NCBI GenBank assembly: GCA_016649715.1
Contig: JAENXC010000004.1
Span: 124,001-188,000 of the forward strand
Length of the DNA: 64,000 nt
Direction: 5' to 3'
Source of the DNA: Flavobacteriaceae bacterium
GTDB taxonomy: Bacteria > Bacteroidota > Bacteroidia > Flavobacteriales > Flavobacteriaceae
Shown: positions 1 to 64,000 of the stretch, piece after piece
Layout of the letters: each line of letters begins with the position of its first letter
How positions within the stretch are numbered: position 1 is the first letter of the stretch
Notes under the pieces: model-generated
Database searches by the model: none
Seen by the model: the letters and a program-made list of their open reading frames with translations, nothing else
What the model was told of the DNA's origin: nothing
Position numbers and translations under genes: made by a program

Positions 1-147
1 GTAGTTTTGATGCACCATTTCCAGCAAGCGTTCTTTCAAAAGTGCTTCGGAAACAGAAAAATTTCCCAATTTCTGCAAAAGGGGAATGATGCTTAAAATT
101 TCTGAAGAAGGAATAATTTCTATGGAGATTTTGCTATTCGAAACCAT
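1..147 (-). CDS. GNAT-family N-acetyltransferase, N-terminal part (runs off the window)
   Basis: The reading frame starts with ATG at 147 on the minus strand and stays open for 49 codons to the window edge, so only the N-terminus is seen. It reads MVSNSKISIEIIPSSEILS and continues to a segment ending KERLLEMVHQNY. That helix followed by MVxQNY resembles the first part of flavobacterial GNAT acetyltransferases, but the acetyl-CoA-binding motif lies outside the window. The start codon overlaps the TAA stop of the upstream BNR gene by one base (TAATG), so the two are probably co-transcribed and translationally coupled. The family call is an inference from a short fragment. Confidence 0.55.
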   Translation of the reverse strand, partial: MVSNSKISIEIIPSSEILSIIPLLQKLGNFSVSEALLKERLLEMVHQNY

Positions 148-1703
148 TATTCAATCACAATCATTTTTAGGGTTTTGGAAGTTCCATTCACAGTTAGTTT
201 GCAGAAATAGCTTCCGTTGGCAAGATTTATTTCACTTAAATTTATAGGGACAATATATTTCCCATACCCCTTGGTTTCGTTGTCCATAACCGTATAAACT
301 TTTCTGCCCTGCGCATCAAAAAGATCAATACTCACCTGTGATTCCTCGTGAAGTTTAAAGGAAACATAGCTCACATCACTGGCTGGGTTTGGGTATTGAA
401 CCACATTGTTTACTTGCTGCACAGCGCCATTTCCAGCAAAAAGAATTGGGGACGGAGTAACATCGGTCCAAATGCTAAGTTGACTGCTCTGTAAGCGCGT
501 CCAAATAGGCCGAACTATGTTGTTGTGCACCACAATATTTGTGTAATCTCCAAAGAAAATTCCTGAATTTGGGGTAAATGGCGATTCGCTGATCCGTTTG
601 TTGGTTATGGTATTTCCGCCATTTTCTGAATACGCAAGGTAAACGTCTGTTTGATTGTTGGTGTATGCCCTTCGGTCATAAAAAACAAAAAATAGATTGC
701 CGTTGGTTTGGTCAATATCCATCCAAGTGAAAAACTGTTGTTTTCCGGCTGGGTCGTCGTTCACCCGAATTGGTGCACTCCAAGTATCACCGCCGTCGGT
801 AGATTTGCTCATAAACACATCGGTATCATTTGCGCCATTGCGTTGGTCACTCCAGTTTACGTAGATTGTTCCATTATTTGGCCCACCGCTAATATCGCAT
901 TTTGTTATGGGTAAACCATTTGCGCGGCTAATCCCTGGAATACTGTAGTCCCAACCTGTTGGCATAGGGTCTATTGCAATTTCTTGGGGCAGCCAAGTTT
1001 CGCCCTGATCCAATGATCTGTTGAAAACAAGTCCGTTGGGTCCTGCCCAAGCCACGTAAATTTCACCGTTTGGACCCACAGCGGGAACAGCACCCTCCAC
1101 AGTATCGTCTTCATCTATACAATCACCGTCAACACTGTTTATTTTTTTAGGCGTTGACCAAGTTTGGCCTCTATCTGTAGATTTTGAAAAACGAATGATT
1201 GATTTATCGTTGGGGTTGCTGCTGCCGTAATCGTCAAACTGCGTCCAGGTTACATATATATTGTTATTGGTCCGGTCCACCACGCTCCATTGCTTGTCCT
1301 GCGCCTTGGTTCCATTGAGGCCTGTGTAAGTTCCACTGCTCCAGTTATTGCCGTTGTCTGTAGATTTTTGGCAAACTATGCGGTCAATCCAGTTGCCGCT
1401 TGAAGGGTTGGAAAGGTGGAAATAATAGAAATTACCGTCTGTATCCACATCAAAAGAGGGGTCGCCCCAAACGCCATAACTGGAAGACATTGTTTGCTCG
1501 CTCCACGTTAGCCCACCGTCACTGCTGTTGTAAACGTTGTTCAGATTTGCGCCCGCTACCAAAATATCAGTGTTCAGCGGATTGATCATTATAGAAGGTT
1601 CATTCGGGTCATTGTTGTTGGTAATCATTACGTTCTGTGCTGCCAAAGGAGCAATCGTCAAAGCAGAAAGGAATAAAATGGAGAGTAATTTTTTGGAAGC
1701 CAT
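147..1703 (-). CDS. secreted BNR/Asp-box repeat protein (sialidase fold) with T9SS sorting domain
   Basis: A 518-residue secreted protein. The ATG at 1703 is chosen because it opens a clear signal peptide (MASKKLLSILFLSALTIAPLAAQ); an upstream in-frame ATG would bury it. At least five Asp-box motifs of the S-x-D-x-G-x-x-W type are visible (SSDGGLTW, STDNGNNW, STDRGQTW, SLDQGETW, STDGGDTW), indicating a six-bladed beta-propeller of the sialidase/BNR superfamily. The last 75 or so residues begin YPNPASD and form a type A T9SS C-terminal sorting domain, so export through the Por system to the cell surface or medium is expected. The fold is clear; glycosidase activity is not, because I do not see a convincing sialidase arginine triad. 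Confidence 0.85.
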   Translation of the reverse strand: MASKKLLSILFLSALTIAPLAAQNVMITNNNDPNEPSIMINPLNTDILVAGANLNNVYNSSDGGLTWSEQTMSSSYGVWGDPSFDVDTDGNFYYFHLSNPSSGNWIDRIVCQKSTDNGNNWSSGTYTGLNGTKAQDKQWSVVDRTNNNIYVTWTQFDDYGSSNPNDKSIIRFSKSTDRGQTWSTPKKINSVDGDCIDEDDTVEGAVPAVGPNGEIYVAWAGPNGLVFNRSLDQGETWLPQEIAIDPMPTGWDYSIPGISRANGLPITKCDISGGPNNGTIYVNWSDQRNGANDTDVFMSKSTDGGDTWSAPIRVNDDPAGKQQFFTWMDIDQTNGNLFFVFYDRRAYTNNQTDVYLAYSENGGNTITNKRISESPFTPNSGIFFGDYTNIVVHNNIVRPIWTRLQSSQLSIWTDVTPSPILFAGNGAVQQVNNVVQYPNPASDVSYVSFKLHEESQVSIDLFDAQGRKVYTVMDNETKGYGKYIVPINLSEINLANGSYFCKLTVNGTSKTLKMIVIE

Positions 1704-1823
1704 ACTATTTTCAAATTTTAAAAGGTTCGTAAATGTATAAAATACTTTGGTTTTCTTCGGAATAAATTCGGATTCAATTCCCAAAATTGAATTAAAAGAG
1801 AGTGCTGTAACCGACTGTATAAT

Positions 1824-1831
1824 TATTTTTG
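1824..1831 (+). promoter_or_regulatory. candidate -7 box upstream of the M15 peptidase
   Basis: TATTTTTG matches the Bacteroidota consensus TAnnTTTG and points toward the M15 peptidase gene starting at 1952, leaving a leader of about 115 bases. No well-spaced -33 TTG was found, so this is a weak call. Confidence 0.3.
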
Positions 1832-1951
1832 ACGAATTTAGTAGCGGAAATTAAGTTATTCCCTATTATGTTATTAATTGGGAAATTTTTAAACCCAATA
1901 ACTCCAAAAAATCCTCTTTGGGGATTTAGGGGCCAATCAGTAACTCAACTA

Positions 1952-2698
1952 ATGAGACGAAAAGAATTCATCAAAATTTCAAGTATTGCAGGAATAAGTT
2001 TAGCGATATTTCCACAGTTATCTTTTAAAAATTTCACTGAAGAATTTACCCGAAACCAATTGATAGGCAAAGGAAACCCAGATATTGTGGGCGACAGCTA
2101 TACTTCAAAAATGCACAAAACCGCGAAGGAAGCATTCAATAAAATGAAGGCGGCCGCCGCGGAAGAAAACATAAATATTGAAGTGGTTTCCGCTTACCGA
2201 AGCTTTCAGCGGCAGAAAGAAATTTTTGAAGGAAAATACAAAAAGTTTACTTCCGAAGGACTTTCGCCAGAGAAAGCAATTCAGAAAATAATAGACTATT
2301 CCACCATTCCCGGTACCTCACGCCACCATTGGGGCACCGATTTGGATATAATCGATGCCAACGCCCCGCACCCAGCAAATGTGCTGATGCCCGAAAATTT
2401 TCATGGAGCAGGTCCCTATTGCAAACTGAAAATGTGGTTGAACGAAAACGCTGAAAGTTATGGTTTTTTCGAAGTTTACACAGACAATGGCAACCGAAAA
2501 GGCTTTAAATATGAGCCGTGGCATTTCAGCTACGCGCCCGTTTCCATCCCAATGCTGAAAGAATACAAAGAAAAGATTGATGTGAAAAAAATGCTTTCCG
2601 AAGAAAAAATTATGGGCAACGAGCATTTTTCCGAAGCCTTTGTTTCAAAGTATGTGAAAGAGAATATTTTGGATATCAATCCGAAATTGCTATTATAA
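1952..2698 (+). CDS. M15-family D-alanyl-D-alanine carboxypeptidase (VanY-like)
   Basis: A 248-residue zinc peptidase expected to cut D-Ala-D-Ala or similar peptidoglycan cross-link termini in the periplasm. The ATG at 1952 is preferred over an upstream in-frame start because it opens a signal-like N-terminus (MRRKEFIKISSIAGISLAIF) with a twin arginine and a hydrophobic stretch, suggestive of Tat or Sec export. The M15 zinc site is visible as S-R-H125-x-x-G-x-x-x-D132 and E188-P-W-H191, and the substrate-binding SAYRSFQRQ segment at about 80-88 is typical of VanY proteins. It is divergent from the BNR gene. Family call is firm; the exact substrate is not. Confidence 0.88.
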   Translation: MRRKEFIKISSIAGISLAIFPQLSFKNFTEEFTRNQLIGKGNPDIVGDSYTSKMHKTAKEAFNKMKAAAAEENINIEVVSAYRSFQRQKEIFEGKYKKFTSEGLSPEKAIQKIIDYSTIPGTSRHHWGTDLDIIDANAPHPANVLMPENFHGAGPYCKLKMWLNENAESYGFFEVYTDNGNRKGFKYEPWHFSYAPVSIPMLKEYKEKIDVKKMLSEEKIMGNEHFSEAFVSKYVKENILDINPKLLL

Positions 2699-2761
2699 AT
2701 TTAACTTGTTACATTGATTATTCAACATTAATTTATAGGTTGTAAAAAAATAAAGAAAAGA

Positions 2762-3292
2762 ATGAGAGATTATTTTGTGCTAACGTTAATTGTTTTATCC
2801 ATTTCAATTTCAAGTTTTGCTCAACATTTATGTTTTGATTCAAGTATAAAAGAAAGCTTTTATCAAGAAGATGTAATTTTTGTTGGGAAAGTAATTGAAG
2901 TGAATTTTGACAAAACAATTTCAGATACAGCATATATTTCTGAAAAAAACAAAGAAATTTTTATTGATGAAAATAAATTCACAGAATATAAATTTCATGT
3001 TTTACAATCTATTAAAATGAGAACAAAAACAGATATAGACACTATAGCGATATTGTCTAGACTCACTTGTTTTGATTGTGGCGATCGAGAATTTAATATA
3101 AACGATATATATTTAGTTTATGCAAGCTATAGAGAGTCTACATCTTTTTTCCCTAAAAAATCTTTAACAATTAAAAGGAAGCCCTTTTTACGTTCAGATA
3201 TTTGCAATCGAACAAATTTTATTGAAAAAATAAAAGAAAGAGAACTTAGAAAACTTAAAAAGCTCGTAAAGAATATCAAACAAAAAGGTTAA
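2762..3292 (+). CDS. secreted NTR/TIMP-like small protein, AT-rich, function unknown
   Basis: A 176-residue protein with a Sec signal peptide (MRDYFVLTLIVLSISISSFAQ). The mature part has the pattern C...VFVGKV...F.V...I...C..C......YLVYA, ending in a conserved-looking C-N-R-T, and resembles the netrin/TIMP-like (NTR) beta-barrel domain seen in small secreted proteins; this is inference from pattern. The lysine-rich C-terminus (about 155-176) looks basic and helical. The gene is visibly more AT-rich than gpmI next door, which hints at separate history. Function cannot be stated. Confidence 0.6.
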   Translation: MRDYFVLTLIVLSISISSFAQHLCFDSSIKESFYQEDVIFVGKVIEVNFDKTISDTAYISEKNKEIFIDENKFTEYKFHVLQSIKMRTKTDIDTIAILSRLTCFDCGDREFNINDIYLVYASYRESTSFFPKKSLTIKRKPFLRSDICNRTNFIEKIKERELRKLKKLVKNIKQKG

Positions 3293-3328
3293 ACCAACTC
3301 TTCTTTCTAAATTTTACTTTTATAGTTA

Positions 3329-3336
3329 TAACTTTG
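3329..3336 (+). promoter_or_regulatory. TAnnTTTG box 4 bases before gpmI ATG
   Basis: TAACTTTG is a perfect match to the Bacteroidota -7 consensus and is separated from the gpmI ATG at 3341 only by CACA. Since transcription normally starts several bases after this box, the message would be leaderless or nearly so. There is no Shine-Dalgarno-like stretch. The -33 element is not evident. Confidence 0.45.
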
Positions 3337-3340
3337 CACA

Positions 3341-4879
3341 ATGAATAAAAAAGTCCTCCTAATGATCCTCGACGGCTGGGGAGTTACGCAAGATCCCACC
3401 GTTTCCGCCATCGCACAGGCCAATACGCCTTTTATAGATTCACTGTATAAAAAATATCCACACGCTCAATTGCTCACAGACGGGATGAACGTGGGTTTGC
3501 CGCCCGGGCAAATGGGCAACAGCGAAGTGGGCCATATGAACCTCGGTGCGGGAAGGATTGTTTATCAAGACCTCGCCAAAATAAATATGGCAGTTCAAAA
3601 CGGAACGCTGAACAGCGAGCCCGAACTGCAAAAAGCCTTTGAATACGCAAAAAGCCATAATAAAAACATACACTTTTTGGGTCTCGTTTCCAATGGTGGC
3701 GTGCATTCGCACATTGATCATTTAAAAGGATTGCTTACCGCAGCACAGAATGATGGTTTGAAAAACGTATATGTCCACGCTTTTACCGATGGCCGCGATG
3801 TGGACCCACATTCGGGGAAAGGTTTTATAGCAGATTTACAGAACCATTTGGAAAAAACTGGTGGAAAATTGGCATCAATCGTTGGCCGTTATTACGCAAT
3901 GGACCGCGACAAACGTTGGGAACGCGTTAAAAAAGCGTATGATTTGTTGGTCTTCGGAAAAGGGAAACCTTCAACCAATGCCGTAAAAAGCATTGAAGAA
4001 AGTTATGCCGAAGGAATCACCGACGAATTTATCGAACCAATTGTAATGACAACATCCGAGGCCGTGCCTGCCGGCAGGCAGGGAAAGCCAGTTGCAACCA
4101 TTGAAAAAGATGACGTTGTTATTTTCTTCAACTTTAGGACGGATCGAGGCAGACAACTCACCGAAGTTTTGACACAAAAAGATCACGAAAGTTTTGGGAT
4201 GAAAACGCTTCCGCTGTATTTTGTAACGCTCACCAATTACGATGATTCCTTCGGAAATATTCACGTGGTTTACAACAAGGAAAACCTGCACGATACTTTG
4301 GGGGAAATATTGGAGAAGAATGGAAAGAAGCAAATCCGTATTGCTGAAACCGAGAAATATCCACACGTAACGTACTTCTTTTCGGGCGGAAGGGAAATTC
4401 CTTTTGAGGGTGAAAAACGCATCCTTTGCCCATCACCTACAGTTGCTACTTACGATTTAAAACCCGAAATGAGCGCCTATGAACTTCGGGATATGATTTT
4501 GCCGGAAATTGAAAATGAAACCGCCGATTTTATTTGCCTAAATTTCGCAAACGCAGATATGGTTGGCCACACTGGCGTTTTTGAAGCAGCCGTAAAAGCC
4601 TGCGAAACCGTTGACAACTGCGTACGTTCAATAGTGGAGCAAGCTTTGGAAAACCATTACGCAACAATAATCATTGCAGACCACGGCAACAGTGAAACCA
4701 TGCGAAACCCAGATGGTTCTCCGAACACGGCTCACACGACTAACCCAGTTCCGATAATAATTGTGGATGACGAAATCAAAACAGTTAAAAACGGAATTTT
4801 GGGCGATATTGCTCCAACTATTCTCGATATTATGGGGATTGAAAAACCCAAGATTATGACACGGGAATCTCTGATTTGA
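3341..4879 (+). CDS. gpmI: 2,3-bisphosphoglycerate-independent phosphoglycerate mutase
   Basis: Glycolytic and gluconeogenic enzyme interconverting 3- and 2-phosphoglycerate in the cytoplasm using two Mn2+ ions. It is 512 residues, the usual length. The alkaline-phosphatase-like metal site is visible: D11 in ILDGWG, phospho-acceptor S61 in GNSEVGHMNLGAGR, HSHIDHL, HAFTDGRDVDP and the C-terminal ADHGNSE. Residues about 239-249 (SEAVPAGRQGK) look like an in-frame insertion encoded by a GC-rich palindromic element at 4055-4087, located before the VVIFFNFRTDRGR core. A TAnnTTTG box sits 4 bases before the ATG. A DoxX-like gene follows after about 50 bases. Confidence 0.96.
   Translation: MNKKVLLMILDGWGVTQDPTVSAIAQANTPFIDSLYKKYPHAQLLTDGMNVGLPPGQMGNSEVGHMNLGAGRIVYQDLAKINMAVQNGTLNSEPELQKAFEYAKSHNKNIHFLGLVSNGGVHSHIDHLKGLLTAAQNDGLKNVYVHAFTDGRDVDPHSGKGFIADLQNHLEKTGGKLASIVGRYYAMDRDKRWERVKKAYDLLVFGKGKPSTNAVKSIEESYAEGITDEFIEPIVMTTSEAVPAGRQGKPVATIEKDDVVIFFNFRTDRGRQLTEVLTQKDHESFGMKTLPLYFVTLTNYDDSFGNIHVVYNKENLHDTLGEILEKNGKKQIRIAETEKYPHVTYFFSGGREIPFEGEKRILCPSPTVATYDLKPEMSAYELRDMILPEIENETADFICLNFANADMVGHTGVFEAAVKACETVDNCVRSIVEQALENHYATIIIADHGNSETMRNPDGSPNTAHTTNPVPIIIVDDEIKTVKNGILGDIAPTILDIMGIEKPKIMTRESLI
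4055..4087 (+). repeat. GC-rich palindromic element in frame within gpmI (copy 1)
   Basis: Core TGCCTGCCGGCAGGCAGG is a near-perfect palindrome. Its flank TCCGAGGCCG is shared, with one change, by the copy at 49606-49639 in the aspartyl protease gene, and the palindromic core recurs in valS at 53302-53324. It encodes EAVPAGRQGK without breaking the frame. It is more GC-rich than the surrounding gene. This looks like a mobile or templated intragenic repeat comparable in behaviour to Rickettsia palindromic elements, though unrelated in sequence as far as I can tell. Confidence 0.75.
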
Positions 4880-4931
4880 ATTAATATGTCAGAATTAACG
4901 ATTGATCGACTAAGATTAAAAGATATAAATT

Positions 4932-5375
4932 ATGACTAAAAGAATAATCAAACTCTTTCTAAGACTCGCAATTTCATTTGGGTTTTTATCAGCTTCTGCC
5001 GATCGATTTGGTTGGTGGCCGCAGGACGTATCGGCTTGGGGAAATTGGAACGCATTTTTGGAATATACCGAAATATTAAATCCTTGGGTTCCCATTTACT
5101 TAATTCCCACAGTCGCAATAACTGCCACTGCCGCCGAAATTATTTTCGCACTGTTTCTTCTCCTTGGCTTAAAAACAGAACTTGTGGCAAAATTAAGCGG
5201 ATTTCTCTTGTTGTTTTTTGCCCTATCGATGACTTTTTTAACAGGAATAAAAGGTGTTTTCGATTATTCGGTTTTCAGTGCATCTGCCGCTGCGTTTGCC
5301 TTAAGTTTAATGAAATACAAGTTTTTGGAAATGGACTCTCTCTTTCTAAATAAAAATAAATATCGCAAATATTAA
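4932..5375 (+). CDS. DoxX-family integral membrane protein
   Basis: A 147-residue protein with about four membrane segments (about 8-25, 52-75, 82-103 and 108-127) and the arrangement of the DoxX/DoxD-like superfamily, small inner-membrane proteins of uncertain redox or membrane-stress roles. The early RLAISFGFLSASADRFG segment and the WGNW...FLEYTEILNPW stretch are typical of flavobacterial members. It sits between gpmI and a thioredoxin-fold lipoprotein; the latter begins 10 bases after this stop, so these two are probably one transcription unit. Redox function is inference from family and neighbour only. Confidence 0.75.
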   Translation: MTKRIIKLFLRLAISFGFLSASADRFGWWPQDVSAWGNWNAFLEYTEILNPWVPIYLIPTVAITATAAEIIFALFLLLGLKTELVAKLSGFLLLFFALSMTFLTGIKGVFDYSVFSASAAAFALSLMKYKFLEMDSLFLNKNKYRKY

Positions 5376-5385
5376 AATAGATTCA

Positions 5386-5976
5386 ATGAACAAAATATTT
5401 CTAATTATCACAGCAGTTTCTCTAATTGCTTGCAATTCTTCAAAAGAAAAAAACAAAATTGGAAAGAACACTTCCTCTGAAATGATCTCTGAAAAAAATA
5501 AAGAAAAAATAAACGACACCGTTCCCTACGAGGAATCTGTTATGCTTTTGGGAAAAGCCAACAGAAAAGGTTTGCAGATGGACGCCTTTAAAGAGTGGTT
5601 CAATCCAGGCTACGAAACCTATAAGCTCGATGCGGAATCATTGGAAAAACTGAAACCACTTTTAAAAGATGCAACCATTACTATTTTTATGGGCACATGG
5701 TGTGAGGACAGCCAGCGGGAAACGCCACATTTCTATAAAATTTTGGATGCTGCAAATTTTGATGAATTAAAACTCACTTTGATAACCGTTTCCGAAGATA
5801 AAACTACACCCCAAGGTTTTGAAAAAGGGAAAAACATAACCAATGTTCCAACTTTAATTTTTTATAAAGACGGTAAGGAATTGGGACGAATCGTGGAATA
5901 CCCAATAGAAAGCCTCGAAAAAGATATGCTCGCCATTTTAAGTGGAAAAGAATACAAACACGCTTACGCCGAATAA
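5386..5976 (+). CDS. thioredoxin-fold lipoprotein with a C-x-x-S active site
   Basis: A 196-residue lipoprotein: signal MNKIFLIITAVSLIAC with lipobox LIAC, then a charged linker. The thioredoxin-like domain (about 75-190) holds the motif W105-C106-E-D-S109 followed by QRETPHFYKIL, and the cis-proline segment NVPTLIFYKDGKELGRIVEYP. The second cysteine of the usual CxxC is serine, so the protein is likely monothiol: an isomerase, adduct-forming or regulatory role rather than a classical dithiol reductase. It lies 10 bases after a DoxX-like gene. Target proteins are unknown. Confidence 0.8.
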   Translation: MNKIFLIITAVSLIACNSSKEKNKIGKNTSSEMISEKNKEKINDTVPYEESVMLLGKANRKGLQMDAFKEWFNPGYETYKLDAESLEKLKPLLKDATITIFMGTWCEDSQRETPHFYKILDAANFDELKLTLITVSEDKTTPQGFEKGKNITNVPTLIFYKDGKELGRIVEYPIESLEKDMLAILSGKEYKHAYAE

Positions 5977-6002
5977 TACTTTAGCGACGGTATATTTCTT
6001 TG

Positions 6003-6010
6003 TAAATTTG
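6003..6010 (+). promoter_or_regulatory. candidate -7 box (TAAATTTG) for the HAD-map unit
   Basis: Perfect TAnnTTTG 11 bases before the ATG at 6022. A TTA rather than TTG lies at the usual -33 spacing. Likely drives the HAD hydrolase and, downstream, map. Confidence 0.38.
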
Positions 6011-6021
6011 CGGTTTGAAAA

Positions 6022-6435
6022 ATGAAAATGATCGGAGAAACCCTAACTATTGCTGTAGATTTTGACGGAACCATCGTCGAGGATGAATATCCGAGCATTG
6101 GCCACCCCATTATTTTTGCTTTTGAAACGCTTAAAAAACTTCAGGACGAAGGTCACCGATTGATTTTGTGGACCTATCGCAAAGGTCGTACCTTGGAAGA
6201 CGCCGTAAAATTCTGTGAAGAAAACGGAATTGTTTTTTACGCCGTCAACAAAAGTTTTCCAGAGGAGGAATTCGATGCTTCGTACAGTCGAAAAATTCAC
6301 GCTGATGTTTTTATAGACGACCGCAACATAGGCGGCCTGAAAAGCTGGGGCGAAATTTACCAGCAACTCATCGGTGAACCTACGCCTACGAAAAATAAAA
6401 CCCAAAAAAAAGGATTGTTTTCCTTTCTGAAATAA
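6022..6435 (+). CDS. HAD-superfamily hydrolase, small soluble type (BT0820-like)
   Basis: A 137-residue cytoplasmic protein with HAD motif I as DFDGT (about residues 13-17), ILWTYRKGR as motif II region, and motif IV DVFIDDRNIGG at about 98-108. It has almost no cap domain, like the small HAD hydrolases of Bacteroidota that include BT0820. Substrate is unknown. Either ATG at 6022 or at 6028 could start; the former is closest to the promoter box. map begins 4 bases after the stop, so they are co-transcribed. The C-terminus is a lysine-rich tail. Confidence 0.82.
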   Translation: MKMIGETLTIAVDFDGTIVEDEYPSIGHPIIFAFETLKKLQDEGHRLILWTYRKGRTLEDAVKFCEENGIVFYAVNKSFPEEEFDASYSRKIHADVFIDDRNIGGLKSWGEIYQQLIGEPTPTKNKTQKKGLFSFLK

Positions 6436-6439
6436 CACT

Positions 6440-7243
6440 ATGATAATTCCAAAAACAAGAGAAGAAATAGAACTGATGCGCGAAAGTGCACTGGTAGTAT
6501 CACGCACATTGGGAATGCTCGCAAAGGAAGTGAAACCAGGCGTTACAACCAATCAGCTCAATAAAATGGCAGAAGATTATATAAGAAGTCAAGATGCAAT
6601 CCCTGGGTTTTTAGGATTGTACGGCTGTCCTTCAACCCTGCTTACCAGTGTTAATGAAGCCGTTGTTCACGGCTTGCCAACCGATGTTCCATTAAAAGAT
6701 GGAGACATAGTAGCTATAGATTGCGGCGCCATCAAAAACGGATTTTACGGCGACCACGCCTATACTTTTGAAGTGGGTGAAATTTCTTCGGAAATTAAAA
6801 AATTGCTGAGAATTACCAAAGAATCGCTTTACATCGGCATCCGTGAATTTAAAGCCGGAAATCGTGTGGGCGATGTAGGTTTCGCCATTCAAAATTACTG
6901 TGAAGCACAGGGTTATGGCGTTGTTCGCGAACTGGTGGGACACGGTTTGGGAACAAAAATGCACGAAGATCCTGAAATGCCAAATTACGGCCGTCGCGGA
7001 AGAGGCAAAAAATTCATCGAAGGAATGACCATTGCCTTGGAACCGATGATAAATATGGGAACGCACAAAGTGAAGCAATTAGACGACGGCTGGACCATCG
7101 TTACCCAAGACGGACAACCGAGCGCACACTTTGAGCACAACATTGCGTTGGTAAACGGAAAACCGGAATTGCTTTCCACTTTTGCTTACGTTTATGAAGC
7201 CTTAGGAATTGGGAGCGACGAGGAGAAGGAGTTTAGAAATTAA
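6440..7243 (+). CDS. map: type I methionine aminopeptidase
   Basis: Removes the initiator methionine from nascent proteins in the cytoplasm. It is 267 residues with the complete dinuclear metal site: D94 (VAIDCG), D105 (GDHAYTF), H168 (LVGHGLG), E201 (LEPMINMG) and E232 (HFEHNIAL), plus substrate-contacting H77 (AVVHGLP). It lacks an N-terminal zinc-finger extension, so it is the bacterial type Ia form. It follows the HAD gene by 4 bases and precedes a methyltransferase gene across a short inverted repeat. Confidence 0.96.
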   Translation: MIIPKTREEIELMRESALVVSRTLGMLAKEVKPGVTTNQLNKMAEDYIRSQDAIPGFLGLYGCPSTLLTSVNEAVVHGLPTDVPLKDGDIVAIDCGAIKNGFYGDHAYTFEVGEISSEIKKLLRITKESLYIGIREFKAGNRVGDVGFAIQNYCEAQGYGVVRELVGHGLGTKMHEDPEMPNYGRRGRGKKFIEGMTIALEPMINMGTHKVKQLDDGWTIVTQDGQPSAHFEHNIALVNGKPELLSTFAYVYEALGIGSDEEKEFRN

Positions 7244-7258
7244 CGACTAAAAAAGTAT

Positions 7259-7327
7259 GCTTTGTGTCCTCTGTGTCTCTGTGGTGGATAAAAAACCACA
7301 AAGGCACAGAGAACACAGAGACAAAAG
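7259..7327 (+). repeat. imperfect inverted repeat overlapping the 5' end of the methyltransferase gene
   Basis: The left arm CTTTGTGTCCTCTGTGTCTC and the right arm ending ACAGAGAACACAGAGACAAAAG are approximate inverted copies around GGTGGATAAAAAACCAC, giving a long imperfect hairpin. It starts about 15 bases after the map stop and reaches into the frame of the next gene. Such CACAGAG/CTCTGTG repeats look like a dispersed element rather than a gene-specific regulator; that is inference. Confidence 0.65.
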
Positions 7328-8109
7328 TAAATCTGACATATCGATTGTTTAAAAAAATCCTAAATACATTTCCCCGCCCGCTGCTCATAAGACTGAGTAT
7401 TATTGGCAGACCCATACTTGCCTTTTTTCTGAAAGGGGATAAATACACAGACCCGATTGACGGTAAATCGTACCGAAAATTTCTGCCATACGGTTATGAA
7501 AACTTGCGTGAAAATGTGCTTTCGCCCGGAACGCTTTCACTTGAAAGACACCGATTGTTTTGGATGTATCTTAAAAACGAGACGGATTTCTTTACCAAGA
7601 ATTTGAAAGTGCTTCACTTCGCACCCGAACAGGCGTTTTATAAGAAATTCAGAAAAATGAAGAATCTGGATTACACCACAACCGACCTTAATTCGCCCAT
7701 TGCAGACGTGAAAGCGGATATTTGCAATTTGCCTTTTCAGAATGATGAATTCGATTTTATAATTTGCAACCACGTTTTGGAACATATTCCCGATGACACT
7801 AAAGCAATGCAGGAAATTTATCGTGTTTTGGCTCCCGGAGGCACGGCAATTCTTCAAGTTCCATATAAAGCAGATTTAAAAATCACCTTTGAAGATGACA
7901 GCATCACAGACCCAAAGAAACGCGCCAAAATTTTTGGACAGTACGACCACGTGCGGGTTTACGGGATGGATTATTTCAGCAAACTTGAAACCATTGGTTT
8001 TAAAGTTGAAGCTGTAGATCTCACTAAAAACCTTTCCTTAGAAGTAGTGGAAAAATACAGATTGCCAAAAGGAGAATTAATTCCGGTTTGTAGAAAATTA
8101 GTTTCCTAA
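7264..8109 (+). CDS. class I SAM-dependent methyltransferase
   Basis: Up to 281 residues. The Rossmann core is visible: VLHFAPEQAFYKKF (motif I region), DYTTTDLNS, ADICNLPFQNDEFDFIICNHVLEHIPD (Methyltransf_11-like) and VLAPGGTAILQVPY. Substrate is unknown. There is no ATG near the front: the frame allows GTG at 7264, which would make residues 1-20 a translation of the CACAGAG inverted repeat, or TTG at 7345 giving 254 residues starting at RLFKKILNTF, which I consider more like the ancestral N-terminus. The 3' end overlaps apbE tail-to-tail by 12 bases. Confidence 0.8.
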   Translation: MSSVSLWWIKNHKGTENTETKVNLTYRLFKKILNTFPRPLLIRLSIIGRPILAFFLKGDKYTDPIDGKSYRKFLPYGYENLRENVLSPGTLSLERHRLFWMYLKNETDFFTKNLKVLHFAPEQAFYKKFRKMKNLDYTTTDLNSPIADVKADICNLPFQNDEFDFIICNHVLEHIPDDTKAMQEIYRVLAPGGTAILQVPYKADLKITFEDDSITDPKKRAKIFGQYDHVRVYGMDYFSKLETIGFKVEAVDLTKNLSLEVVEKYRLPKGELIPVCRKLVS

Positions 8110-9105
8110 ACGCTTTTTGAAACCATCCGTCATAAAAACCTGATGTTGGTTCAAAGAATCGTTAAAGGTTAAATAAGCTTCAATATTCGGCAGTTTTTTC
8201 AACAGTTCTTTTGATTTCTCCAGGCCAAGTGCCATAAAGGAAGTTGCGTAAGCGTCGGCCACACCGCAAGTTGGAGCTATTACTGTTGAACTTGTAACAT
8301 CACTCATCTCAGCCGAACCTGTCAATGGGTTTAAAGTATGTACGTATTTTTTTCCAGTTAACGAATCAATCCGGAATTTACGGTAATTTCCCGAGGAAGC
8401 CATCCCCACATTTTTTAGTTTTACGGTTGCCTCAAAACTTCGGTTATCCAGTTCGGAATCTACAGCTTCAATGCCAACAACCCATTCTTGGTTTTTTTCA
8501 AGATTTTCCCCTTTCGTGAGAATTTCACCGCCCAATTCAATCAAATAATCTGTCACGCCTTTTGACTCCATATAGCGCCCCAAACAATCTATCCCAAAAC
8601 CTTTCGCCACGGCGTTAAAGTCGAAATATATTTGCGGATATTCTTTGTAAACGGTTCCATCGCTATTGATTTTCACTTTATGAAAACCTACATATTTCAT
8701 TAACGAATCCAAGGTTGTGCTGTCTATTTCTTTCAGCGGTTTCACATCGCCAAAACCGTAAGCGTTGCGCAGAACGCCAATGGTTGGGTCAAAATAACCG
8801 TTGGTTGTTTTGTTAGCTTCTTCAGATATTTTAAAGACTTCCCGAAAAATGGAATCCACAACAACGGTGGAATCGCCTTCGTTCACTTTGGAAATATCGC
8901 TATCGGGAATATAGGTGCTCACAGAATGGTTTACAACAGCAATAACGGAATCTAACCCCTTTTTGAAATCTATGTTTTTTTCTGAATAAAACTGGATATT
9001 ATAAGTGGTGCCGAAGGCATCTCCTTGTAATAAAATAGGCTGTGGCTCTTTCTTTTCACAAAAAATGAAAAGCAACAAAACGGGAATTAAAATCAATTTC
9101 TTCAT
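8098..9105 (-). CDS. apbE: FAD:protein FMN transferase, lipoprotein
   Basis: Covalently attaches FMN from FAD to threonine in NqrB and NqrC on the outer face of the inner membrane, a required step in Na+-NQR assembly. It is 335 residues with a hydrophobic signal ending in FIFC-EKK, a lipobox-like site. Family motifs visible: GDAFGTTYNIQFY, TNGYFDPTIGVL, YFDFNAVAKGFGID, the HTLNPLTG segment and GVADAYATSFMALG, which carries the D-A-x-A-T metal-binding motif. Its start overlaps the stop of the preceding 120-residue gene by 4 bases, and both lie just downstream of the nqr operon. The co-location strongly supports the role. Confidence 0.94.
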   Translation of the reverse strand: MKKLILIPVLLLFIFCEKKEPQPILLQGDAFGTTYNIQFYSEKNIDFKKGLDSVIAVVNHSVSTYIPDSDISKVNEGDSTVVVDSIFREVFKISEEANKTTNGYFDPTIGVLRNAYGFGDVKPLKEIDSTTLDSLMKYVGFHKVKINSDGTVYKEYPQIYFDFNAVAKGFGIDCLGRYMESKGVTDYLIELGGEILTKGENLEKNQEWVVGIEAVDSELDNRSFEATVKLKNVGMASSGNYRKFRIDSLTGKKYVHTLNPLTGSAEMSDVTSSTVIAPTCGVADAYATSFMALGLEKSKELLKKLPNIEAYLTFNDSLNQHQVFMTDGFKKRLGN

Positions 9106-9464
9106 AAAATTTCTTGTAAACCTTTATAGACCATAGTGTAGTCTTCGTCTTTTAAAACGGATTTTCCGTAATCGGTGCCGCGACCGAGCCCAACGCCAGC
9201 GTAATAGGTTTTGGCTTCGAATTTTGCAGCATGCTCTTTAATGGTTTTCATAAAAAGAGGATCATAAGCATGTGCATCTTGCGGATAGGAGATGGCGCGT
9301 ACAATTATGAAATGCAGCACTTTATCTTTCAAAACTACGAATTGTGGATCTCTTTTCAATTTTGAATTTACGCCCAAAAATTCATACCCTTCGGCTTCCA
9401 ATTGTTTTCCAACAATGTTCATCGCGAGGTTGTGGAGTTCTTGTTTTGTAAGTTTTTCTCCCAT
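9102..9464 (-). CDS. conserved protein of unknown function between nqrF and apbE
   Basis: A 120-residue soluble protein starting at ATG 9464 (a TTG three codons upstream is less likely). No known domain is recognised with confidence. The mix of FVVLKDKVLHFIIVRAI, DPLFMKTIKEHAAKFEAKTYYAGVGLG suggests a small alpha/beta fold with K and E positions reminiscent of nuclease-like folds, but this is speculation. It overlaps apbE by 4 bases and is separated from nqrF by a terminator hairpin. I recall similar flavobacterial proteins labelled as an Nqr subunit F; that label appears positional, since the sequence has no ferredoxin or FAD motif. Confidence 0.7.
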   Translation of the reverse strand: MGEKLTKQELHNLAMNIVGKQLEAEGYEFLGVNSKLKRDPQFVVLKDKVLHFIIVRAISYPQDAHAYDPLFMKTIKEHAAKFEAKTYYAGVGLGRGTDYGKSVLKDEDYTMVYKGLQEIL

Positions 9465-9504
9465 AAGATTCAAAATTCAAGATTGACGGTGGAAAGTATA
9501 TTGA

Positions 9505-9545
9505 TAAAAAAAAGTCCTTTGCCCATTTTGGGAAAGGACTTTTTA
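9505..9545 (-). terminator. Rho-independent terminator after nqrF
   Basis: Arms AAAGTCCTTTGCCCA and GGGAAAGGACTTT pair around a TTTT loop, with a run of T residues after the stem on the minus strand. It lies about 20 bases past the nqrF stop at 9564, so the downstream small gene and apbE would depend on read-through or their own promoter. Confidence 0.85.
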
Positions 9546-9563
9546 ACATGTGATATATTTTAG

Positions 9564-10874
9564 TTATCCTCCAAAATCATCAAAACGAATGTTCTCGTCC
9601 GGAATACCGAAATCCTCACCCATCTTTTGAACGGCTTGGTTCATCAACGGTGGGCCGCAAAAATACAGTTCAATATCTTCGGGCGTATCGTGATGATTTA
9701 AATAATTGTCTATAACAACTTGGTGAATGAATCCAACAAAGCCGTCGCCAGCCTCATCGTGAATGTCTTTTTTCACTTTCCAGTTGTCTTCTGGAGCAGG
9801 TTCGCTTAGAGCCAAATAGAATTTAAAGTTTGGAAATTCGCGTTGCAATTCATTAAAGTGTTCCAGATAGAACAATTCTCTTTTTGAACGACCACCATAC
9901 CAATAGGTTACTTTTCTTCCAGTTTTCAATGTTTTGAAAAGATGGTACAAGTGCGAACGCATTGGCGCCATTCCGGCTCCACCACCTACGTAAAGCATCT
10001 CTGCTTCGGAAGGGTTGATGAAGAACTCGCCAAAAGGGCCAGAGATAACAACTTTGTCACCTTTTTTACAGTTGAAGATATAAGAAGAAGCAATACCAGG
10101 GTTAACGGTCATCCATCCACCTTTTGCACGGTCGAAGGGTGGCGTGGCAATACGCACGTTAAGCATAATCTCACGTCCTTCGGCGGGATATGAAGCCATA
10201 GAGTAGGCTCTTTCAGTGGTTTCGGCGTTCTTCATCACCAAAGGCCAAAGTTTGAATTTGTCCCACTCTTCCTGAAATTTGTCTGGTCTTTCGTGTTCCT
10301 CTGGATGCGCAGTAATGTCCATATCTTCAAACTTCACTTCGCAAGGTGGAATTTCAATCTGAATATAGCCACCAGCTTTGTAGTTCATATCCTCAGGGAT
10401 TTCAACCACAAATTCTTTAATGAAAGAAGCGACGTTGAAGTTTCTAACAACCGTAGCATCCCATTTCTTTATACCGAAGACTTCTTCAGGAATATGAATA
10501 TTCATATCCTGCTTCACTTTTACTTGACAGGAAAGACGAATTCCTTCTTTTAATTCCTTGCGGGTAAAGTGTGGGGTTTCTGTAGGCAATGCTTCACCAC
10601 CGCCAGAAAGCACGTGACATTCACACTGAATACAAGTTCCACCGCCACCACAGGCAGAAGGCAGGAATATTTTTTCGGCACTTAAAGTGGAAAGCAATGA
10701 ACCACCAGAAGCAACTTCAATTACTTTTTCGTCATTGATTGTAATTTTAACGGGGCCGGATGGAGCCAATTTTTCTTTGGTAAATAACAATAATGCAACC
10801 AATAAAAGTGTCAAAACCAGAAGGGCAATGACGGTTACTGCTATAACTCCAAGAGTGCTTATTTCTAAAAACAT
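9564..10874 (-). CDS. nqrF: Na+-translocating NADH:quinone reductase subunit F
   Basis: NADH-oxidising entry subunit of Na+-NQR: electrons go from NADH to FAD to a [2Fe-2S] cluster and on into the membrane subunits. It is 436 residues: an N-terminal membrane anchor (about 6-31), a plant-type ferredoxin domain with C75, C81, C84 and C116, and a ferredoxin-reductase-like FAD/NADH domain (RAYSMASYP for [16 protein letters not shown] and [13 protein letters not shown] for [17 protein letters not shown] near the end). Start ATG is 1 base after the nqrE stop. A terminator follows. Confidence 0.97.
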
Positions 10875-10875
10875 A

Positions 10876-11622
10876 TTATTGCTTCGTTAGTGTTGAAACT
10901 TCTGACACTGAAACTGCAGCAGCAGTTTCTTTTGTATTTTCTTTTTGAATTTGTTCAGTTTTTACTTCGGCTGCACTTGCTTCGTGAGCTGGTTTCTTTT
11001 CGTCGCCACCTGTCAACATTCCTCCAAAACTCATAAACCCTATCGCCATTAAACCTGTTATTATAAAGGTTATTCCCAAGCCTCTTAAAGGTGCGGGAAC
11101 GTTTGAATAACGTATTTTTTCTCGAATGGCAGCAATTGCCAAGATAGCCAAGAACCATCCAATTCCTGAGCTAAAACCATAGTTCAAAGCTAAGCCCAAG
11201 GTTGGAATATCCCTAGATTGCATAAACAACGATCCTCCCAAAATAGCACAGTTTACGGCAATAAGCGGAAGAAAGATCCCTAACGAGTTGTAAAGTGAGG
11301 GTGAAAATTTTTCAACGACTATCTCTACCAACTGTACCATTGTTGCGATGGTAGCGATGAAAAGAATAAAGGAAAGAAATCCTAAATTATAGTCTGCATA
11401 TTCTGGGCCGAGCCACACCAAAGCCCCGTCTCTCAACAGGTATTGGTCCAAAAGCCAGTTGATGGGCACTGTAACCGTCAATACAAAGATTACGGCGGCA
11501 CCAAGGCCAACGGCGGTTGTAACTTTTTTGGAAACAGCAAGATAAGAGCACATTCCAAGGAAAGTGGCAAATATCATATTGTCTATAAAGATCGATTTAA
11601 AAAATAACTCTATGTGTTCCAT
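10876..11622 (-). CDS. nqrE: Na+-translocating NADH:quinone reductase subunit E
   Basis: Six-helix membrane subunit that, with NqrD, forms an inverted-topology pair binding an iron centre in the membrane. It has 248 residues, longer than the usual 200 or so. The core ends near GFMSFGGML (about 205); beyond it is an acidic, alanine-rich tail of some 40 residues ([19 protein letters not shown] onward) that looks disordered. Core motifs include [12 protein letters not shown] (iron-ligand cysteine) and [12 protein letters not shown] (second cysteine). The gene is separated from nqrD by a four-helix-bundle gene and repeats, unlike the tight spacing elsewhere in this operon. Confidence 0.96.
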
Positions 11623-11633
11623 GTTTTTAGTAG

Positions 11634-11661
11634 TCAGTACGCAGTATGCAGTGGTCAGTTA
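11634..11661 (+). repeat. repeat flanking the four-helix-bundle gene, nqrE side
   Basis: TCAGTACGCAGTA (11634-11646) is an exact inverted copy of TACTGCGTACTGA at 12075-12087. It is followed by TGCAGTGGTCAGTTA; the 12-mer AGTGGTCAGTTA (from 11650) recurs just upstream of another minus-strand start codon at 22819-22830. The degenerate AGTCAGTA/GCAGTA wording looks like a dispersed spacer repeat. Confidence 0.7.
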
Positions 11662-12030
11662 TATAGTTTTCACTCCAAATTTTTCGGGGTGGTTCATCAT
11701 ATAATTTAACAATTTGCCGACTTCAATACTTTCATTTATTAGTTTATCAAATTCTGTTTTTTCAATATATCCACTTGCTTCTGCAAATTCCAACCAACTT
11801 TGTGTTTCTAAATTTTCAGAATCACTATCCGTTAGCTTACTTACAAAATGCTTTGGATATTTTCTCTTTCCGTAAGATTCTGCAATTGCAGCTGAAACCG
11901 CTCTTGAAGACCTCCTAATCTGATCCGTCAAAGAATATTTTTCTTCTTTCGGAAAACCTTTTGAAATTTCAAGAATCTCCATAGCCAATGAAAATGATTT
12001 TTTGTAAGCTATCAAATCCTGAAATTTCAT
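11659..12030 (-). CDS. four-helix-bundle protein (23S rRNA intervening-sequence protein family)
   Basis: A 123-residue protein of the IVP/S23 family, named for proteins encoded in 23S rRNA intervening sequences and common elsewhere in Bacteroidota. Visible landmarks: N-terminal FQDLIAYKKSFSLAMEI, FPKEEKYSLTDQIRRSSRAVSAAIAESYGKR and C-terminal GKLLNYMM, all amphipathic helices forming a pentameric bundle in solved homologues. Its biological role is unknown. It lies in the same orientation between nqrD and nqrE, bounded by 13-base inverted repeats, and has no obvious link to Na+-NQR, so it reads as an insertion into the operon. Confidence 0.9.
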   Translation of the reverse strand: MKFQDLIAYKKSFSLAMEILEISKGFPKEEKYSLTDQIRRSSRAVSAAIAESYGKRKYPKHFVSKLTDSDSENLETQSWLEFAEASGYIEKTEFDKLINESIEVGKLLNYMMNHPEKFGVKTI

Positions 12031-12057
12031 AATCCCATAATTTCAATTTAATCCCTG

Positions 12058-12092
12058 ATCACTGCGTACTGACTTACTGCGTACTGAAAACT
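12058..12092 (+). repeat. repeat flanking the four-helix-bundle gene, nqrD side
   Basis: Contains CACTGCGTACTGA and TACTGCGTACTGA in tandem (about 16-base period), the second being an exact inverted match to the repeat on the nqrE side. It ends right at the nqrD stop codon (12096). Confidence 0.7.
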
Positions 12093-12095
12093 GAA

Positions 12096-12740
12096 TCATT
12101 CTTCTATTAATGCTTTATTCCTTGATCGTTGTGCCCAAATAATAATTCCGATAATGATCAATGCCATAGGGGAAAGCAACATAAACCCGTTGTTTTCATA
12201 GCCAAATGCATAGACTCCAGTTTTTGCGATAGGGTCTCCCAAAACCTTGAAACCCAAAAGTGTTCCGGAGCCCAAAAGCTCGCGGAAGAAACCTACAATT
12301 ATCAAAATAAGTCCATAACCGGCGGCATTTCCAATTCCGTCAAGGAAAGAGCGCCAAGGTTTGTTTGCCAAAGCGAAAGCTTCAAAACGCCCCATAATGA
12401 TACAGTTGGTTATAATAAGACCAATGAAAACCGAAAGCTGTTTGCTCAATTCATAAGCAAAAGCCTTTAGCACTTGATCCACAATAATTACCAAAGCTGC
12501 AACGATAATAAGCTGTGCAATGATTCGGATTTTTCCGGGAATAACATTTCGCAAGAGCGAAATAACCACGTTCCCCACAGCCAATACAACCATTACCGAA
12601 AGTGCCATCACTATTGAAGCTTTCAATTGTGCTGTAATTGCCAATGCCGAACATATACCCAAGACCTGAATGGTAATAGGGTTGTTATCTGCCAATGGGT
12701 CTAAAATTAATCTGCTGTCTTTTTTTGAAAGTAAAGCCAT
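12096..12740 (-). CDS. nqrD: Na+-translocating NADH:quinone reductase subunit D
   Basis: Membrane subunit paired with NqrE, contributing cysteine ligands to the intramembrane iron centre. 214 residues with six predicted membrane helices and family segments VLGICSALAITAQLKASIVM, NCIIMGRFEAFA and GFFRELLGSGTLLG. It lies 41 bases after nqrC on the minus strand; downstream, where nqrE would normally follow directly, about 470 bases are occupied by the four-helix-bundle gene and repeats. Confidence 0.96.
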   Translation of the reverse strand: MALLSKKDSRLILDPLADNNPITIQVLGICSALAITAQLKASIVMALSVMVVLAVGNVVISLLRNVIPGKIRIIAQLIIVAALVIIVDQVLKAFAYELSKQLSVFIGLIITNCIIMGRFEAFALANKPWRSFLDGIGNAAGYGLILIIVGFFRELLGSGTLLGFKVLGDPIAKTGVYAFGYENNGFMLLSPMALIIIGIIIWAQRSRNKALIEE

Positions 12741-12781
12741 TTTTTTTAAATTTTGTTCGTTATAAAAACAACTATCTTATA

Positions 12782-13585
12782 TTATTGAATTGAATCTGAA
12801 ACTTGGATTGACTCACTCGTTTCATTTTTTTCAGCTCCTTTTAATTTTTCCAAATAAGGAATATATCTTGCAACATCTTTTTTAATCATTGCAGTTACGC
12901 CATTTCCTGTGATAGTAGCTCCCGCAAGAGCATCTACTTTTTGATCGTCTTTTCTTTCGTTCAGCGGATCGTTGTTTCCTTTTGCCACGGTAATTCCCAC
13001 AAAGGCATTGCCGTCCATAATCTGTTCCCCTTGAAAATCGTCCATAAAGAAACGTTCCTTAATATTGGCACCCAGACCTGGAGTTTCACCTTTATGATCA
13101 AAATAAACTCCTTCAACCACCAAATCTTTATCAAGGGAAACAAATCCCCAAATAGCATCCCAAAGGCCTTTTCCACGCATCGGGATTATATAAAAGGTCT
13201 TGCCGTCTTTTTCTCCAATAAACAGAGGGAGTTTTCTTTTGTAATTGTGATCATCGTTTGCGTGTGATTCTTCTTTTTTAATATCAATCAAATAAGCATT
13301 GTCATCTTCGGTAGCTTCGTCGCCTTGAATTACCAACTGCTTTTTAATGTATTTATGAAAAGTAGCTTCAACTTCCTTGGTAGGAATAAAAGTTACACTT
13401 CCCGTTCCTTCATTATCGTCAACGCCCATTGCGTAAAGAATGTTCTGTTGTTTCTCAAAGCGCTCGTTTTCAGAAATCTTACTGCGCAGGCCTTGGGCCA
13501 CCCCAGCCAAAAGACTTCCAACGACCAATACCATTATTACTGAAAATAGTATTGTATATGAATTTTTATCAGTAAATCTTGCCAT
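12782..13585 (-). CDS. nqrC: Na+-translocating NADH:quinone reductase subunit C
   Basis: Periplasm-facing subunit carrying covalent FMN. 267 residues with one N-terminal membrane helix (about 9-30), an FMN-bind domain (GLWDAIWGFVSLD, GETPGLGANI) and the ApbE flavinylation motif D218-A-L-A-G-A-T224. The C-terminus is a short serine/glutamate tail. It starts 2 bases after nqrB ends. apbE lies at the far end of the same region, consistent with flavin loading of this subunit. Confidence 0.96.
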   Translation of the reverse strand: MARFTDKNSYTILFSVIMVLVVGSLLAGVAQGLRSKISENERFEKQQNILYAMGVDDNEGTGSVTFIPTKEVEATFHKYIKKQLVIQGDEATEDDNAYLIDIKKEESHANDDHNYKRKLPLFIGEKDGKTFYIIPMRGKGLWDAIWGFVSLDKDLVVEGVYFDHKGETPGLGANIKERFFMDDFQGEQIMDGNAFVGITVAKGNNDPLNERKDDQKVDALAGATITGNGVTAMIKKDVARYIPYLEKLKGAEKNETSESIQVSDSIQ

Positions 13586-13587
13586 TA

Positions 13588-14787
13588 TTACGCTGTTTTA
13601 ACTTTTAAACGTTTCATTCTCTTTCTTATATTGCCACGCACTACGTAATGGTCAATGGTTGGTGCGAATACATTCATCAGCAGTATTGCGAGCATAACAC
13701 CTTCCGGATATGCTGGGTTGAAAACCCGAATCATTATGGCCATAAAACCGATGAAGAAACCGTAAATCCATTTCCCCTTATTGGTCTGTGAAGCCGTAAC
13801 GGGATCCGTTGCCATATAAACAATACCAAAGGCCAAACCTCCAATAATTAGTTGATGCCACCAAACTTCGCTCATCAGTCCGTAGAATTTGCTGCCTTCC
13901 TGAATCCAACCTTGATCTACAATGCCGTTGAAAATCAATCCCATTACTATGGCACCGATAACTGATGAAAGCATAATGCGCCAGCTTCCTATTTTGGTGA
14001 AAATCAAGAATAGTCCTCCAATTAGAATAAGGAAGGTAGAAGTTTCCCCAACAGAGCCCGGAATAAAGCCCCAGAACATATCCCAAACACTATAAACAGG
14101 ATGACCGTTTGCGGCCAAAGTTCCCAAAATGGTTTCCCCAGATATTGCATCCGGCTGACCCGCCATTGCTTGTGCGCCTTGCACCCAAACTTTATCACCA
14201 CTCATCCACGTTGGATAGGCAAAGAACAAAAAGGCACGGATAGTAAGTGCAGGGTTTAGGATGTTCATCCCAGTTCCGCCAAAAACTTCCTTCCCGATAA
14301 CAACTCCAAAGATTACCGCAACGGTAAGCATCCAAAGTGGAATATCAATAGGAACAATTAGCGGCACGAGCATTCCCGTTACCAAATATCCTTCCTCTAC
14401 TTCGTGTTTTTTAATAATGGCGAAAATGAATTCCACGCCAAGACCTACAACATATGAAACTATTACCAACGGCAAAACGGTCCAAGCACCCAAGATGAAA
14501 TTATCCCAAGTGAAGAAATTGCCAAGTGGATCTAATCGCAAGGTGTTGTCTATAGCCGCGTAATGCTGATAACCTGTATTGAATATTCCAAAGATCAAAC
14601 AAGGTACAAGTGCCATGATCACAGTGTTCATGGTACGCTTCAAATCGTCTGCGGACCGAACGTGTGCACCGGAATGTGTGGTATCGTTCGGGGTATATAA
14701 AAAGGTATGTAGCGCGTTGAACGCAGGCTCCATTTTGGTGCCCTTGTACTTTTCCTTTAGCTTATGTAAATTCTGTTTCAATCCCAT
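13588..14787 (-). CDS. nqrB: Na+-translocating NADH:quinone reductase subunit B
   Basis: The main membrane subunit and probable Na+ pathway, holding covalent FMN and riboflavin. 399 residues with about ten membrane helices of the NqrB/RnfD family. The expected flavinylation site is at D213-A-I-S-G-E-T219; the residue before the acceptor Thr is Glu, whereas the general Dxx(s/t)gAT consensus has Ala. Other family landmarks: GGTGMNILNPALTIRAFLFFAYP and MATDPVTASQTNKGKWIYG. It follows nqrA by about 5 bases. Confidence 0.96.
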   Translation of the reverse strand: MGLKQNLHKLKEKYKGTKMEPAFNALHTFLYTPNDTTHSGAHVRSADDLKRTMNTVIMALVPCLIFGIFNTGYQHYAAIDNTLRLDPLGNFFTWDNFILGAWTVLPLVIVSYVVGLGVEFIFAIIKKHEVEEGYLVTGMLVPLIVPIDIPLWMLTVAVIFGVVIGKEVFGGTGMNILNPALTIRAFLFFAYPTWMSGDKVWVQGAQAMAGQPDAISGETILGTLAANGHPVYSVWDMFWGFIPGSVGETSTFLILIGGLFLIFTKIGSWRIMLSSVIGAIVMGLIFNGIVDQGWIQEGSKFYGLMSEVWWHQLIIGGLAFGIVYMATDPVTASQTNKGKWIYGFFIGFMAIMIRVFNPAYPEGVMLAILLMNVFAPTIDHYVVRGNIRKRMKRLKVKTA

Positions 14788-14792
14788 AGCGA

Positions 14793-16145
14793 TTATCCTA
14801 TTTCTTTATACATTAAATCAAGACCGTTCCTGATGATTTGTTGGTGTGGCTGCTTGCTCACGCAAACAAACTCGGTAAGCGAAAAATCTTCCGGAGCCAC
14901 CTCATACATTCCCAAAGCTTCCATTGCGTCAAGATCTTTCACCATACACGCTTTCAGCATTTGCATAGGGAACATATCCAGCGGAAAAACTTCTTCGTAA
15001 TTGCCAGTAACCACAAAAGCGCGGTGCTCTCCGTTGGTATTGGTATCTAGATCGTATATTTTATTTGGGGTCAACCAAGAAAAAGTCAGTGCCCTTGAAG
15101 TTGAAATTTTATTGAAAACGGGTCTTGTCCAGCCAAACAGTTCGTAATCGTCCCCTTCCGGAATCACGGTAACAGTATTGCTGTAATACCCCAAATGCCC
15201 TTTTGGGGAAATTTTCGCTCCGGTAAGCACATCGCCACTGATAACGCGGACATTTTCGTCTTTCAGGCCAGAATCGTACAAAAACGTTGCAGCTTCTGAG
15301 CCGATTCGAGTTCTGTAATATTTTGGAGTCTTTACTTCGGAACCCGAAAGCGCGATGATGCGTTCTGGATTGAATTTTCCGGTAAGCAACAATTCCCCAA
15401 TAATAACAAGATCCTGTGGCGTAATGGTCCAAATTATCTCGTTTTTATTGACAGGTGCTATTTTGTTTATCTGCGTTCCCACATTTCCGGCAGGGTGCGG
15501 TCCAGAAATAGTGTGAAGTGTAATATCTCTCAAATCTTTAAAAGGAGAGCTTCCGCTTTTGCCAACGCCAATGTGCACTTGCCCTTTGGTAAGTTTGCTG
15601 AGCGCGGTTACGGCAGCTTGCAGTTCTTTTTCTTTTCCGTGAAGCGAAAAATCGTAGTCGTTTGCCAATGGCGCTGTACTAAGTGCAGAAATAAAGATAT
15701 CTCTCGGTTCTTGCTCCGTATCAGCAATCACCGCATAGGGGCGTTGAATAATAAACGGCCAGCAACCAGATTCCAGCAAACGGGCTTTAATAGCCTCAGC
15801 ACTTGAAGAATCTGGGCTCAAAACGCCAAAATCCTTGAAAGTATCCTGTGGATCCGCTTCAATGATGATTTCTTTGATTACGCGTTTCGCGCCGCGTTCA
15901 ATTTTAGTAAGAGTCCCGCTAACAGGCGACACAAACTTGATCAGTTCGTTACTTTTCGAATAGAAAATGGTATCGCCAGCTTGAACTTTTCCACCTTCCC
16001 GAACCACCATTTTTGGGATGATAAGATGAAAGTTGGACGGTCTTATCGCGAAGGTTCTGGATCGCGGAGCGCTGGATAGCGTTTTCTCTGCTTCGCCTTT
16101 TAAGTTGATGGTAAGACCTTTTTTAATCTTAATGTCTTTGGACAT
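14793..16145 (-). CDS. nqrA: Na+-translocating NADH:quinone reductase subunit A
   Basis: Cytoplasmic peripheral subunit of Na+-NQR with barrel-sandwich and RnfC-like domains. 450 residues from ATG 16145; this start is chosen because MSKDIKIKKGLTINLKGEA is the canonical NqrA N-terminus, while the longer in-frame extension is non-homologous leader. Family landmarks: SGTLTKIERGAKR, GPHPAGNVGTQINKI and GHLGYYSNTVTVIPEGD. First gene of the nqr operon, with a promoter-like TTG-N21-TAAATTTG about 75 bases upstream. Confidence 0.96.
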   Translation of the reverse strand: MSKDIKIKKGLTINLKGEAEKTLSSAPRSRTFAIRPSNFHLIIPKMVVREGGKVQAGDTIFYSKSNELIKFVSPVSGTLTKIERGAKRVIKEIIIEADPQDTFKDFGVLSPDSSSAEAIKARLLESGCWPFIIQRPYAVIADTEQEPRDIFISALSTAPLANDYDFSLHGKEKELQAAVTALSKLTKGQVHIGVGKSGSSPFKDLRDITLHTISGPHPAGNVGTQINKIAPVNKNEIIWTITPQDLVIIGELLLTGKFNPERIIALSGSEVKTPKYYRTRIGSEAATFLYDSGLKDENVRVISGDVLTGAKISPKGHLGYYSNTVTVIPEGDDYELFGWTRPVFNKISTSRALTFSWLTPNKIYDLDTNTNGEHRAFVVTGNYEEVFPLDMFPMQMLKACMVKDLDAMEALGMYEVAPEDFSLTEFVCVSKQPHQQIIRNGLDLMYKEIG

Positions 16146-16219
16146 AAATATGGATATTAATAATGCCTTTTTAACACCCGTTAATCCCTCAAATTTTATT
16201 GGCGGGGATGAAGGGCGTG

Positions 16220-16251
16220 CAAATTTATAAATTAAATACACCATTGCACAA
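16220..16251 (-). promoter_or_regulatory. nqr operon promoter (TTG-N21-TAAATTTG)
   Basis: On the minus strand TTG (16251-16249) is followed after 21 bases by TAAATTTG (16227-16220), a perfect -7 box of the Bacteroidota type with near-consensus spacing. Predicted leader to the nqrA ATG is about 70 bases. No riboswitch-like structure is recognised in the leader. Confidence 0.5.
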
Positions 16252-16397
16252 TAAAAGGATATAATTTTCAGTGTTAAAATAGCGTGGAAATTAATTTTTA
16301 TTGAAATGGGGAAAGTCCCTATGTAACGTAAGGGAAGCGTCAGATTTTTATTGCGGAATTTCTGCAAGCTGGCAAGCTAGTTTGAGGTCGATTTTTT

Positions 16398-17102
16398 TTA
16401 AAAATTTGAAAATCCTGTTCCGGTTTCCACCTCATAAGGCTCTTTCCCTTGTTCAAAAACGCGGGCTTTCAGTTTTCCTTTCAGTATAATTTCATCTTCT
16501 TTTACGCGTAGCCAACTGCCTTCGCGTAAACCAACAACAGGAACACTGTTTTGGGTGTGGAATTCAGCAATGCGGGTTTCGCGGGTTTCGCCCATGTGTT
16601 TACTGCTTGGGTCTGGGTCCAAATAATGCGGGTTGAGGTTGAAGGGAATTACACCCAAAGTTTTAAACGAAGGTGGATACACAATAGGCATATCGTTGGT
16701 GGTCTGCATAGAAACCCCACAAATGTTACTGCCTGCGCTGGTGCCCATATACGGCAACCCATTGAAAATAGCTTCGCGAAGCGGTTGCATCAGTTCCAAA
16801 CGGTATAGCGCGCTCACCAAAACAAAGGTGTTGCCGCCACCCGTAAATGCGCCTTTTGCATTTTTGATAGCTTCTATGGGATTGTCAAAAGTGTGCAGTC
16901 CGACCAGTTTTTTTCCAATTTTATTAAAAGCTTTTGCGGCTTTTTCAGTGTACGCATCGTGGTTCATGCCGCCGGGGCGGGCGTAGGGGATGAAGATGAC
17001 TTCTCCGGCATCCTTAAAAAGCTTGGCCATTTCATCGGTTAGATAATCTAAATATTCTCCGTCGTAAACGGTGGAGGTGCTTGCTATTATTAGGTTTTTC
17101 AC
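16398..17102 (-). CDS. pepE: dipeptidase E (alpha-aspartyl dipeptidase, S51)
   Basis: Cytoplasmic serine peptidase that cuts dipeptides with N-terminal aspartate. 234 residues, the usual length. The S51 class I glutamine-amidotransferase-like fold shows nucleophile S122 in the elbow GTSAGSN, H159 in NPHYLDPDP and the GGGNTF segment before the nucleophile. It is upstream of and in the same direction as nqrA, but a 250-base gap with a promoter box separates them, so it is probably its own unit. Confidence 0.93.
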   Translation of the reverse strand: MKNLIIASTSTVYDGEYLDYLTDEMAKLFKDAGEVIFIPYARPGGMNHDAYTEKAAKAFNKIGKKLVGLHTFDNPIEAIKNAKGAFTGGGNTFVLVSALYRLELMQPLREAIFNGLPYMGTSAGSNICGVSMQTTNDMPIVYPPSFKTLGVIPFNLNPHYLDPDPSSKHMGETRETRIAEFHTQNSVPVVGLREGSWLRVKEDEIILKGKLKARVFEQGKEPYEVETGTGFSNF

Positions 17103-17230
17103 GGTTTTATATTTATTCCTTCACCCACAGAACAAGGAGCGAAAATGTTATTTTTCTAAAATGTAAATTTAACTATTGAAAACGGAAACTTTACCTTTTC
17201 ACTAACAAAACAAATCCGTACTTTTAGAGG

Positions 17231-18049
17231 ATGACAAAAAAACTACTTATCCTACTGTTTATCGCTGTTTCCCCTATGCTTTTTGCGCAGGACATTGAAC
17301 GAACCAAGGTTTCCGGAAAAATTCACGTGCCACAGGGCGAGGATGCCGAGGGCATTTCCGTTTACAATATTTCCTCTCAAAAAGGAACCATTACCAATGC
17401 CGATGGTACTTTTGAAATTTCATTGGCCGAAAACGACCGAATTCAAATCACAGCCCTGCAATACCAATCCTTCACGGTTATTGTGGACAAAGCCATTGTG
17501 GACAGAAAGGTGATGAATATTTTCCTGAACCCTGCCGTTAACCAATTGGAAGAAGTAGTGGTACGGCCTTACGACCTTTCGGGAAACATAAATGTGGACG
17601 TTAAAAAAATTCCCACCTATAACGTTACAAAAGATTGGGATTTGAGTTATAAAAATATGGAATACGGCTACCATTTTGAACAGGATGAAAAAACCGCTAT
17701 TGCTGGCAATGCCGCCGAGGAGGCACTTCACGGCAATACGTTAAGAAACGGAGCGAATATATTGGCAATTTTGGGCGGAGTGGGGCAATTGCTTTTTCCG
17801 AAAGGCAATAAGATTACAATAGTTGAAAAACAGGACACCCAAAACACTATAAGCAACAATATACAGCAGCGTTTTAGTACCGAATTCATCAAAGCAAACT
17901 TCGATATCCCAGAAGATAAAGCCGTGGATTTTCTCTTTTATGCACAGGAAAACGGCTTGGATAAAAATTTGCTGAAACCCGAAAACGAAATGCAGTTGAT
18001 GGAATTTCTTGTCAAAAAAAGTAAAGAATACAAAGCACGCGGTGAGTAG
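17231..18049 (+). CDS. CarboxypepD_reg-like secreted protein, first of a tandem pair
   Basis: 272 residues with a signal peptide (MTKKLLILLFIAVSPMLFAQ). Residues about 25-110 form a carboxypeptidase-D regulatory-like beta-sandwich (GKIHVP...GISVYNISSQKGTITNADGTFEI), ending in LEEVVVRPYDLSGNINVDVKKI. This resembles the N-terminal domain of SusC/TonB-dependent receptors but no plug or barrel follows; the rest is helical. A paralogue overlaps its stop codon, sharing the P-x-LSGNI-x-x-D-x-KKI hinge. Probably a periplasmic or outer-membrane-associated accessory protein; function unknown. TACTTTTA, one base off TAnnTTTG, lies 4 bases before the ATG. Confidence 0.82.
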   Translation: MTKKLLILLFIAVSPMLFAQDIERTKVSGKIHVPQGEDAEGISVYNISSQKGTITNADGTFEISLAENDRIQITALQYQSFTVIVDKAIVDRKVMNIFLNPAVNQLEEVVVRPYDLSGNINVDVKKIPTYNVTKDWDLSYKNMEYGYHFEQDEKTAIAGNAAEEALHGNTLRNGANILAILGGVGQLLFPKGNKITIVEKQDTQNTISNNIQQRFSTEFIKANFDIPEDKAVDFLFYAQENGLDKNLLKPENEMQLMEFLVKKSKEYKARGE

Positions 18050-18815
18050 AATTTTTTTTTATAGTTTTCTCATAAGTTTTTTCGGGTTGCTTCAGCTTTC
18101 CGCACAGGAAAAATCATTGCAGGGAAAAGTCACAAATGATGCCGATATTGACGGCATCCACGTGCTGAACACTTCATCGCGCTTCAACACCATTACCAAT
18201 GAAAACGGTCATTTCTCCATAAATGTGAAACCGTTGGACACGCTGCTTTTTTCCTCCATAAAATACATGCCCGAAAAAGTGGTGGTTACCGAAACTATTT
18301 TTGAAAAAGGGGTCATCACTATAAAACTCACGGAACTGGTGAATGAGTTGGATGAAGTTTTTTTACAGCCAAATCTATCGGGCAACATTGCAACAGACCT
18401 TAAAAAGATAAAAACTGAAAAACCCATCAATTATGATGATGTGGGAATACCCGGTTTTAAAGGGGAGCCCGAGGAAAAGATTGTGCCGCTATATTTTGTG
18501 GTTACGCCCACTTCCATAAATATTGATGCGCTGTATAAATACCTTTCGGGTTATTACAAAAACTTAAAAATTAGAAGAAAGTGGGAAGTTGAAAACAACG
18601 CTGTAGCGCGAATGCTCAATTATTATACGGTTCCATTTTTCACAACAACCTACGGCATTCCCGAAAACAGGGTCTATGACTTTTTGTTGTTTTGCGCCGA
18701 AACAACTACAATTGAAAGTGATTTCAAAAAAGAACATTACGGAAGTGTATTACTTGTTTTGGACGAAAAGGCAAAAATTTATGCCGAACGAATTACCGAA
18801 GAAAATAAAAAGTGA
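18042..18815 (+). CDS. CarboxypepD_reg-like secreted protein, second of a tandem pair
   Basis: 257 residues starting at GTG 18042, which overlaps the previous stop codon by 8 bases and opens a good signal peptide (SRIFFYSFLISFFGLLQLSAQ). The beta-sandwich GKVTNDADIDGIHVLNTSSR...TITNENGHFSI and the hinge LQPNLSGNIATDLKKI match the upstream gene, so the two arose by tandem duplication and then diverged. The C-terminal half (about 150-257) is helical, with the segment VPFFTTTYGIPENRVYDFLLFC paralleling FDIPEDKAVDFLFYAQ in the first copy. Translational coupling suggests a fixed ratio and possibly a complex. Function unknown. Confidence 0.82.
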   Translation: MSRIFFYSFLISFFGLLQLSAQEKSLQGKVTNDADIDGIHVLNTSSRFNTITNENGHFSINVKPLDTLLFSSIKYMPEKVVVTETIFEKGVITIKLTELVNELDEVFLQPNLSGNIATDLKKIKTEKPINYDDVGIPGFKGEPEEKIVPLYFVVTPTSINIDALYKYLSGYYKNLKIRRKWEVENNAVARMLNYYTVPFFTTTYGIPENRVYDFLLFCAETTTIESDFKKEHYGSVLLVLDEKAKIYAERITEENKK

Positions 18816-18826
18816 TATTTGTAACG

Positions 18827-18834
18827 TACGTTTG
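18827..18834 (+). promoter_or_regulatory. candidate -7 box (TACGTTTG) before the DUF6702 gene
   Basis: Perfect TAnnTTTG about 42 bases upstream of the ATG at 18877, just past the preceding stop codon. No well-spaced -33 TTG. It could allow separate expression of the DUF6702-M1 pair. Confidence 0.3.
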
Positions 18835-18876
18835 TGGAAACCGTCCAATCTTCCATTAACCTCCTTTTATTTTTAT

Positions 18877-19380
18877 ATGAAATTTTTCAGAATCTTCTTT
18901 TTATTACTTGTGCTTCCAATGGTTTCGGCCACTCCAGTGCATAAATTCTATGTGAGCATCACAAAAATAGAATATGTAAAGGAGAAAAATTCCCTTCAAA
19001 TAATCATCAAAATTTTTATAGACGATATTGAAGATGCACTGCAACAACGGTATGACCCTTCCATTTCGCTGGACGCAAAAAAGGAAACCGAAGCAGCCGA
19101 TGAAGATTTAAAAAACTACATTCTTCAAAAGTTAAAAATCAAAGTGAACGGAAAACCTGTTCAACTAAATTATATAGGAAAGGAATACGACACCGATATG
19201 GTGGTAGCCTATATGGAAGTGAAGGATGTGAAAGAATTAAAAACCATCGAAATTGAAAACAAAGTGCTGATGGAAGTGTTTCCCGAGCAGCAAAACATAA
19301 TCCATTTAAAAACCCCAAAAAGTCGCCGAAGTTTGATTCTGGACAGAGACGAACCCAAAGGAAAATTGGATTTTAATTAA
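18877..19380 (+). CDS. DUF6702-family secreted protein
   Basis: 167 residues from ATG 18877, selected because it opens a signal peptide (MKFFRIFFLLLVLPMVSATP). The mature N-terminus HKFYVSITKIEYV followed by QIIIKIFIDDIEDALQ is the hallmark of a Bacteroidota family of small periplasmic proteins (DUF6702) with no assigned role. It is followed after about 45 bases by an M1 peptidase gene; I believe this pairing recurs in flavobacteria, so a joint role in peptide handling at the envelope is plausible but unproven. Confidence 0.82.
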   Translation: MKFFRIFFLLLVLPMVSATPVHKFYVSITKIEYVKEKNSLQIIIKIFIDDIEDALQQRYDPSISLDAKKETEAADEDLKNYILQKLKIKVNGKPVQLNYIGKEYDTDMVVAYMEVKDVKELKTIEIENKVLMEVFPEQQNIIHLKTPKSRRSLILDRDEPKGKLDFN

Positions 19381-19424
19381 TATATTGTCAGCCAAAAATT
19401 ATTTTTTAAAATTTCAGAATTATT

Positions 19425-21731
19425 ATGCGAATATTTAACTCCCTCTTTCTTGCCGCATTATTCCTTGTATCTGCGGTGGTTTCAGCACAGGACGAAACCG
19501 AAACCACAAAACGTGAACCCGGTCATTACAACACCAACCGATTTAAGCAGCTTTACGAAGAATTTTCTACGCCCAATATGTTCCGAACCGCAAGTGGAGC
19601 GCCTGGCCCAAGTTATTATCAACAACAGGCAGACTACGTGATAGACGTGGAGCTGGATGATAAAAACAAAAAAATCACTGGTTATGAAACCATTACTTAT
19701 TCCAACAATTCGCCCGACCAACTGGAATTTCTATGGGTACAACTGGACCAAAACAAAAGGGCGAAAGATTCAAAATCGCCATTGATTGAATCATCAGATG
19801 CAGAACCTGCGGATATGGCGGGCAGTTTCGTGCAAAATTATATGGGCAAACCCTTTGATGGCGGTTTCAATATTTTGGAAGTGAAAGATGCAAAGGGCAA
19901 TCCGCTGAAATACACTATAAACCAAACCATGATGCGTGTGGATATGCCGAGGAATTTATTGCCCGGTGAAAAGTTCGTTTTTTCAATCAAATGGTGGTAT
20001 AACATAAACGACCATGTTGTGGACCGCGCCCGAAGCGGATACGAAACTTTTGAGGATGGCAACCGCGGGTATGTGATTGCACAGTTTTACCCACGAATGG
20101 CAGTCTATAACGATGTGGAAGGTTGGCAAAACAGTCAGTTTTGGGGGAGAGATGAGTTTGCGCTTCCCTTCGGAAATTTTAAAGTGAATATCACCGTTCC
20201 CGCAGACCATATTTTGGATGGCACCGGTGAGCTTCAAAACAGAAAGGAAATTTTCAGCAAGGAGATGATGAGCCGTTATGAAGCTGCACAAAAATCTTTT
20301 GACAAACCGGTAGTAATTGTAACACAGGCCGAAGCAGAAGCAGCTTCGAAAAACTTTTCGACTGCAAAGAGAACATGGAAATTTAAAGCAGAAAACGTGC
20401 GCGATTACGCCTTCGCAACTTCACGTAAATATATTTGGGATATGATGGCCGTGAAAATGGGCAGTGGCTCTGTTATGGCAGTTTCGTTATATCCACCGGA
20501 AGCGAATCCGCTTTGGGAAGATTGGTCCACACGCACCGTGGCCAGTACTTTAACAACGTATTCCCGAATGACTTTTGATTACCCATACCCAAAAGCAATT
20601 TCGGTAAGCGCAAAAAATCAAGGAATGGAATACCCAATGATTTGCTGGAACCACGGGCGTCCCGACAAAGATGGAAGCCTAAGCGAAAGAACTAAATTCG
20701 GGATGATAAGTGTGATAATTCACGAAGTGGGCCACAACTATTTCCCGATGATCGTTAACAGCGACGAACGCCAATGGACTTGGATGGACGAAGGTTTAAA
20801 CACTTTTACACAATATGTTGCCGAGCAGGATTTTGGCGAAAAACACCCGGAGGCTATTGCGCCCAACAAAAAATATCCATCACGACGCGGACCTGCAAAA
20901 AACATAGTTGATTATATGGGCGGAGACCAAAGCAGGTTGGAACCTATTATGAGTAAAGGATTGAATGTATTTGATTTTGGCGCAAATGCCTATGCAAAAC
21001 CTGCAACAGCTCTAAATATTCTCCGCGAAACTATTATGGGCCGCGAGCTTTTTGATTTCGCCTTTAAAACCTACGCAAACCGTTGGATGTTCAAACACCC
21101 AACGCCAGAGGATTTTTTCAGAACCATGGAAGATGCTTCCGCAGTTGATTTGGATTGGTATTGGAGAGAATGGTTTTACACTACGGACTATGTGGATATT
21201 AGCGTGAAGGACGTTAAGAAATTTTATGTAACTTCAAAAATGAACAAGGAAGTTAAGGAAATGATGGCTGCCCGTGGCATTTCTGAAAGTGATCTGCCTC
21301 CATTAGTCTATTTAGTGGAAGAGGACAGCGAAGATTTTGAGGAAAACATGCGCAACTCAAAATTGGAAGATGTAAAAACATTGAATGATTATATTATGGA
21401 AAATATTCCCGTGGAAGAAAGAGCAGGTTTAAAGAATCCAAATTATTTTTATAAAGTAACTTTCGAAAAACCGGGAGGTATCCCAATGCCAATTATCGCG
21501 CAATATACCTACAGCGACGGAAGCTCCGAAATGATAACTTATCCAGCTGAGATATGGCGAAAAAATGACCAATCCGTTGGAAAGGTTATAGCTTCTGAAA
21601 AGGAAATTACCAAGATAGAAGTGGATCCCGATGAGGAAACCGCAGATATTGACACATCAAACAACAGTTGGCCAAAACGCAAAAAACTGGGAGCTTTTGA
21701 TAGTTTTAAAAACAAAACAAAGACAGATTAG
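19425..21731 (+). CDS. M1-family zinc metallopeptidase, secreted
   Basis: 768 residues with a signal peptide (MRIFNSLFLAALFLVSAVVSAQ). An N-terminal beta-saddle domain (about 60-300, with YVIDVELDDKNKKITGYETI) is followed by the thermolysin-like catalytic domain: H433-E434-V-G-H437 and, 19 residues on, E456 in WMDEGLNTF, the gluzincin HExxH-x18-E zinc site. A tyrosine-containing segment and C-terminal region follow. I do not see a clear GAMEN exopeptidase motif; the equivalent segment is NQGMEYPMI, as in other Bacteroidota secreted M1 members. It probably degrades peptides in the periplasm or outside. A strong terminator follows. Confidence 0.93.
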   Translation: MRIFNSLFLAALFLVSAVVSAQDETETTKREPGHYNTNRFKQLYEEFSTPNMFRTASGAPGPSYYQQQADYVIDVELDDKNKKITGYETITYSNNSPDQLEFLWVQLDQNKRAKDSKSPLIESSDAEPADMAGSFVQNYMGKPFDGGFNILEVKDAKGNPLKYTINQTMMRVDMPRNLLPGEKFVFSIKWWYNINDHVVDRARSGYETFEDGNRGYVIAQFYPRMAVYNDVEGWQNSQFWGRDEFALPFGNFKVNITVPADHILDGTGELQNRKEIFSKEMMSRYEAAQKSFDKPVVIVTQAEAEAASKNFSTAKRTWKFKAENVRDYAFATSRKYIWDMMAVKMGSGSVMAVSLYPPEANPLWEDWSTRTVASTLTTYSRMTFDYPYPKAISVSAKNQGMEYPMICWNHGRPDKDGSLSERTKFGMISVIIHEVGHNYFPMIVNSDERQWTWMDEGLNTFTQYVAEQDFGEKHPEAIAPNKKYPSRRGPAKNIVDYMGGDQSRLEPIMSKGLNVFDFGANAYAKPATALNILRETIMGRELFDFAFKTYANRWMFKHPTPEDFFRTMEDASAVDLDWYWREWFYTTDYVDISVKDVKKFYVTSKMNKEVKEMMAARGISESDLPPLVYLVEEDSEDFEENMRNSKLEDVKTLNDYIMENIPVEERAGLKNPNYFYKVTFEKPGGIPMPIIAQYTYSDGSSEMITYPAEIWRKNDQSVGKVIASEKEITKIEVDPDEETADIDTSNNSWPKRKKLGAFDSFKNKTKTD

Positions 21732-21751
21732 TTAAAAATATATCATAAATG

Positions 21752-21785
21752 CCCTTCTCCGAAATTTTTGGAGAAGGGTTTTTTT
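21752..21785 (+). terminator. Rho-independent terminator after the M1 peptidase gene
   Basis: A perfect 9-base stem CCCTTCTCC / GGAGAAGGG around a 9-base loop, followed by seven T residues. It ends the 17231-21731 unit. Confidence 0.9.
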
Positions 21786-21818
21786 GATTAAGGTTGAATT
21801 TCAGAAAAACTCATCACC

Positions 21819-21853
21819 CATAACTCATAACTCATAACACATTAGTATATTTG
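21819..21853 (+). promoter_or_regulatory. CATAACT triplicate repeat and TATATTTG box before tatA
   Basis: Three 7-base CATAACT-type units (21819-21838) are followed by TATATTTG (21846-21853), a perfect TAnnTTTG box only 4 bases before the tatA ATG at 21858. The spacing suggests a leaderless message, as for gpmI and pyrE. The triplicate could be a slippage-prone spacer. Confidence 0.42.
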
Positions 21854-21857
21854 CAGC

Positions 21858-22145
21858 ATGATTTCACAGGCTATTTTTCTATTCATCAGCGGTGCCGAAA
21901 TAGGGTTCATCATGTTCATCGTACTATTGGTATTTGGTGCAGACAAAGTGCCAGAAATAGCGCGCGGAATGGGAAAAGCGATGCGCCAAATAAAAGATGC
22001 CACCAACGACATTAAATCTGAAATCACCAAAAGCGCCGAAAAACAGGGAATTGATATTGACATCACTAAAGACGTCCGCAAAGAAATTGACAAAGTAAAG
22101 GATGATGTTGATGAGGTTACTGGCCCCATAAAAAGGAAATTCTAA
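21858..22145 (+). CDS. tatA: Sec-independent protein translocase subunit TatA/TatB type
   Basis: 95 residues: one N-terminal membrane helix (about 8-27) followed by an amphipathic helix with the FGADKVPEIARGMGKAMRQIKDA signature, then a charged tail. This is the pore-forming TatA/E-type component of the twin-arginine pathway, which exports folded proteins. TatB identity cannot be fully excluded, but the F-G hinge and short length favour TatA. No tatC is in the window. The TAnnTTTG box lies 4 bases before the ATG. Confidence 0.88.
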   Translation: MISQAIFLFISGAEIGFIMFIVLLVFGADKVPEIARGMGKAMRQIKDATNDIKSEITKSAEKQGIDIDITKDVRKEIDKVKDDVDEVTGPIKRKF

Positions 22146-22168
22146 ATACCGAACTGTAGCGGGGTTTT

Positions 22169-22813
22169 TTACGCAACAACCCGCGAAACCGAAAGTCCAT
22201 CACGAATTGGCAGTATTACAGTTTCCAATTTTGGATGTTCATTCAATAATTTATTATACTGAAGAAGTGCTTTGGTATCTTCATCATCTTCTTTAAGTTT
22301 TTCCACCACTTTTCCGCTCCACAGTACATTATCGCTTAAAATAACCGACCCTTTTTTTAATTTCGGAAGTATGATTTCGAGATAGTTTGGATAGTTGTTT
22401 TTATCGGCATCAATAAAAACCAAATCGAAGGTTTTGTCCATCTGCGGAATTATTTCCAAAGCATTTCCCAAATGCTGAAAAATTTGCTTTCCTAAAGGAG
22501 ATTCATCAAAATATTTTCGTTGGAAATCGAACAATTCTTCGTTGATGTCTATTGTGTGCAACTCGCCATTTTCCTGTATTCCTTCAGCCAGACATAAGGC
22601 GGAATAACCGGTATAAGTTCCAATTTCGAGAATATTTTTAGGTTGAATCAATTTTGAAAGCATGCTCAAAACACGGCCCTGCAAATGTCCGCTCAACATT
22701 CGTGGCGCAATCATTTTTTGCCAGGTTTCGCGGTTTAATTTTTGAAGCAATTCCGGTTCGGGTTGCGAATGTTTTTCTACGTAATCGTTTATTTTTTCGG
22801 GAAGAAGATCCAT
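22169..22813 (-). CDS. O-methyltransferase, class I SAM (CCoAMT/COMT-like)
   Basis: 214 residues with SAM motif I in ILEIGTYTGYSALCLAE (about 60-76), HTIDINEEL, the metal-binding region DLVFIDADKNNYPNYLE and LSDNVLWSGKV, all typical of metal-dependent catechol-type O-methyltransferases. The 3-hydroxy-aminobenzoate chemistry of the neighbouring kynurenine genes would offer ortho-hydroxyl substrates, but the substrate is not known. It lies about 30 bases after the ACMSD stop, in the same direction, so it is plausibly the last gene of the cluster. The 12-mer AGTGGTCAGTTA, shared with the nqrE/nqrD spacer, lies just before its start. Confidence 0.87.
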   Translation of the reverse strand: MDLLPEKINDYVEKHSQPEPELLQKLNRETWQKMIAPRMLSGHLQGRVLSMLSKLIQPKNILEIGTYTGYSALCLAEGIQENGELHTIDINEELFDFQRKYFDESPLGKQIFQHLGNALEIIPQMDKTFDLVFIDADKNNYPNYLEIILPKLKKGSVILSDNVLWSGKVVEKLKEDDEDTKALLQYNKLLNEHPKLETVILPIRDGLSVSRVVA

Positions 22814-22843
22814 TTTTTAGTGGTCAGTTAGTCGTTGGAAGTT

Positions 22844-23932
22844 TTATTTTTCGCCAAGAATTCTGTTTACCAATTTTTGTTTAGCTTTTTCGTCATCGCC
22901 GCAGAGCCATTGTATTACATTTTCGTCCCAAATGGCATCGCATTGTTCGGGTGTTATTATCTTTTGCTCAACGGCCAGGTCTAAAATTTTTCCGGGGTAG
23001 GAAGATTGTACGGCACTTTCCATTTCCCCTAACGGATAAGGGTCGTCCAAGCCCATAAGTACTTGTTTGTACCCTTGGTTTCTCACCAATAATTCCAGTC
23101 CTCCGGTGTCGTGAAGAAGTGTATCGAAGAAAATATTTTTGTGCCCAACCGATTTTCGCGGATGGGTTTTTCCTTTAAAAAGATCGGGACGGCCATCAAA
23201 ACCTTGAATTCTTCGCCCTAAATTTATCTGGGCCAATTGTCCGCCGTGGGCAAAACAGGTTCGCATATTTGGAAATTTATCGGCGTATCCGTTCAATGTT
23301 AAAAAATGATAGGCGTCTGCACATTGCGCAAGCATCCAAATAAGGTGGAAACGCCACGATGTATTTTCAAGTTTTATGAATTTTTCACCATCATATGGGT
23401 GAATTTCAACAGCCAAATTATATTTCGAAGCCAATTCAAAAATAGGTTCGTTTTCTTCGTCAAAAATACAGCGCCAGGTTCCAATGGTATCCATATAATG
23501 CGTTGGTAAACACAATAATTGAAGCCCTAAAGTTTCCACACAACGCTCCATTTCCCAAAGTGCGCCGCGCACAAAACCGGGATGCACCACAAACCCACAA
23601 GTGAATTTTGAAGGATGCTCGTGCTGCACTTTTGCGTTAAAATCATTCTGAAAACGAAGCGCTTGTTTCATTTCCTCCACGCGCAGCCCGTTTCCGTAAA
23701 GTTGGGAAAGGTTTAAAACCACGGCGTGATCAATTTTGAAACGTGCCATCCATTCCAATTTTTCATTTAAAAAGAAGCTGGAATCGGTCACCGGGCGGCT
23801 CCAATCCTTTTGGAGCATGAATTTTCGATCTTTATCTACCCAAAAAATTTCCTTATCCCGCATAAACTGTGGAATTTCCTCTGGATAGGGAAGGAGGTGT
23901 GAATGGCCGTTGATGCGGAGTTTTCGTCTCAT
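22844..23932 (-). CDS. 2-amino-3-carboxymuconate-6-semialdehyde decarboxylase (ACMSD)
   Basis: Zinc amidohydrolase-superfamily enzyme that decarboxylates ACMS from 3-hydroxyanthranilate breakdown, steering flux from quinolinate and NAD to full degradation. 362 residues. Metal ligands are visible: H10-S-H12 near the start, the His of LAVEIHPYD, the His of TCFAHGG and the Asp of MGLDDPYPLGEME. WMLAQCADAYHFLTLNGYADKFP and HKNIFFDTLLHD are typical of ACMSD rather than of related decarboxylases. It sits with kmo, kynU, an AMSDH-like dehydrogenase and a RidA-type deaminase, which fixes the pathway context. Confidence 0.92.
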   Translation of the reverse strand: MRRKLRINGHSHLLPYPEEIPQFMRDKEIFWVDKDRKFMLQKDWSRPVTDSSFFLNEKLEWMARFKIDHAVVLNLSQLYGNGLRVEEMKQALRFQNDFNAKVQHEHPSKFTCGFVVHPGFVRGALWEMERCVETLGLQLLCLPTHYMDTIGTWRCIFDEENEPIFELASKYNLAVEIHPYDGEKFIKLENTSWRFHLIWMLAQCADAYHFLTLNGYADKFPNMRTCFAHGGQLAQINLGRRIQGFDGRPDLFKGKTHPRKSVGHKNIFFDTLLHDTGGLELLVRNQGYKQVLMGLDDPYPLGEMESAVQSSYPGKILDLAVEQKIITPEQCDAIWDENVIQWLCGDDEKAKQKLVNRILGEK

Positions 23933-23956
23933 AAGAAAATTTAATGAATGCTAAAG

Positions 23957-24742
23957 TTACAAACTTTTGGTGCGTCCGCCATCCACTGGAAGGTTTATTC
24001 CGTTTATATAACTTGCTGCTTCACTAGCCAAAAAAGCCACGGCATTTGCAATCTCACCGGGTTGGGCAAAACGTCTTGCGGGAACAAGACTCTTCATAAA
24101 ATCGCTGGCTTCCTTTTCGGTTTTGTCCATTTTTTTTGCGGCGTTGCCAACAATGTCTTCCAATCTGTCAGTAGCTGTAAAACCTGGTAAAACATTGTTT
24201 ACAGTAATACCGAACTGACCCAATTCATTAGCCAAGGTTTTGCTCCAACTTGCAACCGCGCCACGAATGGTATTGCTTACGCCAAGTCCGTCAATTGGTT
24301 GTTTTACCGAAGTGGAAATTATATTTATAATCCTGCCGTAATCTGCTTCCTTCATTCCGGGAACTACAGCCTGCGCCAAAATTTGGTTACAGACTAAGTG
24401 CATTGAAAATGCTTTTTCAAACTCATCGGTTGTTGCCGAAAAAATTGGACCGCCTTTTGGTCCTCCAGTATTATTGATCAAAATGTGAAATATTTTATTT
24501 GAAACGGCTACTTCCACTTTGTCTTTCAACTGTTGTGGATTGGTAAAATCTGCTACAAAATAGTTGTGCTTTTGGCCTTTATCGTACGGAAGTTCAATCA
24601 AGGTTTCCCTCAATTTTTCTTCATCGCGGGCAACTAAAGTTATGGTTGCACCCAGTTTTGCCAATTGAATAGCGGTTGCTTTTCCAATGCCGGCGGTACT
24701 TCCGCAGACTAGGGCGTTTTTATCTGTTAAGTCTAAATTCAT
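23957..24742 (-). CDS. short-chain dehydrogenase/reductase in the kynurenine cluster
   Basis: 261 residues from ATG 24742; a GTG six codons upstream falls in a dispersed repeat and is less likely. SDR landmarks: cofactor loop CGSTAGIGKATA (TGxxxGxG type), the NNTGG segment (NNAG equivalent) and the C-terminal PVDGG. The catalytic region reads INIISTSVKQPIDGLGVSNTIRG; the S is present but the usual Y-x-x-x-K is replaced by S-N-T-I-R, so the standard catalytic Tyr-Lys pair is missing. Similar atypical SDRs are associated with kynurenine clusters in flavobacteria as far as I recall. Role unknown; possibly a structural or altered-chemistry member. Confidence 0.82.
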   Translation of the reverse strand: MNLDLTDKNALVCGSTAGIGKATAIQLAKLGATITLVARDEEKLRETLIELPYDKGQKHNYFVADFTNPQQLKDKVEVAVSNKIFHILINNTGGPKGGPIFSATTDEFEKAFSMHLVCNQILAQAVVPGMKEADYGRIINIISTSVKQPIDGLGVSNTIRGAVASWSKTLANELGQFGITVNNVLPGFTATDRLEDIVGNAAKKMDKTEKEASDFMKSLVPARRFAQPGEIANAVAFLASEAASYINGINLPVDGGRTKSL

Positions 24743-24755
24743 AATATTTTTTATT

Positions 24756-24850
24756 GTCACCCTGAGCGCAGTCGAAGGGCTTGTTTACTTATAATTTCAA
24801 TCTGGCTTCGACTTTAGTTTATTCTGAGCGCAGTCGAAGAACTCAGCCTG
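24756..24850 (+). repeat. two dispersed CTGAGCGCAGTCGAAG repeats between SDR and ALDH genes
   Basis: CTGAGCGCAGTCGAAG occurs at 24762-24777 and again at 24824-24839, both in the same orientation, with GTCACC before the first and AACTCAGCCTGACATT after the second; a TGGCTTCGACTTTAG stretch lies between them. The gap between the SDR start and the ALDH stop (about 115 bases) is essentially filled by these repeats. This wording is a widespread intergenic repeat in Bacteroidota genomes, by recollection. Confidence 0.75.
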
Positions 24851-24856
24851 ACATTC

Positions 24857-26302
24857 TCATTCATATTTAATACAAACATTCTTCGCCTCCGTAAAAAACC
24901 GAAGCGCTTCAAAGCCACCTTCACGGCCTACTCCACTGTCTTTCATTCCGCCGAAAGGGGTTCGTAGATCTCGGTTTAACCACGTATTTACCCACACGAT
25001 TCCCGCTTCGATTTCTTTTGAAATACGCATCGTTCGGTTTAAATCTGAAGTCCAAAGTGTGGCGGACAATCCGTATTTCACTGAATTTGCCATTTTTAGA
25101 ACTTCATCTTCGGTTTCAAAAGGCATAATTGTTACTGCCGGACCGAAGATTTCTTCTTGATTTACGCGGCATTGGTCGTCAAAAACTTCAATAACCGTCG
25201 GTTCCAAATAATAACCGTTTTCAAAATTTTTCACAGTTACTCGGTTTCCACCACAAAGGATTTTTCCGCCTTCTCTTTCGGCGAGTTTAATGTACGATTC
25301 CACTTTTTCCAAATGTGGTTTTGAAACCAAAGCGCCTATATTCGTTTCGGCATCAAAGGGATTTCCGATTTTCAGTCGCTTTACTTTTTCGACAAAATCT
25401 TTTTTAAATTTTTCATAAATTGATTTCTCAACAAAGATTCTACTTCCGCAAAGGCAGATTTGACCTTGGTTTGAAAATGAAGAGCGAACGGTTACTTCCA
25501 GCATTTTTTCATAATTGCAATCGGCGAAAATGAGGTTTGGGTTTTTTCCACCGAGTTCCAATGAAAGTTTTTTGAACATCGGGGCTGCTGTTCGGGCAAT
25601 GCTTTCCCCAGTTTTGGTGCCACCTGTAAAGGAAATTGCTTTAATATTTTTATGTTCAACAATGGCTTGTCCCGCAGAAGGACCGCTGCCGTGAACAATG
25701 TTTAAAACACCTTTTGGCAGACCAGCTTGGGTGCAGATTTCACCTAAAAGAAAAGCGGTCATCGGTGTAATTTCGCTAGGTTTTGCAACCACGGTATTTC
25801 CGGCAGCGATTGCGGGCGCAATTTTCCAAGTGAATAAATAAAGTGGAAGATTCCAAGGCGAGATACAGCCAACAACACCAATGGGTTGGCGAAGCGTGAA
25901 ATTAATCGTGTTCAGACCTATACTTTCGTGGGCTTCGCTGGTAAATTGCGTGATTGCGTTTCCGAAAAACCGAAAGTTTGAAGATGCTCTCGGAATGTCA
26001 ACTGCTAAAGCCAAACTCAGCGGTTTGCCGTTGTCTTTTGCTTCGGCTTTTGCCAAATCAATCAATTTTTCCTCAATTAAATCTGCGATTTTTAGGAGAA
26101 TTTTGCTGCGTTCGTCTATGGTTGTGTTGCTCCATTTTGGGAAGGCATCCTTTGCGGCTTGATATGCACATTCAATATCTTCGAAATTTGAATTGGCAAT
26201 TTGCGAATAGACTTCGCCATTGGAAGGATTGTAATTGTCCAACCATTTTTTTGAAAGCGGTTCAACGTATTCGCCGTTTATGTAGTTTAGGATTTTTTGC
26301 AT
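24857..26302 (-). CDS. aldehyde dehydrogenase, 2-aminomuconate-6-semialdehyde dehydrogenase-like
   Basis: NAD+-dependent ALDH of 481 residues, expected to oxidise 2-aminomuconate semialdehyde made by ACMSD. Catalytic elements: N151 (SPWNLPLY), K174 (AKPSEITP), E249 (LELGGKNPN) and nucleophile C283 in SNQGQICLCGSR. NRDLRTPFGGMKDSG near the C-terminus supplies an arginine of the sort that binds the substrate carboxylate in AMSDH. Together with ACMSD upstream of its product pathway and the RidA-type deaminase, assignment to AMSDH is well supported by context, though ALDH subfamily calls by eye carry some risk. The next gene upstream (26310) ends 8 bases before its start. Confidence 0.9.
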   Translation of the reverse strand: MQKILNYINGEYVEPLSKKWLDNYNPSNGEVYSQIANSNFEDIECAYQAAKDAFPKWSNTTIDERSKILLKIADLIEEKLIDLAKAEAKDNGKPLSLALAVDIPRASSNFRFFGNAITQFTSEAHESIGLNTINFTLRQPIGVVGCISPWNLPLYLFTWKIAPAIAAGNTVVAKPSEITPMTAFLLGEICTQAGLPKGVLNIVHGSGPSAGQAIVEHKNIKAISFTGGTKTGESIARTAAPMFKKLSLELGGKNPNLIFADCNYEKMLEVTVRSSFSNQGQICLCGSRIFVEKSIYEKFKKDFVEKVKRLKIGNPFDAETNIGALVSKPHLEKVESYIKLAEREGGKILCGGNRVTVKNFENGYYLEPTVIEVFDDQCRVNQEEIFGPAVTIMPFETEDEVLKMANSVKYGLSATLWTSDLNRTMRISKEIEAGIVWVNTWLNRDLRTPFGGMKDSGVGREGGFEALRFFTEAKNVCIKYE

Positions 26303-26309
26303 TAGAAAA

Positions 26310-27068
26310 TTATGATTTAGTATTTTCGGAATTATTTTTATACCAATCTTCTTCTTTCCAATTTAAAATAAGATTTTTCATAAAATTTTTAAAGCTAAAA
26401 TTCAAGAGATTATAATTTATAATTATTCTATCAAACGCTAAATAAGTTAGAAATGATTGTAAAACCGATCTACCGACATTTGAGTCTTTGAATATTAAAT
26501 AATCATTTAAAATGGAAACTGAATAAACTATCAAATAAATAAGAAATAGTGAATAAATGATAAATCTAATTCTATTTCGATTTATTAGTACTAATGCTAA
26601 TTGTAATTGTTTTTTATTAGTTTTCCCATCTTTAGTATTATTTATTAAATTATTTACTTTGGACATTATTTTTTCCAAGTATAGGGTAGTAAATGCTGAA
26701 GTTAAAAACAAGAATAAATAAAGCTTTGTATTATAATTAATATTTATTAATGATTCTGGAAAATATTTTATTGAATAAAAAATTAAAAAAAAAGGCACGC
26801 CAAAAGATAGAAATGCAACATAAAACGTTTTAATTAAAGTTCCGCTAAGTAGCAAAATAAAAAAAGGAAAAGAGAATATATTTTTTAAATAGTTGAAAAA
26901 TTTCCCTTTTGGAAGAATATTGGAGATAAAATAAAATGTTATTATTAACAAAAATACTGGATATATACTGGCATATTTTCGATTAATAAAAAAAGCATAA
27001 TGAAAGGGTAAATAAGATAAAACACCAAAAATAATTGATATAATATTTTTTTTAAACCATTTTTTCAT
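26310..27068 (-). CDS. AT-rich integral membrane protein, unknown
   Basis: 252 residues with about six hydrophobic segments (roughly 8-28, 35-52, 65-83, 85-103, 113-130, 172-192) and lysine/asparagine-rich loops. I recognise no family. The gene is far more AT-rich than the kynurenine genes around it, with many AAT/ATT codons, and lies between a degenerate ridA 3' copy and the AMSDH-like gene. It therefore looks like an acquired gene within the operon. A C-terminal tail with KEEDWYKNNSENTKS faces the cytoplasm or periplasm; topology is not resolved. Confidence 0.7.
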   Translation of the reverse strand: MKKWFKKNIISIIFGVLSYLPFHYAFFINRKYASIYPVFLLIITFYFISNILPKGKFFNYLKNIFSFPFFILLLSGTLIKTFYVAFLSFGVPFFLIFYSIKYFPESLININYNTKLYLFLFLTSAFTTLYLEKIMSKVNNLINNTKDGKTNKKQLQLALVLINRNRIRFIIYSLFLIYLIVYSVSILNDYLIFKDSNVGRSVLQSFLTYLAFDRIIINYNLLNFSFKNFMKNLILNWKEEDWYKNNSENTKS

Positions 27069-27083
27069 AATGAAATTATTCTA

Positions 27084-27175
27084 TTAAATAATTGGCTTAT
27101 AAGCCATAGCCTTAATCTCCACCACTAAATACGGATGCGGTAATTCATGCACAACACAGTAATAGATTCCGGCCT
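27084..27175 (-). pseudogene. degenerate copy of the ridA-type deaminase 3' end
   Basis: On the minus strand the region translates as [21 protein letters not shown] followed by TAA, against [19 protein letters not shown] at the end of the intact gene at 27844-28269. DNA similarity continues a little further upstream (CACAGTA...CCGG) with small gaps, then stops. There is no start or N-terminal half. It lies about 670 bases from the intact 3' end, in the same orientation, with the toxin-antitoxin pair between. It is a clear partial direct duplication. Confidence 0.85.
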
Positions 27176-27234
27176 AATTTTTTTTAAAAATACCAGACAA
27201 ACATCGGAAACTAAGGAAGCCAAAAGCAATCACA

Positions 27235-27549
27235 TTATTTTTTATTTTCAAGAATTTTTAATAGTTTTTTAGGATCTTGTCGGTTATCCCAAAAAGCGGA
27301 AATTATTATGGACTCTTCCGTAATTTTATAAAAAACACTGAAATTGCCCAAGGAAGCTACCCTTACATCATTAAAATCAGTGGATTTGTAAATAAAAGGT
27401 GATTTGGAAATTTGATTTGTTCGGGCATTGACCATCCGAATTAGTTTTATTGAATAAGTAGTGGATTTATTTCTTTTGACCCAATATTCTAAAATTCCAA
27501 CAAATTGGATGTCCGCAGTTTTTGTCCAAATTACATTCCGTTCAGCCAT
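27235..27549 (-). CDS. RelE/ParE-family toxin
   Basis: 104 residues. The RelE/ParE fold shows as N-terminal VIWTKTADIQFVGILEYW, two helices, then DVRVASLGNFSVFYKITEESIIISAFWDNRQDPKKL, the typical beta-strand end of ParE proteins. ParE toxins usually act on DNA gyrase and RelE toxins on ribosome-bound mRNA; I cannot say which here. Its start overlaps the end of the antitoxin by 19 bases, so they are co-translated. The pair sits inside the kynurenine cluster between the intact and remnant ridA copies. Confidence 0.87.
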   Translation of the reverse strand: MAERNVIWTKTADIQFVGILEYWVKRNKSTTYSIKLIRMVNARTNQISKSPFIYKSTDFNDVRVASLGNFSVFYKITEESIIISAFWDNRQDPKKLLKILENKK

Positions 27550-27773
27550 TCAAGATTTCTTTTGTCCATTTTTTCTTGAGAAATCAACTTTCCATTTTTT
27601 ATGTCCTCCTCGCTCATTTGCAGCATTTTCTTTTGGTCAGCTGTCAATTTTACAATATCAGATTCAGATGTGCTTAAAGAAATAAGTTTATCAAGTGCCT
27701 CCAAAAAATCTTTATCCCTAATTGAAATGATTTTGTCAATCAATCCGTTTCTTATTTTATCAACTGTTGTCAT
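27531..27773 (-). CDS. antitoxin of the RelE/ParE-type pair
   Basis: 80 residues, acidic and helical. The central LTADQKKMLQMSEEDIKNGKLISQEKMDKRNLEWLNGM resembles the toxin-binding tails of Bacteroidota antitoxins paired with ParE, with the common E-x-D-I-x-x-G-x-x-I-S pattern. There is no clear N-terminal DNA-binding motif; the first 40 residues look like a helical dimerisation region. Position upstream of and overlapping the toxin is standard for type II modules. Confidence 0.83.
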   Translation of the reverse strand: MTTVDKIRNGLIDKIISIRDKDFLEALDKLISLSTSESDIVKLTADQKKMLQMSEEDIKNGKLISQEKMDKRNLEWLNGM

Positions 27774-27843
27774 TGTGTTTTTTTCTATCGTAAATATCTG
27801 AAAAATTAGTGAGATTTTCTAATATAGCATAACAGCTTGCAGG

Positions 27844-28269
27844 TCAAGGCGCAGGTTTATAGGCCATTGCCTTAATCTCCACCACCAAATAAGGATGCGG
27901 CAATTGATGCACGGCCACAGTAGTTCTCGCGGGTCCGGTTTCTTTGTTAAAGTATTCAGCGTAAACTTCGTTGTAACCCGCAAAGTCGTTCATATTTACT
28001 AAGAAGCTGGTTATGTCCACAACATCGGCCATTGTTGCACCTTCGGTGGCGAGATAGTCCTTTATGTTTTCAAGTACGGCGCGGGTCTGTTCTCTAATGT
28101 CAAAATGCATCGTGCCCATTTCATCCACTTTGTGGACACCTGCAAAGGTATTGTCGGGCAAACGGGAACTTGTTCCGCTGACGAATAAAAAATCGCCAGC
28201 ACGTTTAATGTGGGGATATGCGCCACGGGGCGTTGCTTTTCCTTCTACCAATCTGCTTTTGTTGCTCAT
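27844..28269 (-). CDS. RidA-family deaminase, probable 2-aminomuconate deaminase
   Basis: 141 residues of the RidA/YjgF-YER057c-UK114 family, homotrimeric enamine/imine deaminases. The family arginine and core are visible in [28 protein letters not shown], with the N-terminal [19 protein letters not shown]. Its place between kmo and the AMSDH-like gene supports the step that converts 2-aminomuconate to its oxo product after AMSDH. RidA-like paralogues are common, so context carries the specific call. A degenerate copy of its 3' end lies downstream at 27084-27175. Confidence 0.88.
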
Positions 28270-28308
28270 AAATTTAATTTTTTAAAGTTGTCACTTCGGT
28301 TCCGCTCA

Positions 28309-28340
28309 AACCTAACAGGTCTTAAAGACCTTTTAGGTTT
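28309..28340 (+). repeat. AACCTAACAGGTCTT palindrome between ridA and kmo
   Basis: AACCTAACAGGTCTT and AAGACCTTTTAGGTT pair in 14 of 15 positions around a single base, immediately next to the kmo stop codon. It can act as a hairpin on either strand. The stem sequence AAACCTAACAG is shared with the hairpin after the methyltransferase gene at 35825-35880, so it belongs to a dispersed family rather than being a private terminator. Confidence 0.75.
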
Positions 28341-28341
28341 T

Positions 28342-29778
28342 TTACCCAAAAGCTATTTCATCATCGTGAAGGATGGCTTCGGTATGTTTTTTTACCAGTT
28401 CCAGTTTTTCTTTTAGCGACATTTCCTCAGTGATTTTTCCTTCGTCCAAAAGATTTAAAATTGCTTTGTCCTGTGCCCGTCCTCGTTTTAGTGCTTCGGA
28501 ATAGGGGATTGATTCCTTAAAGGTAACCAAAGAATATTTGCTGTAATAATCTTCGGGGAATTCTGCTTCAAAAGCTGTTTCCAGTTTTCTTTTTCTCTGA
28601 AAAATTTCCATCGCGGTGTGCTCCTTCATTTCGTGGAAATTGTCCACCGCCAAATCTGCAATTGCATCCGTATCTTTTTTCCGAAGCGCTTCGTATTCTT
28701 TAAAAATAGCTTCCCAATCAACTCCTCCCCCTTGGGGAGGCCAGGAGGTGACATATTTCTCAAGAATTTCATCAAAAACCACAACATCCTCAAAGGAAGC
28801 ATTCATTCCCTGCCCGTAGAATGGGACTATTGCGTGCGCGGCATCGCCCAAAAGAAGCACTTTTCCGTAGCTATTCCAAGGCGAACATTTTACGGTGCCG
28901 AGCGGCCCAATTGGGTTTCCGAAAAATTCTTCGGAAAGGTTCGGGATCATTTCCACCACATCGGGGAATTCTTTGTTGAAATATTCGTGCACCATTTCTG
29001 GCGTGGTCAAATTGGCGAAGCAATAGTCGCTGTTTTCATAGGGAAGGAATAGCGTAACGGTAAAACTTCCGTCCAGATTTGGCAGGGCAATCAACATATC
29101 TTCGCCTCGTGGCCAGATGTGTAAAGCATTAATATAAGTTCTGTAACCGCCGTTTTCGGAATTCGATTCGCGCTTGGGCAATGCAGGAATTTCAAGTTCT
29201 TTGTAACCGTGGCTCAGCCATTGCTGCGAAAAACTGAAGAGAAACTTGTGACTCTCGAACATACTTTTGCGAACCGCAGACCCTGCGCCGTCGGTTCCGA
29301 AAATTACATCAGCTGAAATAGTTATTTCCTTATTAGTATCATATTCTTTAAAAACGGCTGTAGCATTTTCCAAATCCACAGTTTCGCAAGCGTGGTTGAA
29401 AATGATTTTTACGTTTGGCATTTTTTCGGCTTCATCCAATAAAAGTATATTCAGCCCAGGTCGTGATATTGAGTTTATATATTCATCCTTTCTACCGCTA
29501 TACGGACTCAAAAATGTGTTTCCGGCTTTGTCGTGAATCATCCTCCCATTCATTGGGATGCAGAGTTTTTTTGCGGCTTCCTCAACTCCTGCTAAACGAA
29601 GTCCTCGTAAACCGCGATCACTCAAAGCTAAGTTTATGGAGCGGCCGGCGTCTTGGGTTACTTTTCGCAAATCGGGGCGTTTTTCAACCAAGGTTACTTG
29701 ATAGCCGCGTTGGGCCATTCGCAGAGCGAGTAGGCTTCCGCAGAGACCGGCACCGATTATTAGGATATTTTTATTCAT
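28342..29778 (-). CDS. kmo: kynurenine 3-monooxygenase
   Basis: FAD-dependent aromatic hydroxylase converting L-kynurenine to 3-hydroxykynurenine with NADPH and O2. 478 residues. FAD-binding GxGxxG at the N-terminus (IIGAGLCGSLLALRMAQRG), the LALSDRGLRGL segment typical of KMO, the second FAD motif LLGDAAHAIVPFYGQGMNASFED, and a helical C-terminal region. Residues about 346-356 (TSWPPQGGGV) appear as an in-frame insertion encoded by a CTCCCC...GGGGAG palindrome at 28722-28752, in a surface segment between FDEILEKY and DWEAIFKEYEALRK. It follows kynU across about 95 bases of inverted repeats. Confidence 0.95.
   Translation of the reverse strand: MNKNILIIGAGLCGSLLALRMAQRGYQVTLVEKRPDLRKVTQDAGRSINLALSDRGLRGLRLAGVEEAAKKLCIPMNGRMIHDKAGNTFLSPYSGRKDEYINSISRPGLNILLLDEAEKMPNVKIIFNHACETVDLENATAVFKEYDTNKEITISADVIFGTDGAGSAVRKSMFESHKFLFSFSQQWLSHGYKELEIPALPKRESNSENGGYRTYINALHIWPRGEDMLIALPNLDGSFTVTLFLPYENSDYCFANLTTPEMVHEYFNKEFPDVVEMIPNLSEEFFGNPIGPLGTVKCSPWNSYGKVLLLGDAAHAIVPFYGQGMNASFEDVVVFDEILEKYVTSWPPQGGGVDWEAIFKEYEALRKKDTDAIADLAVDNFHEMKEHTAMEIFQRKRKLETAFEAEFPEDYYSKYSLVTFKESIPYSEALKRGRAQDKAILNLLDEGKITEEMSLKEKLELVKKHTEAILHDDEIAFG
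28722..28752 (+). repeat. CTCCCC/GGGGAG palindromic element in frame within kmo
   Basis: CCTCCCCCTTGGGGAGG (28724-28740) is a near-perfect palindrome followed by CCAGGAGGTG. A related, more diverged unit (TTCCTCCCCTTCGGGAAAGG and CTGGGGTG) lies intergenically at 43946-43977. In kmo it adds about ten codons without a frame change. Distinct in sequence from the TGCCTGCCGGCAGGCAGG family but similar in behaviour. Confidence 0.72.
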
Positions 29779-29794
29779 ATTATTTATATCTCTT

Positions 29795-29876
29795 GACTTA
29801 AGACGATAGGACTTAAGACATAGGACAAAATTTATTAAACTTTAGTCTTACGTCCTAAGTCTAAAAGTCCTATGTC
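29795..29876 (+). repeat. inverted repeat between kmo and kynU
   Basis: Left arm (29795-29826) contains GATAGGACTTAAGACATAGGAC and right arm (29844-29876) contains GTCCTAAGTCTAAAAGTCCTATGTC; the arms pair with small gaps around an AT-rich loop. Internal sub-repeats ACTTAAGAC/ATAGGAC occur more than once. A related AAAGTCTTATGTCCT stretch lies upstream of the haloperoxidase-like gene at about 31212-31225. It occupies nearly the whole spacer. Confidence 0.7.
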
Positions 29877-31140
29877 AATTTTGTAAAACTTCCTTTAATT
29901 TTTCCGAAAACTTAAACACATCCTCAAAACTATTGTAAAGTGGGGCAGGAGCGACGCGGATTACGTCGGGTTCGCGCCAATCGCTGATTACACCTGCTTT
30001 GGCCAATTTTGTATGTAAACTTTTATCGGCATTTTTCACTTGAATGGAAAGTTGACACCCACGTTCTTCAGGATTTCTGGGCGTGATTACGTTGATGGAT
30101 TCGTTTTTCATTTCGTCCAATAGAAATTCTAAATAACCGGTAAGTTTTTCAGATTTCTTCCGAATGTTTTCAAAACCTGCCTCTGCAAATGTGTCTAAAG
30201 AAGCACGAATCGCAGCCATTGAAAGAATTGGCGGATTGCTGAGTTGCCAACCTTCCGCGCCAGGTAAGGCATCGAATTCGTGGCGCATATTGAAACGCGT
30301 TTTTTTGTTGTGGCCCCACCAGCCTGCGAAACGATTTAGCTTTTCATTGTTTGCGTGGCGTTCGTGAACAAAGCAACCGCCCAAACTTCCGGGGCCACTG
30401 TTTAAATATTTATAGGTACACCAAACGGCGAAATCGGCTCCGGTTTCGTGCAAGTTTGGTTGAATATTTCCCGCCCCGTGCGCCAAATCAAAACCGACCA
30501 TACAATTATATTTATGGCCGAGTTCTGTAATTTTTTTAAGTGGAAAGGATTGGCCAGTGTAATAATTGGTGCTGCCAATCATCAGTAAAGCGATTTCGTT
30601 TCCGTGGGTTTTCATTATTTCTTCCAAATCCTCAAAACGGCAGAGTTCTTCACCTTTTCTGGGTTTCCAAAGGATCAATCCATCTTTTGGGTCAATTCCG
30701 TGGAACTTCAACTGGCTTTCTACTGCGTATTTATCACTCGGAAAAGCGTCACTTTCAACCACAATTTTATACTTGGTTTTTGTGGGTTGGTAAAATGAAA
30801 CCATCATTAAATGAAGATTCGTTGTAAGTGTATTCATCACAACTACTTCCGAAGGTTTTGCTCCAACGATTTTAGCCATATTCTCGGTTAAAAATTCGTG
30901 ATACGGAAGCCAAGGGTGCTTTCCTTCGGTATGGCCTTCTACGCCAAGATTTGCCCAATCGGTCAATACTTCTTTAATATATTCTGAAGTAATTTTGGGT
31001 TGCAACCCGAGGGAATTTCCACAGAGATAAACCAATTCTTCACCCGTAGCACTTTTTGGAATGTGAAATTTATTTCTGAAAGAAGCCAAGGAATCCTCGA
31101 CATCTTGCCTTTTTGCAAATTCTAAAGTGTTTTGGAACAT
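29875..31140 (-). CDS. kynU: kynureninase
   Basis: PLP enzyme cleaving 3-hydroxykynurenine (or kynurenine) to 3-hydroxyanthranilate (or anthranilate) and alanine. 421 residues from ATG 31140, close to the usual length; the frame also allows GTG ten codons upstream. PLP lysine is K244 in CTYKYLNSGPGS, with the preceding FDLAHGAGN (Asp contacting the pyridine nitrogen) and the C-terminal CQLSIQV...WREPDVIRVAPAPLYNS. The order kynU-kmo-ridA on the minus strand makes it the first gene of the cluster. Confidence 0.96.
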   Translation of the reverse strand: MFQNTLEFAKRQDVEDSLASFRNKFHIPKSATGEELVYLCGNSLGLQPKITSEYIKEVLTDWANLGVEGHTEGKHPWLPYHEFLTENMAKIVGAKPSEVVVMNTLTTNLHLMMVSFYQPTKTKYKIVVESDAFPSDKYAVESQLKFHGIDPKDGLILWKPRKGEELCRFEDLEEIMKTHGNEIALLMIGSTNYYTGQSFPLKKITELGHKYNCMVGFDLAHGAGNIQPNLHETGADFAVWCTYKYLNSGPGSLGGCFVHERHANNEKLNRFAGWWGHNKKTRFNMRHEFDALPGAEGWQLSNPPILSMAAIRASLDTFAEAGFENIRKKSEKLTGYLEFLLDEMKNESINVITPRNPEERGCQLSIQVKNADKSLHTKLAKAGVISDWREPDVIRVAPAPLYNSFEDVFKFSEKLKEVLQN

Positions 31141-31169
31141 TCGGGAAAGATATTTTTTTTGGCTTTTCA

Positions 31170-31177
31170 CAAAAATA
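31170..31177 (-). promoter_or_regulatory. candidate -7 box (TATTTTTG) upstream of kynU
   Basis: Perfect TAnnTTTG on the minus strand, 29 bases upstream of the kynU ATG. No good -33 TTG at normal spacing. It would drive the kynurenine cluster. Confidence 0.33.
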
Positions 31178-31245
31178 GGAATTAATATTTGTTTAATTTG
31201 TAATGCAATTCAAAAGTCTTATGTCCTTTAGCCCAATGTCATAAA

Positions 31246-33402
31246 ATGATTCGAAAATTACTTTTATTCTTTTTCTTGATTCTTTGCGGACAACTCTTTC
31301 CACAGTCCGTTGCTCGGCAATGGAACGAGGAGGTTTTGAACGGGATTAGAAATGATTACGCACGACCCGTGGTTCATGCCCGAAATTTGTTCCATTCTTC
31401 GGTAATTATGTATGATATGTGGGCGGTTTTCAACAAGCAGGCCGATACTTATTTTTTGGGAAAAAATGTTGGCGGATTTGAATGTCCGTTTGATGGTTTT
31501 CAAACCAAGGAACCCACTTTGGAATCACAAAAAAAGGCAATCAGTTACGGTGTTTATAGATTGATAAATCACCGTTTTGCAAATTCTCCCGAAAAGGAGG
31601 AAATTATGCAATCCGTTGATAGTTTGATGGACGCTTTGGGCTATGACAAAAACTATACTAAAACTGATTATCACAACGGAAACCCCGCCGCATTGGGCAA
31701 TTATATGGCCCAAAAAATGATTGAGTTCGGTTTGCAGGACGGCGCCAATGAGGCGGACGATTACAGCAATCAATTTTACCAACCTTTAAATGAAGCCCTT
31801 AATATGGATATTTCGGGTAACCCTGAAATTCAGTTTCCCAACAACTGGCAGCCCTTGAAAATAGATGATTATGTAGACCAAAGCGGACACACCATTCCCG
31901 GAGGCCAACCGCCATTTTTGGGTCCTGAGTGGGGCAGGGTGGTGCCGTTTTCATTGCGGGAAGAGGATAAAACCGTGTTTCACGTTCCTGGTTATGATTA
32001 TTGGGTTTATCACGATCCGGGACCACCTGCTTACATTCAGGAGGGTTTGGGTGAAGAAGATCCATATAAATGGAATTTCGCACTTGTAGCGGCATGGGCA
32101 GCACATTTGGATCCGAAAGACAGCGTGAAGCTGGATATTTCGCCAAAAGGTTTGGGAAATTTAAATATGAATGAATACCCACAGACTCTTTCTGAATACA
32201 AGGAATTTTACAATTTGGAAAATGGCGGCGACCCCAGCCATGGCAGGGAAATGAATGCGATTACCGGTCAACCTTATCAACCCCAAATGGTTTACAGGGG
32301 CGATTATACAAGGGCTTTGGCCGAATTTTGGGCTGACGGTCCCAACAGTGAAACGCCGCCGGGACACTGGTTTGTATTGCTGAACTATGTTAGCGACCAT
32401 CCTGCAACCGTAAAAAAGTTCAAAGGGAAAGGGCGCGTACTTTCAGATTTGGAGTGGGATGTGAAATGCTATTTTATTTTGGGAGGCGCAATGCACGATG
32501 CGGCAGTAAGTGCTTGGGGCATTAAAGGATATTACGATTATGTGCGCCCTGTGAGTGCCATTCGCTATATGGGCGACCGCGGACAATCAACCGATCCGAA
32601 CCTGCCGAGTTATGATCCGCACGGATTGCCTATTATTCCCGGGCGAATTGAATTGGTAAAAGTAGGCGACTCCTTGGCTGGAAATTTCAATGAAAATGTT
32701 GGCAAGATGAAGCTTTATACGTGGCGTGGGCCGGATTATGTGGTCAACCCGAATATTGATGAAGCGGGTGTTGGCTGGATACTTTCGGAGGAATGGTGGC
32801 CGTATCAACGCCCCTCGTTTGTTACGCCTCCTTTTGCGGGTTACGTTTCGGGCCATTCCACTTTTTCGAGGGCAGGAGCTGAAGTTATGACGATGCTTAC
32901 CGGGAGCGAATATTTTCCAGAGGGAATGGGCATTTTCGATATTCAGAAAAACGAATTTTTGTTTTTTGAGGAAGGGCCCAGCACTAGTTTTCAATTGCAG
33001 TGGGCTACCTATCGCGATGCTTCGGATCAGTGCAGTCTTTCGCGTATTTGGGGCGGGATTCACGTTCCTATAGACGACATTCCCGGCCGAATTATTGGCG
33101 AAGAAATTGGCTTGGAGGCATTTTCTTTTGGTGAAAAATATTTCACGGGTGAAATTGCTCAAAATGGAGTGGTTTTTCCAAATCCTGCAGATGAAAATAT
33201 TACCGTACTCTATAAAACCGATAGAAATTTTGAAGCTGTAATTTTTGATGTGTTGGGAAGAAACGTGCTTCAGGCCGTTACCAATTTCAATACAAACAAT
33301 GAATTTAAAATGGATATTTCCAGTTTGCGTCCCGGACTGTATTTCTTCAGTTTACAGGAAGGAAAGAAAAGAGTGTGGACACAGAAACTTCTGAAAAATT
33401 AA
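31246..33402 (+). CDS. secreted vanadium-haloperoxidase/PAP2-like protein with T9SS sorting domain
   Basis: 718 residues: signal peptide (MIRKLLLFFFLILCGQLFPQ), a helical vanadium-dependent haloperoxidase-type domain and a T9SS sorting domain from about 641 (VVFPNPADENI). The vanadate/phosphate pocket of the superfamily is complete: K427-x6-R434-P, S535-G-H537 and S599-R600-x5-H606-x3-D610. The family includes haloperoxidases and acid phosphatases; motif alone does not tell which, nor whether vanadate is bound. It diverges from kynU, and its stop overlaps the next gene's stop by 4 bases. Confidence 0.9.
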   Translation: MIRKLLLFFFLILCGQLFPQSVARQWNEEVLNGIRNDYARPVVHARNLFHSSVIMYDMWAVFNKQADTYFLGKNVGGFECPFDGFQTKEPTLESQKKAISYGVYRLINHRFANSPEKEEIMQSVDSLMDALGYDKNYTKTDYHNGNPAALGNYMAQKMIEFGLQDGANEADDYSNQFYQPLNEALNMDISGNPEIQFPNNWQPLKIDDYVDQSGHTIPGGQPPFLGPEWGRVVPFSLREEDKTVFHVPGYDYWVYHDPGPPAYIQEGLGEEDPYKWNFALVAAWAAHLDPKDSVKLDISPKGLGNLNMNEYPQTLSEYKEFYNLENGGDPSHGREMNAITGQPYQPQMVYRGDYTRALAEFWADGPNSETPPGHWFVLLNYVSDHPATVKKFKGKGRVLSDLEWDVKCYFILGGAMHDAAVSAWGIKGYYDYVRPVSAIRYMGDRGQSTDPNLPSYDPHGLPIIPGRIELVKVGDSLAGNFNENVGKMKLYTWRGPDYVVNPNIDEAGVGWILSEEWWPYQRPSFVTPPFAGYVSGHSTFSRAGAEVMTMLTGSEYFPEGMGIFDIQKNEFLFFEEGPSTSFQLQWATYRDASDQCSLSRIWGGIHVPIDDIPGRIIGEEIGLEAFSFGEKYFTGEIAQNGVVFPNPADENITVLYKTDRNFEAVIFDVLGRNVLQAVTNFNTNNEFKMDISSLRPGLYFFSLQEGKKRVWTQKLLKN

Positions 33403-34112
33403 TTCTTACCTTCCTTTTTTACTGAAATATTCGTGAAATACAACTTGAAATTTCCAGTGCTGTCTTTGTGCGTTGTTGCAATTTCAATACCGTTGAAGTT
33501 TTCATAATTTTCCCAAGTTGTGCTCATTGAAGGTTTTTCAGCATTTCCCTTTCTATAGTTCCATTCCTTTATTTTGAAATCTTTATCATAGAAAAAATCA
33601 TAAGCATCGCCGGGAGTGTAGCCGCCGTCATTTCCGTAAACAATTGTAAGTTGGTTCAAAGTGTCTTTTGAAATGGGTGCCACAGCGTTTTCCTTTTCGG
33701 AAAAAGTGGTGCCTTCGTCCCAAACAATTTGAAAAGGAGCCAACAACCAATATTTATCATTGATGAATGCACCGTCGGTTTTCATAATTAAACTGTCCAT
33801 TTGCGAACGGTTGTAATTAACGGTGTCCTTGGCCGACGTCATAGACACATCTCCGGTTTTTGGTTTCCAGACCCAAGAACGATCAAAATGGTTTTCGCCG
33901 CGGTCCACATTAAAAGTGAAAGCTATTTCTGAAACGTCTTTCCAGTTTTCATAACCGTTTGCATTTGCAATTTGGTGGGCGATATTCATCTTTTGGATGG
34001 AATCGTTATGTTCAGCGTTTATTTCAGAAGTTGAAGTTTCCGTGGATTTTTGAGTATTGTTGCAGGCAATCATTCCGAAGAATATTAAAACAGCAAAAAA
34101 TTTGGTTTTCAT
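33399..34112 (-). CDS. lipoprotein of unknown function
   Basis: 237 residues with signal MKTKFFAVLIFFGMIAC (lipobox MIAC) and a serine/threonine-rich linker. The mature domain (about 40-235) has repeating beta-strand character (IAFTFNVDRG, SWVWKPKTGDVSM, EWNYRKGNAEKPSMSTTWENYENFNGI) recalling lipoprotein-carrier-like half-barrels, but I cannot assign a family. It converges on the haloperoxidase-like gene with a 4-base overlap, and no operon partner is evident. Confidence 0.75.
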   Translation of the reverse strand: MKTKFFAVLIFFGMIACNNTQKSTETSTSEINAEHNDSIQKMNIAHQIANANGYENWKDVSEIAFTFNVDRGENHFDRSWVWKPKTGDVSMTSAKDTVNYNRSQMDSLIMKTDGAFINDKYWLLAPFQIVWDEGTTFSEKENAVAPISKDTLNQLTIVYGNDGGYTPGDAYDFFYDKDFKIKEWNYRKGNAEKPSMSTTWENYENFNGIEIATTHKDSTGNFKLYFTNISVKKEGKN

Positions 34113-34205
34113 TGTTGGGTATTTTCAGTAAAAATAACAAATAGTTTTAGCTTTCATATTTTTCGTATTTTTAAAGGTCAATAACCTCTTAAATCCTCAA
34201 ATGCC

Positions 34206-34484
34206 ATGCGCGTAGTTGATAACAAAGAAAAAAATAGGTTCGAGACTGAAATTAATGGCCACCTAGCTATTATTGAATATTCGGTTTTGCCGAACGTTTT
34301 GTCGCTTAACCATACTGAAGTTCCCAAGGAATTGGCTGGACAAGGCGTTGCTAGTGAAATGACAGAGAAGGTTTTACTGCAAATAGAACTCCGTGGTTTA
34401 AAGATAATACCAGCATGTCCTTACACAAAAAAGTATATTGAGAAACATCCCGAATGGAAATCTATTTTGGCTACCGAAAGCTAA
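34206..34484 (+). CDS. small GNAT-like acetyltransferase (YidJ/Acetyltransf_CG type)
   Basis: 92 residues. The short GNAT core shows RFETEINGHLAIIEYSV, then LNHTEVPKELAGQGVASEMTEKVLLQIELRGLKIIPACPYTKKYIEKHPEW: an R/QxxGxG-type acetyl-CoA loop (AGQGVAS) and a conserved C-P-Y near the end. This matches the compact acetyltransferase family that includes human GTLF/NATD1 and bacterial YidJ. Substrate is unknown. A terminator follows directly. Confidence 0.85.
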   Translation: MRVVDNKEKNRFETEINGHLAIIEYSVLPNVLSLNHTEVPKELAGQGVASEMTEKVLLQIELRGLKIIPACPYTKKYIEKHPEWKSILATES

Positions 34485-34485
34485 G

Positions 34486-34523
34486 AGAAAAGCCCTTTCA
34501 ATTAGTTTTGAAAGGGCTTTTCT
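34486..34523 (+). terminator. bidirectional terminator hairpin after the small GNAT gene
   Basis: AGAAAAGCCCTTTCA and TGAAAGGGCTTTTCT form a perfect 15-base stem around an 8-base loop, with T-runs on the plus side. It begins at the stop codon of the acetyltransferase gene. Confidence 0.9.
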
Positions 34524-34541
34524 TTTTAAATCCGCAGCATT

Positions 34542-34671
34542 TTAATCTACTGCATCCTCAATATCGTCAGCAACATCTTCTATTTTGTCACCAACCGATT
34601 TCTTTTCGCGGCAACTTGTGAAGCCAGTACTCATTAGACCTGCGGCGAATAAAATTAAAAATACTTTTTTC
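34542..34671 (-). pseudogene. small lipoprotein remnant (lost start and frameshift)
   Basis: Reading the minus strand, one frame gives KKVFLILFAAGLMSTGF, an obvious signal peptide, preceded by TAG where an ATG would be expected. The adjacent frame continues TSCREKKSVGDKIEDVADD to a TAA at 34542-34544. Joining them requires removal of one base near the TTCC at about 34619-34624, giving a typical MKK...TSC lipoprotein with an acidic tail. Two lesions make this a decaying gene unless there is a sequencing error. An ATG-started 30-residue alternative is unconvincing. Confidence 0.6.
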
Positions 34672-34712
34672 TAAATAGTTCGCTGTTTAAATACATTTTA
34701 GAAAAATAAAAA

Positions 34713-34865
34713 TCATAGTCTACGGCCAGTGGCTAAGCGCCAAAGAATTCCAATAATGGCCAACACCAATAAAATGTGAATGAAGGCACCCAACGAAAAA
34801 TAGAAATAGCCAAACAGCCATCCTATTATTAAAATTACTACAATTAACCAAATTAAATCTCTCAT
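34713..34865 (-). CDS. lmo0937-family small membrane protein
   Basis: 50 residues starting at ATG 34865: MRDLIWLIVVILIIGWLFGYF, then FSLGAFIHILLVLAIIGILWRL and a basic end. Two membrane helices with the G-W-x-x-G and G-x-x-I-H-x-L-L-V-L-A pattern place it in the lmo0937/DUF5670 family of tiny, often stress-linked membrane proteins of unknown function. A longer upstream start adds a non-conserved leader and is less likely. Confidence 0.82.
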   Translation of the reverse strand: MRDLIWLIVVILIIGWLFGYFYFSLGAFIHILLVLAIIGILWRLATGRRL

Positions 34866-35035
34866 AACGGTTTGTTTTTTTGTTAGTATTCTGAAATCTA
34901 ACATAAAATATTTCATTATTTAGCCGTTTTAACCGAGATTTAACGAAATTCATGATAGAAACACAATTTATTTATCAAATGGATTATCGAATGTATTTTT
35001 TTAGTTAATTTTTTAATTTTATAAAAAATAGAATT

Positions 35036-35836
35036 GTGGATTTTAAAAAGGAATTTGAAACCAACCGAAAAACCTGGAACACCAAAGTTGCCATTCATGC
35101 CGAAAGCGAATTTTATGATTTGAAGAATTCTAAAAAAGGGAAAACATCTCTAAATGCTTATGAAACCAAGGCTTTGGGAGATATTTCCAAAAGAAAATTA
35201 CTCCATCTTCAATGCCATTTTGGGCAGGACACATTGAGTTTTGCACGAATGGGCGCAAAGTGTACAGGCAATGATATTTCTGATAAAGCAATTGCTCTTG
35301 CGAAACAATTGAACGATGAATTGAAACTTGATGCAAAATTTGTTTGCTGCAATGTTTTGGACACTTCACAACACATTACAGAAAAATTCGACATTGTTTT
35401 TACGAGTTACGGAACTATTGGCTGGCTGCCAGATTTAAAACCTTGGGCTAAAATGATTTCAGAGAGGTTGAAGCCCGGCGGCTACTTTTATATAGTTGAA
35501 TTCCACCCCATAGCTTGGATGTTTGACTATACCGTTTCGACGCCCGTTATGAAATATGGCTACCAGCAAAAAGGTGTTATTTACGAAGAATACCAAGGAA
35601 CGTATGCCGATAAAAATTCAAAGATGATGAGCAAGGAATACGGATGGAATCACAGTTTGGGCGAAGTAATTTCTTCACTTTCCGAAGCGGGACTATACAT
35701 TGAATATCTTAAGGAACATCCTGCTTCACCCTATGATATTTTTCCGGGATTGGTGAAAAATGATGAAGGCATGTTTGAACTTCCTTCCAAAATGTATCCT
35801 TTAATTTTTGAAGTGAAAGCAATAAAAAAAACCTAA
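35036..35836 (+). CDS. class I SAM-dependent methyltransferase
   Basis: 266 residues with a GTG start at 35036 (no ATG is available). SAM motif I appears in the unusual but flavobacterially common form LLHLQCHFGQDTLSFARMGA, with CTGNDISDKAIALAKQLN and FDIVFTSYGTIGWLPDLKPWAKMISERLKPGGYFYIVEFHP. Substrate is unknown. A hairpin containing a dispersed repeat begins inside its last codons. No tightly linked partners. Confidence 0.85.
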   Translation: MDFKKEFETNRKTWNTKVAIHAESEFYDLKNSKKGKTSLNAYETKALGDISKRKLLHLQCHFGQDTLSFARMGAKCTGNDISDKAIALAKQLNDELKLDAKFVCCNVLDTSQHITEKFDIVFTSYGTIGWLPDLKPWAKMISERLKPGGYFYIVEFHPIAWMFDYTVSTPVMKYGYQQKGVIYEEYQGTYADKNSKMMSKEYGWNHSLGEVISSLSEAGLYIEYLKEHPASPYDIFPGLVKNDEGMFELPSKMYPLIFEVKAIKKT

Positions 35837-35880
35837 CAGCTTAACTTGCTTCGTAGCTCGCAATGACACTGTTAGGTTTT
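35825..35880 (+). repeat. hairpin with embedded dispersed repeat after the methyltransferase gene
   Basis: AAAACCTAACAG and CTGTTAGGTTTT pair around a 29-base loop holding TTGCTTCGTAGCTCGCAATGACA, whose reverse complement TGTCATTGCGAGCTACGAAG is another repeat wording I recall as common in Bacteroidota. The stem shares AAACCTAACAG with the palindrome at 28309-28340. The left arm covers the last codons of the methyltransferase. It may serve as a terminator. Confidence 0.7.
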
Positions 35881-35898
35881 ATGACAGAGAAATTTTTA

Positions 35899-36576
35899 TT
35901 AATGACTTTCGGTTTTCTTTAAAAGATTTGGAAATTTTTGTTTAAACTTATTTATTCTCGGAATGGAAACATTTTGAATATAAGGGTTGTCCGGATTGTT
36001 CTTTTCATAGTTTTGATGGTAGTTTTCTGCGTCCCAAAATTTTTGAAATGGCAAAACCTGAGCTGCAACTTTATCGCCACTTAGTTGTTTGTTCATTGTG
36101 TCAATCTTTTCATCTATTATTTTCTTCTCTTCATCGTTTTGATAAAAAATAATGGAACGATAAGAAGTACCGTTGTCTGGACCTTGTCCATTTACTTGGG
36201 TTACGTTTTGTGAACCGAAATAAACATCAATCAATTGACTGAAACTTATAACTTCAGGATCATAAATAACTTCAACAGCTTCGGCGTGGTCTCCGTGATT
36301 TTCATAAGTTGGATTTTGCATTTTTCCGCCGCTGTAGCCCGAAATTGCTTCTTTCACACCCTTTACACTTTCATAAACCGCTTCCACACACCAAAAGCAG
36401 CCACTGGCAAAATAGGCTTTTTTCAATCCGTTTACAGTCTCAGTTTGAACTGGAGTTTGCTCTTTTTGAGCTATTGTTTCAGCTTCTTTATTGCCGTCAT
36501 TTGATGGTTTGCAGGAGCCTTGGAGCGAAAAAAGAAAAACGCTGAATACTAAAATCGTGATTTTTTTCATTTTCAT
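35899..36576 (-). CDS. msrA: peptide-methionine (S)-S-oxide reductase, lipoprotein form
   Basis: Reduces the S-epimer of methionine sulfoxide in proteins. 225 residues with a lipoprotein signal (MKMKKITILVFSVFLFSLQGSC) and charged linker, so it acts in the envelope. The MsrA active site GCFWC follows YFAS, with VKGVKEAISGYSGGKMQNPTYENHGDHAEAVEVIYDP and the later QYRS-like GTSYRSIIFYQND. No fused MsrB domain. Start could be ATG 36576 or two codons in. Confidence 0.94.
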   Translation of the reverse strand: MKMKKITILVFSVFLFSLQGSCKPSNDGNKEAETIAQKEQTPVQTETVNGLKKAYFASGCFWCVEAVYESVKGVKEAISGYSGGKMQNPTYENHGDHAEAVEVIYDPEVISFSQLIDVYFGSQNVTQVNGQGPDNGTSYRSIIFYQNDEEKKIIDEKIDTMNKQLSGDKVAAQVLPFQKFWDAENYHQNYEKNNPDNPYIQNVSIPRINKFKQKFPNLLKKTESH

Positions 36577-36630
36577 TTTTATTTATCGGATTCGTCTTTA
36601 CTAAAATCAAAACCTTGCAATTAAAGTACA

Positions 36631-36661
36631 AAAAAAAGCCTCCACTAATTGTGAAGGCTTT
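36631..36661 (-). terminator. Rho-independent terminator after the coiled-coil gene
   Basis: AAAGCCTCCAC and GTGAAGGCTTT pair (one mismatch) around TAATT, followed on the minus strand by a long U-run. It ends the nif3-like/coiled-coil unit. Confidence 0.85.
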
Positions 36662-36682
36662 GTTATAATTGGTTTTCTACGC

Positions 36683-37465
36683 TTATTTAAGTTTTGAAAA
36701 CTTGGCTTCCATCTTTTCGCGTTCCTCGTTTGCAAGATCCGGATCTACCAAAATACGGCCGCTGTGTTCATCTGTAATTATTTTTTTGCGGCTTGCAATT
36801 TCCATCTGCACTTGTGGCGGAATGGTAAAGAAAGAACCGCCCGAAGCTCCACGCTCCACAGCCACAATGGCAAGGCCATTCTTTACATTGCCGCGGATTC
36901 TTTTGTAGGCTTTTATTAGTCGCGGTTCAATTTGCGCTTCAAAAGCATCAGACTCCTTTATAAGAGTTTTCTCTTCTTTTTCGGTTTCCTTCAATATTTC
37001 GTCAAGCTCGCTTTGTTTGTGTTTCAAATGTTCGGAACGCTCGTCAAAACGGCCTTTTGTTTCTTCAATGACTTGGGTTTTTTGCTCTATTTGTGCGCGG
37101 TATTCTTTTATATTCTTGTCGGCAAGCTGCATTTCCAATTCCTGAAACTCAATCTCTTTACTCAAAGAGTTGTATTCACGGTTGTTGCGAACGTTGTCCT
37201 GTTGCGTAGCATATTTTTTGATAAGTGTCTTGGACTCTTCAATGCTGTTCTTTTTTTCTTTGATTTGGTCTTCAATTACTTCAAGATCGGCTTTCAGTTT
37301 TTCCAAACGGGTGTTCATTCCTGCCACCTCGTCCTCAAGGTCTTCAACTTCCAGCGGAAGTTCGCCACGAACGCTTCTTATTTCATCAATTCGGGAATCT
37401 ATAAGTTGCAGATCGTACAGGGTTCTTAACTTCTCTTCAACAGTAACTTCGGTTTTTGTTGCCAT
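36683..37465 (-). CDS. coiled-coil protein of the C4-type zinc-ribbon family, cysteines lost
   Basis: 260 residues: a long coiled coil (about 15-180) and a C-terminal domain aligning to the zf-RING_7/CT398-type zinc ribbon. In the usual form that domain has two C-x-x-C-type pairs; here the positions read A-S208-G-G-S211-F and D232-E-H-S235-G-R, so all four metal ligands are substituted while the surrounding RILVDPDL and IPPQ stay conserved. It lies directly after a Nif3-like gene, a pairing that I believe is common in bacteria. Function is unknown; roles in RNA metabolism or secretion have been proposed for relatives. Confidence 0.88.
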   Translation of the reverse strand: MATKTEVTVEEKLRTLYDLQLIDSRIDEIRSVRGELPLEVEDLEDEVAGMNTRLEKLKADLEVIEDQIKEKKNSIEESKTLIKKYATQQDNVRNNREYNSLSKEIEFQELEMQLADKNIKEYRAQIEQKTQVIEETKGRFDERSEHLKHKQSELDEILKETEKEEKTLIKESDAFEAQIEPRLIKAYKRIRGNVKNGLAIVAVERGASGGSFFTIPPQVQMEIASRKKIITDEHSGRILVDPDLANEEREKMEAKFSKLK

Positions 37466-37468
37466 AAA

Positions 37469-38563
37469 TTATAAATAGCTAATAGGATTGGTATTTGTTT
37501 GTGATAAAAGGACTGCAAAATTAGTAATTTTTTTCTTAAGGAAAGCATGTAAAAGGTCTTTTGTGTACTGTTCACTTTCATAATGCCCAATATCTGCCAG
37601 AAGTATAGTGTTTTCGGCCTTGAAGAAGTCGTGATACTTAAAATCTGCCGAAACAAAGGCATCCGCTCCAGCTTTTTTTGCGGCGTCAATGGCAAAACTT
37701 CCGCTTCCGCCAAGCACGGCAACTTTTTTAATGGGTTTTTTTAGCAATTCGGAATGGCGCACGCAATCGGTTTGCATTGTTTTTTTCAGAAATTTCAGAA
37801 ATGCTTTTTCGTCCATTGCTTTTTCAAATTCGCCTATCATTCCCATCCCCAAATGTTGGTTTTGGTTTTCGAGTGTGGTTATTTCATAAGCTACTTCTTC
37901 GTAAGGATGCACCTCAAAAAGTGCTCTCAATATATTATTTTGAAGGTGTTTTGCAAAAGTAATCCCAATCTGGGTTTCTTCTTCAAAATGAATTTCACCT
38001 TTTTTCCCTTTTACTGGATTTGAAGCTTCATTTCCTTTAAAACTGCCCTTTCCTTCAATATTAAAACTACAATTTTCGTAATTGCCAATGCTTCCGCCAC
38101 CGGCAGCGAAGATCGCATTTCTGACTTTTACCGCATCTTTTGAAGGTACAAATGTGATGAGTTTTTTGATGGTTCCACTTTGCGGAATTAAAACATTTCG
38201 GTTTTTCAATCCGAGCTTTTCGCAAATCATTGCGTTCACGCCGTTCCACGAATTATCGAGTGCCGTATGGTTTGAAAATAAGGCGATGTCGTGCTTTATC
38301 GCTTTTTGAACCACGCGTTCCACGTAGGTTTTTCCGGTAATTTTTTTCAATCCTGAGAAAATTATGGGATGGAAACTCACGATGAGGTTGCAATTTTTTT
38401 CAATGGCTTCCTCAACTACAGACTCCAATGTATCCAAAGTAACCAATATTCCCGAAACGGTTGCATTTGCGTTGCCCACAAGCAGTCCGGTGTTGTCAAA
38501 ATCTTCGGAATAGGAGAGTGGCGAGAGCTCTTCCAGCAGCGCAATAACTTCTTTTACCTTCAT
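37469..38563 (-). CDS. Nif3-like dinuclear metal-centre protein
   Basis: 364 residues of the NIF3/YqfO family, toroidal hexamers with a di-metal site sometimes assigned as GTP cyclohydrolase I type 2, although the physiological reaction is not settled. Ligand-bearing segments: SFHPIIFSGLK, LFSNHTALDN and, near the C-terminus, DIGHYESEQY. A PII/CutA-like insert (about 130-240, ending FEVHPYEEVAYEI) is present, as in YqfO. The coiled-coil gene starts 3 bases after its stop, so they are one unit. Confidence 0.92.
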   Translation of the reverse strand: MKVKEVIALLEELSPLSYSEDFDNTGLLVGNANATVSGILVTLDTLESVVEEAIEKNCNLIVSFHPIIFSGLKKITGKTYVERVVQKAIKHDIALFSNHTALDNSWNGVNAMICEKLGLKNRNVLIPQSGTIKKLITFVPSKDAVKVRNAIFAAGGGSIGNYENCSFNIEGKGSFKGNEASNPVKGKKGEIHFEEETQIGITFAKHLQNNILRALFEVHPYEEVAYEITTLENQNQHLGMGMIGEFEKAMDEKAFLKFLKKTMQTDCVRHSELLKKPIKKVAVLGGSGSFAIDAAKKAGADAFVSADFKYHDFFKAENTILLADIGHYESEQYTKDLLHAFLKKKITNFAVLLSQTNTNPISYL

Positions 38564-38667
38564 TTTTTTACATTTTCAGTAAAGATAACGGTTTGCGTAA
38601 TTTTTACCTGAATCTATTTTTATTTTAAAGTAATCGCAGTTTTCTTTGGAATTAGTACTTTCGTTGT

Positions 38668-39696
38668 ATGAAATTCCTTCGGAAATTCCTTTTTCCTTTT
38701 TCCCTGTTGTACGGCGGCATCACAACGCTCCGCAATTTGTTGTACAACATTGGCTGGCTGAAAAGTAAAGCTTACAGTCTTCCCATTATTTGTGTTGGAA
38801 ATCTTTCTACTGGCGGCACAGGAAAATCGCCGATGATAGAGTTTTTGGTTTCATTTCTGAAAGATAATCACAGCATTGCCGTTTTAAGCCGAGGTTATAA
38901 ACGCAAAACAAGTGGTTATCGGGAGGTTTCGCTAATTAGTTCTGTGGAAGAAGTGGGCGATGAACCTCTCCAGTTTAAAACCAATTTTCCCGAAATAACG
39001 GTTGCAGTTTGTGAAGACCGCCAAACTGGTATTGAAAAACTTCAGACCCGCATGCCGAACGGACAGAAATCAGCAGATGTAATTTTGCTCGACGATGCTT
39101 TTCAGCATAGAAAGGTAAAGGCATCGCTAAATATTTTGCTCACTTCTTTTGATGATTTGTACGTCAACGATTGTATGCTTCCGGCTGGAAATCTTCGCGA
39201 ACCAAAGTTTTGCGCTAAACGGGCGGATATAATTGTGGTTACGAAATGCCACGAAAATCTCGATATTTCAACAATTGAAACCATAAAACGAAAGCTGAAA
39301 CCAAAACCTAATCAGAAAATTTATTTTTCAAAAATTGGTTACAGTTCTGAAATTAAGAATGAAATTGAATCGAAACCGCTTGAATATTTAAAGAAAAAAA
39401 CCTTTCTTTTGGTTACAGGTATTGCAAACCCCAAGCCTTTGGTTTCGTTTTTAAAAGAGAAAGGATTGAATTTTGAAGAAAAGTTATTTCCGGACCATCA
39501 TAATTTCACAACTTCTGAAATTGAGAAACTAAAAAAACATCCACTGATTCTGACCACTGAAAAGGATTTTATGAGGCTGAAATCTATAGGCAGCTCAGTT
39601 GAAATCTATTATTTACCCATAAAAACGATTGTTTTAAACGGAGCTGAAACTGATTTTAAGCAAAGAATAGCAAGAGAAGTTCAATTAAAAAAATAA
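38668..39696 (+). CDS. lpxK: tetraacyldisaccharide 4'-kinase
   Basis: Inner-membrane kinase adding the 4'-phosphate in lipid A synthesis. 342 residues with an N-terminal membrane-associated helix, P-loop VGNLSTGGTGKSP (about 44-56), and the LpxK signatures VLSRGYKRKTSG, VGDEPLQF and DVILLDDAFQHRKV. The gene ends exactly where the convergent histidine kinase gene ends (stop codons abut). TACTTTCG, one base off TAnnTTTG, lies 10 bases before the ATG. Confidence 0.95.
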   Translation: MKFLRKFLFPFSLLYGGITTLRNLLYNIGWLKSKAYSLPIICVGNLSTGGTGKSPMIEFLVSFLKDNHSIAVLSRGYKRKTSGYREVSLISSVEEVGDEPLQFKTNFPEITVAVCEDRQTGIEKLQTRMPNGQKSADVILLDDAFQHRKVKASLNILLTSFDDLYVNDCMLPAGNLREPKFCAKRADIIVVTKCHENLDISTIETIKRKLKPKPNQKIYFSKIGYSSEIKNEIESKPLEYLKKKTFLLVTGIANPKPLVSFLKEKGLNFEEKLFPDHHNFTTSEIEKLKKHPLILTTEKDFMRLKSIGSSVEIYYLPIKTIVLNGAETDFKQRIAREVQLKK

Positions 39697-41946
39697 CTAT
39701 TTTGCAAAAAAGTCATTCCCTTTCAGTACCCGATTTATCTTTTCGAAGAAATCATCGGCGTTGAATGGTTTGGGGATGAATTCATTAAAACCTGCCTTGT
39801 AAAATTCTTCCAGATTTTCTTCAATAGTAATTGCGGTCAAGGCAATAATAGGGACGGTTTTATTGAACTCACGGATTTTTTCGGTCGCCTCAATTCCGCT
39901 TATTCCAGGCATGTGTAGATCCATCAATATTAAGTCGAAGTCTTTTTCTTTGGTTAGTTTTATAGAGTCCATACCATTGTCTACCACTGTGCAGACCATT
40001 TTTTTCTTCTCTAGGATTTTCTTGGTGATCATTTGGTTAATCTTGTTGTCTTCAACAATCAACACGGTTTTGTTTTCTAAATATTCGTCATTAAGAACAA
40101 TTTCAATTTCATTGATATCCATTTCCGCATTCGCATTTTCAGGCACTTCATAGCTTATATCAAACCAGAATTTGGAGCCTTTGCCCAATTTGCTTTCCAA
40201 ATTTATTTTGCTGCCCATTAGCTCCAAAAGGTTTTTAACAATGGATAGCCCAAGCCCTGTACCTCCGTATTTTCGATTTATTTGGAGTGAACCCTGCGAA
40301 AAGGATTCAAAAATAGTGTTCTGCTTTTTCTTTGAAATGCCTTCGCCGGTATCTTCAATCTCAAAATGGACGACCACCTTATTATCACTTGTTTCTTCGT
40401 TGCGTACCCGTACCCAGATAGTTCCGTTTTCGGTAAATTTTATCGAATTGCTAATAAGGTTGATCAGGATTTGTGAAATTTTCAGCGAATCGCCTATAAC
40501 CTCATTGGGTAGGGAAGTATCGTATTCGTAATGCAGGGTGTTGTTTTTGGCCTCTGCAGATTTTTTCAACGCGATGAACACACCATCTATTCTTTTTTTC
40601 AAATGAAATGGCACCTTTTCAATTTCAACTTTATTGGCTTCCAGTTTGTTAAGATCGAGAATGTTGTTAATGAGTGAAAGAAGGTATTCCCCAGAAAATT
40701 TAAGGGAATTGAGATGCTCTTTTTGTTCGGGTTTTGGGTCTTCTTCCAAAAGTAAATGGGTCAAACCTGTAACCGTGTACATCGGTGTGCGCAGTTCGTG
40801 GGTTATGTTTGAAAGAAACAGCGCTTTTGCACGTGAAGCTTTTTCTGCATTTTCTTTAGCTTCCTGAAGTTCTGTGTTTTTGTCCTGCAGCAGTTGGTTT
40901 GCCTTGGCCCTTAAATTGTTGTTTTTGTAGAGTGAAAGCGTCAATAACGAAAGTATCAATATCAACGCAATGCTCAACCAACCCGTGAGTTTTCCCAAGA
41001 AAAGTGATTTTTCCTTTTTGCTCAAATCGTCCTGTTGGCTGGCAATGGTTTCTTGTAAATCACCAATAGCCGATTCCGCTTGAATACCAAGTTCTATTGC
41101 CCTTAGATGGGTCTGTTTCAGTGAATCTTTTTGGCGTAGATAATATTTCAATTCTTCTTCAGCCATTGCACTCCTTTTTTCGGCAATTAAAATTTGCGAA
41201 TTGATGCGATGGTTTTCAACCAATAGTATAGAAAAACCCTGTGAACTTGCGATTTCTGAAATGGTTTTCAAAATCTGTTTGGCCTCCTCCAGCGGTTTAG
41301 GAAATTCTTTTGAATTTACGAGCGAAAGGGCATCTGCCAGATTGCTATTTGCAGTAGCTTCTTGATAGAGTAGCCCTTGTTTTTTGAAACCTTGAGCAGC
41401 CTCTCTGAATTTTGGAATAGCTATATCATAGTCGCCAAGCCTTAGAGCCAAAAGGCCTTCAGTGTAGACGATATTTATTTTATCTTCTTTGTTACCGAGT
41501 TTTGTGTAAAGTGAATCTGCCTTTTCCAAATACATTCTCGAAGCCTTGTAATCACTGGTAGAAATAAGTATTGTTGCGTATAGATTATAGGCTTTCGCTA
41601 ACTTATACTCATTCTGAAAGGTTTCCGCATTTTTAACGGCGGTTTCCACCAGTTGAGCTGCTTTGTCAAAATATTCAAGCTTGTAGTAAAGGTTGGCTAT
41701 GCTTAGTTCAACATCGGGTTTATAGCTTTGGTATTTTGGGAGCGTTGCCAGTTTATTGGCATCGTTCAGGCTTTTTACTGCTTCAAGGAATTCTTCTTTT
41801 TCCAGTGCCTTCGCGGCGTCGTACTGCAACTGTTTTATTGTTACAATGGTGTCCTTTATTTGGGTGGAAAAGGATTTTAATGAAAACAGCGCGCACAGAA
41901 GTAAGGGCAAAAGAATTCTGTATTTCGAAATTGGTTGGCGCATCAT
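39697..41946 (-). CDS. TPR-sensor hybrid histidine kinase/response regulator
   Basis: 749 residues: signal peptide (to about 27), a periplasmic region of TPR-like helical repeats (about 30-285), a membrane helix (about 318-338), a coiled-coil linker, HisKA with H383 in NITHELRTP, HATPase (IGDSLKISQILINLISNSIKF, DTGEGISKK, YGGTGLGLSIVKNL), and a C-terminal receiver domain with phospho-acceptor D676 in LILMDLHMPG and K in FIPKPF. No DNA-binding output domain, so phosphotransfer to another partner is likely. Such hybrid sensors with TPRs are common in Bacteroidota; the signal is unknown. Confidence 0.92.
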   Translation of the reverse strand: MMRQPISKYRILLPLLLCALFSLKSFSTQIKDTIVTIKQLQYDAAKALEKEEFLEAVKSLNDANKLATLPKYQSYKPDVELSIANLYYKLEYFDKAAQLVETAVKNAETFQNEYKLAKAYNLYATILISTSDYKASRMYLEKADSLYTKLGNKEDKINIVYTEGLLALRLGDYDIAIPKFREAAQGFKKQGLLYQEATANSNLADALSLVNSKEFPKPLEEAKQILKTISEIASSQGFSILLVENHRINSQILIAEKRSAMAEEELKYYLRQKDSLKQTHLRAIELGIQAESAIGDLQETIASQQDDLSKKEKSLFLGKLTGWLSIALILILSLLTLSLYKNNNLRAKANQLLQDKNTELQEAKENAEKASRAKALFLSNITHELRTPMYTVTGLTHLLLEEDPKPEQKEHLNSLKFSGEYLLSLINNILDLNKLEANKVEIEKVPFHLKKRIDGVFIALKKSAEAKNNTLHYEYDTSLPNEVIGDSLKISQILINLISNSIKFTENGTIWVRVRNEETSDNKVVVHFEIEDTGEGISKKKQNTIFESFSQGSLQINRKYGGTGLGLSIVKNLLELMGSKINLESKLGKGSKFWFDISYEVPENANAEMDINEIEIVLNDEYLENKTVLIVEDNKINQMITKKILEKKKMVCTVVDNGMDSIKLTKEKDFDLILMDLHMPGISGIEATEKIREFNKTVPIIALTAITIEENLEEFYKAGFNEFIPKPFNADDFFEKINRVLKGNDFFAK

Positions 41947-41970
41947 TCAGTTTTGGGGGAATAAATATAG

Positions 41971-42969
41971 TTATTTAGTTGAAATGCTATTGATTAAATC
42001 TATAATTCTGGACGAATAACCAATTTCATTGTCATACCAGCCAATGATTTTTACCATTTTTCCTATCACGGACGTCATTCCCGCATCAAAAATACACGAA
42101 TGTGTGTTGCCCACAATATCTATGGAAACTATGGGGTCTTCAGTATATTCAAGGATTCCGGCAAGTGAGGTTTCAGAAGCTTTTTTGAAAGCATTGTTTA
42201 TTTCTTCAATGGAAACCTCTTTTTTCACGTTTAAGGTTATATCTGTCAATGACCCATTTGGCACTGGAACACGGATGCCACAGCCGCCAATGACATCAGA
42301 AAGTTCGGGAAAAATTTTCGTCAGCGCTTTTGCTGCACCCGTAGTTGTGGGCACAATGGACTGCCCAGCAGCACGAGCACGCCGCAGGTCGCGGTGGGGT
42401 TGGTCGTGCAGGCTTTGGTCTGTGGTATAGGAATGTACCGTGGTAATGTAAGCCTGCTCAATGCCGCAAAGTTCGTTTATTATTTTCAGCATTGGCGCGG
42501 CGTTGTTGGTGGTGCAGGATGCGTTTGAAACAATTAAATCTTTTGAATTTAAAATAGAATCGTTTACGCCAAGCACAACGGTTTTTATATCGTCATCCAA
42601 AGGTGGAACGGAAAGGATTACTTTTTTTGCACCGTTTTTTAAATGGTTTTCAAGTTGTTTCCGACTTTTGAATTTTCCAGTGCTTTCCACAACCACATCC
42701 ACATTTCCCCAACGGATATCTTCGATGTTTTTTTCCGAAGAAAATTTCACTTTTTTTCCTGCAACGATAATTTCATTTTCCGAATATGAAATAGCTTCCT
42801 TTAAAACCCCATGGATACTGTCGTATTTTAATAGATGGCTCAACGTTTTGCTGTCTGCCAAATCGTTTACAGCCACAACCTCAATTGATGGATGGTTCAG
42901 CAATAATCTGAAAAGATTCCGGCCAATGCGACCGAAACCATTAATGCCAACAGTTATTTTTTTTCCCAT
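41971..42969 (-). CDS. gap: glyceraldehyde-3-phosphate dehydrogenase, type I
   Basis: 332-residue NAD(P)-dependent enzyme of glycolysis. N-terminal GINGFGRIGRNLFRLL, catalytic C152 in SNASCTTNNAAP, the phosphate-binding RAAGQSIVPTTTGAAKAL and C-terminal WYDNEIGYSSRIIDL. It lies 16 bases after lipA on the same strand, so they are probably co-transcribed. Flavobacteria often carry two gap genes; this may be the second, but that cannot be seen here. Confidence 0.95.
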   Translation of the reverse strand: MGKKITVGINGFGRIGRNLFRLLLNHPSIEVVAVNDLADSKTLSHLLKYDSIHGVLKEAISYSENEIIVAGKKVKFSSEKNIEDIRWGNVDVVVESTGKFKSRKQLENHLKNGAKKVILSVPPLDDDIKTVVLGVNDSILNSKDLIVSNASCTTNNAAPMLKIINELCGIEQAYITTVHSYTTDQSLHDQPHRDLRRARAAGQSIVPTTTGAAKALTKIFPELSDVIGGCGIRVPVPNGSLTDITLNVKKEVSIEEINNAFKKASETSLAGILEYTEDPIVSIDIVGNTHSCIFDAGMTSVIGKMVKIIGWYDNEIGYSSRIIDLINSISTK

Positions 42970-42985
42970 TTTCAGAAATAATAGT

Positions 42986-43858
42986 TTAAGTTAAATGCTT
43001 TTGCGCCTTGTAGGATGAACGCACCAAAGCGCCGCTTTCCACATGGCGGAAACCCATTTCCAAACCGACGGTTTCATATTTTTTAAACTGTTCTGGGGTG
43101 ATGAATTCCTTCACGGGAAGATGCTTTTTTGAAGGTTGCAAATACTGCCCAATGGTCAAAATGTTCAAATCAACACTTTTCAAATCTTCCATGGTCTGCA
43201 AAACTTCGTCTTCCTTTTCGCCCAGACCCAACATAATACCGCTTTTGGTTCGTGGCATTCCAGATTGTTTCAAATAGTTTAAAACCTCAAGGCTGCGTTC
43301 ATATTTTGCTTGAATTCGCACTTCACGAGTTAGGCGTTTTACGGTTTCCATATTGTGGCTAACAATTTCAGGTTTTACAGCAATAATTCTGTCTATGTTT
43401 CGGGTGTTTCCCTGAAAATCAGGGATTAGGGTTTCCAAAGTAGTTTCAGGGTTCATCCTGCGGATTGCCTTTACGGTTTCCGCCCAAATAATGGAACCCA
43501 TATCCTTTAAATCGTCCCGGTCCACGGAAGTAACCACGGCGTGTTTTATGTTCATTAATTTTATGGAGCGTGCAACCTTTTCGGGTTCGTCCCAATCAAT
43601 GGTTTGAGGTCGGCCGGTCTTTACACCACAAAAACCGCAGGAACGAGTGCAGATATTTCCCAAAATCATAAAAGTTGCTGTGCCCTCGCCCCAACATTCG
43701 CCCATATTTGGGCAGCTGCCGGAGGTGCAGATGGTGTGAAGGTTGTATTTTTCAACCACACCGCGTAGCTCGGTATATTTTTTTCCGGTGGGAAGTTTAA
43801 CGCGTAACCATTTTGGTTTTGGTTCAGGTTTTTGAATTTCCAAGGTTTCTGTGCTCAT
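42986..43858 (-). CDS. lipA: lipoyl synthase
   Basis: Radical-SAM enzyme inserting two sulfurs into octanoyl-protein to make lipoyl cofactors. 290 residues from ATG 43858; a longer frame has a non-homologous hydrophobic leader. Auxiliary cluster cysteines C44, C49 and C55 ([12 protein letters not shown]) and radical SAM cysteines C70, C74 and C77 (CTRSCGFC) are present, with [14 protein letters not shown] and the C-terminal serine region [20 protein letters not shown] box (43867-43874, minus strand) lies 8 bases upstream of the ATG. Confidence 0.96.
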
Positions 43859-43866
43859 AAGGGAAA

Positions 43867-43874
43867 CAAAAGTA
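43867..43874 (-). promoter_or_regulatory. candidate -7 box (TACTTTTG) for lipA-gap
   Basis: Perfect TAnnTTTG on the minus strand, 8 bases before the lipA ATG, implying a very short leader. It lies just inside the longer, rejected N-terminal extension of lipA, which further argues for the shorter start. Confidence 0.4.
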
Positions 43875-43945
43875 CAAAATAGAAGGTTGAAAAAGGAATA
43901 AAGATGATAGAACAAAGAATAAAGAAAATATGGCAGAATGTATAG

Positions 43946-43979
43946 CTTCCTCCCCTTCGGGAAAGGCTGGGGTGTGGAC
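43946..43979 (+). repeat. TTCCTCCCC element between lipA and the sigma factor gene
   Basis: TTCCTCCCCTTCGGGAAAGG followed by CTGGGGTGTGGA fills the 66-base space near the end of the sigma factor gene. It resembles the in-frame kmo element (CTCCTCCCCCTTGGGGAGG, CCAGGAGGTG). Together they indicate one repeat family present both within and between genes. Confidence 0.65.
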
Positions 43980-43981
43980 TT

Positions 43982-44548
43982 TTATCTTTTCTGCGTAATT
44001 ATTTCAGCAAGCAGTTTTCGTGCGCGGAGCAATCGCACTTTCACGTTGTTTAAGGGCTCTTCCAGTCTTTCGGAAATTTCGTTGTAGCTCATCTCCTGAA
44101 AATAACGCAAGTTTATCACGTCTTGATAATGCGGTTTTAACTGTTTAATATATTGAAGTAGCTCCGCAAGATTTTGCTCCCGAATCAATTTGTCCTCCGG
44201 AGTGGGCGAGTGGTCGACGATTTTCTGGATTTGCTCATTGGAGGTATCGGTCGTGTTGGTATAAATGGAGGCATTCTTTTTTCGGGTCTGGTCTATTTGG
44301 ATGTTTTTTGAAATAGTTATAAGCCAAGTGGAAAAGTTATAACCTTCATCAAAAGTTTCAATTTTGTCAAAGGCTTTCGCGAATGTTTCAATGGCAATAT
44401 CTTCCGCTTCGTATTCGTTCCGCACCCTTTTCAACTGAAAACCATAGACTTCGTTCCAATAATAATCCAGCAAAAACTTGAAAGCGCCCTGTTTTCCGTC
44501 TTTTGCCTTTTCTATTTGCCTATAAATTTCTTCTAAAGTTATTTCCAT
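43982..44548 (-). CDS. RNA polymerase sigma factor, ECF (sigma-70 family)
   Basis: 188 residues with sigma region 2 (FKFLLDYYWNEVYGFQLKR...YEAEDIAIETFAKAFDKIETFDEGYNFSTWLITISKNIQIDQTRKK) and region 4 (LKPHYQDVINLRYFQEMSYNEISERLEEPLNNVKVRLLRARKLL). No N- or C-terminal regulatory domain and no adjacent FecR-type anti-sigma gene. The start overlaps the end of the glycosyltransferase gene by 10 bases, so the two are co-translated. Regulon unknown. Confidence 0.93.
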   Translation of the reverse strand: MEITLEEIYRQIEKAKDGKQGAFKFLLDYYWNEVYGFQLKRVRNEYEAEDIAIETFAKAFDKIETFDEGYNFSTWLITISKNIQIDQTRKKNASIYTNTTDTSNEQIQKIVDHSPTPEDKLIREQNLAELLQYIKQLKPHYQDVINLRYFQEMSYNEISERLEEPLNNVKVRLLRARKLLAEIITQKR

Positions 44549-45633
44549 CGCGCATTTTTTTCGCTGCTCTTGGAAATAAAGATACTTATTTGTGTGAAGA
44601 CCAAAAACAATTCATAAAAAGGAATAAAAGAAATTAAGTCCTGTTCCTTCAGTTTCTTTGCTGCTTTGCCTATGATAATGTATTGAAAGAGAAGACGTAG
44701 AAAAAATATAGCCAACCCGTAAATCCAAAAATCCGTAAATAGTATCGCTGCTGCGAGTGGCCAGAAAAGTAGGTTAAAAAGAAAATAAATACCGAGCAGG
44801 AACCTATGTTTTGGCTTATAAAGTTTGGCGGTGGAATAATGTCTTTTTTTTTGAATCAGCCATTTTTTCTTTTTTTTCTTTGGAAGGGAATACGTAAAAG
44901 CGTCAGGTTCCATACAGATTGCGACGTTTTCGGAATTAGCCGCTTCGTTTACAAAAAGATCGTCATCGCCCGAAGGAATTTTTATATGGCTCATAAAGCC
45001 ATTGTTTTCATAATAAAGAGTGCTTGTGTAGCCCAAATTACGGCCCACGCCCATATATGGATTGCCGGCTTTGGCGTATGAAAAGTACTGGATTGCCGTC
45101 ATCAAGGTCTCAAAACGGATTATTTTGTTCAAAAATCCGGGCTGTTTTTCATATGCTCCGTAGCCTAAAACCAATTGTTTTTTATCCGAAAATTTTGAGG
45201 CCATCGTCGCTAACCATTCATCGGAAGCAGGGTAGCAATCCGCATCGGTAAAAATAAGCCGTTTGTTTTTTGCGCGTTTAATACCCAAAGTGAGCGCATA
45301 TTTTTTGTTTGCCCAAAAAGCTTCGTTGTTTTGCACATTCACAATCTGAATGCGCGGGTCGTTTTCGGCAAAAGATTCCATCACCTCCAGCGTTTCGTCA
45401 ACGGAAGCGTCGTTTATAAGGATAATTTCAAAATCTGGATAGTTCTGTTTTTGCCAAAGCGGAATGTGTTTTTGAAGATTTTCAACTTCGTTTTTGGCAC
45501 ATACAATAAGTGAAACAGGATATTTTTCCGAAGCTATTTTTTCCGAAGTTTTAAGAAAGGAAAATTTTGAAAAAAGAAGGTAATAAACACAGTTAATCAG
45601 CACAACAGCACCGAAAACGTAAAGTAGCACCAT
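44539..45633 (-). CDS. family 2 glycosyltransferase, membrane-bound
   Basis: 364 residues. GT-A fold: PVSLIVCAKNEVENLQKHIPLW, FEIILINDASVDETLEV, RLIFTDADCYPASDEWLA (DxD-type metal motif) and GVGRNLGYTS...SGDDDLFVNEAA, then a Q/R-x-x-R-W-like KKRHYSTAKLYKP. One N-terminal and about three C-terminal membrane helices. It probably transfers a sugar onto a lipid or polysaccharide; donor and acceptor are unknown. It overlaps the ECF sigma gene. Confidence 0.9.
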   Translation of the reverse strand: MVLLYVFGAVVLINCVYYLLFSKFSFLKTSEKIASEKYPVSLIVCAKNEVENLQKHIPLWQKQNYPDFEIILINDASVDETLEVMESFAENDPRIQIVNVQNNEAFWANKKYALTLGIKRAKNKRLIFTDADCYPASDEWLATMASKFSDKKQLVLGYGAYEKQPGFLNKIIRFETLMTAIQYFSYAKAGNPYMGVGRNLGYTSTLYYENNGFMSHIKIPSGDDDLFVNEAANSENVAICMEPDAFTYSLPKKKKKKWLIQKKRHYSTAKLYKPKHRFLLGIYFLFNLLFWPLAAAILFTDFWIYGLAIFFLRLLFQYIIIGKAAKKLKEQDLISFIPFYELFLVFTQISIFISKSSEKNARWK

Positions 45634-45688
45634 AGAGATTTACGATTGTAGATTGAAGAATTCAGGTTTGGAATTTAATTTTTGGAAT

Positions 45689-45913
45689 TTATTTATTAGT
45701 TGGCGCTTCTAATTTGGAATTTTCCCCACTGCAAGTATCAAATTGGTCCGGGGTTTTTCCGCAGTACCCACACGCTTGGCCTTCTTTGTTTAAAAATGGG
45801 CTTTGGCTGGCGCAGGTACCACCGAATTTTCCGTCTTTTTTTGCCCATAGTTTTATGGCAATTCCAGCAACGGCGAGTAATAATAATGCTAATGTGATAA
45901 ATAAAAGTTTCAT
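45689..45913 (-). CDS. small single-helix membrane or secreted cysteine-rich protein
   Basis: 74 residues from ATG 45913: an N-terminal hydrophobic helix (MKLLFITLALLLLAVAGIAIKL) followed by a short segment with four cysteines (GGTCASQSP, ACGYCGK, DTCSG). Similar short proteins are frequent in flavobacteria, often labelled membrane or secreted protein. The cysteines could form two disulfides or bind a metal; the role is unknown. The spacer to the glycosyltransferase contains TTTGGAATTTAATTTTTGG, repetitive in wording. Confidence 0.7.
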   Translation of the reverse strand: MKLLFITLALLLLAVAGIAIKLWAKKDGKFGGTCASQSPFLNKEGQACGYCGKTPDQFDTCSGENSKLEAPTNK

Positions 45914-46058
45914 CTTTAATATATATTTGTTAGATCGGAAGGCGGAATGCCCCAATAAAACCTTCCAATTTTATTTAAAATTCCTTAACGGGCATTTCAC
46001 GACAATATTTTAAGGTACAATAATACAATCTTTCTTACTGTTTTGCTCGGAATTTAAG

Positions 46059-46066
46059 TATTTTTG
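46059..46066 (+). promoter_or_regulatory. candidate -7 box (TATTTTTG) for the fasciclin lipoprotein
   Basis: Perfect TAnnTTTG about 25 bases before the ATG at 46092. A TTG lies upstream but at shorter than usual spacing. Confidence 0.35.
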
Positions 46067-46091
46067 GCCTCCATTTTAAACAATTTTAACG

Positions 46092-46712
46092 ATGCAAAAA
46101 TCATTTATTTTTTTATTGATTTCAATGTTTTCACTTTTGGCGGTTTCCTGTAAAAATGAAGCAAAAAAAGAAGAAGCTGTAAAAACGCCTACGGTGGTGA
46201 TTTCTGAAAAACCTCCCGTGAAAAGAGCTCCAAAAAAAGAGCTTACCCCCAAAGATGTTGAAATGGTAAACAGCGTAATGGCGCGGATTATGGCTACTCC
46301 CGAGACAAAAAAATATGCAAGTTATTTGGTAACTGCCGAAATGGTAACAACACTTTCTGAAGACAAAGGTCCATTTACGGTTTTTGCGCCCACAACGACT
46401 GCGCTGGAATCTTTAACTGCTGAAAAAAAGAAATTTTATGCTATCGCAGAAAATAGACCGAAGCTGGTAGAAATGCTCCAATCCTATATTGTGAAAGGAA
46501 AAATGGATAAGGAAACCTTAATGCAGACTATAAATAAAAACGGAAAAGCAAAGTTAAAAACCTTGGCCGGAGTAACTTTAACAGCGACGAAAGTTGATGA
46601 AAGTATTGTTATTTCTGATGGAAAAGGCGCCAAAGTTACTGTTACAAAAGGCAGTATAGATGCTTCGAACGGAGTGGTTTATGTTGTGGACGGCTTGCTG
46701 AACGCGAACTAA
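46092..46712 (+). CDS. fasciclin (FAS1) domain lipoprotein
   Basis: 206 residues: lipoprotein signal (MQKSFIFLLISMFSLLAVSC), a lysine/proline-rich linker and one FAS1 domain (about 65-205). H1-type motif GPFTVFAPTTTALESL, the YIVKGKMDKETL segment and the closing SNGVVYVVDGLL are present. FAS1 proteins take part in surface adhesion or in scavenging; the role here is not known. The stop overlaps the convergent murB stop by 4 bases. Confidence 0.9.
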   Translation: MQKSFIFLLISMFSLLAVSCKNEAKKEEAVKTPTVVISEKPPVKRAPKKELTPKDVEMVNSVMARIMATPETKKYASYLVTAEMVTTLSEDKGPFTVFAPTTTALESLTAEKKKFYAIAENRPKLVEMLQSYIVKGKMDKETLMQTINKNGKAKLKTLAGVTLTATKVDESIVISDGKGAKVTVTKGSIDASNGVVYVVDGLLNAN

Positions 46713-47722
46713 AAAACGTTCACTTCGGGTTCAATAAAAATCCCGGTCATTTCTTTTACCTTTTTTTGAATATCCATTGCTAACGCCCAAATTTCTTTGC
46801 CAGTGGCGTTTCCGTAATTCACCAAAACCAAGGCTTGGTTTTTATGCACGCCCGCATCGCCAAAGCGTTTTCCTTTAAAACCTGCGTTTTCGATAAGCCA
46901 TCCAGCGGGAATTTTAAATTCCGTGGGTGAAACTTCGTAAAAAGGGGCTTCTGGAAAATTTCTTCGGAATTTCTGAAAAGTTTCAGAATCTACTACGGGG
47001 TTTTTGAAAAAACTGCCGCTGTTCCCCAGAACTTTTGGATCGGGAAGTTTAGACTGGCGAATGGCAATTACCGCTTCCGAAATATCCTTTATTGTTGGGT
47101 TTTCGATATTCTTATCAGATAAGTTTTTCTTAATATCGCCGTAAGTGATACTGGTTTTATGATTCTTTTTTGTAAGCCGAAAAGTTACGCTGGTAATGAT
47201 GTATTTTCCTTTCACCTCACTTTTAAATATGGAATTTCGGTATTCAAAAGCACATTCGTCTTTCGTGAATTTTCGTTCTTTTAGAGTTTCAATTTCAAGA
47301 GTGTTGCAGCTTTCAAAAGTATCTTTCAGTTCCACGCCATATGCCCCGATGTTTTGAATGGGTGCCGTACCAACGTTTCCGGGAATCAATGAAAGATTTT
47401 CCAAACCGCCAAAATCTTTCGAAATACAATATTGAACAAAACTGTGCCAATTTTCGCCAGCCATTGCTTTTACGAAAACCTCGGTTTCGGTTTCTTTTAA
47501 AACTTCAATTCCCTTTAAATTTATGTGAAGCACAATCGCATCTAAATCGCCAGTGAGCAACATATTGCTTCCACCGCCGAGAATGAAAAGCGCTTCGGAA
47601 GATTTTTTGGAAAGTGCTTGTTTCAGTTCGTCAATGGTTTCAACCGAAACAAAATGGCGCGTGTTGCAAGCTATTCCAAAGGTGTTGTAATTTTTTAGCG
47701 ATTTGTTTTCTTCAACGCGCAT
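46709..47722 (-). CDS. murB: UDP-N-acetylenolpyruvoylglucosamine reductase
   Basis: FAD enzyme producing UDP-MurNAc for peptidoglycan. 337 residues, E. coli-like (type I) MurB. Landmarks: NTFGIACNTRHFV, FILGGGSNMLLTGDLD, GLENLSLIPGNVGTAPIQNIGAYGVELKD, the catalytic-serine region LGNSGSFFKNPVV and C-terminal FIEPEVNVF. ATG 47722 overlaps the TGA of the upstream aminotransferase gene (ATGA); the alternative TTG one codon upstream is not needed. Confidence 0.95.
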   Translation of the reverse strand: MRVEENKSLKNYNTFGIACNTRHFVSVETIDELKQALSKKSSEALFILGGGSNMLLTGDLDAIVLHINLKGIEVLKETETEVFVKAMAGENWHSFVQYCISKDFGGLENLSLIPGNVGTAPIQNIGAYGVELKDTFESCNTLEIETLKERKFTKDECAFEYRNSIFKSEVKGKYIITSVTFRLTKKNHKTSITYGDIKKNLSDKNIENPTIKDISEAVIAIRQSKLPDPKVLGNSGSFFKNPVVDSETFQKFRRNFPEAPFYEVSPTEFKIPAGWLIENAGFKGKRFGDAGVHKNQALVLVNYGNATGKEIWALAMDIQKKVKEMTGIFIEPEVNVF

Positions 47723-48912
47723 CAATCCTTATATTTCTGAAGGGCAATTTTCAAGATTTCAACGGCTCTAATTAAGCTCTCTTTCTTCAGTACATACGCA
47801 ATCCGAACTTGATTCAGACCTACACCGGGACTGGAATAGAAACCTGCAGCGGGCGCTACCATAACAGTTTCGCCATTGTCGTCAAATTCTTCCAAAAGCC
47901 ACTGCGCAAAGGCGTCGCTATTTTTAATAGGAAGTTGCACGATGCAATAAAATGCGCCTTTCGGTTCGCCCACTTGTACGCCGGGAATTGCTTTTAGTGC
48001 AGCGACCAAGGTGTTCCTTCTGTCCTGATATTCCGTGATTACTTCGTCAAAATAACTTTGTGGGGTTTGAAGTGCAGCTTCACTCGCAATCTGCGCAAAA
48101 GTTGGGGGGCTCAATCGAGCTTGTGCAAATTTCAGGGCAGTGGTGATAACCTCTCTGTTTTTAGAAACCAAATAGCCAATGCGCGCGCCGCACATACTGT
48201 ATCTTTTTGAAACCGAATCGATAATGATTCCGTTTTCGGCCATACTTTCTTCTTCAAGAATGGAGTAGTGTTTGTAGCCGTCATAGGTGAATTCTCTGTA
48301 AACTTCATCGGCCACTAAAAACAAATCGTGTTTTTTTACGATTTTAGCCAAAGTCTGAATTTCTTCTTTTGAATACAGATAACCAGTTGGGTTTCCAGGG
48401 TTGCAGATAAGGATAGCTTTGGTTTTCGGAGTAATCAATTTTTCAAATTCTGAAATAGGAGGCAAGGCGAAATTGTCTTCAATTTTTGAAATTACGGGAA
48501 CAATTTTTACGCCAGAAGCCGTTGCAAAACCGTTGTAGTTTGCATAAAACGGTTCGGGGATGATAATTTCGTCACCAACATCTGCAATGCTTCCCAAAGC
48601 AAAGAGCAGTGCTTCACTTCCTCCTGTGGTAACAATGATATCCTTTGCCTCAACGGGGATGTTGTTTTTGTGATAATAATCAGCAATTTTTTCACGGTAT
48701 TCCTGCGAACCTTCGGAACGGGTATAGGCAAGAATTTCCAAATTGTGGTTTGCCACCGCTTCCATCGCTATTTCTGGCGATTTAATATCGGGCTGCCCAA
48801 TATTTAAGTGATAAACGGTTTTGTTTGCTTTGTAGGCTTTTTCGGCATAGGGAACCAACTTTCGGATAGGTGACTCCGGCATGTTTTTCCCTTTATTAGA
48901 AACTGAAGGCAT
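47722..48912 (-). CDS. PLP-dependent aminotransferase, class I/II
   Basis: 396 residues of the aspartate-aminotransferase fold type I. The N-terminal Y-H-L-N-I-G-Q-P-D, NPGNPTGYLYSKEE, VADEVYREFTYDG and PLP lysine K236 in SVSKRYSMCGARIGYL are visible, with the substrate-carboxylate arginine in NQVRIAYVL. Specificity (aspartate, aromatic or other) cannot be read from motifs. Translationally coupled to murB. TGCAACTTTGCC upstream is not a consensus promoter. Confidence 0.92.
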   Translation of the reverse strand: MPSVSNKGKNMPESPIRKLVPYAEKAYKANKTVYHLNIGQPDIKSPEIAMEAVANHNLEILAYTRSEGSQEYREKIADYYHKNNIPVEAKDIIVTTGGSEALLFALGSIADVGDEIIIPEPFYANYNGFATASGVKIVPVISKIEDNFALPPISEFEKLITPKTKAILICNPGNPTGYLYSKEEIQTLAKIVKKHDLFLVADEVYREFTYDGYKHYSILEEESMAENGIIIDSVSKRYSMCGARIGYLVSKNREVITTALKFAQARLSPPTFAQIASEAALQTPQSYFDEVITEYQDRRNTLVAALKAIPGVQVGEPKGAFYCIVQLPIKNSDAFAQWLLEEFDDNGETVMVAPAAGFYSSPGVGLNQVRIAYVLKKESLIRAVEILKIALQKYKD

Positions 48913-49026
48913 AGTGAATTTGTTTGTGGCAAAGTTGCAAAATATATTTTATAATTCCATGCTGCACCTAACAACATTCCGCTTTTTTTTATATCTTCAA
49001 GTCGGTTCAAATTTATTCCTAAAACC

Positions 49027-50367
49027 TTGCAGAAATTGTTGGCCTTCATACTGTTTGTCTTTTTTTCTGCCACTTTGGTGGCCCAATCGGGATTTTTTTT
49101 GCAACACAATAAAAAACGGGATCGCATTCCTTTTCGCTTGATTAATAATCTACCTATTATTGAGGTGGAAATTAACGGTACTCGGCTTTCCTTTATTCTT
49201 GATACGGGCGTGAAATCTACCATTCTTTTTAGCTTGGAGGAAGCAGATAGCGTTCAACTCCGCAATACCTCTCCCGTATTGTTGCAGGGTTTGGGACCGG
49301 GGGGAACTGTGAATGCATTAAAAAGCTTGAACAATAAAATGAAAGTGGGTGATGCAATGGACGTCAATCATTCACTTTATATAATTTTTGATAGTTCTCT
49401 CAATTTTTCTCCGAGAATGGGTATTCCGATCCATGGCATTTTGGGCACTGAATTTTTTCGGAATTTCATTGTTAAAATAAATTATGACGCTGAGGTCATA
49501 ACCATTTACGATCCAAAAAAATACACTTTGAAAGCGTGTAAAAAGTGTGAGGATTTACCGCTTAATTTTGTGGAGAGCAAACCCTACATTTCTTTGAATG
49601 TTGCTTCCGAAGCCGTGCCTGTCGGCAGGCAGGAGAAACAGAAAGAAGTGAAATTATTAATAGATTCAGGCTCTAGCGATGTAATGTGGCTCTTTGATGA
49701 CAAAGGATATATTAAAGAATCTCCCAAAAATTATTTCAATGATTTTTTGGGCCTTGGTCTGAGTGGGAACATTTTCGGAAAGCGCACCCAGATTCCAGAA
49801 CTTAATGTGGGCAAGTACCGTTTAAAAGAAGTGAACACTTCCTTTCCCGAAGAAGATGCAATTACGAAAGCCCGCATTTACGAAGATCGGGACGGCAGTG
49901 TGGGAGGTGGTTTTTTGAGCAGGTTTACAGTAACTTTTGATTATGGCAATAAATTGGTTCGCCTTAAGAAAAACAGTAAGTTCAAGGAGCCATTTCATTA
50001 TAACATGAGTGGGATAACGCTTGAACACGAGGGAATGGAATTGGTAAAACAGGAGCGGCAGGCATCGGTCAATTCAAATGAAAACAGCAATCTTTCCAGA
50101 AACAGTGTATCAATAACCACCGAGGTCCATTTCTCGTTAGTGCCAAAATATGTGGTGGCAGATGTTCGTGAAGGTTCTCCTGCGGCATTGGCAGGAATTC
50201 AGCAGGGAGATGAGGTAATCGCTGTAAATGGAAAACCTTGTTATCAATATGAACTGCATCATTTGATTGAATTGTTTTCAAGCGAAGAGGGAAAAAGGAT
50301 AACAATGGATATAAGAAGAGCTGGGGCTGTAACTAAAATAAAGTTTTTCCTAAAAAGTGTATTCTAA
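49027..50367 (+). CDS. retropepsin-like aspartyl protease with C-terminal PDZ domain
   Basis: 446 residues with a TTG start at 49027 (no in-frame ATG precedes the signal peptide MQKLLAFILFVFFSATLVAQ). Two aspartyl protease lobes show FILDTGVKST (about 58) and LLIDSGSSDVMW (about 213), and a PDZ domain (about 375-440) carries VADVREGSPAALAGIQQGDEVIAVNGK. Family members are periplasmic. The stretch SEAVPVGRQEK (about 194-204) is an in-frame insertion encoded by a palindromic repeat, right before the second catalytic lobe. Substrate unknown. Confidence 0.88.
   Translation: MQKLLAFILFVFFSATLVAQSGFFLQHNKKRDRIPFRLINNLPIIEVEINGTRLSFILDTGVKSTILFSLEEADSVQLRNTSPVLLQGLGPGGTVNALKSLNNKMKVGDAMDVNHSLYIIFDSSLNFSPRMGIPIHGILGTEFFRNFIVKINYDAEVITIYDPKKYTLKACKKCEDLPLNFVESKPYISLNVASEAVPVGRQEKQKEVKLLIDSGSSDVMWLFDDKGYIKESPKNYFNDFLGLGLSGNIFGKRTQIPELNVGKYRLKEVNTSFPEEDAITKARIYEDRDGSVGGGFLSRFTVTFDYGNKLVRLKKNSKFKEPFHYNMSGITLEHEGMELVKQERQASVNSNENSNLSRNSVSITTEVHFSLVPKYVVADVREGSPAALAGIQQGDEVIAVNGKPCYQYELHHLIELFSSEEGKRITMDIRRAGAVTKIKFFLKSVF
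49606..49639 (+). repeat. GC-rich palindromic element in frame within the aspartyl protease gene (copy 2)
   Basis: TCCGAAGCCG then TGCCTGTCGGCAGGCAGG, then AGAAAC. Compared with copy 1 in gpmI it differs at about three positions over some 30 bases, well beyond chance for two unrelated genes, and it encodes SEAVPVGRQEK in the same reading frame as SEAVPAGRQGK there. Confidence 0.75.
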
Positions 50368-50408
50368 AAAAAAACTGGCTGAGGAAAATTTTCCACAACC
50401 GGTTTTTA
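50368..50408 (+). terminator. bidirectional terminator hairpin between convergent genes
   Basis: AAAACTGG and CCGGTTTT flank an inner GGAAAATTTTCC palindrome, with A- and T-runs on either side. It sits between the protease-PDZ gene and the DUF1573 gene and would end both transcripts. Confidence 0.75.
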
Positions 50409-50424
50409 TTAAATGTAAAGTTAT

Positions 50425-50820
50425 TTAGCTTTTTTCTAAAACGCTGCCTGTATCGCTCATCACTTCCCCTTTTATTTTTAGGGCCACCATAGGTTCGCTG
50501 GCATTAGAATAAACGGTAATGGTTTTTCTGATTGGGCCAACACGGTTGGTATCATACTTAACCTCAATAGTGCTACTGGCACCTGGAGCAATGGGACCGT
50601 CCGGTTTTTTTGGGACAGTACAGCCACAACTGGATTTTACATCACTAATAATAAGTGGTGCGTCGCCAGTGTTAGTAAATTTAAACTCACGAACTCCATC
50701 ACTACCTTTTGCAATAGTGCCGTAGTCCACGGTGTCTTCCTTGAAACTGATTTTTGCTTGTTGTGCATTAACGGAAAAACCGATAAAGGCAACAAGAGCT
50801 ATAAGAGTTAATTTTTTCAT
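50425..50820 (-). CDS. DUF1573-family secreted protein
   Basis: 131 residues with signal MKKLTLIALVAFIGFSVNAQ. The single Ig-like/ASH-type beta-sandwich of DUF1573 is clear: HDYGTI-like VDYGTIAKGSDGVREFKFTNTGDAPLIISDVKSSCGCTVPKKP, then IAPGASSTIEVKYDTNRVGPIRKTITVYSN. The SCGC motif is a family hallmark. These are widespread Bacteroidota envelope proteins of unknown role. Its own promoter (TACTTTTA, near consensus) lies upstream on the minus strand. Confidence 0.9.
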   Translation of the reverse strand: MKKLTLIALVAFIGFSVNAQQAKISFKEDTVDYGTIAKGSDGVREFKFTNTGDAPLIISDVKSSCGCTVPKKPDGPIAPGASSTIEVKYDTNRVGPIRKTITVYSNASEPMVALKIKGEVMSDTGSVLEKS

Positions 50821-50909
50821 GATTTTGTGTTTTTAATATTTGTAAAAGTATTGAACTTTTAAACATTCTGCAAAATAACTTATTCCTTTTATTATCCTAC
50901 GGATATATT

Positions 50910-50917
50910 TACTTTTG
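50910..50917 (+). promoter_or_regulatory. candidate -7 box (TACTTTTG) for valS
   Basis: Perfect TAnnTTTG, 30 bases before the valS ATG at 50948. It overlaps an alternative in-frame TTG, which argues that TTG is not the translation start. Confidence 0.4.
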
Positions 50918-50947
50918 CAACTCATTACTCAAATACCAGACCAAAGT

Positions 50948-53599
50948 ATGGCCTTAGCAGCAAAATATAATGCAAAACAGATTGAGAACAAGTGGTATAG
51001 CTACTGGATGGGAAACCACTATTTCCATTCCGAAGTTGACGAACGGACACCATACACCATAGTCATTCCCCCTCCAAACGTTACCGGAGTTTTGCATATG
51101 GGCCACATGCTCAACAATACGTTGCAGGATGTTTTGATCCGCCGTGCGCGGTTGCAAGGTTTTAATGCCTGCTGGGTACCGGGAACGGATCACGCTTCCA
51201 TTGCAACTGAGGCAAAAGTTGTGGCAAAGTTGAAAGCCGATGGAATTGATAAAGCAGCCCTTTCCCGCGAAGAATTTTTAGAACACGCTTGGGAATGGAC
51301 CCACAAACACGGAGGTATTATTTTAGAACAGCTAAAGAAGCTCGGTGCTTCCTGCGATTGGGACCGAACCAAATTCACGATGGACCCTGAAATGTCTGCC
51401 TCCGTGATAAAGGTTTTTGTTGATCTTTACCGAAAAGGGAATATTTATCGCGGATACAGAATGGTAAATTGGGATCCACAGGCCAAAACTACACTTTCTG
51501 ACGAAGAAGTTATTTATGAAGAAAAACAAGGCAATCTCTATTACTTAGATTATAAAATTGAAGGCAGCAAAGATACGTTGACCATCGCCACCACGCGTCC
51601 CGAAACCATTTTGGGCGATACCGCCATCTGCATCAACCCCAATGATGAAAGGTTTTCATACCTCAAAGGAAAGAAAGCCATCGTTCCCGTTTGCAACCGC
51701 GTTGTCCCAATCATTGAAGATGAATACGTGGATGTTGAATTCGGAACTGGTTGCTTAAAAGTAACTCCCGCCCACGACGAAAACGATAAAATGTTGGGCG
51801 ATACCCACAATCTTGAAATTATCGATATTCTGAATGATGACGGAACTTTAAATAGCTTCGGTCTTCATTACGAAGGGAAAGACCGCTTTGTGGTCCGTAA
51901 GGAAATTGTAAGGGAACTTGAAGCAATGGGCGTGGTTTCAAAAATAGAAATACATATCCACAAAGTTGGCACCAGCGAGCGTACCGGTGCGATTATAGAA
52001 CCAAAACTAAGCGATCAATGGTTCCTTAAAATGAAGGAACTCGCGCAACCAGCTCTGGATGCTGTTCTTAATAAAGACGTAAACATAGTTCCCGAAAAAT
52101 TCGTAAACACCTACCGCCACTGGATGGAAAATGTGCGCGACTGGAACATCTCCCGCCAACTTTGGTGGGGACAGCAAATTCCCGCATATTTCTATGGCGA
52201 CGGAAAGGAAGATTTCGTTGTTGCCGAAACCATTGAAGAAGCTTTAAAACTTGCCCAAGAAAAGACTACCAACTACCAACTAAAAACTACCGACTTAAAA
52301 CAAGACCCCGATGCCTTGGACACTTGGTTTTCCTCCTGGCTATGGCCCATCAGCGTTTTCAACGGAATCCTGGAGCCGGACAACAAAGAAATAAATTATT
52401 ATTACCCAACCAACGACCTCGTTACTGCACCCGAAATATTGTTTTTCTGGGTAGCACGAATGATAATCGCTGGTTACGAATATAGAAACGAGAAGCCTTT
52501 CACAAATGTTTATTTAACGGGAATAGTTCGCGATAAACAGCGCAGAAAAATGAGTAAATCTTTGGGCAATTCCCCAGATCCAATAGATCTGATGAATACC
52601 TACGGCGCCGATGGCGTGCGTGTAGGGATGCTTTTAAGTTCACCTGCGGGAAATGATTTAATGTTTGATGAGGATTTGTGCAAGCAGGGTAGTGGCTTCG
52701 TTAATAAAATCTGGAACGCCTATCGTTTGATTGATGGTTGGAAAGTTTCCTTGGAAAAGAAACAATCACAAAGTGACGTTATCGCCCTTCAATGGTACCG
52801 AAGCAAATTCCAAAAAACCCTTGCTGAAATTGAAGACCACTATAGCAAATACCGCATCAGCGACGCTTTAATGTCAACCTATAAATTGATTTGGGACGAT
52901 TTCTGCTCTTGGTTGTTAGAAATGGTGAAACCGCCTTTCGGTGAAAAGATTTCAGAAAAAACCTATTTGGAAGTTATTTCACTTCTGGAAGATAACTTGA
53001 AAATACTGCACCCTTTCGTTCCCTTCATTTCTGAAGAAATCTGGCAGCACATCACCCAACGCGACATTTCCGAAGCTTTGATAATTGCTAAATGGCCAAA
53101 AATTGAATCTTATAATGAACAAATCATCAAAGATTTCGAATTTGCTTCGGAAGTAATCTCCAGAATAAGAACTATTCGCAAAGAGAAGAATATTTCCTTT
53201 AAGGACACCATCACGCTTTCCGTGCTCAATAATGACAATGCTTCAAAGGAATTTGATGCAGTAATATCAAAACTCGGCAACATTTCAGAATTGAATTACA
53301 TTCCTGCCTCGCCGGCAGGCAGGTCAGAAAAACTAGATGGCGCCCTTACTTTCCGCGTAAAAAGCAACGAATATTTCATTCCAATCGCTGGCTCCATAAA
53401 CCTTGAAGAAGAAAAAGCAAAGCTTTCCGAAGAATTGAAATATACCGAAGGTTTCTTAAGAAGTGTTCAGGGCAAACTGAAAAACGAACGTTTCGTAAGC
53501 GGTGCGCCGGAGCAGGTTGTGGCTTTGGAAAAACAAAAAGAAGCAGATGCGTTGGCGAAGATTGAAACCTTAAAAGCAAGTTTAGCAGGACTGAAGTAA
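50948..53599 (+). CDS. valS: valyl-tRNA synthetase
   Basis: Class I aminoacyl-tRNA synthetase charging tRNA-Val. 883 residues from ATG 50948, normal for the bacterial enzyme. HIGH-type motif in PPPNVTGVLHMGHMLNNTLQD (HMGH), the CP1 editing domain with TTRPETILGDTAI and KVTPAHDEND, KMSKSLGNS, an anticodon-binding helical domain and the C-terminal coiled coil. IPASPAGRSEK near residue 785-796, just before the C-terminal coiled coil, is an in-frame insertion encoded by a palindromic repeat. An IS256-type element begins about 60 bases after the stop. Confidence 0.97.
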   Translation: MALAAKYNAKQIENKWYSYWMGNHYFHSEVDERTPYTIVIPPPNVTGVLHMGHMLNNTLQDVLIRRARLQGFNACWVPGTDHASIATEAKVVAKLKADGIDKAALSREEFLEHAWEWTHKHGGIILEQLKKLGASCDWDRTKFTMDPEMSASVIKVFVDLYRKGNIYRGYRMVNWDPQAKTTLSDEEVIYEEKQGNLYYLDYKIEGSKDTLTIATTRPETILGDTAICINPNDERFSYLKGKKAIVPVCNRVVPIIEDEYVDVEFGTGCLKVTPAHDENDKMLGDTHNLEIIDILNDDGTLNSFGLHYEGKDRFVVRKEIVRELEAMGVVSKIEIHIHKVGTSERTGAIIEPKLSDQWFLKMKELAQPALDAVLNKDVNIVPEKFVNTYRHWMENVRDWNISRQLWWGQQIPAYFYGDGKEDFVVAETIEEALKLAQEKTTNYQLKTTDLKQDPDALDTWFSSWLWPISVFNGILEPDNKEINYYYPTNDLVTAPEILFFWVARMIIAGYEYRNEKPFTNVYLTGIVRDKQRRKMSKSLGNSPDPIDLMNTYGADGVRVGMLLSSPAGNDLMFDEDLCKQGSGFVNKIWNAYRLIDGWKVSLEKKQSQSDVIALQWYRSKFQKTLAEIEDHYSKYRISDALMSTYKLIWDDFCSWLLEMVKPPFGEKISEKTYLEVISLLEDNLKILHPFVPFISEEIWQHITQRDISEALIIAKWPKIESYNEQIIKDFEFASEVISRIRTIRKEKNISFKDTITLSVLNNDNASKEFDAVISKLGNISELNYIPASPAGRSEKLDGALTFRVKSNEYFIPIAGSINLEEEKAKLSEELKYTEGFLRSVQGKLKNERFVSGAPEQVVALEKQKEADALAKIETLKASLAGLK
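53302..53324 (+). repeat. GC-rich palindromic element in frame within valS (copy 3)
   Basis: CCTGCCTCGCCGGCAGGCAGG, with GCCGGCAGGCAGG identical to the core of the gpmI copy. The 5' side differs (no TCCGARGCCG flank), so it may be a truncated or separately arising family member. It encodes PASPAGR in frame. Confidence 0.65.
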
Positions 53600-53649
53600 A
53601 TTTTGCAGTTTTTGTTTCTAGGTGCTGTTTTGAAGAAACCCTTTTAAAA

Positions 53650-53657
53650 TTTATTAA
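53650..53657 (+). repeat. left 8-bp target-site duplication of the IS256-type element
   Basis: TTTATTAA directly before the left inverted repeat at 53658; the identical octamer follows the right end at 54947-54954. Exact 8-bp duplication is the normal IS256-family footprint. Confidence 0.88.
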
Positions 53658-54946
53658 GAGTCTATTCAATTAAGTGTGTCAATTTATAATTTAATAAATT
53701 AGACATATGAAAAATACAGAAAGTAATTTAGATATGGAAGCTCTCATTAAACAAATGGGTGATGAGCTTCGTTCTGGAAAACCTTTGACGGGCATTGGGG
53801 GTATTTTTACTCCCTTGATAAAAAAGGTTATTGAATCCAGTCTCGAGGGCGAGATGGATGCCCACTTGAACCAAGAGGGCAAATCGTCAAAGAACCGTCG
53901 CAATGGGCGAGGGCGAAAAAATGTCCTTAGCTCTTCCGGTGGGCTGGAAATTTTTTCGCCGCGTGACCGCAATGGCACCTTTGAGCCCCAGACAGTAAAG
54001 AAGCGGCAGCGCAGGCTCGATATGGACCTTGACAAGAAAATTCTGGCCCTTTACGGCCGTGGAATGAGTTCCCGCGATATCCAGGACCAGTTAAAGGAAA
54101 TGTACGATGTTGAACTGTCCGTAGGCACCTTAAACGCAATAACCGATAAGATACTTCCAGATATATTGGAATGGCAACAACGTCCATTGGAGAGCGTATA
54201 TCCCGTGATGTGGCTTGACGCCATGCACTTTAAGGTAAGGGAGCATGGAAAGGTTGTTACCAAGGCTGTCTATAATATCCTGGGAGTCAATCGGGACGGA
54301 GAGAAACAGGTTTTGGGTATTTATTTTGGCGATAATGAATCCAGTAGTTTTTGGAGAAGTGTCCTCCACGAACTTAAACAACGAGGTGTCCAGAACATAT
54401 TTGTAGCTTGCATTGACAACCTAAGCGGTTTTGGCGATGCCATTGAAGATATCTTTCCCCAGACCGATGTGCAGCTCTGTTTGGTGCACCAGATGCGAAA
54501 CAGCATAAAGTATGCATCCCACGCTGATGTCAAGCCTTTAATAAAGGATCTGAGAAAGATATATACAGCTCTGAATGAACAGGCGGCCGCTCAATATTTG
54601 TTGCAAGCCGAAGAAAAATGGGAAAGAAATATAAAGTTATATTTAGAAGCTGGAACAATAACTGGGCCAGGCTGACCAACTTTTATAAATACCCACCAGC
54701 ACTCAGAAGAGTAATATACACCAACAATCCGATCGAAAGCTACCACAGGATGGTCCGCAAGACAACAAAAACAAAAGGAGCTTTTACCTCAGAAAATGCA
54801 ATTGTAAAACAATTATATCTTGCAACAATAAATGCCCAAACCAGATGGAATGGAACTATGTTTGCATGGACATCCGTTAGACGTGACCTCGTAGATTATT
54901 TTGAAAACAGATTTTTAACCGATGACACACTTTAATGAACACTCCC
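53658..54946 (+). mobile_element. IS256-family insertion sequence, structurally complete
   Basis: A 1289-base element bounded by imperfect terminal inverted repeats (left 53658-53681, right 54923-54946) sharing TTCA and TTAAGTGTGTCA / TGACACACTTTAA wording, flanked by a perfect TTTATTAA duplication. It encodes one IS256-type DDE transposase split by a single-base frameshift at about 54619-54622. Inserted in the intergenic space after valS and before a tandem-repeat ORF. Intact ends and TSD indicate fairly recent insertion. Confidence 0.92.
53707..54935 (+). pseudogene. IS256-family transposase, frameshifted
   Basis: First frame 53707-54675 (322 residues) carries the N-terminal domain and DDE residues D in MWLDAMHFK and D in ACIDNLSGFGDAIE; the second frame resumes at 54618 with MGKKYKVIFRSWNNNWARL and contains the catalytic E in NNPIESYHRMVRK, ending at 54935. 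The expected fusion E-E-K-W-G-K-K-Y would need one extra G in TGGG at 54619-54622. The element's ends are intact. Either a recent disabling mutation, a sequence error, or a -1 frameshift on the preceding AAAAA run could explain it; IS256 elements are not known to need frameshifting, so I favour loss of function. Confidence 0.85.
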
Positions 54947-55159
54947 TTTATTAAAAAGAATTACACAATAGTAACTCTCCACTGCACGCGAGCAACTCTC
55001 AACTACACAAAAGCAACTGTTGAATACACAAACGCAACTCTCAACTACACACAAGCAACTCTCAACTACACAATCGCAACTCTCAACTACACAATTGCAA
55101 CAATTGAATGTGCCGCTAAAGCCATCAACAAACCGTTAAAAACTCTTAATTTGTTTTAA
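54935..55159 (+). CDS. heptapeptide-repeat ORF on a 21-bp minisatellite (may not be a real gene)
   Basis: A 74-residue frame MNTPFIKKNYTIVTLH... dominated by A-T-L-N-Y-T-x heptads (about six), followed by IECAAKAINKPLKTLNLF. The start codon lies inside the IS right inverted repeat, so before the insertion the frame would have begun elsewhere or the ORF is chance. The exact heptad period and amino-acid-preserving changes (ATVEYTN) favour some coding constraint. Nothing is known about function. Confidence 0.35.
   Translation: MNTPFIKKNYTIVTLHCTRATLNYTKATVEYTNATLNYTQATLNYTIATLNYTIATIECAAKAINKPLKTLNLF
54947..54954 (+). repeat. right 8-bp target-site duplication of the IS256-type element
   Basis: TTTATTAA immediately after the right inverted repeat, identical to 53650-53657. 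Confidence 0.88.
54971..55117 (+). repeat. 21-bp tandem repeat array (about 7 units)
   Basis: Units of the form GCAACTCTCAACTACACAAnn begin at 54971, 54992, 55013, 55034, 55055, 55076 and 55097; units 2, 4, 5 and 6 are nearly identical, units 1, 3 and 7 are diverged. The array lies 25 bases past the IS. Uninterrupted tandem units with no spacers, so this is not a CRISPR. Confidence 0.93.
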
Positions 55160-55223
55160 AGCGAGGTTAATTAACTGCTTTTGAAAACTATTTGCCCGTA
55201 ACTTGTTCCAAAACAAAACTAAT

Positions 55224-55466
55224 ATGGATCAAGCAAAGTATAATGAAATGGAAGCGATGCTTCACAAACTGGAAGACATCAAAAACAGTCAAAAGAGCAT
55301 TATTGACAAAATAAATCATGTAATCACCGGCCTTTTCCAACACCCAGACAAAGACCTTGAAAAAGCAATGGAAGCCGCCCACGAGCGCGCTTCAGAAAAC
55401 GTTGAGAAAATTGGGGAAGCAATTGAAGATTACGAAATAAAATTTAACAAGGCGCAGCAGGCCTAA
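55224..55466 (+). CDS. small helical protein, unknown
   Basis: 80 residues from ATG 55224, highly charged and predicted helical: MDQAKYNEMEAMLHKLEDIKNSQKSIIDKINHVITGLFQ, then a second helix LEKAMEAAHERASENVEKIGEAIEDYEI. It may form a coiled coil. I do not recognise the family. It is convergent with the ACBP-like gene, whose stop lies one base beyond this one's. Confidence 0.65.
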   Translation: MDQAKYNEMEAMLHKLEDIKNSQKSIIDKINHVITGLFQHPDKDLEKAMEAAHERASENVEKIGEAIEDYEIKFNKAQQA

Positions 55467-55467
55467 A

Positions 55468-55734
55468 TTATTTCCGGTATAAAAAATATTGGGTCACGGC
55501 CTCAATGTAGAGTTGTTTGGCCTCATCAATAGTAAGCCCGCGGGTTTGGAAAAGCGCATTGGTCTTAAAAGCAGAAATATGTGGCTTTCCACCGCTTGGC
55601 GTAACTTCATCATTGGTAGCGCGTTTGTAATATGCGTAGAGCCGAAGTAAAACATCGGCAGGAAATGGCTCCTTATGCTCGTTTATACTTTTTACGGCAT
55701 TTTTAAAAGCAATATCAAGTTCTTTCGAAGTCAT
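55468..55734 (-). CDS. acyl-CoA-binding protein-like
   Basis: 88 residues with the ACBP four-helix pattern: LDIAFKNAVKSI, FPADVLLRLYAYYKRATND and, later, FQTRGLTIDEAKQLYIEAVTQYFLYRK; the LRLYAYYKRAT segment is the family's acyl-CoA pocket helix. The W-x-A-W portion is altered (NALFQTRG). It starts within the last base of psd and belongs with phospholipid genes, consistent with delivery or buffering of acyl-CoA. Divergent member; family call fairly secure. Confidence 0.83.
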   Translation of the reverse strand: MTSKELDIAFKNAVKSINEHKEPFPADVLLRLYAYYKRATNDEVTPSGGKPHISAFKTNALFQTRGLTIDEAKQLYIEAVTQYFLYRK

Positions 55735-56393
55735 TATTTTTCAGCAATTATCGAGATTCCTCCTTTAACTTTTTGGTTGAGCACAACCTTTATTTTTGTA
55801 TCCAGAGGAAGAAAAACGTCCACACGTGAACCAAATTTTATAAAACCACTGTCGCTGGTTTGCGTCACTTCTTGGTTTACCTCGGCATAATTTACAATGC
55901 GTTTTGCTAGGGCTCCGGCAATTTGTCTATAAAGTACATCGCCAAACACTTCATTTTTCACTACAACGGTGGTGCGTTCATTTTCTTCGGATGATTTTGG
56001 GTGCCAAGCCACCAAATATTTCCCAGGATGATATTTGCTATAAACCACTTTTCCACCCACGGGATAGCGGGTTATATGTACGTTAATGGGGCTCATAAAC
56101 ACCGAAACCTGTAATCTTCTGTCATTGAAATATTCCTTTTCAAAAACTTCTTCAATAACCACCACTTTTCCGTCAACAGGCGAAAACACTTTGGCTGGAT
56201 GCTCCAAAAAGTTCCGCTTCGGGTTTCTGAAAAATTGTAAAACCAAAAGCAAAAGTATTATGAGAGAAATGATAATACCACCACGGAAAGTAGGGTCTTC
56301 AACAAAAACATTAGCCAAAAGACTAGCCCCGATAGCGATTACCAGTGCTATAAAAATAATTTTAAAACCTTCTTTATGAAACATTGTCAACAA
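55734..56393 (-). CDS. psd: phosphatidylserine decarboxylase, short form
   Basis: Pyruvoyl enzyme converting phosphatidylserine to phosphatidylethanolamine at the inner membrane. 219 residues with two N-terminal membrane helices (about 9-45). FSPVDGKVVVIEEV, the VSVFMSPINVHITRYPVGGKV core and the self-cleavage site Gly-Ser in IKFGSRVDVFLP, where cleavage gives the pyruvoyl group, are visible. It overlaps cdsA by 20 bases and the ACBP-like gene by one. Confidence 0.94.
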   Translation of the reverse strand: MLTMFHKEGFKIIFIALVIAIGASLLANVFVEDPTFRGGIIISLIILLLLVLQFFRNPKRNFLEHPAKVFSPVDGKVVVIEEVFEKEYFNDRRLQVSVFMSPINVHITRYPVGGKVVYSKYHPGKYLVAWHPKSSEENERTTVVVKNEVFGDVLYRQIAGALAKRIVNYAEVNQEVTQTSDSGFIKFGSRVDVFLPLDTKIKVVLNQKVKGGISIIAEK

Positions 56394-57207
56394 TTAATAA
56401 AAACGCATAAACAAATGGACTGGCGTAAATAATGCTGTCCAGCCTGTCATATAATCCACCGTGACCCGGCATAATGATCCCGCTGTCTTTCACACCGGCC
56501 TGTCTTTTGAACTTGGACTGTATTAAATCTCCAATCGTTCCAAATATAGCAACAATGATGGCCATCGCTACCCAAACCCATAATGGGTATTTTTCAGCGT
56601 CCATCGGACGATAGTTTTCTAACACTTTAAAGATAACAAATCCAGCCAAAAGAGCACCCAGCATACCACCCATAAAACCTTCCACGGTTTTTTTTGGTGA
56701 AATGCGCTCTAACAATTTATGTTTTCCAAATTTTGTTCCAATTAGATAAGCAAAGGTATCGTTGCTCCATACCAATATGAAAACCGCCACAATTAACTCT
56801 GGCTTAAAAGGGCCATCAATATCCATTACGGGAATAAGGGTAAGAAAGACAAACCCACTAATAATATAGAATATTACCGTGATGTATTTCTTCTTTTCAA
56901 ACATTGGGATTTTACTTGTCCAGAGCACATCCTTTAAAAGATAAAGGTTTACAAAACCACTTAAAATTAAAAGAAGGTAAACGGCGTTGTCGGCAAAAAC
57001 CTTGTAGCTCAAAAAATAAAAAGCAACCGCAAGCAGGAAATAAGCTAAGTAACTGGTGAGATGTACTAATTTTAAATATTCGCTTAAAGTAATTATTGCG
57101 AGGACGAAGAAAAGCCCCATAAACCACTCGCGCGAGGTGAACATTGCAAAAATGATGATCGAAATGTATAATACGCCCGAGAGGGTCCGTACGAGAATTT
57201 CCTTCAT
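56374..57207 (-). CDS. cdsA: phosphatidate cytidylyltransferase
   Basis: Makes CDP-diacylglycerol for phospholipid synthesis. 277 residues from ATG 57207 with about eight membrane helices. The CDP-DAG synthase signature is present: WSNDTFAYLIGTKFGKHKLLERISPKKTVEGFMGG, then the C-terminal IGDLIQSKFKRQAGVKDSGIIMPGHGGLYDRLDS. It follows the LUD gene by one base and overlaps psd. A longer upstream start adds a non-homologous leader. Confidence 0.95.
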   Translation of the reverse strand: MKEILVRTLSGVLYISIIIFAMFTSREWFMGLFFVLAIITLSEYLKLVHLTSYLAYFLLAVAFYFLSYKVFADNAVYLLLILSGFVNLYLLKDVLWTSKIPMFEKKKYITVIFYIISGFVFLTLIPVMDIDGPFKPELIVAVFILVWSNDTFAYLIGTKFGKHKLLERISPKKTVEGFMGGMLGALLAGFVIFKVLENYRPMDAEKYPLWVWVAMAIIVAIFGTIGDLIQSKFKRQAGVKDSGIIMPGHGGLYDRLDSIIYASPFVYAFLLIVDNVS

Positions 57208-57208
57208 A

Positions 57209-57820
57209 TTATAAGTCTTCCAGTAGCAACAAATATAGGTTTTTTGTGCTACTTCCATAACTCATAAAATCCTTTTCTTTTTCGGTTTCAAAGTCTTGAA
57301 TGGTGGTGATATTACTGGGAATGTAACCTGAACTTTGGTTTTTTATAATTCGTAAACCTTCGCTGATGGTGTCAACAATCTGACTTGTTGTTGCAAAAAT
57401 AACAACGTTTGTAGGCAGTTCCTTCAGTTTCTTTTCCTTTATTTGATTTGAAGAAAGCAAGATGGAACCGTTGTTTGAAACAAGCGATTCGCAAGTGGAA
57501 AGGAAGAATTTTGAGTCTGTATTTTTTCCGAAGTTGAGGTTGAAACCATCAAATTTTTTGATAAGCATTTCATTGACGCAAAATACTTCCTGCTCGTACC
57601 AATCGTTTTCAGCCATAATATTGTCAAAAGCTTCCAAAATCTCTTTCCAGTTTTCGCAATAGATAAATTTGCCGCCGTTGTTTTTAAAGTTATAGGTGAA
57701 TTTTTCGTCTATCGGTAGTTTTTGCTCAGGGTAATAGCTACTCTCTCCGGATTTGCCGGCACGTCTGGCCTTCTCTTCCGATTTATAATTTGGATTTAAA
57801 AGTCTTTTGAATAGACTCAT
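57209..57820 (-). CDS. LUD-domain protein (LutB/LutC-like)
   Basis: 203 residues with a charged N-terminus and a LUD fold (about 50-203), recognisable from FIYCENWKEILEAFDNIMAEN, STCESLVSNNGSILLSSNQ and the C-terminal SSTKNLYLLLLEDL. Lactate-utilisation proteins C share this fold, but the usual LutABC neighbours are absent; in flavobacteria this LUD gene typically lies between ftsH and cdsA. Function unknown. First gene of the LUD-cdsA-psd-ACBP unit. Confidence 0.82.
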   Translation of the reverse strand: MSLFKRLLNPNYKSEEKARRAGKSGESSYYPEQKLPIDEKFTYNFKNNGGKFIYCENWKEILEAFDNIMAENDWYEQEVFCVNEMLIKKFDGFNLNFGKNTDSKFFLSTCESLVSNNGSILLSSNQIKEKKLKELPTNVVIFATTSQIVDTISEGLRIIKNQSSGYIPSNITTIQDFETEKEKDFMSYGSSTKNLYLLLLEDL

Positions 57821-57932
57821 TATTAATAAATTGAGGAGTTCATATGTGTGCTAAACTTCAAATATATAAAATCTATATCGAAGTCTAATACTTACATAAC
57901 AAAGTTATGGAACAGAAACTAAAGTGGCAACA

Positions 57933-59888
57933 TTAAGTTGTTGCCACTCTTGGTACTTCTTCCGGTATTTCAAAAGGTCGTTCGCCGAATATTTTTTGAA
58001 GGTTGTCCTTGAAAATCACTTCTTTTTCAAGAAGCACATTTGCCAGTTCGGTCAATTTATCTTTGTTATCCTCCAAAAGTTTCACCGCACGTTGATATTG
58101 ACTTTCAATGAGCGCAGAAATTTCCTGATCTATAAGTTCCGCAGTTTTTTCGCTGTAAGGCTTGTTGAAATTGTATTCAGACTGTCCGCTGCTATCATAA
58201 TAGGTAATGTTCCCAATTTTGTCGTTCAATCCGTAAATCGTAACCATGGCGCGAGCCTGTTTGGTCACTTTTTCAAGATCGCTCAATGCGCCTGTTGAAA
58301 TACGGTTAAAGATCACTTTTTCGGCGGCACGGCCACCAAGGGCTGCACACATTTCGTCCAGCATTTGTTCGGGATGGATTATCAGTCTTTCTTCGGGCAG
58401 ATACCAAGCTGCACCCAAGGACTGTCCGCGGGGAACAATGGTAACTTTAACCAAGGGCGCTGCATGCTCCAGCATCCAGCTTACAGTGGCGTGGCCTGCT
58501 TCGTGGAAGGCAATGGCCCGTTTTTCGGCCACTGTCATTATTTTGTTTTTCTTTTCAAGACCGCCTACAATTCTGTCAACCGCATCGAGAAAATCCTGCT
58601 TGCCAACAGATTTTTTCCCGTTTCGGGCAGCAATCAGTGCTGCTTCATTACAGACGTTTGCAATATCTGCTCCGGAGAAACCTGGGGTTTGCTTCGCAAG
58701 AAAATCGATGTCCAAGCCTTCGTCTTTTTTAATAGGGCGCAAATGCACTTCAAAAATTTCTTTACGTTCGCGCACGTCCGGAAGGTCCACGTATATCTGT
58801 CTGTCAAAACGGCCGGCACGCATCAAGGCCTTGTCCAGCACGTCTGCACGGTTTGTTGCGGCCAATACGATTACGTTTGTGTTGGTTCCAAAACCGTCCA
58901 TTTCGGTTAATAGCTGGTTCAGTGTGTTTTCACGCTCATCGTTGCCCCCAGAGAAATTGTTTTTCCCACGGGCGCGGCCAATTGCGTCAATTTCATCAAT
59001 AAATATAATTGCTGGCGATTTGTCTTTCGCTTGCTTGAAAAGGTCACGAACACGAGATGCTCCCACACCTACAAACATTTCAACAAAATCTGAACCTGAA
59101 AGCGAAAAGAATGGAACTTTAGCTTCGCCCGCAACGGCTTTTGCCAAAAGGGTTTTACCTGTTCCCGGTGCTCCTACTAACAAGGCTCCCTTCGGAATTT
59201 TTCCTCCCAGAGAAGTATATTTTTCAGGATTTTTAAGGAAATCAACAATTTCCTGTATTTCCTCTTTTGCGCCTTCCAGACCTGCGACGTCTTTAAAAGA
59301 AGTTTTTATATCGGTTTTTTCGTCAAAAAGTTTTGCTTTGGATTTTCCAATGTTGAAAAGTTGCCCGCCAGCACCTCCTCCAGCGCCCGAAGACATTCGT
59401 CGCATGATAAAAATCCAAATTCCTATGATGATAACGAATGGCAGGATGCCCATCAAAATATCGCTCCAAACGTTGGAATCCGTGTGCCATTCCATTTTGG
59501 TGGAGAGGTTGTTTTCCTGTTTTATGGTTTGAAATGAATTTTCAAAATTTTGAAGATCCCCAAACTCAAACTGATAATCCGGATCATTTGGGCCAGGGGC
59601 CAAAAATGAAGGAGTTTCGTCTTTTTTGGAATGTATTTCCTTTGCTTTCGCTGCATCGGTCAAATAGACTTTTGCGATTTTCTTATTGATGACATCTACT
59701 TTTTCAACATCACCACTTTTCAAAAAATCCTCAAATTGTGATTGGGTGGTCTTAGCGGGTTGTGACCAGCTGCCACCCCCAAAAATATTCAATCCCAAAA
59801 AAAGAAGAGCGATAACTATATAAATCCAGTAATACCCACCCTTCGGCTTCTTTAGATCGACTTTTTTCTTTTTATTTTCTTCAGCCAT
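57933..59888 (-). CDS. ftsH: ATP-dependent zinc metalloprotease
   Basis: Membrane AAA+ protease degrading misassembled membrane proteins and regulators. 651 residues: two membrane helices (about 21-37 and 144-162) around a periplasmic domain, Walker A at 239-246 (GAPGTGKT), Walker B IIFIDEID (295-302), the second region of homology with TNRADVLDKALMRAGRFDR, and zinc-binding HEAGH at 462-466. The downstream LUD gene is separated by about 110 bases. rsfS ends 16 bases upstream of this start. Confidence 0.97.
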   Translation of the reverse strand: MAEENKKKKVDLKKPKGGYYWIYIVIALLFLGLNIFGGGSWSQPAKTTQSQFEDFLKSGDVEKVDVINKKIAKVYLTDAAKAKEIHSKKDETPSFLAPGPNDPDYQFEFGDLQNFENSFQTIKQENNLSTKMEWHTDSNVWSDILMGILPFVIIIGIWIFIMRRMSSGAGGGAGGQLFNIGKSKAKLFDEKTDIKTSFKDVAGLEGAKEEIQEIVDFLKNPEKYTSLGGKIPKGALLVGAPGTGKTLLAKAVAGEAKVPFFSLSGSDFVEMFVGVGASRVRDLFKQAKDKSPAIIFIDEIDAIGRARGKNNFSGGNDERENTLNQLLTEMDGFGTNTNVIVLAATNRADVLDKALMRAGRFDRQIYVDLPDVRERKEIFEVHLRPIKKDEGLDIDFLAKQTPGFSGADIANVCNEAALIAARNGKKSVGKQDFLDAVDRIVGGLEKKNKIMTVAEKRAIAFHEAGHATVSWMLEHAAPLVKVTIVPRGQSLGAAWYLPEERLIIHPEQMLDEMCAALGGRAAEKVIFNRISTGALSDLEKVTKQARAMVTIYGLNDKIGNITYYDSSGQSEYNFNKPYSEKTAELIDQEISALIESQYQRAVKLLEDNKDKLTELANVLLEKEVIFKDNLQKIFGERPFEIPEEVPRVATT

Positions 59889-59903
59889 AAGGCAATTTTT
59901 TTT

Positions 59904-60275
59904 TTAGTTTGTTGTTTCTATTTTGACCGATATAGCATCGCCCCAAAGCCCCTCAATGTCATAAAACTCGCGGATGTGCTTCTGAAAAACGTGAACCACA
60001 ACGTGTACGTAATCCATAAGTATCCACTCCGCGTTGTCGCTGCCTTCAACGTGCCAAGGTTTTTCCTTTAAAGCTTTGCTTACTGATTTTTGAATGGAAT
60101 TCACAATGGCGTTTACCTGAGTGTTTGAGGTCCCATTACAGATAATAAAATAGTCACAAACGGTATTTTCTATATCCCTAAGGTCCAGAATTTCAATATC
60201 TTTTCCTTTTACTTCTTCAATCCCCCCTATTATTTGGGAAATAAGTTGATCTGTTCCAGCTTGTTTTTTCTGCAT
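59904..60275 (-). CDS. rsfS: ribosomal silencing factor
   Basis: Binds L14 of the large subunit and blocks subunit joining, slowing translation on starvation. 123 residues with the family signatures DIEILDLRDIENTVCDYFIICNGTSNTQVNAI, AEWILMDYVHVVVHVFQKHIREFYDIEGLWGDA. It precedes ftsH and is probably co-transcribed with it. A TAACTTTG box lies upstream on the minus strand (60301-60308). Confidence 0.94.
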   Translation of the reverse strand: MQKKQAGTDQLISQIIGGIEEVKGKDIEILDLRDIENTVCDYFIICNGTSNTQVNAIVNSIQKSVSKALKEKPWHVEGSDNAEWILMDYVHVVVHVFQKHIREFYDIEGLWGDAISVKIETTN

Positions 60276-60300
60276 TAAATATTTTTTCTTTTCTTTTTCG

Positions 60301-60308
60301 CAAAGTTA
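60301..60308 (-). promoter_or_regulatory. candidate -7 box (TAACTTTG) for rsfS-ftsH
   Basis: Perfect TAnnTTTG, 25 bases upstream of the rsfS ATG on the minus strand. A good -33 TTG is not present. Confidence 0.38.
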
Positions 60309-60366
60309 TTACTTTTTTGTTTCTTGAAGCGCCTTAAAAACGTAATACTAAACATAAATTGTCATT

Positions 60367-61098
60367 TTGAAATTAATCAAACTTAGTGCCATCCATTCCA
60401 CAAATTCCTACTTAAAGCAATTGGCAAAAGAAACCCTGTTGCAGGACGAAACGGTTGTGCTTACAAGCCGTCAACTTTCGGGGCGAGGACAAATGGGCAA
60501 TGGTTGGCTTTCACGGGAAGGGCAAAGCCTTACCTTCAGTATGTTCAAAGCATTTGAGGGGTTACAGACCGAGCGCCAATTTATGATTTCGATGGAGGTA
60601 TCTATTGCCATTGCAGAGACACTAATAGGGCTGAATATTCCCAATATATCGATAAAATGGCCAAACGACATATTGTCAGCTAATCATAAAATTGGAGGTG
60701 TTTTGATTGAAAACGTGCTGGAAGCCCTTTTTGTAAAATATTCTATAATCGGAATTGGACTCAATGTGAACGAAACGAATTTCCCGAATTTCCCAAAGGC
60801 AAGCTCGATGAAGCTTGAAACAGGGAAAAATTTTACCTTAGAAGAAGTTTTTCAAAAAATTTCAGAAAATGTTTTTGAGAAACTAAAAAATCTGGATAAA
60901 AAAGATTTTTCAGAAATGAAACAGATTTATGAGAGTAAATTATTTAGAAATGGAATGGTTTCGGTTTTTGAAACTCCCGAAGGTTTGCGCTTCAACGGAA
61001 TAATTAAGGGAGTTTCAGACGTTGGTGAACTTTTGGTGGAAACGGAAAATGCTGCACAGCAAAAATTCCAACTGAAAGAGGTAAAATTAATTTATTAA
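60367..61098 (+). CDS. birA: biotin--[acetyl-CoA-carboxylase] ligase, single-domain BirA
   Basis: Attaches biotin to the carboxyl carrier protein of acetyl-CoA carboxylase. 243 residues with a TTG start at 60367 (no nearby ATG). Biotin/ATP loop RQLSGRGQMGNGWLSREGQ (GRGxxGxxW), KWPNDIL and IGGVLIENVLE are conserved. It lacks the N-terminal DNA-binding wHTH, so it is not the bifunctional repressor form. A short C-terminal SH3-like domain is present. Divergent from rsfS. Confidence 0.94.
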   Translation: MKLIKLSAIHSTNSYLKQLAKETLLQDETVVLTSRQLSGRGQMGNGWLSREGQSLTFSMFKAFEGLQTERQFMISMEVSIAIAETLIGLNIPNISIKWPNDILSANHKIGGVLIENVLEALFVKYSIIGIGLNVNETNFPNFPKASSMKLETGKNFTLEEVFQKISENVFEKLKNLDKKDFSEMKQIYESKLFRNGMVSVFETPEGLRFNGIIKGVSDVGELLVETENAAQQKFQLKEVKLIY

Positions 61099-61107
61099 AA
61101 TAGGAAA

Positions 61108-61500
61108 CTAAACCTGCTCCAAATTTGAGACGAGTGTATCAATAAATTTTGAGATTGGCCCTTTCACCATCATTGCCATCATTGCGTTGAATTCACCTTC
61201 AAAAAGCAATTCTACACTTGATGTATTTTCTGAAACTTCTTCAATATTTCCGATCAGTGTAAAAGGAATTTTATCGCTGATTGCCCCCAAAACAACTTTG
61301 TTTGGTTTTTCAACTTCCTTTAGTTCCAAAGCAATTTCGGGCATTCCCTTTAAAGCAAAAACAAATGCATTTTCTCTTATAACCTCAAATTTGCTGATGT
61401 TTTCGGGCATTAATGATTCAAAATTCTTTACATCGGTCAAAAAATCACAGAGTTCGTCTGCGGATTTTTGTGTGGTTACTTTTTTGCTGTTTAGTTTCAT
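61108..61500 (-). CDS. SRPBCC/START-like domain protein
   Basis: 130 residues with a helix-grip profile: KSADELCDFLTDVKNFESLMPENISKFEV near the N-terminus, beta-strands FVFALKGMPEIALELKEVE and a long C-terminal helix MVKGPISKFIDTLVSNLEQV. This is the SRPBCC superfamily, ligand-binding or coenzyme-Q/lipid-related proteins; the ligand is unknown. Between birA and a lipoprotein gene on opposite and same strands respectively. Family call moderate. Confidence 0.78.
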   Translation of the reverse strand: MKLNSKKVTTQKSADELCDFLTDVKNFESLMPENISKFEVIRENAFVFALKGMPEIALELKEVEKPNKVVLGAISDKIPFTLIGNIEEVSENTSSVELLFEGEFNAMMAMMVKGPISKFIDTLVSNLEQV

Positions 61501-61518
61501 TGTTTTTTTATTTGGAAT

Positions 61519-62082
61519 TTATCTTAAATCCTGAACTAATTGAAGTTCTCCTGTATAAGTTCCTTCGATAATTTCATCGTCAATTCTTTGAAAAGAATAT
61601 GTAATTTTATAAATATTTCCAGAAACTACAATCTTTAAATTTCCGCTTTCAAATTGAGGTGTATCCATTGACACTTCTGAAAAAATGCAGTTATTCAAAA
61701 TTTTTGTCTTAACACCAAAATTAACGTGTTGAATAAAAGGTTCGGTTGTATTTAATTCGTAATTATATGTACCATCGGTTAATTCCGTTAATAAGGTTGG
61801 CTGAATATAGAAAATAACACTTTGTGTCAAATCATTTGAAAAATCGCAATGATTTCCTCCGGTCCATTCATTATTAATAATCGTGCCATTTGAAAGATAA
61901 AATGCTTCTGGATAATTGTGAGTTCCATTTGCATTAGTAACTATGTAGCCATTTGGGGTAGGATAATATTTTCCTTCAACAGAAAATCCAGAGCTTCTAT
62001 TTGAGTTATCATCATCTTTTGAAGAACAAGAGAATAATATTGTTGTAATTAAAATTGCAATAAGTAAATTTAGATTTTTCAT
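61519..62082 (-). CDS. lipoprotein of unknown function
   Basis: 187 residues: signal MKNLNLLIAILITTILFSC with lipobox, then SSKDDDN, an acidic spacer typical of Bacteroidota surface-exposed lipoproteins (LES-like S-x-D-D-D). The mature part has beta-rich repeats ending NGTHNYPEAFYLSNGTIINN, GNLKIVVSGNIYKITYSF and IIEGTYTGELQLV, resembling small beta-sandwich or lipocalin-like modules found in related orphan lipoproteins. More AT-rich than its neighbours. Role unknown. Confidence 0.75.
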   Translation of the reverse strand: MKNLNLLIAILITTILFSCSSKDDDNSNRSSGFSVEGKYYPTPNGYIVTNANGTHNYPEAFYLSNGTIINNEWTGGNHCDFSNDLTQSVIFYIQPTLLTELTDGTYNYELNTTEPFIQHVNFGVKTKILNNCIFSEVSMDTPQFESGNLKIVVSGNIYKITYSFQRIDDEIIEGTYTGELQLVQDLR

Positions 62083-62119
62083 TTTGAAAAGATTGGTTTA
62101 TTTTTTTTGCATTATTTAA

Positions 62120-62761
62120 TTATTTCCCCCAAATAGCAGGATTCTCCCGCCATTCTGCAAGCAAAACGGCCTCTTCAGCATTAATATATTTAGATTTTTC
62201 GGCCTCTTCCAGCAATATTTCATAATTACTCAACGTATTCAAAGTAACATTGGCATTCTTAAAATTTTCTTCCGCAGTGCTGAAACCATAACTGAAAATG
62301 GCGAGCATACCCTTAACATTCGCATTGGCTTCTTTTAAAGCTTCTACAGCCATCAAGCTGCTCTTTCCGGTGCTTATCAGGTCTTCAACAACCACAACGC
62401 TGGTGTTTGGTTCCAAATAACCTTCAATTTTATTTTGGCGTCCGTGGTCTTTTGCATCGGGCCGAACGTAGCAGAAAGGAACGTTCAAATAATCCGCCAC
62501 CAAAGCGCCAATGCCTATCGCGCCAGTAGCCACACCAGCAATCATTTCGGGCTTTCCGTAGATTTCCTCAATTTGTTTTGCAAGGTTTTCGCGTATGTAG
62601 TTTCGTATCATCGGATAGGAAAGTGTGATGCGGTTGTCGCAATAAATTGGCGATTTCCACCCCGATGCCCACGTAAAAGGGTTTTGTGGTTGTAATTTAA
62701 TTGCATTAATTTGCAATAGCAAGGCAGCGGTTTTTTGCGCCGTTTCTTTATTTAATATCAT
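62120..62761 (-). CDS. pyrE: orotate phosphoribosyltransferase
   Basis: Pyrimidine synthesis: orotate + PRPP to OMP. 213 residues from ATG 62761. PRPP motif VVVVEDLISTGKSSLMAVEAL, the N-terminal NPFTWASGWKSPIYCDNRI and MIAGVATGAIGIGALVADYL are conserved. A longer start would read through the NUDIX promoter. Its -7 box TACATTTG (minus, 62766-62773) is only 4 bases upstream and overlaps the NUDIX start codon. Confidence 0.95.
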   Translation of the reverse strand: MILNKETAQKTAALLLQINAIKLQPQNPFTWASGWKSPIYCDNRITLSYPMIRNYIRENLAKQIEEIYGKPEMIAGVATGAIGIGALVADYLNVPFCYVRPDAKDHGRQNKIEGYLEPNTSVVVVEDLISTGKSSLMAVEALKEANANVKGMLAIFSYGFSTAEENFKNANVTLNTLSNYEILLEEAEKSKYINAEEAVLLAEWRENPAIWGK

Positions 62762-62773
62762 TGTGCAAATGTA
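62756..62773. promoter_or_regulatory. overlapping divergent leaderless promoters of pyrE and the NUDIX gene
   Basis: On the minus strand, TACATTTG (62773-62766) lies 4 bases before the pyrE ATG (62761). On the plus strand, TATCATTG (62756-62763, one change from TAnnTTTG) lies 5 bases before the NUDIX ATG (62769). Only 7 bases separate the two start codons, so each -7 box lies across the other gene's start. Shared or competing transcription is likely. Confidence 0.45.
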
Positions 62774-63398
62774 TAAAGTTTTTGTAAAAGATATTCCTAT
62801 TATTCTTTCCACGGAAAAAAATATTGGGGAGCATTACACCACCATTCCTTTAAAAGAGGCGCATTTTAAAAAGTTGGTGAAGAAAATAAACGACGGCGAA
62901 CTGCTTTACGTGAACTTATATCACAAAAATGCAGAAAAGCTGGAACGCTTTCTTCGGAAAAAAATAAAAGTAGTTGAAGCCGCTGGAGGGTTGGTCTATA
63001 ACAGCAAAAAAGAAATTCTTTTCATTCGCCGGAACAAAAAATGGGACCTTCCCAAAGGAAAAGTTGAAAAAGGGGAAACCTACCAAGAAGCTGCCATTCG
63101 TGAAGTTGTTGAGGAAACGGGCGTGAAGGATCTTGAAATTCGCGATTTTATAATGAAAACCTATCACGTCTTTACCCGCAACGAAAAATTCCGCTTAAAA
63201 ATAACCTATTGGTACGAAATGTTCAGCGATTACGACGGACCGCTCATTCCAGAGCCCACGGAAGGAATTAAAAAAGTAAAGTGGAAAAATTTTGAAAAAT
63301 CGCAAGTTGCACTGCGGGATTCCTACGAAAACATAAAATTGCTTTTCCCGAAAGAATATTTAACCACCCACCCGAACGATCGGATATCGGAGGTGTGA
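62769..63398 (+). CDS. NUDIX hydrolase
   Basis: 209 residues from ATG 62769 (GTG two codons upstream is possible). A complete Nudix box is at about 97-119: GKVEKGETYQEAAIREVVEETGV (G-x5-E-x7-REV-x-EE-x-G-V). The N-terminal half (to about 70) is a separate small domain. Hydrolyses nucleoside-diphosphate-linked compounds; the exact substrate is unknown. The stop overlaps the convergent M14-like gene by 39 bases. Confidence 0.93.
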   Translation: MYKVFVKDIPIILSTEKNIGEHYTTIPLKEAHFKKLVKKINDGELLYVNLYHKNAEKLERFLRKKIKVVEAAGGLVYNSKKEILFIRRNKKWDLPKGKVEKGETYQEAAIREVVEETGVKDLEIRDFIMKTYHVFTRNEKFRLKITYWYEMFSDYDGPLIPEPTEGIKKVKWKNFEKSQVALRDSYENIKLLFPKEYLTTHPNDRISEV

Positions 63399-64000
63399 TT
63401 TTTCGTAATAGGGCGATTGTTTGTGAATCCAGTCCAACTGCGAATACCAATTCTTTGCAAATTCAGGCTCGTTGTGCTTTTTGGTTTCAAATTCTGTTTT
63501 GATTGCTGGGTTTTCATTTAAGAATTTTTCAGCAATATCTTCCCAAACGTAGGGCGAAAAACCTTCTTTTTGCTGAAGTATTGCATCGAAGAAATTCCAA
63601 TTAAAAAACGAATCGGGAGCTGCTGGCTCCAATGTTTCCAATAGATAACGCACACCCGGTTGTTGTGTTTTTACCAAAAGATCACCTTTTTTTACTGATA
63701 CATTTTCTTCACTTTTTATGATTTCGGTTTTGAAATGAAGATAGTGTCCTTCAAACGGATTCTTCACCGTTTCAAAACTTTTTATTCTGTAAACTTCCGC
63801 GGAAATGGTTGAATCACTTTTGATTTTCACAAATTCAATATTGTTTAATTTCAGAAGCTCGACAACGTTCCAATACCCTTTCGGAACTATATAAGCCGAA
63901 GGAATTGTTACGGAATCTGTCGCTTTAAAATAATTGTAATACACAACATCTTTTGTGAAAGGTTTCTCGCGGAAATACTTTAAACGCTCCGCTCCCGTAA
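63360..64000 (-). CDS. C-terminal region of a probable M14-family carboxypeptidase (runs off the window)
   Basis: The frame is open to the window edge (213+ residues visible). The sequence includes KGYWNVVELLKLNNIEF, HYLHFKTEIIKSEENVSVKKGDLLVKTQQPGVRYLLETLEPAAPDSFFNWNFFDAILQQKEGFSPYVWEDIAEKFL and a helical tail, which matches the C-terminal accessory region of flavobacterial secreted M14 zinc carboxypeptidases as I recall them. The catalytic zinc domain is not in the window, so the call rests on context memory. The 3' end overlaps the NUDIX gene by 39 bases. Confidence 0.6.
   Translation of the reverse strand, partial: TGAERLKYFREKPFTKDVVYYNYFKATDSVTIPSAYIVPKGYWNVVELLKLNNIEFVKIKSDSTISAEVYRIKSFETVKNPFEGHYLHFKTEIIKSEENVSVKKGDLLVKTQQPGVRYLLETLEPAAPDSFFNWNFFDAILQQKEGFSPYVWEDIAEKFLNENPAIKTEFETKKHNEPEFAKNWYSQLDWIHKQSPYYEKSHLRYPIVRVGG

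Follow-up and report, generated by a model that had tools for sequence, protein, structure and literature searches.

The genome that we analysed belongs to the genus Aequorivita (Bacteroidota; 3.4 Mb, 71 contigs) and carries, scattered over its genes and intergenic regions, copies of a palindrome of 20-21 bp. Our results give good support to the view that this palindrome represents a new kind of palindromic element, very short and protein-coding; to our knowledge, it is among the shortest mobile palindromes. As judged by sequence comparison, its copies are insertions relative to empty sites, they have an exact length and a target at the DNA level in Aequorivita, and the same sequence is found in unrelated phyla. 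We think that it is quite probably a non-autonomous mobile palindrome of the REP or RPE (Rickettsia palindromic element) type, whose frame-neutral copies survive in genes. Intragenic REPs and Rickettsia palindromic elements are the closest known kinds.

Insertions in Aequorivita genes and empty sites in relatives

In the window, i.e. the whole stretch of 64,000 nucleotides of this genome that was analysed, related DNA is present in gpmI, in an aspartyl protease gene and in valS, as the original prediction had described (Table 1). The shared element was then thought to span about 30 bases. The shared DNA is there, but the insert proper has 21 bp and the SE...EK context around it belongs to the target. 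Moreover, the gpmI and protease copies had been said to differ at three positions; we found two differences in 28 bases (TCC to AGG), one of them inside the insert. The insert adds AVPAGRQ between SE and GK in gpmI and reads AVPVGRQ in the aspartyl protease.

Table 1. Inserts in the window and the genes that contain them; the end points of the three inserts are uncertain by 1 base.
Feature	Position in window	Strand	Basis
21-bp insert CC-G-TGCCTGCCGGCAGGCA-GG in gpmI	4062..4082	+	sequence, gaps in relatives; structures 1ejj, 1o99
gpmI, cofactor-independent phosphoglycerate mutase ORF (host)	3341..4879	+	Pfam iPGM_N, Metalloenzyme
21-bp insert, central C changed to T (CCGTGCCTGTCGGCAGGCAGG), in aspartyl protease gene	49613..49633	+	sequence, relatives
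Aspartyl protease + PDZ ORF (host)	49027..50367	+	Pfam Asp_protease_2, PDZ_6
21-bp insert CCTGCCTCGCCGGCAGGCAGG in valS	53303..53323	+	sequence, relatives, hairpin scan
valS, valyl-tRNA synthetase ORF (host)	50915..53599	+	Pfam tRNA-synt_1, Anticodon_1, Val_tRNA-synt_C

An alternative was that these residues form an ancestral loop. When genes were compared with their counterparts in Aequorivita relatives, the relatives had an empty site, differed by 21 bp and were devoid of the residues in 16 genes out of 16; these are 15 of the genes that hold the some 30 genic copies of the window genome, plus nadD of two related species. In gpmI, the gap measures exactly 21 bases in all 14 aligned relatives, and the two aligned structures, 1ejj and 1o99, are both shorter by 7 residues at this position (structures were compared for gpmI only). 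A predicted structure model of gpmI was set aside (mean pLDDT 56), and Rfam gave no match in window positions 3300-4900. Of 27 Aequorivita gpmI genes, 25 are without the insert; the two carriers are the window genome and A. capsosiphonis (G452). These species are not sister taxa on the best tree, which requires two changes. Since the AU test does not reject a single origin (p 0.36), repeated insertion at this one site is unproven. Local identity in gpmI shows no sign of recent transfer.

The gap of 21 bases was also found in every one of the 50 sequences compared with 12 further genes of the window genome, with 2 to 8 relatives per gene and the aspartyl protease (three relatives) among the 12; for the RecB-like helicase, the aligner puts it some bases aside. 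In valS, all eight relatives are empty, with the site ATT^TCAGAAAAA or close to it. The CysQ insert is present in the window genome and in a related genome (G013) and absent in eight relatives, one further row being too diverged. That of NadD is present in G013 and G012 and absent in 25 of 27 genomes, among them the window genome; here the exact 21-bp difference comes from one relative only (G022), the others being also without a neighbouring stretch. Compared hosts identified by NCBIfam over its cut-off are NAD(P)H-hydrate dehydratase, GlnRS, PriA, nicotinate phosphoribosyltransferase, a dipeptidase and ManA, and, under the cut-off, the RecB-like helicase, NupC and a histidine kinase. Two more we take to be Tex and an M1 peptidase.

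Forms, target and reading frame of the element

The basic unit is CCTGCCTGCCGGCAGGCAGG, a perfect palindrome of 20 bp without a loop. A palindromic core had been proposed, and this holds for the full 20-mer, whereas the 18-mer quoted at the time is itself an incomplete palindrome. The 21-bp form consists of the same 20-mer with one extra base, mostly at position 3 (usually CC-G-TGCC), and is the usual one inside genes of the window genome. The valS copy represents a third form, in which an extra C lies inside the left arm of the 20-mer, again giving 21 bp. Folded as single-strand DNA, the 20-mer and the 21-mer reach -8.0 and -6.9 kcal/mol, respectively, which is a modest hairpin. Because the 21-bp form is a whole number of codons long and free of stop codons in all six frames, each insertion adds seven residues, whatever the site.

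Five strand-matches to the 18-base core, at two places, were found in the window when up to 3 mismatches were allowed (mean of shuffled sequences, 0.05). Further copies in the genome had been anticipated, and they are numerous: at the same threshold, the whole genome gave 95 strand-matches, which correspond to 60 distinct sites, and the reversed-pattern control gave 0. The genic copies, counted by hand, amount to 30 when the longest ORF is required to have at least 120 aa; a doubtful ORF (L048), the duplicates at L074 and copies in shorter ORFs are left out of this number. One RecB-like helicase gene (L054) contains two copies.

Intergenic copies typically read AA-CCTGCCTGCCGGCAGGCAGG-TT, with 20 bp, and genic copies TTCCGAAG-CCGTGCCTGCCGGCAGGCAGG-AAAAA, with an insert of 21 bp. 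With strict patterns applied to the fetched loci of the window genome only, clean and unambiguous 20-bp copies are non-genic in six cases, unclear in one and in an ORF in two, whereas clean CCG/CCA copies of 21 bp occupy 11 ORF places (one of these ORFs, of 166 aa, being doubtful) and a single non-genic place. CCC copies, which match both patterns, occur at three further places, all non-genic. This split between a mostly non-genic 20-bp form and a mostly genic 21-bp form points to frame selection acting on a mobile sequence in the window genome; 20-bp copies that land within genes would be purged as frameshifts. In CPR genomes, 20-bp palindromes are also present within long ORFs, where an extra edge base seems to keep the frame.

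In the window genome, the target of the 21-bp form is TTCCGAAG^AAAAA. In 18 distinct copies of this genome, the left flank has A at -3 in all, G in 17 at both -4 and -1, and C in 16 at -6; the right flank is A-rich. The valS insert is an exception to the TTCCGAAG target, and the 20-bp form displays no clear single target. The target is already there in empty relatives, for instance as TTCCGAAGAAAAA, in 3 of 3 relatives for the histidine kinase and in 1 of 3 for nicotinate phosphoribosyltransferase. Therefore the SE...EK codons are pre-existing target DNA outside the insert, and TCCGAAG, encoding SE, predates the insertion. As the flank is kept in NnrD, where the frame is another one, and in PriA, where the strand is, the preference operates at the DNA level.

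Such a target also bears on the shared reading frame noticed in the original prediction. The common frame is real and is partly owed to the codon phase of the target: 33 of the 68 genic target-like sites of the window (up to 2 mismatches) are in one codon phase, and since the target mostly falls in one phase, most copies read SEAVPAGRQE. However, this does not account for all of it. Two of the six frames contain 27 of the 30 genic copies, against 39 of the 68 target sites (p 1.1e-4), and 22 of the 30 share the same single frame, above what the target phase predicts (p 0.005). Given this excess, some frames seem to be selected against.

Occurrence in other phyla

An exact search with a 24-base pattern, three positions of which are two-fold, retrieved 30 stretches in 23 genomes, 20 of them from outside Aequorivita. 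Several are Patescibacteria: the carriers comprise Woese-, Collier-, Levy-, Gottesman- (two), Chisholm-, Sung- and Daviesbacteria, together with Saganbacteria, Margulisbacteria, Lindowbacteria, Omnitrophota (two), Chlorobiota, Saprospiraceae (two), Bacteroidales, other Bacteroidota and one further bacterium. Of the 25 stretches from outside Aequorivita, 13 have a longest ORF that reads xEA(V/M)PAGRQ; the other 12 have a different frame or a short ORF. For 20 of the 23 genomes, the whole genome was screened with the 16-base core, which gave between 1 and 34 copies per genome (none with the reversed control). Closer to the window genome, the distribution is patchy. Among 395 genomes of the phylum, 7 have the 21-base pattern with at most 1 mismatch, and among 39 relatives 10, all within the genus, have the 16-base pattern; both counts include the window genome itself.

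For Aequorivita and several uncultured phyla, these comparisons resolve protein-coding palindromic insertion to the single base, against empty sites. The presence of the same short element in such distant phyla points to a mobilising enzyme or process of wide host range, and also to a recurrent origin of seven-residue loops in core enzymes.

In a Daviesbacterium (G451), we found 23 forward and 24 reverse matches. Insert hosts that NCBIfam names or suggests are CopA, ATP synthase beta, SucD, CTP synthase, DnaG, Obg and D-Ala-D-Ala carboxypeptidase. Compared with their families, there is a net gain of seven codons in CopA (11 of 12 relatives), SucD (5 of 5), PyrG (5 of 6) and the carboxypeptidase (2 of 3); the twelfth CopA relative has residues of its own there, the sixth PyrG is about equally long and the third carboxypeptidase is a longer form. 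The difference is of six codons and not seven in AtpD (11 of 11), DnaG (4 of 4) and Obg (4 of 4). The 21-bp length may therefore not be general in this genome, or it may be blurred by family distance, which leaves the exact insert length unfixed in this comparison.

In one Daviesbacteria relative (L448), the carboxypeptidase site is occupied by a longer version whose outer arms are the same. A Gottesmanbacteria (L096) and a Chisholmbacteria (L099) sequence have the insert at what seems to be the same place of a putative superoxide dismutase gene. Virus scans yielded 39 stretches with the 18-mer and three with the CC(A/G)TG 21-bp form, and no clear phage carrier among them. On the viral contig L201, positions 2239-2330, the 20-bp palindrome lies in a tRNA-Met gene that ARAGORN still calls, with 92 bases; L177 resembles this case, with no ARAGORN call.

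Known systems and possible origins

The comparison with Rickettsia palindromic elements, made in principle by the original prediction, is upheld by a palindrome that is dispersed over about 60 sites. As presented in passages of PMC2229807 and PMC10969869, RPEs are palindromic repeats of about 105-150 bp that are dispersed in the genome of Rickettsia, in frame in unrelated protein genes, and that are also found in intergenic regions and RNA genes. With respect to that description, our element is likewise in frame in unrelated protein genes (16 of 16 compared), but it has only 20-21 bp, it resides in Aequorivita, Patescibacteria and others, it has a sharp target in one genome and its sequence is the same across phyla.

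REPs tagged with GTAG or CGTC are described in part of PMC3733652 as palindromes of 20-40 bp in high copy number, some of them in ORFs, from several phyla; CGTC repeats are known also from Bacteroidetes and Chlorobi. To judge from that account, the small size and the high copy number are common features. However, our 20-bp element is a perfect, loopless palindrome without a GTAG or CGTC tag (18 copies of the window genome), it brackets no RAYT gene (31 Y1 loci) and, of the clean 21-bp copies retrieved for the window genome, most are in ORFs. A passage of the same source gives MITEs a size of 70-300 bp with terminal repeats of 15-30 bp. Our element is non-autonomous and made of inverted repeats like MITEs, which are sometimes fused in frame. 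Unlike the MITEs of that description, it is entirely contained in 20-21 bp, with no internal region between the arms and with no target duplication beyond the ambiguous 1 base in the gpmI, 12-gene and valS comparisons. Searches of the literature by DNA core, peptides and topic returned no paper on the element, most subscription journals being outside their reach; matches to the sequence were judged to be chance.

How could such copies have arisen? Selection for the peptide SEAVPAGRQEK as a functional tag would explain both the repeated sequence and the frame, and the excess of one frame over the target-phase prediction is in its favour. Nevertheless, the copies in NnrD, PriA and CysQ are antisense or in another frame, intergenic copies exist and the SE/EK part is older than the insertion; the off-frame copies largely refute this explanation, which we regard as very improbable. 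Perfect palindromes are possible products of template switching, and these could in principle have appeared in place, by this route or by replication slippage, without any movement. The identical bases in unrelated genes and phyla, as well as the lack of a precursor palindrome arm at the empty sites of gpmI, the 12-gene set and valS, make this hardly credible. We give just as little credit to an assembly or library artefact caused by a linker-like sequence. It is true that many carriers are metagenome assemblies and that a few copies lie near contig ends, but the element occurs in the records for A. capsosiphonis DSM 23843 and for A. todarodis KCTC 62141, and the same gpmI site is filled in two species with diverged flanks.

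A more serious candidate is a REP of the classical type, mobilised by a RAYT/IS200-type Y1 (HUH) transposase, which would recognise the single-strand hairpin and insert it 3' of a short target (GAAG) without target duplication. A Y1 (RAYT-type) transposase is presumably the natural suspect as mover. The hairpin size, the dispersal and the fixed 5' neighbour GAAG recall tagged REPs, and no long target duplication was seen. In addition, a Y1_Tnp gene was detected in 12 of 18 distinct genomes tested, the window genome having one, and two Y1 loci (L279 and L293) have the exact core on one side; one further locus has a match with 3 mismatches. Against this, none of 31 Y1 loci (four of them duplicates) is bracketed by the palindrome, several carry different hairpins of their own, and Y1_Tnp was not detected in 6 of the 18 genomes, including the Daviesbacterium with its about two dozen copies. 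The flank consensus is GAAG, and neither GTAG nor CGTC adjoins any of the 18 copies of the window genome, the only ones submitted to this test. The single Y1_Tnp match of that genome has no core within its 3.3-kb locus. A linked protein recognising the palindrome had been suggested; none was found in our search, which covered Y1 transposases. Since the assemblies are incomplete and the 31 loci are part of all Y1 matches, these results weaken, for this element, the Y1 route and membership in the REP/RAYT system, which we now find unlikely.

We thus favour a non-autonomous mobile palindrome. An enzyme supplied in trans would move or copy it, probably as a hairpin, and spread between phyla would proceed via gene transfer followed by local multiplication. 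A bolder version, which we put forward tentatively and hold to be somewhat short of an even chance, is that the 20-21 bp palindrome is itself mobile, has crossed phyla (Bacteroidota, Patescibacteria, Margulisbacteria, Omnitrophota, Chlorobiota), multiplies via an undescribed recombinase whose target spans some 8-12 bp and, in its 21-bp form, has evolved a version that is open in six frames and can live in essential genes.

Other hairpins were observed in the course of these comparisons. Y1/RAYT-like genes of carriers are accompanied by private hairpins at L283, L295, L296 and L303. In the window genome and in G013, the CysQ gene (L395 and L055) has, besides the 21-bp insert, about 33 extra bp with the quasi-palindrome CCGCTAAAGCTTCGAGCGG, absent in relatives. 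In the NadD genes of three genomes (L392, L393 and L394), a hairpin-like stretch ACCCCCCTGC...CAAGGGGG adjoins the insert site, and one of these three lacks the 20-21 bp palindrome. Finally, a GC-rich hairpin, CCTCCCCCTTGGGGAGG, is located at window positions 28724-28740, in frame (WPPQGGG) in the ORF 28342-29778 (-), presumably a kynurenine 3-monooxygenase gene; it may represent a second family of intragenic palindromes.
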